The position numbers were made by a program, and so were the translations under genes. A stretch of 49,287 bases of DNA from a virus, in IMG/VR virus record IMGVR_UViG_3300049846_001794, positions 1 to 49,287 of that record; one strand, given 5' to 3'. A model generated the notes under the pieces. That model was not told the DNA's origin. It did not search any database and saw only the letters and a list, made by a program, of their open reading frames with translations. This document shows positions 1 to 49,287 of the stretch, piece by piece. How positions within the stretch are numbered: the first letter of the stretch is position 1; every line of letters starts with the position of its first letter.

Positions 1-185
1 AGCGACCCTGACCACGACCGCGACAGCGACCGCGACCCAGACCGCGACAGCGACCGCGACCGCGACCGCGACAGCGACCGCGACCGCGACCCAGACCGCG
101 CCCACAACCGCGACCGCGACCACAACCGCGACCGCGACCCTGACAGCGACTTTTCATAGACTAGACGTAGCAACGATTGATTCAT
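1..185 (-). CDS. Ser-X dipeptide-repeat protein 2, 5' part (continues at 49287 if circular)
   Basis: Starts at ATG 185-183, directly after the TAG of the preceding gene (TAGATG), with GGGGAG six bases upstream. The leader MNQSLLRLVYEKS matches the leaders of the two sister genes. After it, Ser (nearly always TCG) alternates with Arg, Leu, Trp or Gly. The frame is open through position 1. Joined to 49287, a codon is split 2+1, frame and hexamer phase both continue, and the product ends at TGA 49079-49077 after 131 aa. The cellular role is unknown. The Arg-rich character could suit nucleic acid or membrane binding, but that is only inference. The frame choice rests on the leader conservation, the stop-start coupling and the ribosome site. 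Confidence 0.6.
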   Translation of the reverse strand, partial: MNQSLLRLVYEKSLSGSRSRLWSRSRLWARSGSRSRSLSRSRSRSLSRSGSRSLSRSWSGS

Positions 186-368
186 CTAATGCTCCCCGGA
201 CCTCGACCATGACCGATGCCGTAACCGCGCCCACGACCGCGACCGCGACCGCCGCCCCGACCCAGACCCCGACTTAGACCACGACCATGACCACGACCAC
301 GACCTAGACCACGACCATGACCACGACCATGGCCATGACCACGACCACGACCTAGACCACGACTCAGA
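1..368. repeat. Degenerate hexanucleotide array, left part
   Basis: Nearly continuous six-base units of the GACCGC/GACCAC/GACCAT type, interrupted at about 152-208 by a unique segment. That segment encodes the leader of the next gene on the minus strand. Read on the minus strand the unit is TCG followed by NKG (K = G or T), so one codon is fixed as Ser and the next varies. The array continues at 48884-49287 if the map is circular. Confidence 0.9.
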
Positions 369-407
369 TTTTTCATGCCCTATGCGAAGGTAGGTTTGGG
401 AGATCAC
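186..407 (-). CDS. Ser-X dipeptide-repeat protein 1
   Basis: 73 aa, starting with GTG at 407. Its start overlaps the TGA of the upstream 87-aa gene (GTGA), which suggests translational coupling. The leader reads MISQTYLRIGHEKS and aligns with the leaders of the other two copies (x-Q-[ST]-x-L-R-[IL]-[GV]-[YH]-E-[KN]-S). Trp dominates the alternating positions here (SWSRSWSWSW), with Arg, Gly, Lys and Pro as well. The last residues are RSGEH, and the TAG is followed at once by the ATG of copy 2. Function is unknown. It could be dismissed as a chance ORF in a simple repeat, but the coupling and the shared leader argue that it is translated. Confidence 0.6.
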   Translation of the reverse strand: MISQTYLRIGHEKSESWSRSWSWSWPWSWSWSWSRSWSWSWSWSKSGSGSGRRSRSRSWARLRHRSWSRSGEH

Positions 408-667
408 TTCGTCACTCGCGGGAGAGGGACGCCTTCAGGCCATTCAACAGCATCGACAATCGACCCTCGGCCAACAATGCAAGGCCCTTTTATCGCCTCA
501 ACTTCAGACAATTCGCCAAATTCGACAGCGCGGGAGTATCTCCCGGTGTCAGCGACCCACGCTGCATCTTCGAGAACAAGTTCCTTCTCCCCGATATAAG
601 TCAGCCTTCCTGTGTAGTACATTGTCACGCCACGAATCAGATAATTTTTCCCTAGAAACCAAGGCAT
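404..667 (-). CDS. Conserved-looking 87-aa protein heading the Ser-X repeat cassette
   Basis: 87 aa, globular and complex in sequence, unlike its low-complexity neighbours. The ribosome site is AGGGGG about seven bases before the ATG. The core pattern is GKNYLIRGVTMYYTG, then LVLEDAAWVADTGRYS, then a hydrophobic segment ending VGRGSIVDAVEW. No signal peptide or membrane segment is visible. It is coupled (GTGA) to the first Ser-X repeat gene, so the two are probably co-expressed and functionally linked. I have an unverified impression of similar small proteins beside X-Gly hexamer-repeat proteins in other phage or bacterial genomes. No biochemical function can be assigned. Confidence 0.8.
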   Translation of the reverse strand: MPWFLGKNYLIRGVTMYYTGRLTYIGEKELVLEDAAWVADTGRYSRAVEFGELSEVEAIKGPCIVGRGSIVDAVEWPEGVPLPRVTK

Positions 668-692
668 TTTTAAACCCCCTTTTTCTTAAAAT

Positions 693-720
693 TGGCCCCT
701 CCCCTTTCGGAGAGAAGCCC
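693..720 (-). promoter_or_regulatory. GAAA-tetraloop hairpin in the leader of the repeat cassette
   Basis: In the minus-strand transcript, GGGCUUCUCUCC pairs with GGGGAGGGGCC around a GAAA loop. The stem is about 11 bp and includes several G-U pairs, so it is sound only in the minus-strand RNA. A short AAUUUU follows. It lies about 25 bases before the start of the 87-aa gene and after the 765-935 gene. It could be a leaky terminator or an attenuator. Confidence 0.5.
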
Positions 721-764
721 TAAAATCCAAACTAAAAGGAAACTTCGATGAGAAAACGTCTTTA

Positions 765-935
765 CTAATCTTCTACGAAATCCACAATTCCTTTTTTCAC
801 CCCGTCTTCTTCGACAATCTCTAAAGTGAAGATATCTGAGATCTCTTCGGGTAGGGGGGAGTTTGTTTTCACACACTCCAACATGACTTTGCGGATTGAT
901 GGGAGGAGGGCGACATCAAACTTCTGAAAGAGCAT
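765..935 (-). CDS. Hypothetical acidic small protein (56 aa)
   Basis: Starts at ATG 935-933 with GGAGA upstream and ends at TAG 767-765. The product begins MLFQKFDVALLPSIRKVML and ends with an acidic stretch (IVEEDGVKKGIVDFVED). It is too short for most gene callers. It belongs to the leftward series of small genes, between the 79-aa gene and the repeat cassette. No domain is recognised. The competing longer reading frame on the same strand (670-876) is Arg-rich and lacks a ribosome site, so I prefer this one. Confidence 0.6.
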   Translation of the reverse strand: MLFQKFDVALLPSIRKVMLECVKTNSPLPEEISDIFTLEIVEEDGVKKGIVDFVED

Positions 936-984
936 AACCAATAGTCTCCATGTCTTCAGTGTGTGTGGGGGTGCCCTAAATGGG

Positions 985-1224
985 CTACCCTACCAAGGTG
1001 AATCTTTTGCTGAGAAGCCTCACCTCTTCCAATTCACGATGAAGGATCTCTCCCCCGAAGGTGATACATTCGCCGCGAATGAGGCTTGCTACTTGCTCCC
1101 TAGTAACAAATCGCTGTTTGCTGTCAAAAGCGCATCCGTCAAAAACAGTCAGCGACAGGTAGGGCGGTAAGTGGGCTTCGCTTGCGGCCATCTTCACACA
1201 GTCTGTAAACTCTTTGCGTTTCAT
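985..1224 (-). CDS. Hypothetical small early protein (79 aa)
   Basis: Starts at ATG 1224-1222 preceded by GGAAG six bases upstream (GGAAGCTAGAGATG). A longer ORF reaching back to 1293 would run through the promoter, so this start is preferred. It begins MKRKEFTDCVKMAASEAH and is mixed alpha/beta with two Cys (residues 9 and 31) and a basic C-terminus. No family is recognised. It is transcribed from the first copy of the repeated promoter module and is one of three small genes with the same promoter arrangement. Confidence 0.65.
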   Translation of the reverse strand: MKRKEFTDCVKMAASEAHLPPYLSLTVFDGCAFDSKQRFVTREQVASLIRGECITFGGEILHRELEEVRLLSKRFTLVG

Positions 1225-1264
1225 CTCTAGCTTCCTTCGTTTGATCCATCTCTCCGACCCCCTC

Positions 1265-1305
1265 TTTGTAAAACAAGAGAGGGGTATTGTCAACTAAATT
1301 TTAGT
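1265..1305 (-). promoter_or_regulatory. Promoter module copy 1 with palindromic operator
   Basis: On the minus strand, TTGACA (1293-1288), 17 bases, then TACAAA (1270-1265), a good sigma-70-type promoter. The 13-bp palindrome ACTAAAATTTAGT (1305-1293) abuts the -35 box. The surrounding block of about 75 bp is repeated at 1530-1610 and 1850-1925. Confidence 0.8.
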
Positions 1306-1313
1306 GGGTATTT

Positions 1314-1523
1314 TTAGCTGGGACGTTCGCAATCCTGGAAGATTAACCTATTACCTTTTAAGAGATAAATATTTCCCTTCGAGTGGATGAATATCGTACC
1401 GCCACATTTGGTAGTAGCTTGCGGGACATCGCCACCGATCAACCATCGGCCTTTTTTCTTACTGGCACTGCTCTCTACGATATCGCCATCTTTAAAGACA
1501 ATTACTGCTTTAATCGTTTTCAT
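1314..1523 (-). CDS. Hypothetical small early protein (69 aa)
   Basis: Starts at ATG 1523-1521 with GGAAG upstream, in the same leader context as the 985-1224 gene. It begins MKTIKAVIVFKDGDIVESS, then has a basic KKKGRW patch and an alternating hydrophobic pattern (GGTIFIHSKGNIYLLKGNRLIF) that suggests a small beta-barrel-like fold. No family is recognised. It lies directly downstream of the second promoter module. Confidence 0.7.
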   Translation of the reverse strand: MKTIKAVIVFKDGDIVESSASKKKGRWLIGGDVPQATTKCGGTIFIHSKGNIYLLKGNRLIFQDCERPS

Positions 1524-1567
1524 TTTCTAGCTTCCTTCTTCGTTTGGCCCATTTCTCCGACCCCCTC

Positions 1568-1608
1568 TTTGTAAAACAAGAAGGGGGTATTGTCAACTAA
1601 ATTTTAGT
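1568..1608 (-). promoter_or_regulatory. Promoter module copy 2 with palindromic operator
   Basis: TTGACA (1596-1591), 17 bases, then TACAAA (1573-1568) on the minus strand, with palindrome ACTAAAATTTAGT at 1608-1596. The palindrome also encodes the last codons and the TAG of the upstream gene at 1597-1842, so operator and gene end are superimposed. Confidence 0.8.
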
Positions 1609-1842
1609 GGTTTTTTGAGCCAAAAGAAACATGCTCTGGACCATATCTTTAAAATAGCAGCAATTGGAGTCTCTCCAAGCAGTCTCAGAAGCAAGCTTGT
1701 AGCGAGCGGTAATATCAAGCCCCTTCTTTGACGTATGGCGAGAGAAAATGAAGGTGATGACTTTTTCCCCTTCTGCCCAAACTTCAAATTTAAAAGCCCC
1801 AGGCCCAGACACGATCTCTATTGCGCCTTGTTTCAGTTTCAT
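1597..1842 (-). CDS. Hypothetical small early protein (81 aa)
   Basis: Starts at ATG 1842-1840 after GGAGGG. It begins MKLKQGAIEIVSGPGAFKF, continues with beta-type alternation and a basic middle (SRHTSKKGLDITARYK), and has an adjacent Cys pair near residue 61. No family is recognised. It is first in the leftward series, driven by promoter copy 3. Its last residues are encoded inside promoter copy 2. Confidence 0.7.
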   Translation of the reverse strand: MKLKQGAIEIVSGPGAFKFEVWAEGEKVITFIFSRHTSKKGLDITARYKLASETAWRDSNCCYFKDMVQSMFLLAQKTTKI

Positions 1843-1883
1843 CTTTACCCTCCCTTCGTTTGGTTCATCTCTCCGACCCCCTC

Positions 1884-1924
1884 TTTGTAAAACAAGGGGA
1901 GGGTATTGTCAACTAAATTTTAGT
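1884..1924 (-). promoter_or_regulatory. Promoter module copy 3 with palindromic operator
   Basis: TTGACA (1912-1907), 17 bases, then TACAAA (1889-1884) on the minus strand, with ACTAAAATTTAGT at 1924-1912. It drives the 1597-1842 gene and faces away from the rightward promoter near 2021. Confidence 0.8.
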
Positions 1925-2007
1925 GCCTAATTATGAAAGTCACCCCTCATGTATTGAGCAGCAGAGAAAGCGGGCCTTTGTGACAGCTTCGGGAACCCAA
2001 CTTTGAA

Positions 2008-2053
2008 CATTAAAATATAGTGGACAACATCTTTACGGTAGGGTAAAGATGTT
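2008..2053 (+). promoter_or_regulatory. Rightward early promoter region with inverted repeat
   Basis: ATTAAAATATAGT followed by GGACA is a diverged copy of the palindrome/-35 junction of the leftward modules, here on the plus strand. The candidate promoter is TGGACA (2021-2026), 17 bases, TAAAGA (2044-2049). The -10 is weak. A perfect 11-bp inverted repeat (AACATCTTTAC, 2026-2036; GTAAAGATGTT, 2043-2053) covers the spacer and -10, as an operator would. No run of T follows, so a terminator is less likely. Confidence 0.5.
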
Positions 2054-2081
2054 TCCTGTCAACAAACTCTAGGGGGGTGTC

Positions 2082-2294
2082 ATGTTCCAAATCAACCAAC
2101 AAGTTCTCAACATCGTAGACGGTAGAGTGATTGCAGAGGGTGTTATCCTCGAATTTCTCGATGTCGGGGGCGAGCAACATGCAAGACTTGTAAGCCCTAG
2201 CGATGCTCAGCGCGGGTCCAAAAAGCAGCTAATTGCTTGGAACAAGACTTGGGCAGCCCCTTTCAAGAACTTGGCAATCAAAGCCCCCTGCTAG
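2082..2294 (+). CDS. Hypothetical small early protein (70 aa)
   Basis: First rightward gene after the divergent promoter region. AGGGGGG lies four to five bases before the ATG. It begins MFQINQQVLNIVDGRVIAEG and has a beta-rich first half and a basic second half (RGSKKQLIAWNKTW). No signal peptide or membrane segment is present. It resembles small SH3-like phage early proteins only in general composition, and no function is assigned. Confidence 0.65.
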   Translation: MFQINQQVLNIVDGRVIAEGVILEFLDVGGEQHARLVSPSDAQRGSKKQLIAWNKTWAAPFKNLAIKAPC

Positions 2295-2331
2295 AGGGGT
2301 TATGCACCGATTTTGCATAAAAGGCGGTTTT

Positions 2332-2592
2332 ATGAAGACTTACGAATTGACAGGAAAATACCCGGAGTATGGCCCCCTGTACCATACTCTGCTAACTCAT
2401 CGAGCGGTGGAAAGCTTCACCCATGACTTTCATAACCTGGGGTGCGGTAAACATGATCTCGCTTTCGGTACTAATCCCGACTATCTGACACTGAGATCCC
2501 TCTACATTTTTTGGAGGGATCACGGAAGACTTACCCCGCGACAGATTTTATATGCCAGAACTTTGATAAGAAAGGTGTGGGGAGATGTTTGA
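2332..2592 (+). CDS. Hypothetical protein (86 aa)
   Basis: Chosen start ATG 2332, with AAGGCGG five bases upstream. An upstream ATG at 2296 would add 12 residues. It begins MKTYELTGKYPEYGPLYHT and is rich in Tyr, His and Arg, with a helical end (RQILYARTLIRKVWGDV). No domain is recognised. It overlaps the following membrane peptide by eight bases. Confidence 0.65.
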   Translation: MKTYELTGKYPEYGPLYHTLLTHRAVESFTHDFHNLGCGKHDLAFGTNPDYLTLRSLYIFWRDHGRLTPRQILYARTLIRKVWGDV

Positions 2593-2683
2593 ATTTTTCG
2601 CAGAAGTTTTCCTGGCTGTAACGGCGGGGCTTTTGTTGATCGTTCTCAGTCGCATCATCTCTGACTTTCTTAGGGGTGGATGA
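2585..2683 (+). CDS. Single-span membrane peptide (32 aa)
   Basis: The product begins MFEFFAEVFLAVTAGLLLIV and ends SRIISDFLRGG. This is one transmembrane helix with a short basic tail. It lies in a tight overlap chain: its start is inside the preceding gene and its TGA overlaps the ATGATG of the next. GGGGAG lies just before the start. It is too short for routine callers. A holin-like or regulatory membrane role is possible but unsupported. Confidence 0.55.
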   Translation: MFEFFAEVFLAVTAGLLLIVLSRIISDFLRGG

Positions 2684-2898
2684 TGTACTTCAAAAACTCT
2701 AAAAGATTTGGAGAGTATTTAGTAGTAAGGGAAACTTATCTCACAAGCGAGAAAGCTCATTACGCAGTCTATAGAGGGCTGGACACTAGCAACATCTCAT
2801 TTAGAAGAAGGGTAGTAGAAAAGACTTACAAGAAGGCTCTTGACCGCTATCACTTGATAGAAGCGGCGAGTCTTACTAACCTAGAAATGAAAGGATGA
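2680..2898 (+). CDS. Hypothetical basic protein (72 aa)
   Basis: Starts at ATG 2680 (ATGA overlap with the previous gene) or ATG 2683, with AGGGGTGG upstream. It begins MMYFKNSKRFGEYLVVRET and is rich in Lys, Arg and Tyr, with no membrane segment. It overlaps the start of the next gene by four bases (ATGA). No family is recognised. Its composition suits a small nucleic-acid-associated early protein, which is inference. Confidence 0.65.
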   Translation: MMYFKNSKRFGEYLVVRETYLTSEKAHYAVYRGLDTSNISFRRRVVEKTYKKALDRYHLIEAASLTNLEMKG

Positions 2899-3122
2899 AG
2901 ATGAAAACTAAAGCAGGGCGACCAAGGGTTGGCACTCCTGTCTCCATCACTTTGACTGAAGCTCAACTAGAATGGATTTGGGACCAGATACCAGAAGGTG
3001 GGACTTTCACTCAAACTGTGCGCTCTATTATCGACAAAGTGAGACTCGCTGACGCTACAAAAAAGATATCCCCGATGAAAGCCAAGAAGTTTGTTGAGGC
3101 TTTGGTAGGGGGGGAGCAATGA
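2895..3122 (+). CDS. Probable ribbon-helix-helix-like DNA-binding protein (75 aa)
   Basis: The N-terminal stretch KAGRPRVGTPVSITLTEAQ, followed by WIWDQIPEGGTFTQTVRSII, has the basic tail, short beta strand and two-helix rhythm of CopG/Arc-type ribbon-helix-helix proteins. The match is by pattern only. The last part (SPMKAKKFVEALVGGEQ) looks like an extra helix. It is coupled by overlap to both neighbours. If the fold is right it would be a dimeric transcription regulator of early genes. Confidence 0.5.
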   Translation: MKMKTKAGRPRVGTPVSITLTEAQLEWIWDQIPEGGTFTQTVRSIIDKVRLADATKKISPMKAKKFVEALVGGEQ

Positions 3123-3490
3123 AGGGTTTAATTCTCTTACTGTGTCTTTCCCTCTCTTCTGAGTCTTTAGCTCAAGACACTTTAGAAGATGATGACGAGA
3201 TCTTAGAAGGGCCAGAAGTCACAGAGCCAGCTTCCCCAGAGGTGCCCAGGGTTGAGCCAGATCTTAGGTGCTATACTCCGCAACAGAGAAAAAAGATTGC
3301 GGATGCCATTCTCGATTATAGAAGGTGCAGAGCCTCACTTGCATCGAAAGAAAGGTTCATTGAAGACTCTCTTTCAGATGTCGCTAAAGTCTCTCAAGTG
3401 GCTTTTTGGCAAGAACCTGAGTTTGTTTTCGGCGGAATTGTTTTTGGGGTATCTGTCGGCGCTCTGATTACTTACGCTGTAACTCACTGA
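3119..3490 (+). CDS. Exported membrane-anchored protein (123 aa), possible lysis accessory
   Basis: An N-terminal signal peptide runs through about residue 18 (cleavage near SLA/QD). An acidic Pro/Glu-rich linker follows, then a helical basic region with two Cys (LRCYTPQQRKKIADAI... DYRRCRASL), and a C-terminal membrane helix (FVFGGIVFGVSVGALITYAV). It sits just upstream of the endolysin, which suggests a spanin-like or other envelope role. It lacks a lipobox, so it is not a standard outer spanin. The order of signal peptide, periplasmic part and C-terminal anchor is visible; the lysis role is inference. Confidence 0.7.
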   Translation: MKGLILLLCLSLSSESLAQDTLEDDDEILEGPEVTEPASPEVPRVEPDLRCYTPQQRKKIADAILDYRRCRASLASKERFIEDSLSDVAKVSQVAFWQEPEFVFGGIVFGVSVGALITYAVTH

Positions 3491-3502
3491 AGCTGTCAAG
3501 CT

Positions 3503-3588
3503 CCGGGGTGATCACCCCCGGCTCGACTGTTGAGGGTGGTGGAGACTCATAAGACCTACGTGGCTTGGTATGTAAGATTGTACCAAGC
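3503..3588. other. Two inverted repeats between the exported protein and the endolysin
   Basis: CCGGGGTGA pairs with TCACCCC(C)GG at 3503-3521, centred on TGATCA. GCTTGGTA (3563-3570) pairs with TACCAAGC (3581-3588) around a 10-base loop. Neither has a clear T run. They may be a terminator and an operator that separate lysis expression from upstream genes. Confidence 0.45.
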
Positions 3589-3632
3589 AATCTCTCATTT
3601 AACGATCTCCCCTTTTTGGGTAGCATAGCTCT

Positions 3633-4322
3633 ATGAGCAATCTTGAGCAAAAGCCTTACCCAATTCTTTACCCTCATATTGCCTCGACAGTCTCTTTAGA
3701 CAAAACGGCAAAAGGTGAGTTTATCCCTTCGCCGAAAGGTGTTGTAGTTCATTATACAGCGGGGCCTAGCGTTGAAGGTGCTGTCTCTGAGCTTCTGGCT
3801 AAAGATCTCGGCTATCACTTGATAATAGACAGAGATGGTAGAGTCTACCAAATGACCTCCCTCACCAAATCGGTGTGGCATGCAGGAAGGGCTTTCTGGA
3901 AGGGGTACTCCCCGAACCACTTTTTCTTGGGGGTAGCTCTAGTCTCTTGGGGGGAGCTTAAATTCAAGAAAGGGGAATACCGATCTTATGCGGGGACTGT
4001 AATCCCTCCCCAAGATGTTGTAACGGGTAAAACAGTCGGGCTTTATGCGGGGTCAGCAATCCCTCCCCAGGATGTTGTAGCGGGCAAAACGGTCGGAGGA
4101 GTGCTGGCATACTGGCACAAAGCCACCCTTGCCCAAAGGCTTTCGCTTGCCCAAATTCTTTCCTTCTTCCTTGAACAAGGGGGAAATAGAGATTTGATAT
4201 GCGGCCATGATGAATGTTGCCTCCCCAAGGGTAGGAAGATTGACCCCGGATGGATTCTTCAACAATCCATGGATGAGATAAGGAAGACAGCTAATGTCGG
4301 ATTCCCTAGACTTATATCCTAA
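3633..4322 (+). CDS. Endolysin, N-acetylmuramoyl-L-alanine amidase (Amidase_2 type)
   Basis: 229 aa. Amidase_2/PGRP-type enzymes cut the bond between N-acetylmuramic acid and L-Ala in peptidoglycan. The zinc-site signature is visible: His in VVVHYTAGPS, His in ICGHDECC and Asp in KGRKIDPGW, with LGYHLIIDRDGRVYQM between. No signal peptide is seen, so release would need a holin or similar. A 19-residue block (YAGTVIPPQDVVTGKTVGL) is duplicated in tandem at residues 119-156, in a loop region between the catalytic motifs. It overlaps the next gene by 29 bases. Confidence 0.9.
   Translation: MSNLEQKPYPILYPHIASTVSLDKTAKGEFIPSPKGVVVHYTAGPSVEGAVSELLAKDLGYHLIIDRDGRVYQMTSLTKSVWHAGRAFWKGYSPNHFFLGVALVSWGELKFKKGEYRSYAGTVIPPQDVVTGKTVGLYAGSAIPPQDVVAGKTVGGVLAYWHKATLAQRLSLAQILSFFLEQGGNRDLICGHDECCLPKGRKIDPGWILQQSMDEIRKTANVGFPRLIS
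3987..4100 (+). repeat. 57-bp tandem duplication inside the endolysin gene
   Basis: Units 3987-4043 and 4044-4100 are in frame and mostly identical, encoding YAG[TS][VA]IPPQDVV[TA]GKTVG twice. Several differences are synonymous, so the duplication is not brand new. Confidence 0.9.
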
Positions 4323-4500
4323 AAAGAAGAAAGAACCCCCGTCTGAGAGAGTCTTTGATATCAGGATCTCAGAAAAAGGCGGGCAAGTTATCTCAATCCT
4401 TGTCCCTCTCTCCCCGAATCAGATCTTGAGTGACCCCGAAGTGGCTAAAGAAGAATTACTCCAAGCCTTCAATAAACTGGTACAAAAACTTATAGTGTAA
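4294..4500 (+). CDS. Hypothetical protein (68 aa)
   Basis: Starts inside the endolysin 3' end, with GGAAG about eight bases upstream. It begins MSDSLDLYPKKKKEPPSER, has a beta-type middle (FDIRISEKGGQVISILVPL) and a helical end (KEELLQAFNKLVQKLIV). No family is recognised. It is the last gene of this rightward run, and the overlap with the endolysin suggests co-expression. Confidence 0.6.
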   Translation: MSDSLDLYPKKKKEPPSERVFDIRISEKGGQVISILVPLSPNQILSDPEVAKEELLQAFNKLVQKLIV

Positions 4501-4515
4501 AGACTTTTCTTTATG

Positions 4516-4722
4516 CTATTTAAAAGCTCTGTAAGCTATAACCGGGAAGTAGAAGACTACAAACAGGGGCACAATGGGGCCAATAGCAGCGGAGACTAAA
4601 AGGATAGAGAATGTCTTTGCTGTCGGTTTTGAGGGGTGGAGAAGAAGTGCAAGAATCGCAGAGAAAAGACACCATGCGGCGAGAAACTCAAAAACGAGGA
4701 AAATATCGACCACGACTCTCAC
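4516..4722 (-). CDS. Two-span membrane protein, holin-like (68 aa)
   Basis: Starts with GTG at 4722 (or GTG at 4713). Two hydrophobic segments are visible: roughly FLVFEFLAAWCLFSAILALLL and FSILLVSAAIGPIVPLFVVF, separated by a basic HPSKPTAK turn, with a short charged end (AYRAFK). Length and topology suit a class II holin or a small inner-membrane protein, and it lies near the endolysin. The ribosome site is poor, and the gene overlaps the plus-strand gene at 4611-4868 antiparallel by 112 bases, so one of the two may start later or not be expressed. Confidence 0.5.
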   Translation of the reverse strand: MRVVVDIFLVFEFLAAWCLFSAILALLLHPSKPTAKTFSILLVSAAIGPIVPLFVVFYFPVIAYRAFK

Positions 4723-4868
4723 AGAAAAAATCCAAGCTTGTGAATTTTAAGCTCACCCCAGAGCAATACGATTCTCTCAATAGAGTAGCGAAAGTTTTGA
4801 CTGGGGGAAACAAATCTTCTTTACTCAGAAGATGGATTATCGGTGCAGAAAAAAGCTTGAACGCCTAA
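4611..4868 (+). CDS. Probable ribbon-helix-helix DNA-binding protein (85 aa)
   Basis: The first ATG (4611) has an ideal AAGGA six to seven bases upstream. A second ATG at 4674 would give 64 aa and shorten the antisense overlap. The conserved-looking part is the end: KKSKLVNFKLTPEQYDSLNR followed by VAKVLTGGNKSSLLRRWIIG. This is a basic strand followed by two helices, as in Arc/CopG-type regulators. It ends six bases before the converging 4874 gene. Target unknown. Confidence 0.6.
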   Translation: MSLLSVLRGGEEVQESQRKDTMRRETQKRGKYRPRLSQKKSKLVNFKLTPEQYDSLNRVAKVLTGGNKSSLLRRWIIGAEKSLNA

Positions 4869-4873
4869 TGGCT

Positions 4874-5032
4874 TCAAGCTGTAGCTCCCTCGCCAGCTTC
4901 TTTCTCTGCCCCTGCCTTCTTCGCTGCTTTAAGCCTCTCAACTTGGCTTCTGAGTTTAGCATTCTCTGTCTCAGCAATATCTAGTTGAGTCTCAAGATAC
5001 TGGACATACTTTTCTGACACTCTTCCACTCAT
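4874..5032 (-). CDS. Small coiled-coil protein (52 aa)
   Basis: Starts at ATG 5032 after GGAG. A longer frame back to 5116 would run through the tRNA gene, so it is rejected. It begins MSGRVSEKYVQYLETQLDIA and continues as a heptad-like helix (ETENAKLRSQVERLKAAKK) with a Glu/Ala tail. It is the last gene of the leftward replication operon, just after tRNA-Asn. It is probably an oligomeric helper; function unknown. Confidence 0.6.
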   Translation of the reverse strand: MSGRVSEKYVQYLETQLDIAETENAKLRSQVERLKAAKKAGAEKEAGEGATA

Positions 5033-5055
5033 CTCTATTACTCCTGTTTTGATGT

Positions 5056-5130
5056 TGGCTCCTGGGATTGGGGTCGAACCAATGACGGTCGCATTAACAG
5101 TGCGAAGCTCTACCACTGAGCTACCCAGGA
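5056..5130 (-). tRNA. tRNA-Asn (anticodon GTT)
   Basis: A full cloverleaf on the minus strand. The acceptor TCCTGGG pairs with CCCAGGA, followed by G and an encoded CCA. The D arm is GCTC/GAGC. The anticodon stem TCGCA/TGCGA has loop CTGTTAA, with anticodon at 5098-5096. The T arm is ATTGG/CCAAT with loop TTCGACC. It lies inside the leftward operon between the helicase and the coiled-coil gene. Confidence 0.95.
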
Positions 5131-5164
5131 ATTTCTTCTTTATACCTATTTCACTTTACCGCTG

Positions 5165-6382
5165 TCACTGTAGAACTTTATTCACTGTGTCCATCTTTGT
5201 GAAAAGAGTCTTTCGGATGTAGCTATCTGTCGGGGTAGACTCGACATAGTGGGCGAAACAAACTGATTTCTGTCCAATCCTATGGATTCGTTTCTCGGCT
5301 TGAAGATTATCGGCTGGAACCCAAGAGAGATCGTTAAAGATGACATGTTTCGCCGCTGTAAGGGTATGGCCTACAGACATAGAACCAATAGTCGCTACAA
5401 GGTAAGGCATGTCTCCCCGTTGAAACCTCTCAGCAATCTCTATCCTGACTTTTGAAGGGGTAGATCCTGAGATAAACTCAGCCCCTAAGTCTTTTGCGAT
5501 ATAAGCCCCAGACTCAATATGGTCTGTAAAAATGAGCAACGGCCCTGACCCTCCTTCCGATAGCTCTTTGCAATACATCGCAGTAGAGGGGGCTTTAAGG
5601 TATGCAGACCTTACTTTTGCTGAGATGTCAGCTTTTCTCCCAGATGTGTACTCCTTGAAGATCTCCAAAAGACTAGCATCGCCAGGAATAGAAAGAGGAA
5701 TAGGGATAGCCTGTCTTGTAATTTCTGGGAGATCATTTAGGACTTGCTCCACTGTGAAACGGATCATCTTGTCTTTTAAGAGAGCTTTAAGCTCTGGGAT
5801 CATCACATCCTTGACTGCCCCATATCTGGGGATTCTCCGATTTGAGATGTTTAGTTCTGTCATGTGGCAGAAGTGTCTCGCAAAGCGATGGTAGCTCTTA
5901 TATTCCCCGGTCATTCTCAACCCGTTAGTGTCCTGGGGGTTGAAATTACAGAAAGCTAGGAGAGTCCAGAAATCGGGGAGACGGTTTTTTATAGGAGTCC
6001 CCGTCAATCCGACGAAATACGGGGGTTTTACTCCTTTGATGAGATCGTAAAAAGCATGAGTCCTTTTTGTTGTCGGAGTCTTTAAGTAATGGACTTCTTC
6101 AGCGATGACGAATCCATATTGCATCAAAGTAGATGGGGGGGCTCTGTGAAGCACAGAGTAAGAAATGAAATCTACCTCTATCCCAATTACTTCTGACTCT
6201 CTCTTCCAAACCCCTTCAAGAAAGGCAGGGCCTACAACGAGTGTCTTGAGTGCGGTTCTTTTTGCAGCTTCTAAAGCTACAAGAGTTTTACCTAACCCCA
6301 TCTCACAGCAATTCAAGGTGTAATGATGGGCTAAGTGAAACTCAACACATTTCTCTTGGAAGGGGTAAAGGGTCACATCCAT
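5165..6382 (-). CDS. SNF2/DEAD-like superfamily 2 helicase (405 aa)
   Basis: Single-subunit SF2 ATPase with both RecA lobes. Visible motifs: YPFQEKCVEF (Q-motif region), Walker A EMGLGKT near residue 28, a divergent motif II (IAEEVHYLK, in the place of DEAH), motif III GLTGTPIKN, motif V region (ATIGSMSVGHTLTAAKHVIF) and motif VI HRIGQK. HRIGQK and the overall size match phage SNF2-type helicases. It acts on duplex DNA during replication or recombination. It overlaps the upstream small gene by 10 bases. The AEE variant of motif II is unusual but keeps the acidic pair. Confidence 0.9.
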   Translation of the reverse strand: MDVTLYPFQEKCVEFHLAHHYTLNCCEMGLGKTLVALEAAKRTALKTLVVGPAFLEGVWKRESEVIGIEVDFISYSVLHRAPPSTLMQYGFVIAEEVHYLKTPTTKRTHAFYDLIKGVKPPYFVGLTGTPIKNRLPDFWTLLAFCNFNPQDTNGLRMTGEYKSYHRFARHFCHMTELNISNRRIPRYGAVKDVMIPELKALLKDKMIRFTVEQVLNDLPEITRQAIPIPLSIPGDASLLEIFKEYTSGRKADISAKVRSAYLKAPSTAMYCKELSEGGSGPLLIFTDHIESGAYIAKDLGAEFISGSTPSKVRIEIAERFQRGDMPYLVATIGSMSVGHTLTAAKHVIFNDLSWVPADNLQAEKRIHRIGQKSVCFAHYVESTPTDSYIRKTLFTKMDTVNKVLQ

Positions 6383-6669
6383 ACAGTCTCTTTCTTCCCC
6401 TCTTTAATCACAGTATGAACAAAGTCTTTCAGCATGGGCGCATAAATTTTATCGAAAATTTCTAAAAGAGTTTTTTCGTCTGCAAGGTCTAAAGTGTCTG
6501 CATACACTATCGCAGATGCCATGAGCAAAGACCCCATCATGTCGTATAAAGTAACATCTGAATCTTTATCCCGATCTTTCAAGAAAGAGACGATATCTAA
6601 GGATCTCGCAAAAACCCCCTTGCTGACTTCTTCTTTGTCACTCACTTTGCACCATTTCCACTTCCCCAT
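6373..6669 (-). CDS. Hypothetical protein in replication operon (98 aa)
   Basis: Start taken at ATG 6669 (MGKWKWCKVSDKEEVSKGVF), which overlaps the end of the nuclease gene by 32 bases. A GTG at 6645 is a shorter alternative. A frame reaching back to 6777 is inside the nuclease gene and is rejected. The body is helical (FARSLDIVSFLKDRDKDSD; LLMASAIVYADTLDLADEK) with no membrane segment. It is sandwiched between nuclease and helicase, so a replication accessory role is plausible. No family is recognised. Confidence 0.6.
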   Translation of the reverse strand: MGKWKWCKVSDKEEVSKGVFARSLDIVSFLKDRDKDSDVTLYDMMGSLLMASAIVYADTLDLADEKTLLEIFDKIYAPMLKDFVHTVIKEGKKETVWM

Positions 6670-7519
6670 CGCTATAAAGACACCCGTAACACTGGCTGTA
6701 GTAAGAGCATGGGCGATAGTATTGAGTGCAATTTGAGAAGTTTGGGGGGTAGTTTTCTTGGTCGGACCCCTTTGCATCTTTTGTCAATTTTCTAATAGAT
6801 TGATGCAGAGAAGAGACAGCTTTCACTTTCAGATTTCTAGCAGGAATTATGAAGTCGAAAGAGCGTATGCTGCTCTTTGCAAGTCTAGCCAGAAAAGCTT
6901 GATTGTCTTCTTTCGCATTCTTGATGAGTCTTGATTTTGTGGTGAGCCTATAGCGGCATCCCATAAACTTTTGAGGATCGAGCTTCAATGTCGAAGCGAG
7001 AAGATCTTTATGGGCAGCGTAAAGGTTTAACTGGGGATGACCTGGAAGGGTAAGAGCTAGACCGTCAGCCAAACCTGAAGCTGTCTTCATGTCCCCTATC
7101 CACCACTCCTCATTTTTCCCCGTCAAGATCACATCGACGAACCCATAGAAGTCAGGGGTATTGATGTTCACTTCGCAAGCGAAAGCTTTAAGCCCAGCCC
7201 TTTCATGCACGATCTTGTATTTTGACAACATAACAAAGATCATCGGCGCAAATTTCTCAGCATCTTCAAAAAACTCAGTGCAAGTTTTCATCACTGAAGA
7301 AAAAGAGATCCCCGAAAGCTCATGCTTGCAGTCTTCAAGAACCTTGTGAAAGGCCTTACCAACTTGCAGAGCTTCAGACTCGTCTTCATAGTCTTTGTCG
7401 TAAGGGGTGTCGTTTACTTTGTGCCAATATTTTCTAGCGCAAGACATAAAAAGAGACATCGAAGACGGCGAAAGGCCGTCTCCTCTGTCCCCAGAAACTT
7501 TTTTCATGGGGCCAGCCAT
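6638..7519 (-). CDS. RecB-like PD-(D/E)XK nuclease with probable Fe-S cluster (293 aa)
   Basis: Pattern of the PDDEXK_1/Cas4-RecB nuclease family: LSPSSMSLFMSCARKYWHKV near the start, ALQVGKAFHKVLED, then the catalytic GFVDVIL and IGDMKTA (the D and DxK pair). The C-terminal Cys-rich end (NCTQYYRPCSYYSQCYGC) together with the early Cys fits a 4Fe-4S cluster as in Cas4 and AddB. It probably processes DNA ends in replication or recombination. It lies between the SSB-like gene and the small 6373 gene. A start at the second Met (residue 5) is possible. Confidence 0.85.
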   Translation of the reverse strand: MAGPMKKVSGDRGDGLSPSSMSLFMSCARKYWHKVNDTPYDKDYEDESEALQVGKAFHKVLEDCKHELSGISFSSVMKTCTEFFEDAEKFAPMIFVMLSKYKIVHERAGLKAFACEVNINTPDFYGFVDVILTGKNEEWWIGDMKTASGLADGLALTLPGHPQLNLYAAHKDLLASTLKLDPQKFMGCRYRLTTKSRLIKNAKEDNQAFLARLAKSSIRSFDFIIPARNLKVKAVSSLHQSIRKLTKDAKGSDQENYPPNFSNCTQYYRPCSYYSQCYGCLYSDGEVEMVQSE

Positions 7520-7535
7520 TTTTAACCCTCAGAGT

Positions 7536-7937
7536 TTATAGTGTGACTTCATCAAGTTCAAAGTCTTGAACGGGGGGAGGAGCTTTCTCAGTCGGGACTT
7601 TCCCTTTTGCAGAAACTCCTTCTTCAACTTCCTCAACTTCTAGCTCAAAGTTGTGAGCATCTTTCCCAGCCATCGGGCCTTTGGTCAGGGTGACTCTCTC
7701 TTTATAAAGAATATTCACAACAACGCCGGGGCTAACGTGGTTTTCAATCAGCCAATTGAGATGCCCCGAAGAATTGAGACAGACAATTTCCCCGTTTCGC
7801 TGTTTGAAGATGTGCTGGACCCCATATCTACCTTCCTCCGGCCCAACATAAGTCCCTTCATTTACGAGAACATCCCCAGGGTTACAGTCTGCATATTTGA
7901 AATACTTTCTCGATGTCGCCACTTTCTTAAATGCCAT
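7536..7937 (-). CDS. Probable single-stranded DNA-binding protein (133 aa)
   Basis: Starts MAFKKVATSRKYFKYADCNP. The middle has an OB-fold-like alternation (YGVQHIFKQRNGEIVCLNSS, then VVVNILYKERVTLTKGPMAG). The end is an acidic linker and tail (VQDFELDEVTL), as in phage SSBs that recruit partners through their C-terminus. It is next to DNA polymerase and the nuclease. The assignment rests on architecture and context rather than a decisive motif. Confidence 0.65.
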   Translation of the reverse strand: MAFKKVATSRKYFKYADCNPGDVLVNEGTYVGPEEGRYGVQHIFKQRNGEIVCLNSSGHLNWLIENHVSPGVVVNILYKERVTLTKGPMAGKDAHNFELEVEEVEEGVSAKGKVPTEKAPPPVQDFELDEVTL

Positions 7938-7993
7938 GTTGCATACTCCTTTTTTGCATGTTGGCTAAGTAGAATATTTGTCTTTACCAAATT

Positions 7994-10078
7994 CTATAAA
8001 GTATTGTCTACGCAAAAATATTTGCGGTATCTATCAAGATCGGCCTGTCCTTTTTCGTCTGTATATTCGCACAACATTTTTACATTTTCAGGCGGGGAGC
8101 AAGGTAAGGTAGCGTAATCCTTAGACCACACCTCCCCCTCAAGGCGTATTGGGGATGTTACCCCATAGCGCGACATCACGTTTTGAAAAGCTTGTTGCAT
8201 CGCTGACATTAACGTCTTTATTGCGTTCATGTCGTAGGAGTCAATTTCAGCGTAAAGTGCATCATGTAGCGTGAAAACAATGTCTACCCCTTGATCTTGG
8301 GCGAGTCTCACAGCTTCCCGCATGATGACTCCACCATGACCTTGCACCGGAAAATTGCCAACGCTCCGCATATTTTCTTGATCCCCCCACATAACCCATC
8401 CATCGGGGAGCATGAGATGTTCGTCTTCTTGATACTTTTTTTTCACCCCCACTTTCCATTCCTCATAGTCTGAGTAAGTGGAGTAAAAGAGATCGATCAA
8501 GGCTTCAGCTTGAACTTCAGTGTAGGTCTTCCCTGTAATTGCAGACAGGCGAGGGGCAAGACCTTTTGCTGTCAAATCGTAGGAAATCCCCAAAACTGTT
8601 GTCTTGCAGCAATCTCTTTCAATCGGGTGAGTCTTCTTTGTGCCGTCTTTTGGAATGAGTCCAGCGTCTTTGCCGAAGGCTAGATAAACGTCCCCCGACT
8701 CATACGCTTCGATCATCTTTGCGTCTTGAGAGAGAATCGCAGCAATCAAAAACTCTTGGCTGGCGTAATCAATACCGCACAAGGCTCTGCCTGGGGGAGC
8801 TTCAAGGAAGTTTCGCATCCAATGCGCCTTCAGCGGAATGAATCCGATTGAACCAGGCTGACTTCTTGAAGTCTGAGAACCATAAATTCCAAAGTAAGGT
8901 CTGACCCTATTGTCTGACCCCACAAAGTCAGTGAAGACCCCTTTTTTAGATGTCTTTGAAACGATGAAGCCATTCAGGGATTGCTTAGTCTTGAGGTAGC
9001 GACAGAAAGCTCCAGCAAAGCCAGGGCTAGAACTATCAAACCAGTCTCTAAAAGCATCTTTCGATAGAGACAACTTCTTGACCTTTGACTTGCCCCCGTC
9101 AGTCATGCGCCAGTGCGGGAGCTTCTGAGATGCTACCCAATCTCTAATGGGTTTCTCACACATCGTCCACTTCTGGTCTTTCTTGGCCCAGCGGAAGGCT
9201 TTAACTTCGGGGGCGACTTCAAGACAGTGAGAAGCAGCTTCAGCCAGGATTGACGAAATATTTTGCGTAAAAAGGGAAATCTTTTGCATGTTGACCGGGT
9301 ATCCCAGGGCCAGCATTCTTGCTGTTCTTACCGCATAGTCCCCCCGCAAAATAGCTGCTTTAAGCCATTCGGCCTTGGCTTTTTCCCTTCTCTCCTCCAG
9401 ACCTTCAAAATCCCCCTTTAAATCGAAGGAAGGGTCAAGGCTACTGAGATGTGCTTTCCGTATCCCCAAGAGCATCCTGGGCAGGTTTTTGACATCTGAG
9501 GCGCAATATTCGGTAATCGGGGTCATGTTGGCTTGAATTTCGGCCCTACCCCCCCGAATGATGATGTCCCGCATAGCCGTCTTGTGGTCGGTGTCTATTT
9601 TTTCATCAAGTATTTTAAAAGTGGCGGCGGCGAGGGAATACTCAGGCTTGTGGTGAGCTTCATCTTCCTCAGAGTCACTGCGCTCCCATTTCGGGGGTGG
9701 GGGGACAGTCTTAATGACTTTGCCTTTGATGTACTGCTCGCCGTAAGCGTATTTGTGATGTTGATTCAGGAGACAGCGATATTCGAGATAAAGATCTATA
9801 GCGCGAAAAGTGGATAGCCAAGAGGTGTCCCCATCAAAAAGGGAGAGAAGACTTCTTGCTTCTGCTTCCATGACGTAAGCTACGAAAACATAGCCTTCGT
9901 CAATCAGCTTCTTGAAAAAATTTCTGGCCTCTTTCTTTTTGGAAGGATTCTCAAAGAGCCAAAAATCTCTGGTAAATTTCACATAGCCGTTATCTGTGCA
10001 AAGGACAGAGGCGCAAACGAGATTTAATTTTTTCTCTGAAATGCCGTTATACTCGAAGTCTAGGTAGCATACCCTCAT
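7994..10078 (-). CDS. Family A DNA polymerase with 3'-5' exonuclease domain (694 aa)
   Basis: The N-terminus carries a DnaQ-like exonuclease motif (YLDFEYNGISEKK, with D and E; a later AIDLYLEYR). The polymerase motifs are clear: motif A CGIDYASQEFL near residue 435, motif B RDCCKTTVLGISYD near 490 and motif C FTLHDALYAEID near 606. No 5'-3' exonuclease domain is present, as is common for phage enzymes. It begins three bases after the stop of the helicase gene. It is the replicative polymerase. Confidence 0.95.
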   Translation of the reverse strand: MRVCYLDFEYNGISEKKLNLVCASVLCTDNGYVKFTRDFWLFENPSKKKEARNFFKKLIDEGYVFVAYVMEAEARSLLSLFDGDTSWLSTFRAIDLYLEYRCLLNQHHKYAYGEQYIKGKVIKTVPPPPKWERSDSEEDEAHHKPEYSLAAATFKILDEKIDTDHKTAMRDIIIRGGRAEIQANMTPITEYCASDVKNLPRMLLGIRKAHLSSLDPSFDLKGDFEGLEERREKAKAEWLKAAILRGDYAVRTARMLALGYPVNMQKISLFTQNISSILAEAASHCLEVAPEVKAFRWAKKDQKWTMCEKPIRDWVASQKLPHWRMTDGGKSKVKKLSLSKDAFRDWFDSSSPGFAGAFCRYLKTKQSLNGFIVSKTSKKGVFTDFVGSDNRVRPYFGIYGSQTSRSQPGSIGFIPLKAHWMRNFLEAPPGRALCGIDYASQEFLIAAILSQDAKMIEAYESGDVYLAFGKDAGLIPKDGTKKTHPIERDCCKTTVLGISYDLTAKGLAPRLSAITGKTYTEVQAEALIDLFYSTYSDYEEWKVGVKKKYQEDEHLMLPDGWVMWGDQENMRSVGNFPVQGHGGVIMREAVRLAQDQGVDIVFTLHDALYAEIDSYDMNAIKTLMSAMQQAFQNVMSRYGVTSPIRLEGEVWSKDYATLPCSPPENVKMLCEYTDEKGQADLDRYRKYFCVDNTL

Positions 10079-10081
10079 GTG

Positions 10082-11677
10082 CTACAAGTACCTTTCTTCT
10101 TGGTGTTTGGCTTCTGTTTTCTTAGTCATGCTGCTAGAGCAGATCTCCGAAATCGAGCCTCTCTCTGAATTGACAGAGAGGGGCATTTTCTTTCTTACCG
10201 CTGTCCATGTCCCGTTCTCATGGATGTGGAAGTCACAAAGATACTCTGAAAATTGAGACTCGTAATGTTGGATGTGATCTCTCAAATCGAAAAGATCTAC
10301 AGAGGTTTTTTGTGCTTTGTTGAACTCTTTCGCACTAACTTCCCCCTTAGCAAAAACCATGTGAAGGAAACGGCGGAAGTAAAAAGGGTATGAGTTGATG
10401 CAGAGATCTTTGAAAAAAGGATTCTTAGGGAAGTTTGTAGCTTCTTGAGATTTAAAGGTGATGTAGAGGTAGCTCGCAAGCTGTCTGAGGAAGTCTGAGT
10501 TTTTGCATAGCTCCACCAATCTATCGACTTTAGCTTTGGTAATGGCTTCAGGTAGGGGAGTCTGCGACAAGATAGGGACGTAAAATTTTCTGTCAGTAAA
10601 TTCAAGTTTGACTCTGTTTGGATGGTTATTGGCAATGACAAAGGAAGCATAAATCTTTTCAGGATCTCCAACATCTTTTCCCTTTCTTTCAATGGTGGCT
10701 GTTCCGTTATGGTAGCTTTTCAATGTCTCTCTAGTGTCAGGAGAAAGAGACATCTCATCGAGGAAGAAAAGGCGGCACTGACTGACATTGTTATGAAACT
10801 GAGTCCGATTGAAGCCCCTGCTTGCAGAGCGGTAATTGTGTCTACCTACTAATGATGCCGCTAGATGTTCCACAAAGATGTTTTTACCGACCCCTGGTTT
10901 ACCGCACAGAATGAGAATTGGTTCAGCCCTATCGAAAGTGGAATCTCTCAGCCACGAAAGCAAAGCTCTCTGGTCATCTTCGCGGGGGGCAAATGCTGCA
11001 AGAAACTCTAAAACTTCTGGCGGGCATTCTGCTTTGAAATCAATCTCCCAGCCATCTCTCTTATACTCGGCGTCTGTCCACAAATTGAAAATCTTTTGGT
11101 CTATCTCGTAAGCATAATGGATTCTGGGGCTATACATTGGGCGATACTCTAAAACACAATCTTCCGAGTTAGTCTCTACCCAATGGTCGTATGAATCCCC
11201 CAGAATTGACTTAAGCCTTTTGCTGATAATCTCGTAATCGTATTGATGGACGAGATCTCTCTCAGTGTCATAGAGAAAAGATTTTTTGAGATCTCGCAGA
11301 TTGATGATGAGCTTCATCTTTGAAAGAGGGGTTTTGATTGAGTCGCTGAAGTACGCTTCCCCTGACACTCTCTCCATCTCTTTTTTATCACTCATTGAAA
11401 AATCCTTTTTTGATCCTTTAAGCCTTTTGTCTATCTCAGCAAGTAGCGGGGGCGCAAAAGCTGGGTCTTCGATCTCCAAGATGTCATCAACGTGCCTCTT
11501 CAAAAATTCTCGCCTTGCTTCTGGCCTTAAGAATTTGGTTATCGTGGAGTAGAGATTCACATGCTTCAAATACACTGGAGAGCCACTTGTTTGAATCATC
11601 ACCCCAGCCCTTTTTGCTTTCACCATCTCAGGGATCAATTCGATGAAAGACCCAGCAACTCTTTCAATAAGCTCCAT
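10082..11677 (-). CDS. SF3 helicase, D5/primase-helicase type (531 aa)
   Basis: The preferred start is ATG 11677 (MELIERVAGSFIELIPEM) with GGGGGGT five bases upstream. A TTG at 11707 is weaker. The C-terminal ATPase has Walker A ILCGKPGVGKN near residue 262 (the GKN ending is common in phage SF3 helicases), motif B RLFFLDEMS, and the downstream motif ASFVIANNHPNRV that acts as sensor 1/motif C. The N-terminal half has no clear zinc or primase motif, so primase activity is not shown. It is the first gene of the leftward replication operon and probably loads at the nearby origin. Confidence 0.85.
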   Translation of the reverse strand: MELIERVAGSFIELIPEMVKAKRAGVMIQTSGSPVYLKHVNLYSTITKFLRPEARREFLKRHVDDILEIEDPAFAPPLLAEIDKRLKGSKKDFSMSDKKEMERVSGEAYFSDSIKTPLSKMKLIINLRDLKKSFLYDTERDLVHQYDYEIISKRLKSILGDSYDHWVETNSEDCVLEYRPMYSPRIHYAYEIDQKIFNLWTDAEYKRDGWEIDFKAECPPEVLEFLAAFAPREDDQRALLSWLRDSTFDRAEPILILCGKPGVGKNIFVEHLAASLVGRHNYRSASRGFNRTQFHNNVSQCRLFFLDEMSLSPDTRETLKSYHNGTATIERKGKDVGDPEKIYASFVIANNHPNRVKLEFTDRKFYVPILSQTPLPEAITKAKVDRLVELCKNSDFLRQLASYLYITFKSQEATNFPKNPFFKDLCINSYPFYFRRFLHMVFAKGEVSAKEFNKAQKTSVDLFDLRDHIQHYESQFSEYLCDFHIHENGTWTAVRKKMPLSVNSERGSISEICSSSMTKKTEAKHQEERYL

Positions 11678-12142
11678 ATACCCCCCACACACAGGATCAA
11701 CAGTCAAATTGGTAAAGATAAGTAGGTGTACAAGAAAACGCTAGGAGCGGTACAGGTAAAAATGAGGTATAAAATGTATATTAAACATTATTCTAAGACT
11801 AAAAAAATCTTCCCTACGACTATTCTACACTGTATCTACACCCCTATATTTTTTTAAAAATTTTCCCCAATAATATATATATAGAGGGGGGAGAAAAATG
11901 GCCTGTGGATAACTTTTTGTTGAACTATTGCAATGTGTTACAAAAGTGTATAAATATTGTGCATAATAAATTTTAGTGGGTTAAGGGTCGTATTTTCTTT
12001 TTATATCAGTGACTTGCTAAAAGGTCAATAATTTCAACTGTATTTGTTGGGAGGGGGGAAGTAGGTCATTTTAGGGGTTAAGTCTATGAAAAGAAAAGAC
12101 ATTTTGATAACACAATGATTACAGGGGGTTGCAACAAAGTCA
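11678..12142. other. AT-rich intergenic region, candidate replication origin
   Basis: 465 bases without a gene, between divergent replication and resolvase genes. It holds an AT-rich stretch (about 11845-11882, A/T runs followed by TAATATATATAT). Three same-direction DnaA-box-like sites follow: TGTGGATAA (11904-11912) and TGTGCATAA (11958-11966) match TTATNCACA exactly on the other strand, and AGTGTATAA (11945-11953) has one mismatch. TGTGTTACAAAAG at 11934 resembles the operator repeats before the terminase. TAAATTTTAGTGG near 11967 resembles the early promoter palindrome. Confidence 0.55.
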
Positions 12143-12712
12143 TTGATTACTCCAGGGAAATCAGGAAAGTCAATAATTTTAAGAAGTTATGAAGGCGTTA
12201 AAATTTACTGGGGAATTGATCCGGGGAAAAAAGGGGGTGTTTCGGTACTGGGGGAGCATGGGGAGTTGCTCAAAATTTGTGCATTCGATGGCGTAGAACC
12301 TTACAAAGTCATAGAAACGGTTAATAGTCATTTTAAAGGTTTTCAATCGTTTGTGGCGGTCGAAGGGGTCCATGCTATGCCTGGGCAGGGGGTAACTTCG
12401 ATGTTTACCTTCGGGCGAGGGGTAGGGCAGATCGAAGGGGCGCTGGGGGTACTGGGGATTTTACCCATGAAAATCCCCCCAGTGATATGGCAGAAGCTAC
12501 TCACTTTCAAAGAGGGGGGAGATCCCAAGGAGGCGGTAAAGAGGTACTGCTTTGACAAGTGGGGGCTTCAGTCTTTCGTCTTCGATAGAGTCCCGCATCA
12601 AGGCTGTCTTGATGCCGCTGTCATCGCAGACTATGCGAGAATGAATGCAGGGGAGATGGAGCAAGAAAAGCCCAAGGTGAAGAAGAAAAAGAGAGGGTGT
12701 ATTAGGCTTTGA
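12143..12712 (+). CDS. RuvC-like Holliday junction resolvase (189 aa)
   Basis: An RNase H-fold resolvase pattern: first Asp in YWGIDPGKKGGVSV, Glu in FVAVEGVHAMPGQG followed by MFTFGRGVGQIEGAL, and a late Asp in HQGCLDAAVIADYAR. The end is strongly basic (KPKVKKKKRGCIRL). It would cut branched DNA before packaging. The first possible start in frame is TTG at 12143; no ATG or GTG precedes the core, and the ribosome site is poor, so the exact start is uncertain. It is coupled to the next gene by TTGA. Confidence 0.85.
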   Translation: MITPGKSGKSIILRSYEGVKIYWGIDPGKKGGVSVLGEHGELLKICAFDGVEPYKVIETVNSHFKGFQSFVAVEGVHAMPGQGVTSMFTFGRGVGQIEGALGVLGILPMKIPPVIWQKLLTFKEGGDPKEAVKRYCFDKWGLQSFVFDRVPHQGCLDAAVIADYARMNAGEMEQEKPKVKKKKRGCIRL

Positions 12713-12897
12713 CGGAAGATCTTGAGAAGCAGGAAGAGGGGAGAGAAAAGGCATTTTCTCTGTGCGAGACTTTGGGACATAAATTCATCCCAGTTAGAAG
12801 GGGAAGCTCTTACCCGATGGTGGTAGAATGCAGCATATTTTTAGCAGAGGGTTTAGCTTGTAAGAGGTGCGATTATCTATGGGCGATAATCTACTAG
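12709..12897 (+). CDS. Small Cys/His protein, zinc-ribbon-like (62 aa)
   Basis: Starts with TTG at 12709, overlapping the resolvase TGA. Possible metal ligands are C and H in SLCETLGHKF and the two Cys of ACKRCDYLW near the end. The spacing resembles that of the two related Cys-rich peptides at 12879 and 46074. It overlaps the following gene by 19 bases. A zinc-binding fold is likely; function unknown. Confidence 0.55.
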   Translation: MTEDLEKQEEGREKAFSLCETLGHKFIPVRRGSSYPMVVECSIFLAEGLACKRCDYLWAIIY

Positions 12898-13001
12898 AGT
12901 GTAAGCATCATGAGTTTGAATGGTGCGAGCTTCTTGAGATGTACGAGTGTAAATTATGCTTTGCGGCCTTCGAGGATATACCACATGAGAGCTATTCTTG
13001 A
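12879..13001 (+). CDS. Zinc-finger-like peptide (40 aa), paralogue of the 46074 peptide
   Basis: The product begins MGDNLLECKHHEFEWCEL and continues MYECKLCFAAFEDIPHESYS. The pattern C-x-H/H, C, then YEC-x-LCF-x-AFED[IV]P recurs at 46074-46214, 33 kb away, which supports translation of both. AGAGG lies about ten bases upstream. It overlaps genes on both sides in other frames. It is too short for routine gene calling. Confidence 0.65.
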   Translation: MGDNLLECKHHEFEWCELLEMYECKLCFAAFEDIPHESYS

Positions 13002-13239
13002 GTTTGATTTACCCCAAGATTGCTTGGAGCATCTTAGAGCGGTAAAGGCGGATGCTGCTTATGCGGCACTCTATGAGATCAAAGAGAAAATCCTTTATGA
13101 AAGCTCCAGAGATTTGGACCTTGTTTCAATGATGGATGGTGAAGGTGTCTCTAAAGAAGACATCCTTGACAGAGTTAGAGCCATAATTTTGGAAGCTATT
13201 GACGAAAATAGGGTGGACTTAGACGGACTCTATAAGTAG
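12985..13239 (+). CDS. Hypothetical acidic helical protein (84 aa)
   Basis: Start chosen at ATG 12985 (MRAILEFDLPQDCLEHLRAV), with GAGG upstream. The frame runs back to 12910, but that part overlaps the peptide gene. It is acidic and helical (ALYEIKEKILYESSRDLDLV; KEDILDRVRAIILEAIDENR). No family is recognised. It is the last gene before a structured convergent gap. Confidence 0.6.
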   Translation: MRAILEFDLPQDCLEHLRAVKADAAYAALYEIKEKILYESSRDLDLVSMMDGEGVSKEDILDRVRAIILEAIDENRVDLDGLYK

Positions 13240-13267
13240 GGTTTTAGCAGTGATTGGTCAATCACAA

Positions 13268-13325
13268 GGGGAGAATCGGGGAATCCCGATGCGCCGTTTT
13301 AGCTCGAAGAGGCGGCTTTCTCCCC
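13268..13325 (+). terminator. Branched RNA structure between convergent genes
   Basis: An outer stem GGGGAGAA/TTCTCCCC (13268-13275 with 13318-13325) encloses two hairpins: TCGGG-GAAT-CCCGA (13276-13289) and a CGCC/GGCG or GCCG/CGGC stem (about 13292-13316). This gives a three-way junction. It lies between the ends of two converging genes, so a bidirectional transcription barrier is likely. A separate small RNA is also possible. Confidence 0.4.
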
Positions 13326-13333
13326 CGCGAAAT

Positions 13334-13537
13334 CTAGGCTTCATCTCTAGTAGTTTTTTTCCTCGAAGATGTTTCATGTGAAACATTAGGCTTCCATTCC
13401 AAAGCTGACCTTCTTAAGTATTCCGACACGTTTCCATCGCAATGCTTCATCGCTTGGCGATAAATAAGCCCATAGTCTTCCGATGACATCCTTACGGCCA
13501 CTGACTTTTGCTTCGATGATGCTTTCTTTGATTCCAA
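13334..13537 (-). CDS. Ribbon-helix-helix transcription regulator (67 aa)
   Basis: Starts with TTG at 13537 after GGGGG, beginning MESKKASSKQKSVAVRMSSE. The strand KSVAVRMSSEDYGLIYRQAM and second helix GNVSEYLRRSALEW fit an Arc/MetJ-type ribbon-helix-helix fold. A basic tail follows (SSRKKTTRDEA). It is the only leftward gene between 12 and 48.8 kb. Two TGTATTACA-type sites lie directly upstream, and five more precede the terminase operon, so autoregulation plus late-operon control is a reasonable inference. Confidence 0.75.
   Translation of the reverse strand: MESKKASSKQKSVAVRMSSEDYGLIYRQAMKHCDGNVSEYLRRSALEWKPNVSHETSSRKKTTRDEA
13370..13385. promoter_or_regulatory. parS-like palindrome inside the regulator gene
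   Basis: TGTTTCATGTGAAACA differs at one base from the bacterial centromere site parS (TGTTTCACGTGAAACA). The flanking A and T extend an 18-bp dyad around a central TG. No ParB or ParA gene is visible in the window, so the protein binding it would be the host ParB. Confidence 0.5.
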
Positions 13538-13549
13538 GACATCCCCCTA

Positions 13550-13571
13550 TGTATTACACTGATGTTATACA
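13550..13571. promoter_or_regulatory. Paired operator sites between divergent small genes
   Basis: TGTATTACA (13550-13558) and TGTTATACA (13563-13571) occupy most of the 48-base gap between the leftward regulator and the rightward membrane peptide. They overlap the TAATAC/TATACA sequences that could serve as -10 boxes. The same nonamer family is repeated at 14554-14645. Confidence 0.55.
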
Positions 13572-13585
13572 CATGGGGGTCAGTC

Positions 13586-13696
13586 TTGCAAGATGAAGAC
13601 AAAAGAATTTTCCGCTTAGTGCTTTTGCTTGTGGTTTACATTGTCGCAATCTCCCTTGTCTTCCTTCTTGCGATGAAGGGGGCAAATAGCCATTGA
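13586..13696 (+). CDS. Single-span membrane peptide (36 aa)
   Basis: Starts with TTG at 13586 after GGGGG. The N-terminus is charged (LQDEDKRIFR), followed by one membrane helix (LVLLLVVYIVAISLVFLLA) and a short tail. Its TGA overlaps the TTG of the next gene. It is too short for routine callers. A role in membrane signalling or lysis is possible, but nothing shows it. Confidence 0.5.
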   Translation: MQDEDKRIFRLVLLLVVYIVAISLVFLLAMKGANSH

Positions 13697-13851
13697 AGCT
13701 CAAAGATTTGAAGAGAGAACTAGACGAAGTTTTCGACGATGTGGGTATGGACGTTAACGCCACACTGGGGAAAATTTATGTCTCCTGGCAAGATGAAATC
13801 GTGAAGATAATAGACACTGGAGATAGTAGTAGTGGAAGAAAGAAAAGCTGA
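13693..13851 (+). CDS. Hypothetical acidic protein (52 aa)
   Basis: Starts with TTG at 13693 (TTGA overlap with the previous gene) and overlaps the next start by 20 bases. It begins LKLKDLKRELDEVFDDVGMD and ends with a basic Ser/Arg/Lys tail (DTGDSSSGRKKS). It is amphipathic and helical, with no known family. The tight overlaps on both sides support translation as part of one operon. Confidence 0.5.
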   Translation: MKLKDLKRELDEVFDDVGMDVNATLGKIYVSWQDEIVKIIDTGDSSSGRKKS

Positions 13852-14092
13852 ATTAGAGATTTATCAGGAAGTAAGAGATTGCATCTATAGCTACTCAAAG
13901 AAGAATGATGACTTCTCTATAGAAGAAGTCCTTGTAGGAGGGATGCAGGCTTTGTTCTCTCTCCTTATAGAACAGTTAAAAGGGAAAGACTCTGAAGCTG
14001 TCAAACATCATATTGATGTGTGGGAGCTTATGTCAAAGTTTGGAGGGGAAAAGCTAAGAGAGAAGCTAAAAGAGGAATTAAATGCTGACTGA
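13832..14092 (+). CDS. Hypothetical helical protein (86 aa)
   Basis: Starts with GTG at 13832. It begins MEERKAELEIYQEVRDCIYS and is acidic and almost all-helical, ending KFGGEKLREKLKEELNAD. It overlaps the next gene by 11 bases. It has no membrane segment and no recognised family. It belongs to the small-gene operon before the terminase region. Confidence 0.6.
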   Translation: MEERKAELEIYQEVRDCIYSYSKKNDDFSIEEVLVGGMQALFSLLIEQLKGKDSEAVKHHIDVWELMSKFGGEKLREKLKEELNAD

Positions 14093-14390
14093 AATGAAGA
14101 CAATCTCAGGAAAGACTTTTGCTATCAGTGTTAGGCCATTCCCTCTCTATGAGATTGGAAGCTATGTGCCTCCTGGAATGAGGCTTCTCAGATCTTACGA
14201 AGTCCAGAGAATGAAGGTGGACGGTTTTCCGTGGGGTGAGCTTGAGATTGAAGGGAAATTCTGGACAGCTACGAGGGTGTCTTGTTCGCTCAATTGCTCC
14301 TGGAACATCTCAGGGAATGATGCTGAGATGGTCTTGGGGGGCTGGGACAAGACTTTTCTAGCTTGGGGTGTCTTCATCATGCAGGGATAG
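14082..14390 (+). CDS. Hypothetical protein (102 aa)
   Basis: Starts at ATG 14082 (an ATG at 14094 is an alternative). It begins MLTEMKTISGKTFAISVRPF and continues with Gly, Trp and Cys residues in a beta-like pattern (WGELEIEGKFWTATRVSC; SLNCSWNISGNDAEMVLGGW). This is the texture of a small globular recognition or enzyme-inhibitor-like fold. It is the last gene before the hairpin and operator array. No family is recognised. Confidence 0.6.
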   Translation: MLTEMKTISGKTFAISVRPFPLYEIGSYVPPGMRLLRSYEVQRMKVDGFPWGELEIEGKFWTATRVSCSLNCSWNISGNDAEMVLGGWDKTFLAWGVFIMQG

Positions 14391-14398
14391 AAAATATT

Positions 14399-14438
14399 TA
14401 CCCCCTGCACTCTTGCGATGACTCAAGCGCAGGGGGTA
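14399..14438 (+). terminator. Long hairpin after the small-gene operon
   Basis: TACCCCCTGC (14399-14408) pairs with GCAGGGGGTA (14429-14438), and CTTG/CAAG can extend the stem inside. No T run follows, so it is a structured end or RNA-stabilising element rather than a textbook terminator. It separates the small-gene operon from the late-gene control region. Confidence 0.5.
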
Positions 14439-14553
14439 TGGCATCACACACAATTAACGCTCTCTAGTGTGGGAGATCAGAACCCTATCCTCTCCTTTTT
14501 AGATTGTCCATAGAATTATTAGTTACCCCCTTCCTAGCTTTTACTCCCGAAAA

Positions 14554-14645
14554 TGTATAACATTTTAGCAGGATGTATGACATTTTAGCCGAATGTAATA
14601 CAGATAGGGGGTAGAGTGTATTACAAAAGCCCAAAATGTAATACA
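14554..14645. promoter_or_regulatory. Array of five TGTATWACA-type operator/iteron repeats
   Basis: TGTATAACA (14554), TGTATGACA (14574), TGTAATACA (14594), TGTATTACA (14617) and TGTAATACA (14637) are spaced 20, 20, 23 and 20 bases apart. A partial sixth, TGTATAGAA, lies at 14653. The first two share a longer unit ending CATTTTAGC. They lie in the 309-base gap before the small terminase gene, where the late promoter must be. The rest of the gap shows no gene. Confidence 0.7.
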
Positions 14646-14699
14646 TTTTTAATGTATAGAATCTTGTTTTACATATCTTAAAATCAATAGGGTTATTAG

Positions 14700-15164
14700 A
14701 TGGCTGAGGATACAAAAGTTAAAAATGATGGAAGGTTTAAAAAGGGAGAGAAAAGATCGACAAGCTGGAAACCGGGGCAATCTGGAAATCCGGCTGGGCG
14801 ACCTAAGACTCCAGATTTTTTTAAAGACAATGGGGTGAAGGCAAGCCCTACTTTGATTCGGGCGATGATCATGAAGTTTGGGCAGATGACTAAAGAGGAG
14901 ATGATGACTTTCTTGGCGACCCCTTTCCCTACGATGCTTGAGTCCATGATTTGTTCGATCATGCTCAAGGCTGTTGTTGAGGGGGACCATTCAAGGGTTA
15001 ACTTCTTACTTGATAGATTGATTGGGAAGGTTTCGGAGAAGATAGACGTACAGGTGGGGCCAAAGATTGTTTTCAAGACAACTCTCTCTGAAGGGGGGGC
15101 TTTGATTCAAGATTTGGTGAAAGAGTCCCTACCTTCCCCGGCTGAAGAGGATTTTGTTAACTGA
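14700..15164 (+). CDS. terS: Terminase small subunit (154 aa)
   Basis: Begins MAEDTKVKNDGRFKKGEKR and carries the KPGQSGNPAGRPK motif of DUF5681-type small terminases, followed by helices (PTLIRAMIMKFGQMTKEEMM; LLDRLIGKVSEKIDVQVGPK). It binds the packaging site and regulates the large subunit. Its last base overlaps the large-subunit ATG. It is first in the virion operon, just after the operator array. Confidence 0.85.
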   Translation: MAEDTKVKNDGRFKKGEKRSTSWKPGQSGNPAGRPKTPDFFKDNGVKASPTLIRAMIMKFGQMTKEEMMTFLATPFPTMLESMICSIMLKAVVEGDHSRVNFLLDRLIGKVSEKIDVQVGPKIVFKTTLSEGGALIQDLVKESLPSPAEEDFVN

Positions 15165-16537
15165 TGGATGAAGAGACACTAGAAGTGGTGGTTGATCCCC
15201 CGAAAGCTCATGGCCCAAAGCAAGAGCTAATCATGAGGGCTTTTCAATATCCCTGTGTGAAGGAGGTGTTTGTGGTGTGCGGTTCCAAGTTCGGTAAGAG
15301 CTTGGGAGCTTCAGTGTGTCTATCTAGCGCGGCTCTGCTTAAAGAGGGGGGGAAGTGGAGGTGGTTAGCGCCGATCTACAGGCAGGCAGCTGTAGGCATG
15401 AGCTACTTCAACAAGATCCTTCCTCCAGCCCCTTACAGTGAGTTTCAAGAGTCAAAGATGAGGGTGAAGATCCCTTCTATCAAGTCTGAGATTGAATTTC
15501 TTCACACTCAAAATCCCATGGACTTAGAGGGTCCAGGGATTGACGGGCAAGTGGGGGATGAAGCAGCCAAGATGCCTTTTCAAGCTTATGTCTCGGCCAA
15601 GACTACCCAGATGTTTACTCGCGGGCCTTCGATGTGGGTGTCCACCCCTTTGGGGAAAAAGAATTGGTTTTCGAAGAAGTATCTCGAAGCCAGGGACATG
15701 ATGCTTTGGGCGAAGAAGAAGGGTGTTGACCCCACACATTTAGCCATCCATGCCCCTACGTCTGCTAATCCTTTTGTATCAAGGGAAGCAATCGAGGAGG
15801 CTAGGAAGACTCTGCCAGATAGACTTTTCAGGCAGTATTATCTTGCTGAGTTTGTGGATGACGGGTCAGTGTTCCTGGGGGTTGATGATTGCACTTACGG
15901 GCCAGAGATTGAAGAAGATGTCTGGACTCACCATGAGGCTTCCGAAAAAGAGGTGGTCATAGGGGCAGACTGGGCGAAGACCAGAGACTATGCGGTCTTC
16001 ATCGCTATTGAGGTAGGTACTTTTAAGGTAGTGGGCTTCATGCGTTTTCACGGAATAAGCTACGTTGACGCCGCTAAGGAGCTTTATCTCTTCAGCCAGA
16101 AATTCAAGTCAACCCTTCTTGTAAGACACGATAAGACAGGGGTGGGGGAGGTTCTTGATGATTTGTTGTCTCACTTCCCGATCAACTTTGAGGGTTTTAC
16201 CTTCTCGAATAGCTCCAAGGGTTCTATCATAAACCTTCTGGGCCTAGGCTTTGAGAAGAAGGTTTTGTCCATCCCTAATTGGGGGGTGTTGACGAAAGAG
16301 CTAGGGATTTATGAAGTGGAAGTCTCAGAGTCAGGGAATATGAAATATTCTGCCCCCGATGGGGAGCATGACGATACAGTGATAGCTCTAGCTTTAGCCT
16401 ATAGCGCGGCTAATGAATGTAGCGGCGAGCTTCAAGTGAGATTCCTTGAAGACTTGCCGAAAGAGAAGAATCTGGGAGCTTTTGACAGATACTATCAAGA
16501 TATGTTGATAGACTCAGGGGAAGACAGCCCATTTTAG
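15164..16537 (+). CDS. terL: Terminase large subunit (457 aa)
   Basis: Packaging ATPase and nuclease. Walker A is CGSKFGKS near residue 39, with a Walker B region at GPGIDGQVGDEAAKM. The RNase H-like nuclease domain shows IGADWAKTRDYAVF (first Asp), VRHDKTGVGEVLDD and a late DGEHDDTVIALALAY. It docks on the portal and pumps DNA into the prohead. It is about the usual length, and 10 bases separate it from the portal gene. Confidence 0.93.
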   Translation: MDEETLEVVVDPPKAHGPKQELIMRAFQYPCVKEVFVVCGSKFGKSLGASVCLSSAALLKEGGKWRWLAPIYRQAAVGMSYFNKILPPAPYSEFQESKMRVKIPSIKSEIEFLHTQNPMDLEGPGIDGQVGDEAAKMPFQAYVSAKTTQMFTRGPSMWVSTPLGKKNWFSKKYLEARDMMLWAKKKGVDPTHLAIHAPTSANPFVSREAIEEARKTLPDRLFRQYYLAEFVDDGSVFLGVDDCTYGPEIEEDVWTHHEASEKEVVIGADWAKTRDYAVFIAIEVGTFKVVGFMRFHGISYVDAAKELYLFSQKFKSTLLVRHDKTGVGEVLDDLLSHFPINFEGFTFSNSSKGSIINLLGLGFEKKVLSIPNWGVLTKELGIYEVEVSESGNMKYSAPDGEHDDTVIALALAYSAANECSGELQVRFLEDLPKEKNLGAFDRYYQDMLIDSGEDSPF

Positions 16538-16547
16538 GAGTTAATCG

Positions 16548-18767
16548 ATGGATGATGAAAAAAAGGTCATCTCTTTAGAGCAATACTTGGATAAGTACAT
16601 CGACAGGATGGAAGAAGCTGAAGAGATGAAGTCTTACGACATCATGAGGGATGGAGAGCCTTCGGGGGCTTCCAATGAGCTTTGGAATGAAGACGTAAAG
16701 GCTTGGGCGGATATGCTCACCATTGAGTCTTTGTTCTATACGGAAGATTGGGTTTTCATCATCGTTGATCTTGTAGCATCAAAGATCTCATCTCTACCCC
16801 TTCGAGTCATGAGATGGGTAAACACTGAAGACGGCCAGATGAAAGAGGCGGCAGATTATCACCCTCTTAACTCTTTGATTGAAAATCCTAATCCAAAGCA
16901 GGGTTATACGTCTTGGTGCTATTCCAACATGGTTAACTATGCTTTGCTCGGAAATTCGGTGAATTGGTACAGCAAAGCAAACAACTGGCTTGTCCCTTTC
17001 AGAGCTTCTCTTGTCGATATTAAATTCGACCAAGGGGGAGTTTTGTCGGGTTATCTCTACTCTGGCACGGCTGATATCTTCCAGCGAAATGGGAAGGCGG
17101 CACTCTATGACCCGCAATCCATCATCCATATCAGAAGGCCAAACCCTTCATCTTTCTTGTGGGGCCTTTCTCCATTCATCCCTGGGAGAAAGTCTGTCTT
17201 GTTTAATCGGTATTCAACTGACTTCTTGAATAACTTCTATGTTAGGCAAGCTGTCCCTGGGTTGATTGTCGAAGTGGACAAGGTGATGAATGAGACTCAG
17301 GCTCTAAGGCAGTTAAGGACTTTTGAGCTTGCGTATGGCGGGAGAAAGCAACAAAGGAGAACTATGCTTCTCCCAAAGGGGATGAAGGCGACCCCTGTTA
17401 CTGCCAGCATTTCGGATCAAAACCTTGTTGATCTGATCAATATGAACAGGGAGACAATCCTTTCAATTCTGAAAGTACCCAAGCATGAAGTAGGGCTTCA
17501 AGAGGCAGGATCTCTAGGCTCTGAGGAATCTAAGACCGCACTCAAGAATTTTTGGGAAGCAACACTCATCCCTACGGCCAAGATGTTTGAGAGCGAGTTA
17601 AACAGATTCTTCTCTTCTATGCTTTCCGGTGGTTTCTTCCTTGAGTTTGATCTCTCTGGGGTCGCTGCTCTCAAAGACGATTTGATGAAGAAGGCCACGA
17701 CCGCCAAGGAGATGTTGGCAGGGGGTTTATCGGTCAACGAAGTTAGAACTATGGTCTGGGAAGTTAGACCCTCTAAAGACCCGAAAGATGATACACCTTT
17801 CGTATCCCAGCCAAAGGTTCAGCCAGCGGGAGGCTTTGGCTTGTCTGTTCCCCCGGTTCAAAATCAAGGTGTTTTACTCCCGGCTCAGGAAGACAATACC
17901 AAGAAGCTTCTCGATGTTGTTAGACAGAGAAAAGAAGGGTGGTTTGAGGGGTACAATAAAGCCATAGATGAAGAAGTGGGCAGTAAAGCAGGGAAAGCTC
18001 TCAAGGCTTTAGCTTTGGACACCCTTGTCTCGATGTCTGAAGCGGCTATCCCAGTCATTGAGAAGTATCTGGCCAGTATCGGGATTGAGAAGTCTATCTC
18101 AGTTAAGGCTGAAGACCTTCCATCCAAGACTAAATTGAAGAAGGCTCTCCTCGCTGTCTTTGACAATTTTTCTGAAAGCTGGACTAATGAATATACAAAA
18201 ACCCTCTCTTCTTCTGTAGACCTTGGATACAATCAACAATTAGATTTTGTTGTAAACCAGCAAGACCGCGCAAAGCTCGAAGTGTTGCGGGCCAGAGACT
18301 CTAAGAAGAGAAACGCTCTTTTGTCTGAGAGGGGGCTAGAAACTTTTGATAATGTCTCCAAGACTCATACCGACAGGATCATGTCTACCATTGCTGATGG
18401 GGTGGAAAAAAATCTCACGGTTCAAGAGATCGCAAAGACGATTGCTGACACCTTCGCCGACCCTCAAGAGATGCTGGCAAAGGCGACAACAATAGCCAGG
18501 ACGGAAACCCTAACCGCTGTCTCTATTGGACAAGCGGCAGCTTTCAACAATGTCGCTGAGACAATAGAAGGGACCAAGAAGGCTTGGCTCAACTCAGATG
18601 ATGACAGGGTGAGAGACTCTCACATCAAAGTCAGCGGCGAAGTGGTGGGGGCAGATGAGACTTTCTCCAACGGCCTTCGCTGGCCCAGAGATGTCGGGGG
18701 AGATCCCTCTGAAACGATAAATTGTAGATGTACCCTTATCACTCTGTTACCTGGGGAAACTCTTTAG
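16548..18767 (+). CDS. Portal protein fused to a MuF-like head morphogenesis domain (739 aa)
   Basis: Residues 1 to about 400 are an HK97-type portal (ESLFYTEDWVFIIVDLVASK; IIHIRRPNPSSFLWGLSPF; LLPKGMKATPVTASISDQN). A linker rich in Pro and Gln follows. The C-terminal 180 residues match phage Mu F-like minor head proteins: ARTETLTAVSIGQA, DDRVRDSHIKVSGEV, NGLRWPRDVGG and the signature ETINCRCTLI. Portal and MuF proteins are usually separate. It forms the dodecameric DNA entry vertex, with the MuF part possibly inside the head. SD and spacing fit ATG 16548. Confidence 0.88.
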   Translation: MDDEKKVISLEQYLDKYIDRMEEAEEMKSYDIMRDGEPSGASNELWNEDVKAWADMLTIESLFYTEDWVFIIVDLVASKISSLPLRVMRWVNTEDGQMKEAADYHPLNSLIENPNPKQGYTSWCYSNMVNYALLGNSVNWYSKANNWLVPFRASLVDIKFDQGGVLSGYLYSGTADIFQRNGKAALYDPQSIIHIRRPNPSSFLWGLSPFIPGRKSVLFNRYSTDFLNNFYVRQAVPGLIVEVDKVMNETQALRQLRTFELAYGGRKQQRRTMLLPKGMKATPVTASISDQNLVDLINMNRETILSILKVPKHEVGLQEAGSLGSEESKTALKNFWEATLIPTAKMFESELNRFFSSMLSGGFFLEFDLSGVAALKDDLMKKATTAKEMLAGGLSVNEVRTMVWEVRPSKDPKDDTPFVSQPKVQPAGGFGLSVPPVQNQGVLLPAQEDNTKKLLDVVRQRKEGWFEGYNKAIDEEVGSKAGKALKALALDTLVSMSEAAIPVIEKYLASIGIEKSISVKAEDLPSKTKLKKALLAVFDNFSESWTNEYTKTLSSSVDLGYNQQLDFVVNQQDRAKLEVLRARDSKKRNALLSERGLETFDNVSKTHTDRIMSTIADGVEKNLTVQEIAKTIADTFADPQEMLAKATTIARTETLTAVSIGQAAAFNNVAETIEGTKKAWLNSDDDRVRDSHIKVSGEVVGADETFSNGLRWPRDVGGDPSETINCRCTLITLLPGETL

Positions 18768-18808
18768 AGTATAGTTAAACTATCAATCCCGTTAAGGAGC
18801 AAATCGAG

Positions 18809-20617
18809 ATGGCTAAAAAGAAACAGCCAATGGACAAAGTTAAATTCTGGCTTGGTGTTGGCGAAGTGAAGATGAATGACACCGGAAACGGGGTGTTGAT
18901 TGAAGGTTTTGCAAATAAGAGGGTGGTAGATAGGGGCAATGACCTGATAGCTCCCGATGCTTGGCAATTAGACAATTACAAGAAAAACCCGATCATTCTT
19001 TATAACCATGGCTTTGACCCCCAGCTCGGCGGAACCCCTGTAGGTAAGGCTGTTGATATCAAGCCAACGGAAGATGGGCTTTATATCAAGGCAGAACTAT
19101 CAAAACTCGATGACCCCCTAATTAATCGAATCAGGGGACTGGTCAAAGAAAAAATTCTCAGGGCCTTCTCTGTAGGGTTTAATCCTTTGGACGGCGAGAC
19201 AGATACAAAGTCTGGGGTGAATACTATCACCAAGGCCGAGCTTTACGAGGTGTCTATTGTGGGAGTACCTATGAACCAAGACTCTCTCTTTGACATCTCC
19301 AGTAAATCCATGCCCCAAGCAAACTTGAAGGGAGCTTGGTTAGCGGCTGCTGTACAAAACGCTATCTATGAGAAAGAGAAGAATGATGGGTTGAAAAAGG
19401 AAGACATCATCTCGGCCATCTCTGACAAGGCTGGGCTTGATAGTCCAGACTTAACTGCAATTTTAGCGGGGATGGTCACACCTGTCCCCGAAGAAGTTCT
19501 TGGGGCTTTCTCTGAGATCCTCGGTCTAGGCCTGGACGAGCTTAAAAAACTTGATGCGGGGGATGTAGAAGTTGAAAAAGCAGTCTCGCAAACAACGCAG
19601 GAGAGCGGCGGCTCACAAGAGCAAACAAGCCAAGATCAAGGACAGGGAGAGGGCAATCAGGAAGGAAAAGCACAGACAACAGGAGATGAAGACTCAAGCA
19701 AGGAAGGCGATGGAAAAGCTCAGGGAGGAGCTTCAAAAGGTTCAGACTTCCAACAATGCGTGAGTGACAAGATAAGAAAGTTAATCGACGAGGGGAAAGA
19801 TCAAGACCAGGCTGTAGCTATCGCCATCAATGTTTGCGGTGAAAAGGGGGCCTGTACCCCAATGAAGAAAGACTATGAGGCTTTCTTCTCTCTAGCCGAT
19901 GATCTTTTCGCTAAGAAGCAAGCTACCCAAGATGGCGTTAGCCAAGTGACGGTTGAGGGGTCTTCCGACAGGACAGAAGCAGCAAATGACAACACTGGAA
20001 GCCCTATGCTTGATGTCGCCAAGCAAACCAACGTGTTGTTGGGGGCGCTCATCTCTGAAGTACAGGCGATGTCTAAAAAGCTTGACGGGCTTGTGGCAGT
20101 AGAAAGCCAAGACCAACAAGATCAACAGCAAGTTGAGGACACCCAAGATCAAGCTCAGACCCAGAGCCAAAAGGCTGGGGTTTCTCCCACCGCTGACATG
20201 AGCGAAGAGGAATTGAAGGCGGCTCTGGAAGGGAGATCTAAGGAATATGGGATTGAGATATTGAAGGATGCTTCCTTAACTTTCCCTTCTGACTATCCGA
20301 CAGATCTCTCAAAGTATGCTGACCCGGTAAATTTAAAGTACCCAGTCGATACGGTTGAAAGAGCGAACGATGCGCGGGCGAGGTTCAAGCAATCAGCCAA
20401 TGAATATAGTAAAGATGAATCTAAGGCAGCGGTACATAATCGGATTGTTTCAGCACAGTTAGAGCTTGGGGCAGACCCGTCTTATGATGAAAAAGACCCT
20501 CTCGATGCGATGTTGAGTCAAGAATTGAAGGATAAGCTATCGAAACTAAACGCAAAGGCTCTTGACGGTTTAAAGAAACGGTTAGACAATATGCGTAAGC
20601 GATTAGAAAACCTATGA
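18809..20617 (+). CDS. HK97-type prohead protease with long scaffold-like extension (602 aa)
   Basis: The first 170 residues are an HK97 U35-type serine protease: GNGVLIEGFANKRVVDRGND, then YNHGFDPQLGGTPVG (catalytic His), then ILRAFSVGFNP (catalytic Ser) and AELYEVSIVGVPMN. Next comes a low-complexity Gln/Glu/Gly linker. A Cys-bracketed motif follows (QQCVSDKIRKLIDEGKDQDQ, ending INVCGEKGAC), then Gln-rich coiled coil. The last 120 residues have a DUF6582-like look (YPVDTVERANDARARFKQSA). Scaffold and protease are thus probably one polypeptide. AAGGAGC lies nine bases before the ATG. Confidence 0.88.
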   Translation: MAKKKQPMDKVKFWLGVGEVKMNDTGNGVLIEGFANKRVVDRGNDLIAPDAWQLDNYKKNPIILYNHGFDPQLGGTPVGKAVDIKPTEDGLYIKAELSKLDDPLINRIRGLVKEKILRAFSVGFNPLDGETDTKSGVNTITKAELYEVSIVGVPMNQDSLFDISSKSMPQANLKGAWLAAAVQNAIYEKEKNDGLKKEDIISAISDKAGLDSPDLTAILAGMVTPVPEEVLGAFSEILGLGLDELKKLDAGDVEVEKAVSQTTQESGGSQEQTSQDQGQGEGNQEGKAQTTGDEDSSKEGDGKAQGGASKGSDFQQCVSDKIRKLIDEGKDQDQAVAIAINVCGEKGACTPMKKDYEAFFSLADDLFAKKQATQDGVSQVTVEGSSDRTEAANDNTGSPMLDVAKQTNVLLGALISEVQAMSKKLDGLVAVESQDQQDQQQVEDTQDQAQTQSQKAGVSPTADMSEEELKAALEGRSKEYGIEILKDASLTFPSDYPTDLSKYADPVNLKYPVDTVERANDARARFKQSANEYSKDESKAAVHNRIVSAQLELGADPSYDEKDPLDAMLSQELKDKLSKLNAKALDGLKKRLDNMRKRLENL

Positions 20618-20651
20618 ACTAGAAGCCTTTTTAAAAAGAGGGATTGACCCG

Positions 20652-22046
20652 ATGGACAAGGCACAACTTGAAGCGGAAGCAAAGGCGCTTGAGTCTCGGA
20701 TTGCCGAGGTGGAAAAACGCCAAAAAGATATGGATTCAAACTTATTCAACGGCACTGTGAAAGGAAGCAATTCGATGACACCAAGCGGTCTAAGGTCAAA
20801 CTCAGATGAGGCTAGGGCACTCCTTTATTTCGGAGTCCCACACGTCAAAGACTTGCTTCAAGTGAATACGGGCCTTCCCCGTTTTGCCCATGTTCCGGCA
20901 GAACTCAAGCATCTTGTGATTGAGCTTAAAAGGGACATCGACATTTGCCGACTTTCCCGTCAGATCTTTGATGGGATTGTGGACAATGGCGACAAGCCCA
21001 TGAAGCTGAAGGGTGTCCTTGACACCCGCTATGCCAAGGAAGTCTTGGTCCCAAGGATCAAGGCTTTCGGTTCGACCACGGCGGGCGCGGGCGATGAGTG
21101 GGTGCCTGAAGCTGTCTCGGCTCAGTACATCGACGAGTACCAGCTTGAGCGCCAAGTTGCCTCGAAGTTCAAGGCAATCAACATGCCTTCGGACCCCTAC
21201 AATTTGCCGACCAAAGGCGGCTCGACTATTGCTCGTAAACAAGCTGAAGGCGGATCTCTCACGGGAACCAACTTCACCACGGGCAAGATTCAATTTGATG
21301 CCGTGAAACTCAGCGAGTTTTACCCTCTGACTGAGGAATTGAACGAAGATTCGGCACCGGACATTTTAGGCCTTGCGCGGTCTGAGGTAACGGAAGCCCA
21401 AATTCGGGCGGTTGAGACTGCCATTATCAACGGCGACTCTGATGGAACCCACCAAGACTATGACTCCCAATCGGGTGGCGCAGATCTTGCTGTCAAAGTT
21501 TGGGACGGCCTTATCAAACTTGGGATGGCAAACAGCGCCAACGGCGGCAACAAGTCATTCGCAGCGGCGGCTGTCGGCGAAACCGCACTGCGCGATATGC
21601 GCGTGAAGATGGGGAAATATGGCGTGAACCCAAGGGAGCTTATGTGGCTTCTTTCAACCAAGGTTTACAATGAATTTATGAACCTTTCCAACGTGGTGAC
21701 TGTCGATAAGATGGGGCCACTTGCAACGGTTCTCAATGGGGCTTTGGCAGCCTTTGACGGTATCCCCATCGTGATTTCTGAATACATGCGGGATGATGTC
21801 GCAGCTACGGGTTTCAACACCATGGCTGGGCCAAACACCTTTTCGCGGTTTGCTTTGGTCAACAAGACCCGGTTTTACTGGGCGACCCGTAGACCGATTC
21901 GAGTCAAGGCTGTTCAAGATCCTACACCCCCTGCCGATCAATGGTTGATTGCTTCGTGGTATCGCGGTGACTTCAAAGGTCATACGCAAGGTGCCCTAGC
22001 TTCTGGCTATGATGTTTCGGTGGTTGTGGGTTACAATGTGGCCTAA
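20652..22046 (+). CDS. Major capsid protein, HK97 fold (464 aa)
   Basis: Begins with a charged helix (MDKAQLEAEAKALESRIAEV) that would act as the scaffold-like delta domain. Then come typical HK97-fold stretches: FGSTTAGAGDEWVPEAVSAQ, KLSEFYPLTEELNEDSAPDI, ETAIINGDSDGTHQDYDSQ, WLLSTKVYNEFMNLSNVVTV and the closing strands near VNKTRFYWATRRPIRV. Codon use is GC-richer than in neighbours, as expected for a highly expressed gene. A strong intrinsic terminator follows directly. It lies downstream of the protease in the classic order. Confidence 0.92.
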   Translation: MDKAQLEAEAKALESRIAEVEKRQKDMDSNLFNGTVKGSNSMTPSGLRSNSDEARALLYFGVPHVKDLLQVNTGLPRFAHVPAELKHLVIELKRDIDICRLSRQIFDGIVDNGDKPMKLKGVLDTRYAKEVLVPRIKAFGSTTAGAGDEWVPEAVSAQYIDEYQLERQVASKFKAINMPSDPYNLPTKGGSTIARKQAEGGSLTGTNFTTGKIQFDAVKLSEFYPLTEELNEDSAPDILGLARSEVTEAQIRAVETAIINGDSDGTHQDYDSQSGGADLAVKVWDGLIKLGMANSANGGNKSFAAAAVGETALRDMRVKMGKYGVNPRELMWLLSTKVYNEFMNLSNVVTVDKMGPLATVLNGALAAFDGIPIVISEYMRDDVAATGFNTMAGPNTFSRFALVNKTRFYWATRRPIRVKAVQDPTPPADQWLIASWYRGDFKGHTQGALASGYDVSVVVGYNVA

Positions 22047-22073
22047 CCCATAAGCATGAAATGACCGATGCCG

Positions 22074-22104
22074 AAAGGGGCTGTATGATGAATACAGCCC
22101 CTTT
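22074..22104 (+). terminator. Strong intrinsic terminator after the capsid gene
   Basis: AAAGGGGCTGTAT (22074-22086) and ATACAGCCCCTTT (22092-22104) form a perfect 13-bp stem with loop GATGA, followed by TAATTT. It would cap high-level capsid transcripts, with read-through or a new promoter serving downstream genes. Confidence 0.9.
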
Positions 22105-22122
22105 TAATTTAGGATTAAAGCA

Positions 22123-22929
22123 ATGGCTTTGCCTCCTGTTGTCCATCTAAATGAATTTGCCTCAGGCGAATTTTTTGAGTTAGAGACAAGGGGCGCGGGG
22201 ACTTATGAGCAGGTAGGAGAGATCCGGGGAAACTCTATTCTCTCTTCGATCTTTATTGAATCCATAGACCCAGGCGCTACCTTAAAGATCAATTATTATG
22301 ACTCGACTACCGGGGGAGACATCGGGGAGAGATTCGACCTCGTAGGCCACCCCCTTATTGATGATACTGTCCCTGTTTTAACCACCCTCAGAATCCTTGT
22401 GACAAGAATCCACCATCGAGTGGTGGCTGAAGCGATAGTCACAGGCGGGAATATAAAATTCTCCCTTTATGCCACTGTTGTCTCATCGACAGCTTCAGAC
22501 TTAGACCAGAGCCTTGTCTACAACGAGCAGATAGCGAATCTTTTGACAGACAAGGGCCTTGTCGCCGCTGGGTACGATGAGGGGACGGGGAAGTTTTACT
22601 TCCTGCCTATCGACAATGGTGCAGTGAAGGTTACTGGAACGGTGGTGGCTGGGGGAGTGACAACTCCTTTAAACACCACAATAATGACAGATCCTACTCC
22701 TTCGACAGAAACAAGTTTCTCCCTGGTAGGTGTAAAACGATACCGAATGACGAATAGGGGGAATGCAATATTGCGGTATGCTTTCGCTTCTGGGGGGACT
22801 TCGACAAACTACGCAACACTTTACCCAAACGGCACTGTCGAAGAATTAGACATCATTTCCCCGGCTGTAACCATCTATATTCAGTCACCATCCCCCAGCC
22901 AAAGAATTGAGGTGGTATCCTGGAACTAA
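22123..22929 (+). CDS. Virion structural protein, beta-rich (268 aa)
   Basis: First gene after the capsid terminator. Begins MALPPVVHLNEFASGEFFEL and is dominated by alternating beta segments (ATLKINYYDSTTGGDIGERF; VTGTVVAGGVTTPLNTTIMT; AVTIYIQSPSPSQRIEVVSW). There is no signal peptide. Position between capsid and connector genes suggests a head decoration or accessory protein. No named family is recognised. Confidence 0.6.
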   Translation: MALPPVVHLNEFASGEFFELETRGAGTYEQVGEIRGNSILSSIFIESIDPGATLKINYYDSTTGGDIGERFDLVGHPLIDDTVPVLTTLRILVTRIHHRVVAEAIVTGGNIKFSLYATVVSSTASDLDQSLVYNEQIANLLTDKGLVAAGYDEGTGKFYFLPIDNGAVKVTGTVVAGGVTTPLNTTIMTDPTPSTETSFSLVGVKRYRMTNRGNAILRYAFASGGTSTNYATLYPNGTVEELDIISPAVTIYIQSPSPSQRIEVVSWN

Positions 22930-22991
22930 AGAACGGGTTTAAAGGTCCGAAATCCTACTGTCTTTTAAACTTTCTTTAGGGGGATAGTCCT

Positions 22992-23663
22992 ATGGGTATT
23001 GGAATGGACAAGCTGACCTATGATCCGACAGATGCTAACTCGATTGCGGCGTCTAGCACTGTCGGCTCATACGTCCTGGCAGGGGATGACGGCACAGCTA
23101 TCGGTCATGTGTCTGATGCTTTGAAGGTCAACTTCACTAACTCTTCCTTGGCAGTGACGGCTGCCGATCTCGACATTAGAGATCTCGCTTTCGCTACCGA
23201 CAAAGTAGACGTGTCAGGCTCTACTATAGAGCTAGGCGCTACCACTCTCGCGGCTCTGGAAAGCATCACTGTCTCGGCCACTGACCTCGACATTCGGAAC
23301 TTGGCTTTTGCTACTGACAAAGTGGATGTGTCAGGATCTACTATCACGGTAAACCAAGGGACAAGCCCATGGGTGGTTAGTTCGAGCGATTCGGCTCTTG
23401 CAAACACCACGGCCCTTTCGACAGCTGTAGCGCCAACGACTACAGCGACAAACTTTCCAGCGGCACTTGCAAACCGGAAGTACCTCACCTTTCAAAACTT
23501 GAATGGAAACTGTTTTGTCGGCGGTTCTACGGTGACTGCTTCTACCGGATTACGCCTTGCTTCGGGGGCAATGCTTGAAGGCTTGAGGATCGGGCCAGCA
23601 ATCACCTTGAAGCATGTTATGGCTTCGGGTACGGGTGACTTAAGGATCTTTGAACTAAGCTAA
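22992..23663 (+). CDS. Virion structural protein with DLDIR repeats (223 aa)
   Basis: GGGGG lies just upstream of ATG 22992. Two copies of a block reading DLDIR[DN]LAFATDKVDVSGST lie near residues 59 and 98, separated by a related segment (LGATTLAALESITVSA). Similar LDIRDL repeats occur in phage head-decoration or tail-surface proteins, which suggests a beta-solenoid-like surface protein. The C-terminal third (FQNLNGNCFVGGSTVTASTG) is a compact beta domain like that of short phage surface proteins. Confidence 0.6.
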   Translation: MGIGMDKLTYDPTDANSIAASSTVGSYVLAGDDGTAIGHVSDALKVNFTNSSLAVTAADLDIRDLAFATDKVDVSGSTIELGATTLAALESITVSATDLDIRNLAFATDKVDVSGSTITVNQGTSPWVVSSSDSALANTTALSTAVAPTTTATNFPAALANRKYLTFQNLNGNCFVGGSTVTASTGLRLASGAMLEGLRIGPAITLKHVMASGTGDLRIFELS

Positions 23664-23673
23664 AGGGGGTACC

Positions 23674-23907
23674 ATGCAAGATTCCGGCAACGGTTTGACC
23701 TTTACCGACCTTGACTACAAGATGTGCAGGGTGGTTATCGGGCTATTGAGTAGGGGGACTTTCAATCTCAATGCTTCTGGAGTTAGGGAAGCCTCTCCAG
23801 CTTTGTTATGGATTGAAAACCTTCTCCCAAAAATAAAAGATAACATCTTGGACTTTTCGACAGCCAGGATGGTAGAGCCTTCGGACTCAACACCTGAGGA
23901 AAGTTAA
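23674..23907 (+). CDS. Hypothetical virion-operon protein (77 aa)
   Basis: AAAGGGGG lies before ATG 23674. Begins MQDSGNGLTFTDLDYKMCRV and is a mixed helical protein with a charged C-terminus (MVEPSDSTPEES). It sits between two structural genes in the head-accessory block. No family is recognised. It may be a small assembly factor. Confidence 0.55.
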   Translation: MQDSGNGLTFTDLDYKMCRVVIGLLSRGTFNLNASGVREASPALLWIENLLPKIKDNILDFSTARMVEPSDSTPEES

Positions 23908-23926
23908 AACTTAGCAGGGATCTTGC

Positions 23927-24433
23927 ATGGGTTACGGTCAAGAAATTAGCGATGCCATCGGTGCCCAGGATGACATGAAGATCAAAGGGGGTACTGATGG
24001 GACAATCATTGGCAATACTGGGGATCGCCTAAGAGTAGAGGCCAATGTCACTGTAGTACCAGCATCTTCTACTTTTGGGACAATTCTTTATCAGAATGAA
24101 GTGTCTATCTCTTCGAAGACTGAGACAGACATGACGGGGATGACTAGAACGATAGCGTCAGGGAAGACGTTTGTTTTAACTTGTTTCACTGCAAGTTATG
24201 ACACCCAATCACCTATCTATGTAAGGATAAAAAAGCAGACAGCGGGGGGAGGTTCTTTTGTTACTCAATTTAGAATAACTCTTAAGCAACATGGGCAGGA
24301 CGCAAGCCAAGTAACCATCCCTATACCTTTCGGTATCGCAATCGCTACAGCTACAGACGTGATAAAAGTAACCTACGAGTCGGCTATTGCAAAAGGAACT
24401 CTCTGGGCAGCATTCACAGGGATTGAATACTAA
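23927..24433 (+). CDS. Virion structural protein (168 aa)
   Basis: Begins MGYGQEISDAIGAQDDMKIK, then GTDGTIIGNTGDRLRVEANV. This GxxGDRLxV start is common in phage head-accessory proteins. The rest is a beta sandwich-like pattern (ISSKTETDMTGMTRTIASGK; TFVLTCFTASYDTQSPIYVR). Its last base overlaps the next ATG. Probably a virion surface or decoration protein. Confidence 0.6.
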   Translation: MGYGQEISDAIGAQDDMKIKGGTDGTIIGNTGDRLRVEANVTVVPASSTFGTILYQNEVSISSKTETDMTGMTRTIASGKTFVLTCFTASYDTQSPIYVRIKKQTAGGGSFVTQFRITLKQHGQDASQVTIPIPFGIAIATATDVIKVTYESAIAKGTLWAAFTGIEY

Positions 24434-24819
24434 TGGCCTCTCTTTTCACACTTCAAAAGATAGGTACAATAAACGTAGGTGCAAGCCTGTTCATTGACCT
24501 CGGCCTAATCCCAACAGGTTACAAAGAATGGATTGGGTCTGTGATTTACTCCTCGCCGTACAAGGTTTGTACTTTTAACCTTAGAACAAACAATGCAGGG
24601 AAAAGCGCAGGAACCAAATTGACAACTGACACGACGATATTAGATACTTGGACCTCCTCATCTAAAGTTAAATCTATCACCAAAGATTTATACAAGAATG
24701 GAACTTTGCATGTATCTACTGTTGCGGGTACAGGGGTTGAACATTGGTGGTTAGAGATAACATCAAAATCTTCGACTGTAGCGTCTTGTTCCTACACAAT
24801 AAACTACACAGACGAGTAA
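24433..24819 (+). CDS. Beta-rich virion protein, copy A of a tandem pair (128 aa)
   Basis: Begins MASLFTLQKIGTINVGASLF. Shares the order [FY][NE]LR[TA]NN[AS]G[KQ]SAGT, L[YF][KQ]NG, TGVE[HK]-x-WL and a closing xINYT/xIYYT strand with the next gene. It is immunoglobulin-like or jelly-roll-like by pattern. The tandem position suggests gene duplication. Probably a decoration or surface protein. Confidence 0.6.
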   Translation: MASLFTLQKIGTINVGASLFIDLGLIPTGYKEWIGSVIYSSPYKVCTFNLRTNNAGKSAGTKLTTDTTILDTWTSSSKVKSITKDLYKNGTLHVSTVAGTGVEHWWLEITSKSSTVASCSYTINYTDE

Positions 24820-24822
24820 TTA

Positions 24823-25254
24823 ATGGCTGTAGTTATAACACCTACCTTTGAATTGAATCTCATAGGGTCGGCTAATACCGCAACCAAAGATGACTGGTAT
24901 GATGTCGGGGCACTATCTTCACCTTCTGCAAATTCACCGATACCTAGCGCAAAGCAGCTTTACATAGGATTTGCTCTATTTGGTTCACAGGATAAGGCTC
25001 TAGTCTATGAACTAAGAGCAAACAATTCGGGACAATCGGCAGGCACTACAGGGGCCACAACTGTCATAGCATATTCAGCAACAGATCCGACATCGGGGTC
25101 GGTGACTTCTGACCTATTTCAAAACGGGAACATTAGGACAGTCATCCCTGTCTCATCTGCTTCTACAGGGGTGGAAAAAATATGGCTTAGGGTTCAATCC
25201 GGCTCTAACACTGTAGCTACTTTTCAGTGGTTCATTTACTACACCTTGGTCTGA
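24823..25254 (+). CDS. Beta-rich virion protein, copy B of a tandem pair (143 aa)
   Basis: Begins MAVVITPTFELNLIGSANTA three bases after the previous stop. It aligns with the previous gene over its whole second half (YELRANNSGQSAGTTG; DLFQNGNIRTVIPV; STGVEKIWLRVQSGSN). The copies differ at most positions, so the duplication is old and the two may now bind different partners on the head. Confidence 0.6.
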   Translation: MAVVITPTFELNLIGSANTATKDDWYDVGALSSPSANSPIPSAKQLYIGFALFGSQDKALVYELRANNSGQSAGTTGATTVIAYSATDPTSGSVTSDLFQNGNIRTVIPVSSASTGVEKIWLRVQSGSNTVATFQWFIYYTLV

Positions 25255-25261
25255 GGCGACG

Positions 25262-25864
25262 ATGATTGAGCTTACATGGTCACAGATGAAAAGTTTCATT
25301 GCGGCAAGGTCGGTTCCGCTTCAATGTATAGACATGGACACTAGATATTGGCTTGGGGCCTTTGACGGCCCTCTCCACGTCTTCGCCTATATTCACAAAG
25401 AAGATGAGACTGCAAACAAGACCGACTTTGAAACGAACTATCAAAGCTCAGCTAACAAATCACCTACGCCTATAGTTTCACCTTTTGCTGGAAAGACCTT
25501 CGCCAATAAAAAGCTATTTGCAAGGAATACCGGGTTTCAGGCCTCTGTAACAACTGGGGCAAACACTATCGACTACACAGCTACTTACCCTTGGGCAAAG
25601 TTTATAGGGGCTGAAGTGGTAAATTGCGAAGCTCTCGATTACATAGACTTCAAGGTTTACGATACAGCGGCAGGGACTTATTCAGGGGTTCCAAACTATA
25701 TGCTGAATCAGTTTGGCTTTACAGTGAATTTGCCCAAAGACTTCTACCAGAGAATAGCGAACTATGACGCAGACGTTTATCAAGGAATGATTCTTAGAGT
25801 CACATATAATTCTGTCTCTGAGAAGACTATAGGGATAAACTTAATCATGAATGAAGTAAAATAG
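25262..25864 (+). CDS. Virion structural protein (200 aa)
   Basis: Begins MIELTWSQMKSFIAARSVPL and is beta-rich with many aromatic residues (DMDTRYWLGAFDGPLHVFAY; ANYDADVYQGMILRVTYNSV). No signal peptide or membrane helix. It lies at the end of the head-accessory block. Not recognised as a named family; the context argues for a structural role. Confidence 0.6.
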   Translation: MIELTWSQMKSFIAARSVPLQCIDMDTRYWLGAFDGPLHVFAYIHKEDETANKTDFETNYQSSANKSPTPIVSPFAGKTFANKKLFARNTGFQASVTTGANTIDYTATYPWAKFIGAEVVNCEALDYIDFKVYDTAAGTYSGVPNYMLNQFGFTVNLPKDFYQRIANYDADVYQGMILRVTYNSVSEKTIGINLIMNEVK

Positions 25865-25890
25865 GCCAAAACAAATTTACCGAGGGGTAT

Positions 25891-26079
25891 ATGGAGACTT
25901 TAAAACTCACTCATGTTGCTGGGGTTTCTTCAGTAGATTCTGACGATCCTGTAGCTTCTGGTCAAGATCAAGCGAAAGTGGTGGCGAAAGCTTTGAGAGC
26001 CTTGGCTGCTAAGCTTGACGCTGACGCTACAGTAACGGACATTGACTATCTAGCCACTATTGACGCGATTACTTTGTGA
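25891..26079 (+). CDS. Hypothetical virion-operon protein (62 aa)
   Basis: Begins METLKLTHVAGVSSVDSDDP after GAGGGG. It has a helical middle (DQAKVVAKALRALAAKLDAD). Its TGA overlaps the GTG of the next gene, so they are probably co-translated. Function is unknown. Confidence 0.55.
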   Translation: METLKLTHVAGVSSVDSDDPVASGQDQAKVVAKALRALAAKLDADATVTDIDYLATIDAITL

Positions 26080-26660
26080 AGCTTCTATGGGTAGCGGCAG
26101 ACAAGCCAGGATCTAAAGTCATTCGCTGGGCTTTGGATTCTGACTGTTCTCATTTTGCTATTTGCTTCGATGAGAACGAAATGACAAACCCTATTCCAAG
26201 GGGAATAGTTTTTCACGCCTACGAGACTTCCACTCAAGTAATAATGCTAAAAGACTTCCTGAAAAAGTATAGAGTCATCCATGCTCTTCAGCCGCTCAGA
26301 TATGTGGATGAGGAAGGTCTTTATCAAAAGATTTTGGACGTTGAAGGCGGTAGACCCTATGACTGGCCAGCCTTCTTTTGGTTCGGGTATAGAGCTTTGC
26401 TGGCGAAGGCTGGCCTTAAACCCATCTCTGGTTTCAACAAATTCCAAGTAGACAAAGCCAGATTATGCACAGGAATCGCGCCTACAGTGTTAAAATTCTT
26501 GGGACTCCAACTTCCTTACGGGGTGGACCCAGAATTGACACCCCCTCATAAGCTCTACGACATTTGTGTAGACTTGAGGGCCTTCATCTCAGCTTGGGGA
26601 TGGAGGGAAACAGCTAACAGGGTAGGTGGGCATGATATTCAAACTAGCATTCAACCCTGA
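26076..26660 (+). CDS. Probable permuted NlpC/P60-like peptidase or amidase (194 aa)
   Basis: Starts with GTG at 26076. His26 lies in DSDCSHFAICF and Cys131 in ARLCTGIAP, with RPYDWPAFFWFGYRAL between. A His-before-Cys order, with SHxxI and a C-[ST] motif at a helix start, is the pattern of circularly permuted NlpC/P60 (YiiX-like) enzymes. In a virion operon it could be a wall-degrading enzyme carried in the particle. The match is by motif order only, and a structural derivative without activity is possible. Confidence 0.5.
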   Translation: MKLLWVAADKPGSKVIRWALDSDCSHFAICFDENEMTNPIPRGIVFHAYETSTQVIMLKDFLKKYRVIHALQPLRYVDEEGLYQKILDVEGGRPYDWPAFFWFGYRALLAKAGLKPISGFNKFQVDKARLCTGIAPTVLKFLGLQLPYGVDPELTPPHKLYDICVDLRAFISAWGWRETANRVGGHDIQTSIQP

Positions 26661-26850
26661 CCCCTCAGAACGGCCTTGGCGTCTAATTACAAAAGACGGT
26701 AAAACCCACACTTTCAACAGAGTGACAATCGAAACCCCTTATTGCTGTACGATGATTGAGACATCAAAGGACGGCACTAGACATGGGTTTATCGTCGTAG
26801 ATGGCCTTCTAGTGATAGACACTGTAGAAAACTCTGCTTCTATCAGATAG
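26632..26850 (+). CDS. Hypothetical virion-operon protein (72 aa)
   Basis: Start taken at ATG 26632 (MIFKLAFNPDPSERPWRLIT), inside the end of the preceding gene, with GGTGGG upstream. A GTG at 26626 is possible. It is beta-rich with a Cys pair (ETPYCCTMIETSKDG). No family is recognised. It lies just before the connector genes. Confidence 0.55.
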   Translation: MIFKLAFNPDPSERPWRLITKDGKTHTFNRVTIETPYCCTMIETSKDGTRHGFIVVDGLLVIDTVENSASIR

Positions 26851-26882
26851 GGTCATCCCTACACCATTGAAAGAGGTAAAGA

Positions 26883-27167
26883 ATGAAAATAGTAATGACA
26901 GGGAGACGAGTGGCAGGGAAAGACCCGCTAGTGTTCAAGAATCCGACAGGAGAGCCTATCTTCTTGGAAGATATAGGCTGTGTATCTCAAGATGTTCCAG
27001 ACAGTTTGGCTTTAGAGCTTTGCTCCAAATACAGCGACATTTTGAAAGTATGGAACGAAAAAGGGGTGGAAAAGTCTGTTGAATCCCCAGAAAATAAAAT
27101 GATCCCTGCAAGAAAGTACAAGAAAAAGGGTGTCAGAGAAGAAGAGGGTCTTGTACCAGAATTTTGA
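26883..27167 (+). CDS. Hypothetical connector-region protein (94 aa)
   Basis: AAAGAGGT precedes the ATG. Begins MKIVMTGRRVAGKDPLVFKN; the second half is helical, then strongly basic (RKYKKKGVREEEG). It sits immediately before the head-tail connector gene. Not recognised; a head-completion helper is plausible from the location. Confidence 0.55.
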   Translation: MKIVMTGRRVAGKDPLVFKNPTGEPIFLEDIGCVSQDVPDSLALELCSKYSDILKVWNEKGVEKSVESPENKMIPARKYKKKGVREEEGLVPEF

Positions 27168-27178
27168 GGAGCGATTAA

Positions 27179-27814
27179 GTGCCTTACCCAGTTTACACAG
27201 TAGACCCTTACGCTCTGATAACTCTTGGGGCGGTCAAGGAACATTTGAACATCCCCGATGCTACCACGACTCAAGACAATGTTTTGACCCGTTACATTAA
27301 TGTTTCGATGGAGCTAATCGAAAGAGAGTTAGACAGAAAAATTCTTTCGAGATCCTACACCGAATATTATGACGGGAGATCTACAAACAGGATCTTGCTT
27401 AGAAACTGGCCTATAATTTCTGTCTCTGAGCTTTGGAATGACCCTTCTGGAGATTTCACAGACACGTCCAATCAACTGTCTGCTTCGGACTTCAACATTG
27501 ACGGCGAAGGAGAGGCGGCCATAGGGGTTTTGCTGAGAAATGGTCTTCTCTTCTCGAAGGCTTCAAGATCTATCAAAGCGGTTTATACCGCCGGATATGC
27601 GACAGTCCCTTATACCCTACAAGAGGCTTCAATTCTCCACATTGAATATCTCTATGACGCTAGGGCAGACAGGCGCATAGGGATCAGCACAAAAGGTAAG
27701 AATCAGGAGAACACCACTTTTCTTACAGACCTTCCTGATTTTGTGAAAAATATGCTGGACCCATATCGAAGGATGGAGACTCCTCTTTCTTACCAAAGCG
27801 TAAGGGGTGAATGA
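27179..27814 (+). CDS. Head-tail connector (HK97 gp6-like, 211 aa)
   Basis: Starts with GTG at 27179. The pattern is typical of gp6-like adaptors: ITLGAVKEHLNIPDATTTQD, RYINVSMELIERELDRKILS, YYDGRSTNRILLRNWPIISV, IKAVYTAGYATVPYTLQEAS and a helical end. It makes the ring below the portal. The following gene starts immediately after its stop. Confidence 0.8.
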   Translation: MPYPVYTVDPYALITLGAVKEHLNIPDATTTQDNVLTRYINVSMELIERELDRKILSRSYTEYYDGRSTNRILLRNWPIISVSELWNDPSGDFTDTSNQLSASDFNIDGEGEAAIGVLLRNGLLFSKASRSIKAVYTAGYATVPYTLQEASILHIEYLYDARADRRIGISTKGKNQENTTFLTDLPDFVKNMLDPYRRMETPLSYQSVRGE

Positions 27815-28297
27815 TTGGGGAAGAGTGTAAGCACTGGAGAGCTAGGCAGGGAGCTTGAGCGAAGGTTCAAAGCTAAGCTTTCCCGCTACCACCCTCAAGA
27901 CCCCAAGCTGAAAGAAGCTTTGATGAGAATAGGGGTGTTGATAGAGACTGAAGCCAAATTGAATATAAGGCGCAAGCACATCATCGACACAGGAACCCTC
28001 TTCAACTCAATCAGATATCAGCTAATCTCTCAGGGGGCGATATCTGGGGTTGAGGTAGGGTCTTACGGTGTCCCCTATGCCGCTGCCCATGAGTTTGGGT
28101 TTCAAGGCACTGTGACAGTGCCAACACACAACAGGTTTCAGACCAAGGCTTTTGGAAGACCGATCAAGAATCCAAGATCTATCTCTGTCTCAACTCATTC
28201 TCGGAGAATGAACATAAGGGCCAGACCTTATTTAAGACCAGCATTTAAGAAGGCAAGACAGAAGATCATGGACCTTATCGCGGAGATTGTCAGATGA
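27815..28297 (+). CDS. Tail completion/minor tail protein (HK97 gp10-like, 160 aa)
   Basis: Starts with TTG at 27815 after AAGGGG. Recognisable gp10/virion-morphogenesis features: LKEALMRIGVLIETEAKLNI, IIDTGTLFNSIRYQL, YGVPYAAAHEFGF and RARPYLRPAFKKA. It acts at the head-tail junction. Between these motifs is a basic insertion (NRFQTKAFGRPIKNPRSISV). It overlaps the next gene by four bases. Confidence 0.8.
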   Translation: MGKSVSTGELGRELERRFKAKLSRYHPQDPKLKEALMRIGVLIETEAKLNIRRKHIIDTGTLFNSIRYQLISQGAISGVEVGSYGVPYAAAHEFGFQGTVTVPTHNRFQTKAFGRPIKNPRSISVSTHSRRMNIRARPYLRPAFKKARQKIMDLIAEIVR

Positions 28298-28728
28298 GCA
28301 TAGAGTCCACCATAGCTGATGCTCTAGTCTCTGTTTTACAGGCTGTGCCAGGAATCAACTCTGTCAACTTTGACAAGGTTATCCTGGCTACATCTGATTT
28401 CAGAGACTTTGAACTCCCTGCGATTCAGCTTTGGGATGTTGGGCAATTCATCGAGCATCAAAGGGGGAGGATCTTAGTAACGTGGTCCATCTCCCTTGAA
28501 ATAGTTATGAAATCTCTCGTTTCTGGTCAAGTATCACAAAAAGATCTTTGGGAGCTTCGGAGAACGATTCAACTTGCACTATGGGCAAATCCAAACTTGA
28601 GTATTCCTGGAGTGGTTCATTTAGTTTACACTGGCAATATCACGGACCTTCATTCAGTAGAGCCTTACTACATCGCTCGATTAGACTTCGATGTTTTGTA
28701 TTACGACGATCTGACGGGGTGGTGTTGA
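28294..28728 (+). CDS. Tail terminator protein (144 aa)
   Basis: Begins MSIESTIADALVSVLQAVPG, then ILATSDFRDFELPAIQLWDV, and ends with a strand-rich part (EPYYIARLDFDVLYYDDLTG). Length, fold pattern and position right before the tail tube gene match siphophage tail terminators. These cap the tail after tube assembly. ATGA overlap with the preceding gene. Confidence 0.7.
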   Translation: MSIESTIADALVSVLQAVPGINSVNFDKVILATSDFRDFELPAIQLWDVGQFIEHQRGRILVTWSISLEIVMKSLVSGQVSQKDLWELRRTIQLALWANPNLSIPGVVHLVYTGNITDLHSVEPYYIARLDFDVLYYDDLTGWC

Positions 28729-28751
28729 ATAAATTTTAGGAGCAAAAGAAG

Positions 28752-29984
28752 ATGGCCAAGAATTACCCTTCTCTCTATGCCTCTAGCAGTGACTCGATTG
28801 CCTTAGAGCAAAAAATGTTTCTGAAGCTAGAGACTGTTCGGGGAACGATGGTTCTCCCAACGCCAACTGACTTCTTGCTCCACACGGCTGGGTCTGTGAA
28901 CTACACCCAGCCTTTCGAGCCTTCGCCGCACAAGTCTGGAAGGCACTTGAACAACACCATTGAGCAAAAGACCTCTACCCAGTGGAGTCTTACCACTTTC
29001 TTCAACATCGACACCACCCTGGGCGCAGCATCTTCAGCGGAGATTGACCCAGCTTTCAGGCTTCTGCATTACTCGATGTTTGGCTATCAAGACATTTCGG
29101 CGGGGGCGGTGTATGACACTAGTACCCCTCCAGATATCACCTTCACCATCATGGAGATTGGGGATGTTTGGGCGAAGCAAGCCCCAGGCTGTTTTGTCGA
29201 TACTGCTAACCTGACCTTCCCCGGCGACGGCCAAGCCAACGCTGAATGGGCGGGGATGGGGAAAACGACCTACCTTGTAGGCATGGGTAAATCGACGATA
29301 AGCAATAACGGCGGGAACACTGTCACGGTTCAAACCGGCGAAGGCTTGCGCTTCCCCGTAGGTTCTAAGGTCATGTTGATCTTGGCCACCAACGCCAAGT
29401 CAGCTGATACCCCGGCAGGATCGGCAAGGACGGTAACGTCTGTGACTGGGGATGTCGTAACGGTAGACGGCGCAGCATTAGCTGACGCTGACGGCTCTAC
29501 CACCCCTGTTTACCTTGTCTATTACGAGCCAGCGAGTGCAACGGCTATCGATAATCCCCAAACTGGCCTTGTCGGATCTATCACCATTGCGGGATATGGC
29601 ACGATTGATAATTGCGTGAGATCCTTCTCCCTGAATTGCGCGAATAACCATGAGCCACAAGATTTCTGCTACGGCGAAGACGGCCTTGGCGGGCCTTTGT
29701 TTACCCCAGGCGGGCGCTTTACGGCTGAAGTCTCGATGGAGCTAAACCTCAACAAGGAGCTTGTCTCCTTCCTCAACCATCTGAAGAATTTGGATGGGGA
29801 TGACATCACCTTGATTCTGGGGAACGCATCTGGAAGACACCTTCAAATCGAAGTTCCAAGGGCTATTTTCCCGATCCCTGAGGTGTCTGTACCGGAAACC
29901 GGCACCATCCCTGTGACTTTTACGGGCAATGCTTATCAGACGGCGCTTGACGCTGCTGACGAGGTAACGCTAAGCTACATTTAA
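28752..29984 (+). CDS. Major tail (tube) protein (410 aa)
   Basis: AGGAGC precedes ATG 28752. Begins MAKNYPSLYASSSDSIALEQ. Tube-like beta segments are seen at MFLKLETVRGTMVLPTPTDF, STQWSLTTFFNIDTTLG and TAEVSMELNLNKELVSFLNH. A central Ig-like insert with KTTYLVGMGKSTISNNGGNT and VTVQTGEGLRFPVGSKVMLI would project outside the tube. GC-rich codon use resembles that of the capsid gene. It lies directly before the frameshifted chaperone and tape measure genes, the invariant siphophage order. Confidence 0.85.
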   Translation: MAKNYPSLYASSSDSIALEQKMFLKLETVRGTMVLPTPTDFLLHTAGSVNYTQPFEPSPHKSGRHLNNTIEQKTSTQWSLTTFFNIDTTLGAASSAEIDPAFRLLHYSMFGYQDISAGAVYDTSTPPDITFTIMEIGDVWAKQAPGCFVDTANLTFPGDGQANAEWAGMGKTTYLVGMGKSTISNNGGNTVTVQTGEGLRFPVGSKVMLILATNAKSADTPAGSARTVTSVTGDVVTVDGAALADADGSTTPVYLVYYEPASATAIDNPQTGLVGSITIAGYGTIDNCVRSFSLNCANNHEPQDFCYGEDGLGGPLFTPGGRFTAEVSMELNLNKELVSFLNHLKNLDGDDITLILGNASGRHLQIEVPRAIFPIPEVSVPETGTIPVTFTGNAYQTALDAADEVTLSYI

Positions 29985-30005
29985 AATTCCCCCAGAATTT
30001 TAAAT
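29979..30005 (+). terminator. AT-rich hairpin after the tail tube gene
   Basis: ATTTAAAATTC (29979-29989) and GAATTTTAAAT (29995-30005) form a perfect 11-bp stem with loop CCCCA. It overlaps the stop of the tube gene. The stem is AT-rich, so it is at best a weak terminator. It could also stabilise the abundant tube mRNA at its 3' end. Confidence 0.5.
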
Positions 30006-30017
30006 GGAGTCTCAGAC

Positions 30018-30476
30018 ATGGCGCTTAGCTTTGAAGACTTGCCAGAGAACTTTGAAGTCATTTGCTCAAAAGACGGCGCGGTAAATTGTGACGAAGAGGG
30101 GTTTTCAAAGTATCTCGATACTTTGGATGAATCCCTCTTAAACCTTTCCGAAGGTCTTACCCCAACTAGGTTTGTGCTGAAGAGAACCCTCTCCTATGAG
30201 GAGCAGCGCAAGCTGAAAAACAGCCAGCTAGGGTTTAAGGATGGGGATGTCCAAATCCGCCTAAGCTACATGCTCGACGAAGTTCGATACCGGCTAGTGG
30301 ACATCAAGGGCGGGGGCAAAGGCGTTGAGTTTAAAAAAGACTCAGACGGCTATGCGTCCAAAGCCTTGGTGGAGAAGCTAGATTCTTTCGGGATCGTAAG
30401 GGAGCTTCAAACAGCGGCAGCGGCAGCGGCGGCCAGCGTCATATCAAAAAAAAGCTCTCAGCCCTCCTTGAGCTAA
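30018..30476 (+). CDS. Tail assembly chaperone, short form (152 aa)
   Basis: Begins MALSFEDLPENFEVICSKDG. It is the unshifted product, ending SKKSSQPSLS at TAA 30474-30476. Lambda G is the functional analogue. It binds the tape measure and recruits tube subunits. The Ala-rich linker (AAAAAAASVI) leads straight into the slippery run of A. Confidence 0.8.
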   Translation: MALSFEDLPENFEVICSKDGAVNCDEEGFSKYLDTLDESLLNLSEGLTPTRFVLKRTLSYEEQRKLKNSQLGFKDGDVQIRLSYMLDEVRYRLVDIKGGGKGVEFKKDSDGYASKALVEKLDSFGIVRELQTAAAAAAASVISKKSSQPSLS

Positions 30477-30925
30477 CCTTTGCAGACACAGCGGCTCTCG
30501 AAAAAGAGGGGCGCAATTTCAACTGTCAGACCTGCAAAGAGTCCATTCAAAAAATCAGAAGATGCAAAGAAGACAGGGAAGACTTCACCTCCAAAGACGG
30601 TGCGGTCTTCCCTATTCAAGTTCATAAAGGGGGAGGGGAGTCTTACGGGTTTTGCCCCGGCAAGGCTACCTGGGACCATCGAATAAGATCCTTGCTTGAA
30701 GATTTGGTCCTTGTCGCAGAATTAAAGACTCTCCCTTATCCTGGAGGTATCTATAACCAGCCAGCATGGTTTATGGAGCATCTCTCTTGGTTCCTCCCCC
30801 GTTATGACTTCATGAAATTCTTGCGAAAAGCCGATATGATATTAGGTGGGAAAGACACAAAAAATATCAAAGATAACCCCAACAGGGCGAGATCTAACAA
30901 GCCCGTTATTCCCAAGAGAAGATAG
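30018..30925 (+). CDS. Tail assembly chaperone, -1 frameshift product (302 aa)
   Basis: Reading shifts back one base at 30446-30452 and continues from AAG at 30452 (KLSALLELTFADTAALEKEG) to TAG 30923-30925. The shifted part has a Cys-rich stretch (FNCQTCKESIQKIRRC, then FCPGKATWD) like the zinc-binding T parts of other phages, and then AWFMEHLSWFLPRYDFMKFL. This second part has no own start with a ribosome site at its beginning, and it lies between tube and tape measure as in lambda G/GT. Confidence 0.85.
30446..30453 (+). promoter_or_regulatory. Programmed -1 frameshift site (A AAA AAA)
   Basis: Eight A bases in the frame TC-A AAA AAA A-GC give the X XXY YYZ heptamer A AAA AAA. Both A-site and P-site tRNAs can re-pair after slipping one base, which opens the 158-codon continuation. 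The unshifted frame stops seven codons after the slip. Confidence 0.85.
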
Positions 30926-30936
30926 GGGGAGTGCTT

Positions 30937-33900
30937 GTGGCGGTAAGTGAAGACCTTCTAGTTAAAGTTCAAATCGACACTTCTAGCGGCACAGTAGCAG
31001 TAAAAGATCTAGCTGTGTCATTTGGGGATTTGGAGAAGGCGGCTGGTAAAGGTGGGGCGGCTGACGCTCTATCAGAGTCCGAGAAATCCATGTTGAAGGC
31101 AGCGGTAGCTGCTACAGGGTTGAATGCTGCACTGGAGCTTGCCAAGAAAGCTTATGAGCTAATCTCTGAGCCAATCAAAGAAATGGTTCATGAAGCGGTA
31201 GAGGGACAGAAAGCCCAAGATGACTTGAAAAAAGCCCTTATCGGTACGGGGCAATTTACTAAAGCGATAGTCCAGGACTTAGACGATTTCGCTAAAAGCA
31301 TGAGCCTTGTCTCGACTGTCTCAGAGACAGAAGTGACAGCAATGGAAGCCATGGCTAAGGGGATAGGGCTTTCAAACGTACAAACCAAGGAACTATTAGA
31401 AGCCTCAAGAGGTCTTGCTGCTTTCACTCAAAGAGATATGCAAAGCACCTTCCAAGAGCTTTTAGGGACGTACAATGGGGTTACTGGGAGAATCGGAAAA
31501 TATGTGGATGGGGTGGACCAATTAACAGAGTCACAGATAAGACTTGGAGGGGTGGTAGACCTAGCCACTAAAAAATTTAAGGGTCTTGGGGAAGCGACAT
31601 CTATAGCAGCCAAAGAGAAACAATTAGCTATAGCTTTCTCTCAACTTAAAGAGGAGATAGGCGCTACCATTTTAGAGTCAATAAAGTATGACGAAATACT
31701 GGACAAGCTGAAGAAAATATTCATCGACTTGAGGGAAGGGGTTAAGCAAGCCTCCGAAAAATTCAGAGAAGTGAAACAAGTGTTAGCTTCTATACCTTGG
31801 TCGGGGGTAGCTAAAGCGATACTAGAGATTGTGGCAGCAATGGCCCTTTTGAAAGCTGCGCTCAACATAGGGGTGATAGTAACCTCTGTATCCTCTGCAA
31901 TCTCGACTCTTGGGGCTATAAAACTAACAGGGCTTATAGCGTCCATTGTGGAGGTAGGGGCTTCAATAGTGGCTTTGGTCCCGACCATCGCTACCTTTGG
32001 CCTAATAGCGGCGGCTGTTTTGGGGATAGCTGTAGCAATAGATTTTGTTATAGCGAATTTTGATAGGCTAAAAGAAGCTGCGAGCAAGATAGCTACACTC
32101 ATAAAAATCTCTTTCGTACTACTCGGGAGAGACATGGCAGAAATCTTCTCCCTCATGGCTGTAGCTTCCTTGAAGGCTTTCTCCTCTTTCCTATCCCCGT
32201 TTAAGGGGATTTCCAAATCTATAGACGAGGTGAAGAAAAAATCAGATGAGTTGATAGAGGGGTTAGAAAAAGGGATTTCAACATCTCAAAAATCTTCTGA
32301 GCCATTAGCTAGGCAGTTATCAAAAACTTCTGATGAGATCTCCGAGCTATTCAAAAAAATGAAGATGGGTGAAGGGTTAAAATCAACTCTCGACACTGTA
32401 GACAAGCTAAGAGACTCGTTCTCAGGGGTTAAGAAAGAGGCTGAGAGTGTTAATAAACTATCAGAAGAAGCTGCTAAATACAGCTTGGCAGACCAGAGAG
32501 CTAAAAAAGCCGGCAAAGAAGAGTTAGCTCTCCAAGCTCAACTCTATCAAGAACTTTTGGGGCTGAAAGATCAACTCAGGGCCTACAATCAAACAGAAGT
32601 TCAGAATCTTAGGGACCAGCAAGACGCCACGGAAAGAGCCTACAAACTCAAAAAAGAACAACTCCAAAGAGACGGGAAACTCAGCAAAGACAACGCTGGG
32701 GCCATAGTAAAAATTTTGAACGACCAACTACTGATAACTAGAGAGATAACAAAAGAGAAGATCAAGGCGGCGTCCTATAAGGAGCTTTCTTTCATTGTTC
32801 AGATAGAGCAAGAACTTCTAACTCTAAAAGAACAACTCAGCGCTATGGGTAAGTCGGAGATAGAAGTTCTTATGCAGCAACAAGAAACGGCTGAGAGAGG
32901 GTACAAACTCAGACTCTATCAGTACAGGGAAGAGGGTAAGCTAAGGGGTGACAATGAAGACTATATCCTTGAGAAACTAGAGAAACAGTTTCGCGTACAA
33001 AACATGATCACTAGAGAAAAGATAAAAGCATCGGCGGTAAAAGAAGCCGGGGCCGCCGGGCCTCTAGTGAGTCATATCGTAGGTGCTACCCAAGTGATGG
33101 TTGACGTAATCGAGGAGATGTTACCTAAAGCAACCCTAGACAGCATAGGGCCTGTATTCGCCGACAAATATAAGACAGTGGTGGTAGCTGCAACATCTTC
33201 CTTTCTGGTCGATTTAGTGAAGACCTTTACCTCTATAAGAGGGTTCATGGAGGGGAGCTTCAAGTTTGTTGGGTCAATGCTTCAAGGAGTTATAGGCGGA
33301 TTCTACGTCCTAGGTAAGTTCTTGTGGGATACATTCGGCGATGCAGCAAAAAATTTCGGATCTAGCATCATTTCTGCTTTTTCCGCCGTAGGTAAAAATT
33401 TTCTTGGATGGGTGTCCATAGGGTCAAGCTTCCTTTCTGGGGCTTTCGATAAGCTAATATCTGGGGTGTCTGTTGTAGGTAGGAAACTGGGAGAAAAAGG
33501 ATTCAACAAAGAGGCTAAAAGTCTAGGTAATTGGATATATGAAAAATTCTCAGATGGGTCTGAGGCGTTAAAGAAAGCGGGCGGCGAAGTATCTGATAAG
33601 CTAAAAAAAGCTGGGGACTACCTATGGGCCAACGCTTCTATACCTTTTGCTAACTTTCTAAGAGATGTTGGAGGGGCTATTCTAGCTGCCTTTGTTGGGG
33701 CTGGAGAGTGGATTAAAAATTCTTTTAGAGAGATTTGGAGAGGGGGTTCTGAGGCTTTCAAATCCATATCGAATTTCTTTAGCGGGGATGTCAGCAACTC
33801 GTTGATAAGTTCGGCTGGGAAAGCAGCTACGGCTATTGGGCATGGGTTTAGAACAGTAGCAATATCTTTGGGGGGAGTATTATCTGGGGCAGGGGACGCT

Positions 33901-36093
33901 TTAAAGAGCGTAGGCGGCTCTCTCTATGATTCCATCTCTTCTGTTTTCAAGAAGGGGGCGGAATATTTTTTAAAAGCTGGCGAAGCGGTGGGGGGAGTTT
34001 TTGTTGTAGGGGCTATTTTTGTAGGGAAAGTAATAGCCAAATCCTTCAAACAATCTGAAGGGACTCTCTCAGAAATATTCGGGAAGATTGGGTCGATGAT
34101 AGGGTCAGTTTTAGAGGGTCTTGTCAGTGTGTTCTCTACGCTGATGAACCCAAAACTTCTCGTCGATGTTGCAAACACCATAAACCAAGTATTCGAGAAG
34201 CTCCCGGATGAGCTTAATAAAATCCCTGCATTCCTAGCAAACGTGATCAATAAGCTGCCAGAGCTTTTCAACAACTTCCTGTCTGGGCTAGTAAATGCCG
34301 CTGACGCTATTTTTTCAGCCTTAGGAAAGATCTTCGATCAATTACCGGAGATGGTTTCAAAATTCATGGATGCTTTCGGAGCTATCTTTGACAAGCTTCT
34401 AGGAAATCTTGACGGGTGGATAAATAAGCTCATAGATGCCTTTATTGTGTTCCTGAATAAAATCCCAGAGATTACGGGAAAACTCTTCAAGGCTTTACCT
34501 GGACTGATAAATACAATCCTATCCCGATTGCCTGAGGTTCTAACCTCCTTCTTTTCAGCGGTAGGGCAGATCCTAACTCAGCTCATCAAAGCCATACCGG
34601 GAGTGGTAGTGGCCATCTTGGATAATTTACCGGCTATACTCCAATCCTTGATTGAGGGGGTTTTGTCGGTCATAGGGACTTTGATTGAAGCAATCCTAGA
34701 TTTCATCTTCAATGGCGGTTTAGAGAAGGTCATAAAAGCAATCCTTCGAGCAATCCCCCGCATAGTCATGGCGATATTGAACGGATTAGCCAACGGCTTG
34801 AAGAATATCTTCAAATCTCTTTTCGGCGGAATAAACATCAAGGGGTTTACAAACGTAATAGAGGGGGTTCCTGCGAAGTTTGAAGACGGAATAAAGAAAC
34901 TGTCTAAGGCTGTCTCTAAGGAAACTTCAAAAGTGTTCAAAGTTCTCGACTTGGAAGCGGAAAAAAGAGCTTCAGAAAGAATCATAAAAACTAGAAAAGA
35001 AGTTTCCCCAGGGACAGAAGGAACCACAACAACAGGGGAGGGGGAGCAGACTAAAGGGTCTTTAAACTTCTTCCAACAATTCCTAGCCGGGCTAAGAGAT
35101 GTCTGGCTATGGATTTACGACAACATCATATTAAAACTTCTCGACGGTTTGACGGGAATTTGGAATTGGGTTTATGGGCTATTGTCAGGGCTGTTTAAAG
35201 GTGTGGGGGAGATGCTAAACATCTTTTGGATGAAGTTTGTGATGCCCCTCATCACTAATCTAAAAAATGTCTGGGATAGCATCATTCAAAATCTAAATGC
35301 AGCTTGGACAGTTATCACAGTTTTGTGGGACGCAACAATCGGGGCTATGTGGAAAAATTCAGGTTTTGCAGAGGGCCTTCAAGCTTTCGGGGATGGTCTA
35401 AGCGAAACCCTTAAATCAGTCAGAGATTCTTTGGGGATGCTCTTAACAGACATAGGGAATGAGTTAACGAGATTCTTCAGTAACATAGGGAGCTTCTTCT
35501 CTAGTGTTGGGAACTTCTTCACTGGAATAGGGAAGATGCTTCAAGGCGCTCTTTCGATGGACATGGACAAATTCACTAAAGGTCTAAGCCAAGCTTTTGG
35601 GGCAGCTGGTGAAAAATTTGGGGATATATTGAAACAATTTTTCAGGCCCATAGTGAATGCCCTTAATGACGCAAAAATACCTAAGATAGACGTGAGCTTT
35701 AAAATTTTAGGCAGGCAAGTTGATTTCAACTTCTTGCCTGAGACAAGACTTTTCCCTTTGATTCCAGCTTTCGCAGAAGGCGGCATTGTACCGGGGACAG
35801 GAAACTCTGACAGCATTCTATCGGCCCTTACCCCCGGCGAGTATGTGATAAACAAGGATGCCGTCAAATCTTTAGGTACTGGCCTTCTATCGAGATTGAA
35901 TGCCGGGGCCAGCATGCCTCAAAACACTGTCATTAATATTGATCTAGGGGGGATAAAGATTGAAGCTTCCTCCCAATCTCTCGATGAAAACTATGTGAGA
36001 TCTAAGCTAATCCCAGCGGTGAAAGACGAGTTTAAAAAGGCTTCTCTTCGCGGCGATTTCCTCCTTAGCGACAGAGGATTGAGAACAACATGA
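30937..36093 (+). CDS. Tape measure protein (1718 aa)
   Basis: AGGGGG at 30924-30929 is too close to GTG 30931, so GTG 30937 (seven-base spacing) is the likelier start. It sets tail length; at roughly 1.5 angstrom per residue the tail would be about 250 nm. Long helices dominate, with hydrophobic segments around residues 290-370 (AIVEVGASIVALVP-like) and 970-1290 (LPELFNNFLSGLVNAADAIF and similar). The C-terminus has the familiar FAEGGIVPGTGNSDSILSAL, then TPGEYVINKDAV motif. A 76-80 residue coiled-coil block is duplicated near residues 530-700. Confidence 0.95.
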   Translation: MAVSEDLLVKVQIDTSSGTVAVKDLAVSFGDLEKAAGKGGAADALSESEKSMLKAAVAATGLNAALELAKKAYELISEPIKEMVHEAVEGQKAQDDLKKALIGTGQFTKAIVQDLDDFAKSMSLVSTVSETEVTAMEAMAKGIGLSNVQTKELLEASRGLAAFTQRDMQSTFQELLGTYNGVTGRIGKYVDGVDQLTESQIRLGGVVDLATKKFKGLGEATSIAAKEKQLAIAFSQLKEEIGATILESIKYDEILDKLKKIFIDLREGVKQASEKFREVKQVLASIPWSGVAKAILEIVAAMALLKAALNIGVIVTSVSSAISTLGAIKLTGLIASIVEVGASIVALVPTIATFGLIAAAVLGIAVAIDFVIANFDRLKEAASKIATLIKISFVLLGRDMAEIFSLMAVASLKAFSSFLSPFKGISKSIDEVKKKSDELIEGLEKGISTSQKSSEPLARQLSKTSDEISELFKKMKMGEGLKSTLDTVDKLRDSFSGVKKEAESVNKLSEEAAKYSLADQRAKKAGKEELALQAQLYQELLGLKDQLRAYNQTEVQNLRDQQDATERAYKLKKEQLQRDGKLSKDNAGAIVKILNDQLLITREITKEKIKAASYKELSFIVQIEQELLTLKEQLSAMGKSEIEVLMQQQETAERGYKLRLYQYREEGKLRGDNEDYILEKLEKQFRVQNMITREKIKASAVKEAGAAGPLVSHIVGATQVMVDVIEEMLPKATLDSIGPVFADKYKTVVVAATSSFLVDLVKTFTSIRGFMEGSFKFVGSMLQGVIGGFYVLGKFLWDTFGDAAKNFGSSIISAFSAVGKNFLGWVSIGSSFLSGAFDKLISGVSVVGRKLGEKGFNKEAKSLGNWIYEKFSDGSEALKKAGGEVSDKLKKAGDYLWANASIPFANFLRDVGGAILAAFVGAGEWIKNSFREIWRGGSEAFKSISNFFSGDVSNSLISSAGKAATAIGHGFRTVAISLGGVLSGAGDALKSVGGSLYDSISSVFKKGAEYFLKAGEAVGGVFVVGAIFVGKVIAKSFKQSEGTLSEIFGKIGSMIGSVLEGLVSVFSTLMNPKLLVDVANTINQVFEKLPDELNKIPAFLANVINKLPELFNNFLSGLVNAADAIFSALGKIFDQLPEMVSKFMDAFGAIFDKLLGNLDGWINKLIDAFIVFLNKIPEITGKLFKALPGLINTILSRLPEVLTSFFSAVGQILTQLIKAIPGVVVAILDNLPAILQSLIEGVLSVIGTLIEAILDFIFNGGLEKVIKAILRAIPRIVMAILNGLANGLKNIFKSLFGGINIKGFTNVIEGVPAKFEDGIKKLSKAVSKETSKVFKVLDLEAEKRASERIIKTRKEVSPGTEGTTTTGEGEQTKGSLNFFQQFLAGLRDVWLWIYDNIILKLLDGLTGIWNWVYGLLSGLFKGVGEMLNIFWMKFVMPLITNLKNVWDSIIQNLNAAWTVITVLWDATIGAMWKNSGFAEGLQAFGDGLSETLKSVRDSLGMLLTDIGNELTRFFSNIGSFFSSVGNFFTGIGKMLQGALSMDMDKFTKGLSQAFGAAGEKFGDILKQFFRPIVNALNDAKIPKIDVSFKILGRQVDFNFLPETRLFPLIPAFAEGGIVPGTGNSDSILSALTPGEYVINKDAVKSLGTGLLSRLNAGASMPQNTVINIDLGGIKIEASSQSLDENYVRSKLIPAVKDEFKKASLRGDFLLSDRGLRTT

Positions 36094-37577
36094 CATCAAC
36101 TACTGTTCAAGGATACTTAGAATCAGGCTACTTAGAGGGGCCTTACAATACAAATCAGGCAACGGGGGCTGATGGCTTCCAGGCTAAAATCATTATTCAA
36201 TCTTCCAAGTCTGTAGGGCAGCAAGCTAGGGTACAGATTGATAACTTCCTAAAGTCTTCTGGTCTTCAAGCCCAAATTCAAATAGCAGGCAATCTGAAAA
36301 ATGTTGCGATGCAAGTCTCTGTGTCAATACAGGACGATCTTGCAAAAGGAATGCAAGCACTGACACAAGTGTCAGGGGTAGCAAGCGAACATGGCATGAA
36401 CGCTAGAGCGTTCATAGCGGGTTTAAAATCCCTAGGTTTTGAGGTGAGAGTAGACCCCTACCCTACCGGGATATGTCCAGATGGGGGAGGGTATCTTGAG
36501 TACGATTACCTCATGGCCCCCTATCTGACTGAGCTATTCTGTACTCGTCCAGGGGTTCAAGTTTTCATCACCATTAACACCACTTCACCCCATGGGATGC
36601 AGTCTCGAATCTTCATCCAAGATGAGAAGGTGATAGGGTTTCAGTCTCGAATAACTATTGAGGACTGGCTTGTTCCAACAGGGATGCAAGCCAACATCAT
36701 CTCCTCTTTCGATACCGGATTCCAGGCTTTCGCCACCCTCTACAATTCGACGAATTTAAGAATCCTGTGTGAGTTTCCCTCTAGGGGTCTGACAGCATCA
36801 AACTGGACAGCTACCAACACAGTAGGATCTCCTATTACAGCGGCTGGGGACTTCTCTGTTCAAAATCTTGATACCGACATAGTTGAACAAGTTTGGAGAT
36901 CAGACGGCACTATAACGGGGGTTAGGCTAAAGACTGACACTGGACTTCCTCAAGGTGTATTTGTTGATACTTTGGCCATCTTAAACCACAACATGACTCC
37001 CTCGGCTACTGTGACTCTTCTAGGGTCAAATGACCCGACCTTCTCGATTATAGGGGTGGTGATTCCACTAGAAGTTAGACCCTATGATATGTACTGGGTA
37101 TCGGCAGAAATACCTCCGTCTGGCTATCGCTATTGGCGTTTTGATATAGATGACTTCACAAACCCAGACGGTTACATCGAGATAGGGACAATCCTTTTCG
37201 GGCAAGCTGAGATCTTTCAGGGGGAATGCTTTGTTGATGAGATTGAGTTTGAACTAAAAGACTACACCGACACAGTTAGAACAGAGGGGTTTACCAACGT
37301 CACAAACTCAAGGACACAAAAAGCAAGACTTCGCCTAGATTTTCGCTCTCTTAACTATCTGAAGAGAAACTTCGCCATAATGAGAAATATGTTTCAAAGG
37401 GATAGGACAGTAAATAAATGTCTCTGGATTCCGACACCTGACCCTGTGTTTCAAGAAGTCACCGCTACTTTTGCTGTGTTTGGAAAAATGTCTTCCGTAC
37501 CTACTGAAAGACACAACAGCAAAGGTAGGGATCTCGACTTTGTTAGCTTCACAGTAGAGGTAGACGAGGGGTTATGA
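36090..37577 (+). CDS. Distal tail protein with GxQ short repeats (495 aa)
   Basis: Starts by ATGA overlap with the tape measure. Residues 25-215 consist of about 12 units of 13-18 residues with the pattern G-[FLM]-Q-[AS]-x-[IV]-x-I (GFQAKIIIQ, GQQARVQID, GLQAQIQIA, GMQSRIFIQ, GFQSRITIE). A second motif, GYLE-x-x-YL-x-x-PY, occurs twice (near residues 8 and 133). The rest is a beta domain (VSAEIPPSGYRYWRFDIDDF), like distal tail proteins that bind carbohydrate or the hub. Position after the tape measure fits. Confidence 0.65.
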   Translation: MTSTTVQGYLESGYLEGPYNTNQATGADGFQAKIIIQSSKSVGQQARVQIDNFLKSSGLQAQIQIAGNLKNVAMQVSVSIQDDLAKGMQALTQVSGVASEHGMNARAFIAGLKSLGFEVRVDPYPTGICPDGGGYLEYDYLMAPYLTELFCTRPGVQVFITINTTSPHGMQSRIFIQDEKVIGFQSRITIEDWLVPTGMQANIISSFDTGFQAFATLYNSTNLRILCEFPSRGLTASNWTATNTVGSPITAAGDFSVQNLDTDIVEQVWRSDGTITGVRLKTDTGLPQGVFVDTLAILNHNMTPSATVTLLGSNDPTFSIIGVVIPLEVRPYDMYWVSAEIPPSGYRYWRFDIDDFTNPDGYIEIGTILFGQAEIFQGECFVDEIEFELKDYTDTVRTEGFTNVTNSRTQKARLRLDFRSLNYLKRNFAIMRNMFQRDRTVNKCLWIPTPDPVFQEVTATFAVFGKMSSVPTERHNSKGRDLDFVSFTVEVDEGL

Positions 37578-37759
37578 AGACATTCAAAGAATTTTCGGAC
37601 ATGAAAAGGAAGCAAAACAACGATGAGATAGTGGAGAAGATGAAAAATGGGGAGAGTCTTTGCAAGATAAACTTGATGGAGTGCATGTACCCTAGAAGAC
37701 CTCCGATTAAGAAAGACAAGGAGCAGATAAAGAAGCTCTACAAACTCGAAGAGGGTTGA
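37574..37759 (+). CDS. Small basic protein in the tail-tip block (61 aa)
   Basis: ATGA overlap with the preceding gene. Begins MKTFKEFSDMKRKQNNDEIV; very Lys-rich with two Cys (SLCKINLMECMYP) and ends KEQIKKLYKLEEG. A short gene with a C-x6-C spacing between two tail genes is common in siphophages and may be an assembly factor. No family is recognised. Confidence 0.6.
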   Translation: MKTFKEFSDMKRKQNNDEIVEKMKNGESLCKINLMECMYPRRPPIKKDKEQIKKLYKLEEG

Positions 37760-37762
37760 TCC

Positions 37763-39487
37763 TTGGCGACAGTAGACAGACACCCCTATGAAACAGCGAC
37801 AACGCTAGACCAAGCTTTCCTAGATGATTGCCATGACAATCTTGTGAACCAGCTTGAGCTAATCGTAGACATCGAAAGCCCTATAGGAACCCTCCATTTG
37901 TCCGACCGGAACAAATATGTTGGGGGGACTTTCTACGAGGCTAGGCTAAACTTCCCCACGATCTCCAGGACAGTGGGGGAATACCTAAGCCCTACCCTAG
38001 AGTTTTCACAGCTCCAGCTTGAGATAAACAACGCAGACGGGGCTTTCAACAACATCCTGCCAGCGGGGGATGATTACTCGGCCTGGGTGGGGAAGTCTAT
38101 CTCAGTAAAGTTAGGGCTTAGAGATGTGTCTTCTACCTACAAAGAAATCTTCAACGGAAAGGTGACAGATCAAGGGGGCTTTCAAAGGACGGTCAAGAGC
38201 TTCACCCTAATAGCTAGAAACTCCTTTGAAGCCTACAATGTGAGCTTCCCCAAGAACCTTTTCACCCTCTCAGATTACCCCAACATTGACGTTGACCTTG
38301 AAAACACCCTGAAGCCCATAATTTACGGGGATTGGACAGTCAACGTAGAGACTGGTGGGGCTTCTGTCCCAGCCCTTGTAGTCAATGGGGTTGACCCTGA
38401 TGTAGACGGAAGTTCAAGCTTCACCAAAAAGATTCAATGTGTCATAAGCGATAACGTCAACACCTACTTTGACACAACAAAGGTCTACCTAAAGAAGCAA
38501 GATTCTTTCTACTTAATGGACTCCTCAGACATTGTTAATGTCAACGCTGATAAAAACTACTTCGAGATAAGGCAAAAAGACACTGTACCGGCTGGGGTGA
38601 CTTTAGTTGAAGGTGTGGCCTATCAATACGCTTCAGGGGACAAGTTCTTTGTCATGGTGAAGGGAAAAGACCTAGGAGCCTATGACGATAACATCTTGTG
38701 GCAGGCTAGAGACATCCTAATAACCTACGGTGGAGTCCCTTCCGGGGACTTTGACTCTAGCTGGGACACTTACAGGGACAAAGCCAGCCCAGCGGAGTCA
38801 GCTACAGGGGTGATAAAATCTAGGATATGGATTCAAGAGCAGCAAGAGACTCTGAATTATTCTCTCCAGCTTTTAGAGCAAGTGAGGCTAGAGCTTTTCG
38901 TAGACAGAAATCAAAAATTCAAAATCAACTCCCTTCATCTTGACGATTTTGACCCCAATCCTTCCCACAAGGTAAGAAACTGGGACGTTGAAAGAGATTC
39001 TTTCTCACCAAAATTAGACGATAGGAACAGCTTTAACCGGGCGAAAGCCTCTTACAATCACCTCCCCAGCAAGAATGAAGACTATCAAGAGACAGGAATC
39101 TACAAAAACACCCTAGCAATCTCTCAAGTAGGGAAAGAGATCTCGAAGAAAATCGTCTTTCCCAATCTCTATGAAGCTACAGCGGTGGAGAATCAGCTTA
39201 AAGAGATCCTGAAAATCTCGTCAGCCTATTTTGAGACAGTGGAAATGACCTTAACTTGGCGTTCTCTCTTGCTAGATATCGGTGATTTTGTGAAAATCAA
39301 CGTATCAATCCAATCAACCCAATTTTCTGATGTACCTGCTATGATTAGAGATATCGGCTATGATCCAAATGGGGTTAAACTACCTGTAAAATTGTGGTCA
39401 ATGCAGCTTTTACCTTTTCCTGGCTACTCTCCAGGGTATGCAGGAACGACAGGCGGCACGTCTTCAACCATTGTCCTTGAGACTTAA
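37763..39487 (+). CDS. Tail hub/baseplate-like protein (574 aa)
   Basis: Starts with TTG at 37763 after GAGGG. The pattern LELIVDIESPIGTLHLSDRN, then YLSPTLEFSQLQLEINNADG and IFNGKVTDQGGFQRTVKSF, fits gp27-like tail hub proteins that form the ring between tube and fibres. The middle (VPALVVNGVDPDVDGSSSFT) may be an inserted beta domain. It ends with a flexible Gly/Thr tail. Position after the distal tail gene supports this. Confidence 0.75.
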   Translation: MATVDRHPYETATTLDQAFLDDCHDNLVNQLELIVDIESPIGTLHLSDRNKYVGGTFYEARLNFPTISRTVGEYLSPTLEFSQLQLEINNADGAFNNILPAGDDYSAWVGKSISVKLGLRDVSSTYKEIFNGKVTDQGGFQRTVKSFTLIARNSFEAYNVSFPKNLFTLSDYPNIDVDLENTLKPIIYGDWTVNVETGGASVPALVVNGVDPDVDGSSSFTKKIQCVISDNVNTYFDTTKVYLKKQDSFYLMDSSDIVNVNADKNYFEIRQKDTVPAGVTLVEGVAYQYASGDKFFVMVKGKDLGAYDDNILWQARDILITYGGVPSGDFDSSWDTYRDKASPAESATGVIKSRIWIQEQQETLNYSLQLLEQVRLELFVDRNQKFKINSLHLDDFDPNPSHKVRNWDVERDSFSPKLDDRNSFNRAKASYNHLPSKNEDYQETGIYKNTLAISQVGKEISKKIVFPNLYEATAVENQLKEILKISSAYFETVEMTLTWRSLLLDIGDFVKINVSIQSTQFSDVPAMIRDIGYDPNGVKLPVKLWSMQLLPFPGYSPGYAGTTGGTSSTIVLET

Positions 39488-39504
39488 CAAGGGGGCTAGA
39501 GGAA

Positions 39505-40173
39505 ATGACTGTTTTATTGACTATCAGTGAGACACTAGACGGTGCCGCTGTTTCTGACGCTTTAGCCGGTGGCGGGTCGGGTGTTGACTTTGGCAGTGTA
39601 GTGAATAATTCCTACGCTCCAGTCACTTCGAAGGCTGCAAACACTGGACACCAAGACATTTACATAGCCCACAACGCGACTATAGACCCTATCACAAGTG
39701 TAAAGACCTTCATTCAGACTTATGGCGTAGGCACAGGGTTTACCTACGGTGGGGCAGACACAGCGGCCAACGATTTCACCTCCCTAAAAAACCTAGCAAA
39801 CTCTTCTGGAAGTTCAAAAAACAATGCAGACGGCCTATCCGGGGGTGTCTGGGTTGACATGGACTGGGATAGTTCTACCACAAACCAATTTGACCAGGGC
39901 GGATTTCCCGCTGTTGTTAAGATCTACGGGGACAATCTCACTGATGGGATAAGTTTAGCGAGTGCTTTCGACCTCCACACAGCGGCTATGGTCTATAATG
40001 CCCCAGGCGAGACTAACGCTTCTGCCCCCGTCACAGGCCAAATAGGGAAAGCTGGCACCACCACCCTTGGCGATGCGGCTCACGTCAAAATGAGAATTTA
40101 CATCCCAGACTCCTACTCCTACGGCGGCTATGTTCAATGGGAGTGGGTAGTGTCTTACAGTTTCACGGCATGA
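39505..40173 (+). CDS. Tail-tip virion protein (222 aa)
   Basis: Begins MTVLLTISETLDGAAVSDAL. It is Gly/Ser/Asn-rich and beta-type (DIYIAHNATIDPITSVKTFI; MRIYIPDSYSYGGYVQWEWV), as in tail-tip or fibre base proteins. There is no signal peptide. Its place between hub and fibre fits an adaptor role. No named family. Confidence 0.6.
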   Translation: MTVLLTISETLDGAAVSDALAGGGSGVDFGSVVNNSYAPVTSKAANTGHQDIYIAHNATIDPITSVKTFIQTYGVGTGFTYGGADTAANDFTSLKNLANSSGSSKNNADGLSGGVWVDMDWDSSTTNQFDQGGFPAVVKIYGDNLTDGISLASAFDLHTAAMVYNAPGETNASAPVTGQIGKAGTTTLGDAAHVKMRIYIPDSYSYGGYVQWEWVVSYSFTA

Positions 40174-40177
40174 AACC

Positions 40178-40576
40178 ATGAAGTTTTTACTAAGATGGCG
40201 GTTTGATTATGTCTCTCGACCTTCTAAGTACGGGATGTGGAGTGTTTCAGGGGAAGAGACTGACAAATCGAACAAGGCATGGTGCAACAACTTTGAAGGT
40301 CTTGTCACAGCCAGCATTGAGGCTAAAAACTATGAGACAAGAGAGATAAAGCCAATTGTTGTTTGTCCAGGTCAAGACTTCAGAAACTTTCAGTGGGTGT
40401 GTGTTGCGTCTGTCTCCCCCTTCGCCTTGAAAGGGAAAAACCAAGTACCGCACCCAAAAGTGGTAGGGTTGAAGATGATGACAAGGGAAGAGGAAATAAC
40501 GGCCTTTGAAACAGGATCATTGAAGAGAGATCCTTTCAAAGCAGAAAACCTGAATTTCGCTACTTACGGGAAATAG
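40178..40576 (+). CDS. Hypothetical tail-module protein (132 aa)
   Basis: Starts at ATG 40178, four bases after the previous stop. Begins MKFLLRWRFDYVSRPSKYGM. The segment GMWSVSGEETDKSNKAWCNN and later ETREIKPIVVCPGQDFRNFQ suggest a compact alpha/beta fold. It is found between tail-tip and fibre genes. No family is recognised. Confidence 0.6.
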   Translation: MKFLLRWRFDYVSRPSKYGMWSVSGEETDKSNKAWCNNFEGLVTASIEAKNYETREIKPIVVCPGQDFRNFQWVCVASVSPFALKGKNQVPHPKVVGLKMMTREEEITAFETGSLKRDPFKAENLNFATYGK

Positions 40577-40589
40577 GAGCTAGGGAAAG

Positions 40590-43500
40590 ATGACAACTAC
40601 TAACGTATCTCGATTAGTCTTAGCTCACCCCGACCTAGGGACCGCTGGGGGTTCTGGGCTTCATGCTCAGATTGCCGCGATGTATAAAAAGCTAGGGGAC
40701 AACATTTCTACCCGTATTCTGGCCTATACGGGTCTTGCCAATGCAGCAACAGCTACCTTAGAACACGACATCAAAGCTCCCTTTGCAGAATACCGCTATG
40801 ACCTTTACCTCTTGACGGGTTCAGACCCATGGAGTCTCACAAGGGTAACATCATCTACAAGCCCTTCTTTGTCTCAATTCACCATTGTTGCTAACGGGAC
40901 GAACCCTACAACTCACATTGACGTTACAAACAACTCTGGGGCTTCAAGAGACTTTGCCCTGGTATTGATTATGGACCCTCTTTACTTGAAAGAGGGAGAC
41001 ATCAAGGATGTGGACATAACAACGACTGCCCCGGAAGACGGGCAAGCCTTGGTGTACGATTCTGTAAGCTCGAAGTTCAAACCCGGAGCTTCCGGGGACT
41101 CAAGCTTCAAACTAGCGTCTATCGCTACCAGCACCTTGACGCTAAAAGGTGGATATCTCCCCCTTAGTGACGGCAGAGAGATAGGGACTTATGATGGATC
41201 TGGAACCACGGAATCAGACTATGGGACAGATATCGCGGTCAACTTGACCACAATCTTAGGAGCAAGCCCCGCGAATGCTACCACCTATTATCTCTACATC
41301 GACCTTGATTCTATTGGATCGGCGGTCACGCTGACAGATTCGGGTAGGAAGCTATACGGTATTGCAGCAAGCGATACATCGAAGCTCTCCCTTTCAACCA
41401 CTACCCCAGACCTAATCAATCGTGCTAGGTACCGGGTTCTTGGTTTAATCCGGTCAGCAACAACGGGGAATGCTTGGACGGGGACGGGGGCTACATTCAA
41501 GACATGGAGTACTAAACTCCACGACAACTCACCCCTTGCAATCAGCCCCGTGGTCTATACCGACGAGGATCATTCAATCGGTACAGTGGGGAGTGCGGGT
41601 CAACTTGCGACTTACGGTATACAAGTGGCAGGAGATTTCCCAGGATCAGCATCTCTAAGCTCCTTTTACACCCTAGACACTGATGGTACTGACGCAAGCG
41701 GGAATGCAAAGACTTTCACTGCTGGAGGGTCACCGACATTTTTGGATGTTGGGCTCTTCGGGAAGGAGAAGGTTTACAAAGGGTCAAGTTCAAGCTCTCG
41801 TATGAGTAGGACTGGAGACACTGATTTTAATATAAACCTTGCTTCAGGCGCGATTTCATTTGGGGGGTGGTTTAAATCTGAGACAGATTCTTTCGGCACA
41901 AGCGCGTCTAGCAAATATTTGATGTATCTTGGTTTAACTACGGGCGCATGTGGCATTCAAGTTGGGGGTACTGATGTAAGGTTTACTAACCAATCCGGGT
42001 CTATCACCGCTGGAACTCCTAAAGCTGCAATTGGTGGCGGGTGGCATTTCTTTGCGGCTGTGATAAGCGCAGGATCTGTTAGTTTCTACGTTGATGGCCA
42101 GCTTGCTGCGACTAATTCAGGTCTTACAGGGCAACAAACTACTGGGGACTTTTTCATAGGTAATGATAACGGTCTAGCATCGGGATTTCTTGGCAGCATA
42201 AACCATGTCTTCATTAGTAGACAGGCCCTCACCGAATCGCAAATCAATACCCTGTACTCAAAAAGGTTTAAGAAGGCTCAATTAGCAGGCGGGCATGTTC
42301 TATCATCTGATTCTTTCCCCCTCAATAGCCTGCTAAATAAAGTTTCCTTCTTCCCCCTAACATCTACAAGTTCCGCTTCAGATGGGAGTGTTAACGCTAA
42401 GAATCTGACAAGTGGCTCGGCGTCTTCAAATACTGCTATCGGTATTTCTGGGGCCAGCGATGCAGTAAGGTTTACAGCGGGGCAAAGTTTTTTCTTAACA
42501 GGGGATTCTTACTACTCCCCTAAAAATATCTTTGGGGTCGGCGGATGGGTTGCAAGAGATAGATGGAGCAGTGGATCAGAAGATGTGATTTTCTTCCTGG
42601 GAGACTTAGCAAATAACCGCTATGCCTATTTGTCTCTTAGGGATGATTTCATCTATTTCTATGTGATGGTAGGGGGGACAAGTGCTGAAGCTAGGGCCTA
42701 TGTTTCAACTACTTTAGTGAACGGAAGTTTCCACCATTTCGCTGCCACCCTTGAAGGGCGAGCAATCAAGCTGTATATAGACGGTATATTGGTTGCTCAG
42801 GCTGCCCACACAACAGACTGGCTACAACCATCTACAAACCATAGTTTCTACATCGGTAAACACCCTTCATCGGCCCTTTTCGCAGGAAGGATGCAACATT
42901 GCTTCTTCATCAAAGATTACGCTCTAACGGACTATGACGTAAGGAAGATCTATTCGGCACGTCTTGACCTTTCGGGTCTTCTCCCAGGATCGACTAACCA
43001 GCAATGGCTTGCCGATATCCTTTCTGAAGATGGCCTTCAGACCTATGACCTAAACGGTGAATCTTTTGTTGTCGATAAGTCTCCAACAGGAAAAGTCTGG
43101 GTGGACTTTGGCGGCCAGTCTACAAGTGACGTAGCAGACAGGGTGACTCTGCGGTGTAAGGATCTCGGTCTAACAGCAGCAGTTGTGCCGTCAACCGTAC
43201 CCTTCGACAACACCTACACCTCTAACCCTACGTTCCCGATCACTCACGGGCTTCCTGAAGTGCCGCAGCTTGTGGTGATGGCAAAGAATGCCTCCTCTGA
43301 GTGGGTAACTCTTGATTCAGAGGGCATCGTTAAAGCAACGTCAACCCAGATCTTAGGCGACCTTTCTAACCTCTTCACGCTTGGCTATACGAGCGTTAGG
43401 GTTAAGGGGATTGTTGGTAACAGCGCGACAGGGGTTAAGCTCGCTGGGACTGCGAATGACGGTCTTCTTGGAGCGCAGCAATATGAAGCATTCACTAGCA

Positions 43501-43766
43501 TCAAGACTTCAAACTATACCGCTGTTCGTGGCGACAAGGTTAAGACAAACACCACAAGCGCAGGGTTCACCATCACTATGCCAGCTTCCCCGCAAGCAGG
43601 TGACAAGGTGGAGGTCTTTGATAGTTATGGAACATGGTCAACAAACAATATTACGATAGCTTCGACTTTGATTGAAGGCGTAATTCAAACATACACCTTT
43701 GATGTATCGGGAGCTTCTGTGACTTTAGAGTATGTGGATGCAACGCAAGGCTGGAGGATCTTCTGA
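40590..43766 (+). CDS. Tail fibre with two LamG/concanavalin-like domains (1058 aa)
   Basis: The N-terminal 200 residues are a fibre shaft-like part (ASLSSFYTLDTDGTDASGNA appears later as a linker). Two Laminin-G-like domains are visible: near residues 405-565 (AISFGGWFKSETDSFGTSAS; GWHFFAAVISAGSVSFYVDG; TESQINTLYSKRF) and near 640-800 (VGGWVARDRWSSGSEDVIFF; FHHFAATLEGRAIKLYIDGI; TDYDVRKIYSARLDLS). The C-terminus is a beta region that may attach the last fibre genes. LamG folds often bind glycans, so this is the prime receptor-binding candidate. Confidence 0.85.
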   Translation: MTTTNVSRLVLAHPDLGTAGGSGLHAQIAAMYKKLGDNISTRILAYTGLANAATATLEHDIKAPFAEYRYDLYLLTGSDPWSLTRVTSSTSPSLSQFTIVANGTNPTTHIDVTNNSGASRDFALVLIMDPLYLKEGDIKDVDITTTAPEDGQALVYDSVSSKFKPGASGDSSFKLASIATSTLTLKGGYLPLSDGREIGTYDGSGTTESDYGTDIAVNLTTILGASPANATTYYLYIDLDSIGSAVTLTDSGRKLYGIAASDTSKLSLSTTTPDLINRARYRVLGLIRSATTGNAWTGTGATFKTWSTKLHDNSPLAISPVVYTDEDHSIGTVGSAGQLATYGIQVAGDFPGSASLSSFYTLDTDGTDASGNAKTFTAGGSPTFLDVGLFGKEKVYKGSSSSSRMSRTGDTDFNINLASGAISFGGWFKSETDSFGTSASSKYLMYLGLTTGACGIQVGGTDVRFTNQSGSITAGTPKAAIGGGWHFFAAVISAGSVSFYVDGQLAATNSGLTGQQTTGDFFIGNDNGLASGFLGSINHVFISRQALTESQINTLYSKRFKKAQLAGGHVLSSDSFPLNSLLNKVSFFPLTSTSSASDGSVNAKNLTSGSASSNTAIGISGASDAVRFTAGQSFFLTGDSYYSPKNIFGVGGWVARDRWSSGSEDVIFFLGDLANNRYAYLSLRDDFIYFYVMVGGTSAEARAYVSTTLVNGSFHHFAATLEGRAIKLYIDGILVAQAAHTTDWLQPSTNHSFYIGKHPSSALFAGRMQHCFFIKDYALTDYDVRKIYSARLDLSGLLPGSTNQQWLADILSEDGLQTYDLNGESFVVDKSPTGKVWVDFGGQSTSDVADRVTLRCKDLGLTAAVVPSTVPFDNTYTSNPTFPITHGLPEVPQLVVMAKNASSEWVTLDSEGIVKATSTQILGDLSNLFTLGYTSVRVKGIVGNSATGVKLAGTANDGLLGAQQYEAFTSIKTSNYTAVRGDKVKTNTTSAGFTITMPASPQAGDKVEVFDSYGTWSTNNITIASTLIEGVIQTYTFDVSGASVTLEYVDATQGWRIF

Positions 43767-44470
43767 TGGGAAGTCTCTTACAGAAAAAAATTACACAGAT
43801 AGCCCGCTCTAATATTCGGGCTTCAGAAGGATCAGGGACCACCACCCTTACTAAGGATGACATTCCTCATCAAGTCTTTAACTTGTCGGCAGGTAGAACA
43901 GTAAAACTACCCTCAACAGGAGTAAAGGCTGGCGATATATGGAAGATTGAAAACTTAACCTTCAATCTTCTCACGCTTCAGGCCAGCGATGCCTCTGAAC
44001 TAACACGATCAACTTCTAGGACCGGAGGATCTTTTGAAAAAGGATCTTGTGTCGTAAGGGCTGCTATCGACACCCCTACTACAGCTTCAAACTGGCTAGT
44101 AGTAGACGTAGAAGACTTATCTAACTATGTAACGGGGACTTCGGGCGGCGCTGTAGGTGTGACTTTCTTTGTTGGGTTCAGACGCAGAAATGAAATAGTA
44201 ACGATAGAGGCCGCTTCTGGCACCGCTTCTGCCTCTGCGTCTAATGCTATAAACCTTTCGGGGGTCATTCCAACTAGAATGAGAGGGTCAAACCAAGGGT
44301 ATGCCCCCTCTACCTGTTTGAATGCAGGATCGCTGTACGCCGGAGTAGTCTATATCAACACTAACGGAACGCTTCAATTTTTAAAATACGACTCTTCTAA
44401 CTACTCTGGAACTTCAGGTCTTACAGATGCGACAAATTCTTATCAAAAAATAACTTGGGTAATTCAGTGA
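43766..44470 (+). CDS. Fibre-associated protein (234 aa)
   Basis: Its ATG overlaps the fibre gene's stop. Begins MGSLLQKKITQIARSNIRAS. The segment RTVKLPSTGVKAGDIWKIEN resembles one in the fibre C-terminus (TITMPASPQAGDKVEVFDSY), so the two share a small beta domain. Then Gly/Ser-rich beta stretches follow. Probably a second fibre part or chaperone-like tip protein. Confidence 0.6.
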   Translation: MGSLLQKKITQIARSNIRASEGSGTTTLTKDDIPHQVFNLSAGRTVKLPSTGVKAGDIWKIENLTFNLLTLQASDASELTRSTSRTGGSFEKGSCVVRAAIDTPTTASNWLVVDVEDLSNYVTGTSGGAVGVTFFVGFRRRNEIVTIEAASGTASASASNAINLSGVIPTRMRGSNQGYAPSTCLNAGSLYAGVVYINTNGTLQFLKYDSSNYSGTSGLTDATNSYQKITWVIQ

Positions 44471-44477
44471 GGCAACG

Positions 44478-44975
44478 ATGAATTTAATCACGCGAGTTTT
44501 GGGCAAGGGTCCACAAAGTCCCACCTCTGCGGTCTTTGTAAAAAGACTTACTACAACTTTTTCCACAAGCAACACAACGAACGCGCAAGAGATGACGGCC
44601 CTTACCATCACTGGCCTTACTCCAGGAAAAATTTATCGCGCTACGTTTAGCGGTCTATATACGTCTGGAACTTCTGGGGATAGGGGGCATCTTTGGATGC
44701 AGCATGGCGTTTCAACATCGAAGGACAGCTTTCAATATTTTGGTCCTATCGGAGCTTTACCTTCAACAACTGTGAACAGCTATTGCTTTTCAAAGACCTT
44801 CAAGATGGACTCTTTCGCATCGGTTAAGATGCTGTTAGCCCACTCGACAGGAACAAGCTCAGGGTTTGGTGGGAATGATTCTAATGCAGCACCGTCAGCT
44901 TATCCGGGCGGGCTTAACCCAGTAACTTACTTAATAGTCGAAGAGCTACCAAATACGGTGTTTAATTTTAGTTGA
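44478..44975 (+). CDS. Fibre-associated protein (165 aa)
   Basis: Begins MNLITRVLGKGPQSPTSAVF. The pattern NTTNAQEMTALTITGLTPGK, then YRATFSGLYTSGTSGDRGHL looks like a fibre-tip or carbohydrate-binding beta sandwich, with FGGNDSNAAPSAYPGGLNP near the end. There is no signal peptide. It is between two fibre-type genes. Confidence 0.55.
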   Translation: MNLITRVLGKGPQSPTSAVFVKRLTTTFSTSNTTNAQEMTALTITGLTPGKIYRATFSGLYTSGTSGDRGHLWMQHGVSTSKDSFQYFGPIGALPSTTVNSYCFSKTFKMDSFASVKMLLAHSTGTSSGFGGNDSNAAPSAYPGGLNPVTYLIVEELPNTVFNFS

Positions 44976-44982
44976 GGTAACG

Positions 44983-46077
44983 ATGAAACCCATTTTCCTT
45001 TACCTAGCATCTCTCTTAGTAACGCAAACAGCATTTTCTGTTGATAAGCAGGTCACATGCGATGGGACGAATTGCAGCACTATCATCTACTCTAGGGTCG
45101 GGTCTACGCTGACAGAGACAGCGAAGGGAGCAAGCGGTTCCTTCAATCTAGGGCCTTCGGCAGCAGGAAACTCCTTAGAGCATAACCTATACGGACATTT
45201 ACATATTGGGACTTCAGCGGCTAGTGTTTCTCCTACCAATGCAAACAATAACTACAGACTTATAGGGAACAAAAAAGGGGAGATTTATTTTTCAGATGGA
45301 GGGTCTGCTGAAGCAGCCCTGATGGGAGGGATATATTTTGATGGGGTAAACTTCAAATACTCTACCGCAAACAAAACAGGGGGTGTCGTAAATGTTGCGT
45401 CAGCTTCAGCAGGCCAGTCAGCTATAGTCTTCCAAATAGGGACATCCACATCATCGGCTGCTGACTCTACTTCCACTTTATTTACCGCAGGGTCTGTTAG
45501 TACTGCCGGTACCTGGAGTTTTGGGTCTTCCACAATAACCGCAACTCAGATTGTAGGGATTCAAACTAATGACTCATCTGGCACTCCTGCGATGGATATA
45601 AGATCACAAGATACCACGGCGGATACTAATAATCTTCTTTTGCAGATGGTATTCAACGGAGACAATGACGCAACGGGGGCTAAGTATATACAATTTGCTG
45701 ACGGTAACGATGTCATAGGAAGTATTTCTGCAAACTCTGCAACAACTACAGCCTACAACACCTCTTCAGACAGAAGACTAAAGACAGACATCAAGCCTAT
45801 GGATGATGGCCTTAAAAAAGTTCTAGCCCTAAAACCGTCAACATATAAATGGAAGTCATCCGGCCAAAAATCTTCCGGCTTCATCGCTCAAGATGTTAAA
45901 CTTGTTTACCCGGAAGCGGTAAGCGGGTCTGAAGATGATGACCCTCGCGAAAAGCCAATGAGTATTGATTATGGGAAGCTTACCCCTATTTTAGCGGCAG
46001 CGATTCAAGACCAGCAAAAAATTATTGAAAAGCTATCCAAGAGGATTGCAGACCTTGAAAAGAAAGCCGAAGAATGA
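44983..46077 (+). CDS. Secreted-type protein with S74 intramolecular chaperone domain (364 aa)
   Basis: The N-terminus is a signal peptide (MKPIFLYLASLLVTQTAFS, cleavage after residue 19) followed by VTCDGTNCSTIIYS. The C-terminal 100 residues are a peptidase S74/endosialidase chaperone: SSDRRLKTDIKPMDDGLKKV with the self-cleavage Ser near residue 262, SGFIAQDVKLVYPEAV and a terminal coiled coil (DQQKIIEKLSKRIADLEKKA). S74 domains trimerise fibres and then cut themselves off. A signal peptide is unexpected on a phage fibre. Confidence 0.8.
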   Translation: MKPIFLYLASLLVTQTAFSVDKQVTCDGTNCSTIIYSRVGSTLTETAKGASGSFNLGPSAAGNSLEHNLYGHLHIGTSAASVSPTNANNNYRLIGNKKGEIYFSDGGSAEAALMGGIYFDGVNFKYSTANKTGGVVNVASASAGQSAIVFQIGTSTSSAADSTSTLFTAGSVSTAGTWSFGSSTITATQIVGIQTNDSSGTPAMDIRSQDTTADTNNLLLQMVFNGDNDATGAKYIQFADGNDVIGSISANSATTTAYNTSSDRRLKTDIKPMDDGLKKVLALKPSTYKWKSSGQKSSGFIAQDVKLVYPEAVSGSEDDDPREKPMSIDYGKLTPILAAAIQDQQKIIEKLSKRIADLEKKAEE

Positions 46078-46214
46078 CCTGCCTCCACCCATCATTTCAA
46101 TTCTGCCCCTGCCTTAGTCTCTATGAGTGCAGGCTGTGCTTTATGGCTTTTGAAGATGTGCCGAAAGAGTATGAGAAGATCTTTCAAGAACATATTGAGG
46201 AGATATTGGCATGA
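46074..46214 (+). CDS. Zinc-finger-like peptide (46 aa), paralogue of the 12879 peptide
   Basis: Starts by ATGA overlap with the S74 gene and ends by overlap with the next ATG. Begins MTCLHPSFQFCPCLSLYECR, then LCFMAFEDVPKEYE. It shares YEC[KR]LCF-x-AFED[IV]P and the preceding C-x-H...C with the peptide at 12879. Four or five Cys and one His can bind zinc. It is too short for routine callers. Function is unknown. Confidence 0.65.
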   Translation: MTCLHPSFQFCPCLSLYECRLCFMAFEDVPKEYEKIFQEHIEEILA

Positions 46215-46405
46215 AGTTTTTTCATAAATTTTTGTGCAACATTTTCCTGATTGCGTTTTCCGCAAGCCCCGTCTTCGCAGATGACATGGACATCCCAACT
46301 TCCCCAACCCCTGAAGCATCCGTCAGCCCATCTCCTTCGCCTTCACCTACCGCGAAAGCTGAAGTTAAGAAGAAAGACAAACACAAGAAGAAACACCACA
46401 AATGA
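46211..46405 (+). CDS. Exported Pro/Ser- and Lys-rich small protein (64 aa)
   Basis: GGAG lies before the ATG. A signal peptide (cleavage near VFA/DD, residue 23) is followed by a Pro-Ser-rich linker (PTPEASVSPSPSPSPTAKAE) and a Lys/His tail (KKKDKHKKKHHK). The last part would bind acidic surfaces such as nucleic acid, peptidoglycan or lipopolysaccharide. Its stop overlaps the start of the lipoprotein gene, so the two are linked. Confidence 0.65.
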   Translation: MKFFHKFLCNIFLIAFSASPVFADDMDIPTSPTPEASVSPSPSPSPTAKAEVKKKDKHKKKHHK

Positions 46406-47370
46406 TTCGCCTTCTCCTTCTAGCCCTTCTCCTGTCTTCTTGCGCGAAGCCTAAACGCTTTCCAGCGGCGACAAATGATCCCCTAGATTTGTCGCCATTG
46501 CGCGAAAAGAGGGAATCTTATCTTGCCCTACAACACACGATAAAAGACAGCCAAGGCTTTATTAGCGATAAATGCGACAGTGTGGGCTTCTCTTGCCTCA
46601 ACGTAGTGGGGGGTGGAGAGATCGACATTAAGAAGGCTCAAGACCCTGATGGAAGACTTTGGAGACACCCAGACCGCGACTGCTACGACAAGGGAGAGTC
46701 TGGAAGCGACATCTCCCGCGACATGATTTGGATGTGCCTTGTCTATGCTTACCACTCCCACGATGGGGAGTTTGTCTCAAGGCTAAAGTCTTACGCCAAA
46801 GATCACAACTTCATATTGGGGCGAGGGGACATCACTCGAACAGCGATGACTCCTAAGCTCATCTCTACGCTCTACAAGGTGGATACCGCACTAAACGGCT
46901 CTCAAGAAAACCCCCCTCAATCGGCAGACCAAGAAGAAGCTGGTACTTCTCTATCACTCCAAACAGGCTTTGAAGCTCACCTTCAAGTGTTAGACATCTG
47001 GCTAAATTCCGCCTTAGAGCATGGTATCACCCAGAAAGACCTTGAGATATTGAAAGGCCAGACAGAAAGAGAGCCTTTCAATCTCCTCTTTAGCGCCATG
47101 TACCACACTTACTCTGACGGGGACATGACCTACCCAGTGATAGCTTTAGGCGGGGATTATCTTTACCCAAAAGGAAGACTCCCGACCACTGAAGACCACT
47201 GCACCGAATACCTCTATCAAAGAGACTACTCCGCAAAAGACTGGGGGCCTTGCGACCCTTCAACCCCAGTAAAAACTCACTCCGCGACAGACTTTCTTTT
47301 CGCCTTAAAGATTGTCGAAGGTGGCTTTGCGCCTTGGAATAAACCGGAAGCTAAAGTGGAGTGGTATTGA
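46402..47370 (+). CDS. Lipoprotein of unknown function (322 aa)
   Basis: ATGA overlap with the preceding gene. The signal has a lipobox LSSC with Cys14, so the product should be a lipoprotein after export. The mature part has GGEIDIKKAQDPDGRLWRHP, then CYDKGESGSDISRDMIWMCL and ILGRGDITRTAMTPKLISTL, with Cys pairs (CDSVGFSC). The S-x-D-x-S-R-D motif and helical repetition recall alpha/alpha-barrel hydrolases, but I cannot name one. A surface role such as superinfection exclusion or host-wall modification is possible. Confidence 0.7.
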   Translation: MIRLLLLALLLSSCAKPKRFPAATNDPLDLSPLREKRESYLALQHTIKDSQGFISDKCDSVGFSCLNVVGGGEIDIKKAQDPDGRLWRHPDRDCYDKGESGSDISRDMIWMCLVYAYHSHDGEFVSRLKSYAKDHNFILGRGDITRTAMTPKLISTLYKVDTALNGSQENPPQSADQEEAGTSLSLQTGFEAHLQVLDIWLNSALEHGITQKDLEILKGQTEREPFNLLFSAMYHTYSDGDMTYPVIALGGDYLYPKGRLPTTEDHCTEYLYQRDYSAKDWGPCDPSTPVKTHSATDFLFALKIVEGGFAPWNKPEAKVEWY

Positions 47371-47413
47371 TTCCGATAGGGTAGGGGGCTTCATTTTTGA
47401 AAGACTCTTACTC

Positions 47414-47743
47414 ATGTGGTCAGAAATCCCAAATTGGGTTCAAGCTATCCTCAGTGTCGGCGGAGTCTTTGCCGCGCTAACCACCTTCCTTTGGCGAACC
47501 TCTAGCTCTGTCTCCACCATAGTCAGAAACCAAGTAACATGGCTTGAAGACCACCAAGAAATGAAGGCTCAACTTTCGTCCCTTCTACAATCTCACCAAG
47601 AGCTAAAGGAATCGTCAGTTAGAATCTCAACGAAACTAGAAGACGTGGAGAAGGATCTCCTAAGGCTGCAAGGGATGGTAGACCACACTAACAAGGTAGC
47701 TTTGACTATCGCTCTCCAGTCAAAGGGTGGAAAAGATGGATGA
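47414..47743 (+). CDS. Membrane-anchored coiled-coil protein (109 aa)
   Basis: Start chosen at ATG 47414 (MWSEIPNWVQAILSVGGVFA), because the region back to 47312 overlaps the lipoprotein gene end. It has one membrane helix (residues 8-25), then a long coiled coil (EDHQEMKAQLSSLLQSHQEL; KLEDVEKDLLRLQGMVDHTN). This shape fits inner-membrane spanins or small signalling anchors. The ribosome site is weak. It is first of five short membrane genes. Confidence 0.6.
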   Translation: MWSEIPNWVQAILSVGGVFAALTTFLWRTSSSVSTIVRNQVTWLEDHQEMKAQLSSLLQSHQELKESSVRISTKLEDVEKDLLRLQGMVDHTNKVALTIALQSKGGKDG

Positions 47744-47888
47744 AGGTAAGATCATCTATTACCTCGTAGTCCTAGTCTTAATCTTCCCGGCGATGATTGC
47801 CGTTATCACCCTCTATTTTAGCTCCATCCTGAAACCTCTGGAGAAGATCTCAAAAGAGATCGGCGACAAAGAGAAGAGGAAGGGTTAA
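47736..47888 (+). CDS. Single-span membrane peptide (50 aa)
   Basis: Begins MDEGKIIYYLVVLVLIFPAM. One strongly hydrophobic helix (VVLVLIFPAMIAVITLYFSS), then a charged tail (KISKEIGDKEKRKG). It overlaps the previous stop. It is too short for routine callers. Topology fits a holin-like or pinholin-like peptide, which cannot be proven here. Confidence 0.55.
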   Translation: MDEGKIIYYLVVLVLIFPAMIAVITLYFSSILKPLEKISKEIGDKEKRKG

Positions 47889-47923
47889 AATCCCCATACA
47901 ACAAAAAACCGGAGGGTTAGGGG

Positions 47924-48268
47924 ATGCTTTACTGGGGTAGGGAGATATTGGCTATTAGCATCTTGATGGCTTCCTTAATCACTGTTTTAGCCGTGACTTC
48001 ATTTCTCACAAGGGGGTTATTGAAGAGAGTTTTCTCTCAACTTTGCAGAGTAGAAGACTTGGTTGAATCCATTCAAAATAGTAATGTTGCTATAGACCTT
48101 AAAAGCCTTGAACAAAAAATCGAATATTTGAGAGCTTGTGTCAGAACTTGCGAGGAATATGTTAAATCCTATCACCACCTCATGTCTGACCAATCAAGAA
48201 ACTTTCACAATTTGGATTCAAAAATTGACGCTATGTACCGATTTGAAAAAGAAAGACTCCCTGGTTAG
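47924..48268 (+). CDS. Membrane-anchored coiled-coil protein (114 aa)
   Basis: GGAGG lies upstream. Begins MLYWGREILAISILMASLIT with one membrane helix, then helical coiled coil with three Cys (CRVEDLVESIQNSNVAIDLK; CVRTCEEYVKSYHH). It resembles the 47414 product in layout. Possible spanin or phage-encoded anchor. Confidence 0.65.
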   Translation: MLYWGREILAISILMASLITVLAVTSFLTRGLLKRVFSQLCRVEDLVESIQNSNVAIDLKSLEQKIEYLRACVRTCEEYVKSYHHLMSDQSRNFHNLDSKIDAMYRFEKERLPG

Positions 48269-48281
48269 GAGGGTTTTCAGA

Positions 48282-48647
48282 ATGTCTTTTTTCATGATTT
48301 GGATTCTTTGGACAATGCTTGTAGTGTCAGATATAGCTCTTGGCGGGTCTTTCGATCTCCCGGCTATTTTGTCATCCTGGCCTGAGCTTGGGAAACTTCT
48401 AGCCTTTGGCGCGATAGTCCAATTCTCACTAAGAGCCATCGCTGAAGTTTTGACCAGATCTTCCGATGCTCTGGACAATGCAAGCCCCGCGAAAGAGTCC
48501 TTGAAGAAAGCAGCAAGCGGCCTATCTGAAGTAGCTTGGTTTCTGGGTGTTGTTTTGGGTAAATTTGGATACGGAGAGCCTAAGCTTGTCACAGCGGAGA
48601 AAATCTCTCAACTCTCAATCTCTCCCCCAGAAGAAAAAGTGTCATGA
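48282..48647 (+). CDS. Membrane protein, possible holin (121 aa)
   Basis: Start at ATG 48282 after GGAGGG; an ORF reaching back to 48138 lies inside the previous gene. There are two hydrophobic segments (MSFFMIWILWTMLVVSDIAL; LAFGAIVQFSLRAIAEVLT) with a charged end (SISPPEEKVS). Topology fits a small holin or a membrane effector. ATGA overlap with the next gene. Confidence 0.6.
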   Translation: MSFFMIWILWTMLVVSDIALGGSFDLPAILSSWPELGKLLAFGAIVQFSLRAIAEVLTRSSDALDNASPAKESLKKAASGLSEVAWFLGVVLGKFGYGEPKLVTAEKISQLSISPPEEKVS

Positions 48648-48883
48648 CTGTAGATGCAAAGAAAGCTGTGTCTTCAGTAGACCTAACCTTGAAAGTGATA
48701 GCCTTTGCAAAGATGATCCTCTTTGCAACGGGTCTTGCTCTAATCGACCTTGCGAGAAGAAAGCAAAAGATTGCAGAACTAAAAGAGAGATTGGCTGAAG
48801 ATGGGTTGAAGCTAGAGAGAAGGAAGGAAGACCCGAAAAAATCCCCTGACGAAGTGATTGAAAATTACCTCAAGGGTATTTAG
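48644..48883 (+). CDS. Single-span membrane protein with charged helix (79 aa)
   Basis: Begins MTVDAKKAVSSVDLTLKVIA; one membrane helix (VIAFAKMILFATGLALIDLA), then a long charged helix (RRKQKIAELKERLAEDGLKL). It resembles inner-membrane spanins in layout but has no neighbouring outer spanin lipoprotein that I can identify with confidence. Its stop overlaps the end of the leftward Ser-X gene by four bases. Confidence 0.6.
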   Translation: MTVDAKKAVSSVDLTLKVIAFAKMILFATGLALIDLARRKQKIAELKERLAEDGLKLERRKEDPKKSPDEVIENYLKGI

Positions 48884-49080
48884 CCTGACCACGGCCATGA
48901 CCGCGACCCCGACCGCCACCCAGACCCCGACCGCCATCGCGACCACGACAACGACCGCGACCGCGACCACGACCCCGCCAACGATCGCGACCACGACAAC
49001 GACCGCGACCGCGACCGCGACCCTGACCACGACCGCGATTTAGAATTTTCATAGCCTATACGCAGCAACGATTGAGTCAT
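48880..49080 (-). CDS. Ser-X dipeptide-repeat protein 3 (66 aa)
   Basis: Starts at ATG 49080-49078, overlapping the TGA of copy 2 (ATGA); a longer ORF back to 49122 is not needed. The leader MTQSLLRIGYENS is the closest match to copy 2. The repeat then reads SRSWSGSRSRSRSLSWSRSL and onwards, ending RSWPWSG. About 35 residues in the middle are identical to a part of copy 2, from a shared 105-bp DNA block. It ends convergent with the membrane gene at 48644-48883. Function unknown. Confidence 0.6.
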   Translation of the reverse strand: MTQSLLRIGYENSKSRSWSGSRSRSRSLSWSRSLAGSWSRSRSLSWSRWRSGSGWRSGSRSWPWSG

Positions 49081-49287
49081 AGTATTGTCCCCGACCGCCA
49101 CCGCGACCACGACCCTGACCACGACCTCGACCTAGGCATCGACCTAGGCATCTTTCTCGACCACGACCCCGACCGCCACCGCGACCCCGACCGCCACCCC
49201 GACCCCGACCGCCATCGCGACCACGACAACGACCGCGACCGCGACCACGACCCCGCCAACGATCGCGACCACGACAACGACCGCGAC
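48884..49287. repeat. Degenerate hexanucleotide array, right part
   Basis: Six-base GACCGC-type units with a break near 49037-49092 that encodes the next leader. A 105-bp block (48905-49009) recurs at 49183-49287 with one mismatch, the second copy ending exactly at the window end. In the circular join, the sequence after the second copy (positions 1-24) matches the sequence after the first apart from one six-base unit and a single base. Confidence 0.9.
49077..49287 (-). CDS. Ser-X dipeptide-repeat protein 2, 3' part
   Basis: Continues the gene that starts at 185. The frame at 49286 is the one predicted from the left part. It reads Ser-X until a break (SRKMPRSMPRSRSW), then SGSWSRWRSGTIL and TGA. 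The TGA shares bases with the ATG of copy 3. The methionine- and proline-bearing interruption is unlike the rest of the array. Confidence 0.55.
   Translation of the reverse strand, partial: SRSLSWSRSLAGSWSRSRSLSWSRWRSGSGWRSGSRWRSGSWSRKMPRSMPRSRSWSGSWSRWRSGTIL

Follow-up and report, generated by a model that had tools for sequence, protein, structure and literature searches.

The window analysed here, a whole IMG/VR virus contig of 49,287 bases, belongs to a tailed phage in which terminase, portal, head, tape-measure, DNA polymerase and primase genes were recognised. At its left end, on the minus strand, lies an 87-aa gene followed by Ser-X genes, which contain nothing beyond a leader and a repeat in which Ser alternates with a variable residue; the remainder of the set is found at the right end, at 49286-48880 (Table 1). 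The junctions within the cassette overlap or abut (GTGA, TAGATG and ATGA). ORF prediction and the sequence itself agree with the initial annotation on the 87-aa gene and the three Ser-X genes after it, with their coordinates and junctions, on the resumption of the set at the right end and on the reading of the three leaders. Joining the contig ends without added bases gives a single open Ser-X frame of 131 codons that reads through the junction without a stop; a circular genome, cut inside an array, is therefore probable (an inference, as the record is classed as linear). The three Ser-X genes would then have 73, about 131 and 66 codons. The minus-strand (replication) gene set ends with the cassette, which is convergent with the structural genes and not placed among them. 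A 79-aa gene at 48644-48883 (+), convergent with the cassette, matches the N-terminal domain of H-NS only weakly (E 0.015, short of the cut-off). Elsewhere, the phage has a single tRNA gene, tRNA-Asn(GTT), at 5056-5130 (-), and two copies of a 57-bp direct repeat at 3986-4096, inside the ORF at 3633-4322 (+).

Table 1. Features of the cassette at the left and right ends of the window.
Feature	Position	Strand	Basis
87-aa partner gene (named LSm87 here), predicted Sm/LSm-like fold	404..667	-	ORF, 205 viral-contig relatives, AF2, Foldseek
Ser-X gene 1, 73 aa; its GTG overlaps the TGA of the 87-aa gene (GTGA)	186..407	-	
Ser-X gene 2, 5' part, truncated by the contig start; its ATG, at 185, abuts the TAG of gene 1	3..185	-	
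Ser-X gene 2, 3' part, assuming a circular record (circularity inferred, not shown)	49077..49286	-	
Ser-X gene 3, 66 aa; ATG overlaps the TGA of gene 2 (ATGA)	48880..49080	-	
Leader 1, VISQTYLRIGHEKS / VISQTYLRIGHEK	369..407	-	
Leader 2, MNQSLLRLVYEKS	147..185	-	
Leader 3, MTQSLLRIGYENS	49042..49080	-	
GGGGAG, possible ribosome-binding site of gene 2	192..197	-	Sequence
GGGGAC, possible ribosome-binding site of gene 3	49087..49092	-	Sequence
Period-6 array, gene 2	2..150	.	Tandem Repeats Finder
Period-6 array, gene 1	231..363	.	Tandem Repeats Finder
Period-6 array, gene 3, 48-bp higher-order unit	48899..49038	.	Tandem Repeats Finder
Period-6 array, gene 2 3' part, 48-bp higher-order unit	49158..49287	.	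Tandem Repeats Finder

Within the window alone, the frame of the repeat genes is ambiguous: a Gly-X frame is open as well and, in gene 1, is more regular than Ser-X, so the choice required evidence from relatives. Arrays gathered by the GG dinucleotide alone, with serine ignored, numbered 142 and comprised 3,856 hexamers. In the TC-type arrays (n=116), the third base was G in 1626 hexamers, T in 1057, A in 175 and C in 39, while in the AG-type arrays (n=18) it was C in 351, T in 88, A in 1 and G in none, i.e. one exception among 440 hexamers. These counts reproduce the degeneracy of the two codon boxes for serine (Fisher p about 1e-163, with the reservation that hexamers are not independent). 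Ten genomes with the 87-aa family, and nine with a second family described below, write serine as AGC/AGT instead of TCN and keep the residue, and the much more degenerate array of locus L047 still keeps Ser-X. Across 61 sequences, the leaders share the consensus M-N-x-A-[IL]-L-R-x-G-[FYL]-[DE]-x-S and draw on the full set of codons for Arg (six), Gly (four) and Ala (four). Given the third-base degeneracy, the synonymous leader codons and the degenerate L047 array, Ser-X is, on codon evidence, the coding frame of a protein under selection, although expression is untested. The initial annotation, which had read the genes in this frame and held that they are not a junk repeat, is thus borne out by array codons that follow the genetic code and by leaders conserved in amino acids; the codon evidence is an unusually clean proof of protein-level selection on low-complexity genes.

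Other readings of the repeats were considered. Gly-X (X-Gly) as the coding frame of the window, though perfectly periodic in gene 1, was rejected, as AGY-type relatives keep Ser and lose the Gly-Arg pattern. A programmed frameshift from the leader into the Gly-X frame, at the A-run that follows it, was dropped because leader and Ser-X share one frame, and a pure DNA repeat is contradicted by codon degeneracy and leader conservation. The length of these low-complexity DNA repeats, and the fact that more than one frame is open inside the window, would also suit a replication, recombination or regulatory element acting as DNA or RNA, with translation incidental. We give this account practically no credence: AGC/AGT replaces TCN with Ser kept in both families, the third-base degeneracy obeys the genetic code, leaders are conserved at the amino-acid level and degenerate forms such as L047 retain Ser-X.

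The 87-aa protein retrieved 21 relatives from viral contigs, and a scan with their alignment raised the number to 205. The family is present in only one record of the INPHARED phage collection (MW202573.1), and a plasmid scan returned no relatives. Among about 85,000 species genomes, it was detected in three MAG contigs, labelled Bathyarchaeota, Woesearchaeota and FCB, and in a one-phylum genome set in 1 of 371 genomes. Given how few they are, these contigs are probably binned viral contigs, and the MAG matches gave no host assignment. A Ser-X array lies downstream in 90 of the 104 loci inspected, mostly 24-50 nt past the matched region. The other 14 loci are mostly contig ends or arrays too degenerate for the detector that are still Ser/Thr-X (L085, L089, L095, L060 and L014), and L064 and L071 are real exceptions. 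The partner stop overlaps the Ser-X start by 4 nt in 38 of 65 cases. The pairing of the 87-aa gene with Ser-X genes is therefore well supported, and with it the earlier proposals that the Ser-X gene is coupled to the gene upstream and that the latter is a dedicated partner. Homologues never followed by repeats would have refuted these proposals, and the opposite was found. In locus L012, an ORF resembling by eye an HNH homing endonuclease (about 4259-4780) is located between the 87-aa gene and the Ser-X gene, as if the cassette had been invaded.

The residues at X are mostly Arg (959), Trp (848) and Gly (675), and the Ser-X proteins have a median length of 71 aa, a net charge of +11 and 12% Trp. 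Acidic X residues are strongly avoided in arrays linked to the 87-aa family (GAG 5/640 vs CAG+AAG 121/1015); this avoidance does not extend to the second family (E 21, K 28, Q 9), and we therefore draw no general argument from it. Beta-sheet fibrous proteins typically show a strict alternation between a small residue (here Ser or, in the module described below, Gly) and a variable residue, and the repeat proteins might accordingly be a silk-like beta material or a virion or fibre component for which the Sm-like protein serves as assembly factor. The gene context speaks against it: the cassette of the window ends a replication gene set outside the structural genes, and no recurrent structural neighbour is present among the relatives, whose most recurrent recognisable neighbour, judged by eye, is a RecT-like gene. 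We think a structural role quite unlikely.

The 87-aa relatives occur in many unrelated gene neighbourhoods and contigs, and the arrays vary. L005 and L007, two close phages that share about 91% identity across the region, differ clearly in their arrays, in line with the hypervariability initially attributed to these proteins, and nine arrays follow one partner gene in tandem in L076. Such accessory behaviour, together with arrays that vary between close phages, is what a counter-defence or host take-over device would display, in which a nucleic acid or protein of the host would be the target and the polymer its decoy or sponge; as no particular target is indicated and defence-related neighbours were not noted (without a PADLOC search), we consider this unlikely.

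AlphaFold2 modelled the 87-aa protein with a pLDDT of 96.5 (87 aligned sequences), and almost all of the best Foldseek matches of this model in the PDB come from Sm, LSm or SmAP proteins (probability 1.00, E from 2e-3, TM 0.5-0.6), so that a five-stranded Sm fold is predicted, though not from a solved structure. Sequence comparison was much less informative: the Pfam LSM/Hfq profiles matched none of 20 members at E 0.1, nor the window protein at E 1, Pfam and PHROGs gave nothing useful (the best weak PHROG match was phrog_10894, E 0.0011) and a PDB sequence search was uninformative. The invariant residues of the family are V14, T15, G20, W37, E55 and E57; a GRG-[SA]-I segment looks Sm2-like by eye and is not conserved in all members. 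Because a Pfam LSM match is lacking, we describe the protein as Sm-like in predicted fold and not as a proven Sm/LSm member, for which there are no ring or RNA-binding data.

An unbiased DNA scan for (TCNNGG)8 yielded 126 arrays, of which 53 have the 87-aa family upstream, 25 are too near a contig end and 48 lack it. Directly upstream of about 19 of these 48 is another protein of about 88 aa, which hhalign identifies as a homologue of the 87-aa family (probability 96.9%, E 1.8e-10) and which is likewise predicted to be Sm-like (AF2 pLDDT 84.7; Foldseek PDB matches nearly all Sm/LSm, probability 1.00, best E 3.6e-4), with no convincing Pfam or PHROG match. This second family is followed by a Ser-X gene in 74 of 76 informative loci, and the leader there differs from the one linked to the 87-aa family, often reading M...KQKYRS. 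As each partner family has its own leader, these data suggest that leader and partner recognise each other, which has not been shown. In L231, the gene just upstream of the array near 8976, on the minus strand, encodes a divergent protein of 104 aa that belongs to the second family (30% identity) and is followed by a Ser-X gene, which suggests that more families remain undetected. Several of the remaining unlinked arrays look like unrelated Ser-Arg-rich or antisense low-complexity sequence. Ser-Arg/Ser-Gly arrays without a recognised Sm-like gene upstream were found in L205, L207, L245, L258, L290, L300 and L302 and are apparently unrelated low-complexity sequence; given such cases, TCNNGG repeats are not all part of this system.

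The suggestion, in the initial annotation, that similar partner genes lie beside X-Gly repeats is confirmed by DUF6948. A neighbouring gene in L012 encodes DUF6948 (PF22253, E 1e-32) and is followed by a Gly-[S/D/Y] gene, and the same order of DUF6948 and Gly-X gene is found in 90 of 92 loci, with X being Ser (1228), Tyr (884), Asp (675) or Asn (202). Isolated phages with this order include Iodobacter PhiPLPE, Pectobacterium Koroua and Abuela, Chlorobiaceae CV-1-33 and Vibrio IKEMa6-1. DUF6948 is thus, like the 87-aa protein (90/92 vs 90/104), a small phage protein encoded directly upstream of a dipeptide-repeat gene. It also has a similar predicted fold, as the BFVD matches of the 87-aa model in Foldseek include three DUF6948 proteins. 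In contrast to the Ser-X module, the repeat is Gly-[S/Y/D/N], acidic and Tyr-rich, and the leader is another one. Sequence homology between the two partners is not established: hhalign gave a probability of only 1-7%, and the 87-aa family had no match to the PF22253 profile and so did not reach its gathering cut-off.

The two modules adjoin each other in several genomes. Of 49 genomes that carry the 87-aa gene, 3 have a DUF6948 match above the cut-off, in each case no more than about 1.2 kb away and on the same strand; the modules lie side by side in L012, L024, L047 and L090, the last of which encodes in a row the end of a DUF6948-like gene, Gly-X, the 87-aa gene and Ser-X, and a Gly-X gene immediately precedes the 87-aa gene in L009 and at two places in L048. 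Genomes with both modules are nevertheless a minority, and the window contains the Ser-X module alone. Net charges are opposite within the pairs, with medians of -2 for the 87-aa family and +11 for Ser-X, and of +1 for DUF6948 and -7 for Gly-X; the second family (-3) is likewise paired with an Arg-rich Ser-X protein.

High positive charge and Trp content make up a composition seen in cationic antimicrobial peptides. The Arg/Trp-rich Ser-X protein, with its charge of about +11 and about 12% Trp, could be a host-inhibitory or membrane-active peptide with the 87-aa protein as its chaperone or antidote, an arrangement like a toxin-antitoxin or lysis pair that the small, tightly coupled two-gene layout would fit. 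Several observations make this rather unlikely: no hydrophobic stretch is evident in the Ser-X sequences, up to nine tandem arrays follow one partner gene, and the Gly-[S/Y/D] polymer of the parallel DUF6948 module is acidic and could not act in this way.

The interpretation that we prefer, tentatively and at somewhat less than an even chance, is that of a split Sm-like system, in which a folded core and a separate, co-made disordered tail polymer carry opposite charge. The first part would be the small protein with the Sm/LSm-like fold (the 87-aa gene) and the second one or more co-translated low-complexity proteins consisting of a short conserved leader and (Ser-[Arg/Trp/Gly])n. The leader may dock on its own Sm-like partner, with the polymer held to the core by leader and charge, so that the repeat would act as the separately encoded disordered tail of a presumably ring-forming core. 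The assembly would bind or organise nucleic acid during infection, through multivalent sticker contacts (Arg, Trp) or as a condensate, and the polymer may tune nucleic-acid binding by the core. The DUF6948/Gly-X module would work in the same manner with the charge reversed, some genomes carrying both. Function is inferred throughout, without expression, binding or ring data; a Foldseek E of only about 2e-3 for the 87-aa protein and the missing Pfam LSM match count against the proposal, as do the lack of any Sm-like domain fused to a repeat in the loci examined, the small share of genomes with both modules and the unestablished sequence homology of DUF6948 to the 87-aa family. An extension, that split-Sm rings with separate polymer tails from the acidic Gly-[D/Y/S]/DUF6948 and the basic Ser-[R/W/G]/87-aa modules co-assemble into a phage-made nucleic-acid condensate or compartment, is doubtful.

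Known systems resemble the module in part. The eukaryotic SmB, D1 and D3 proteins bear Arg-Gly dipeptide tails, and the predicted fold places the 87-aa protein near the Sm/LSm/Hfq superfamily, differing in that its sequence has no Pfam LSM match and its proposed tail is encoded by a gene of its own. Hfq offers a precedent for the tuning of an Sm core by a charged disordered tail: its C-terminal domain has an acidic tip that binds the protein's own basic Sm core in competition with nucleic acid (PMC5606850). Eukaryotic SR proteins (RS domains) share the Arg-Ser dipeptide repeats, whereas the phage cassette lacks an RRM domain, its X is also Trp and Gly, and the repeat is a separate small gene beside an Sm-like protein. 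The uncultivated phage ctTUS972 (MW202573.1, Manatee Spring) has, like the window, the 87-aa family and a Ser-X gene, annotated as hypothetical; it is another phage, of 34.6 kb, and its partner protein has 46% identity.

We found no published description of DUF6948, of such phage Sm-like proteins or of the repeat genes, and nothing relevant on dipeptide repeats and phage condensates; the literature coverage was incomplete, so this does not imply that they are not known. The data point to the pairing of an Sm-like gene with dipeptide repeats as an undescribed phage system, present in hundreds of uncultivated phages. Three families of small proteins with a predicted Sm-like fold occur in many uncultivated phages, DUF6948 also in some isolates, and they are systematically accompanied by two-residue polymers, which annotation either omits or labels hypothetical. 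If the functional inference is true, sticker-and-spacer proteins such as those in eukaryotic RNP granules are also at work in prokaryotic viruses, and the isolated phages with the Gly-X version make function testable now. In PhiPLPE (L106, EU876853.1), the Gly-X gene that follows DUF6948, at about 1190-1410 of the locus, is unannotated in GenBank while its neighbours are annotated, and repeat genes of this kind seem to be skipped by gene callers.
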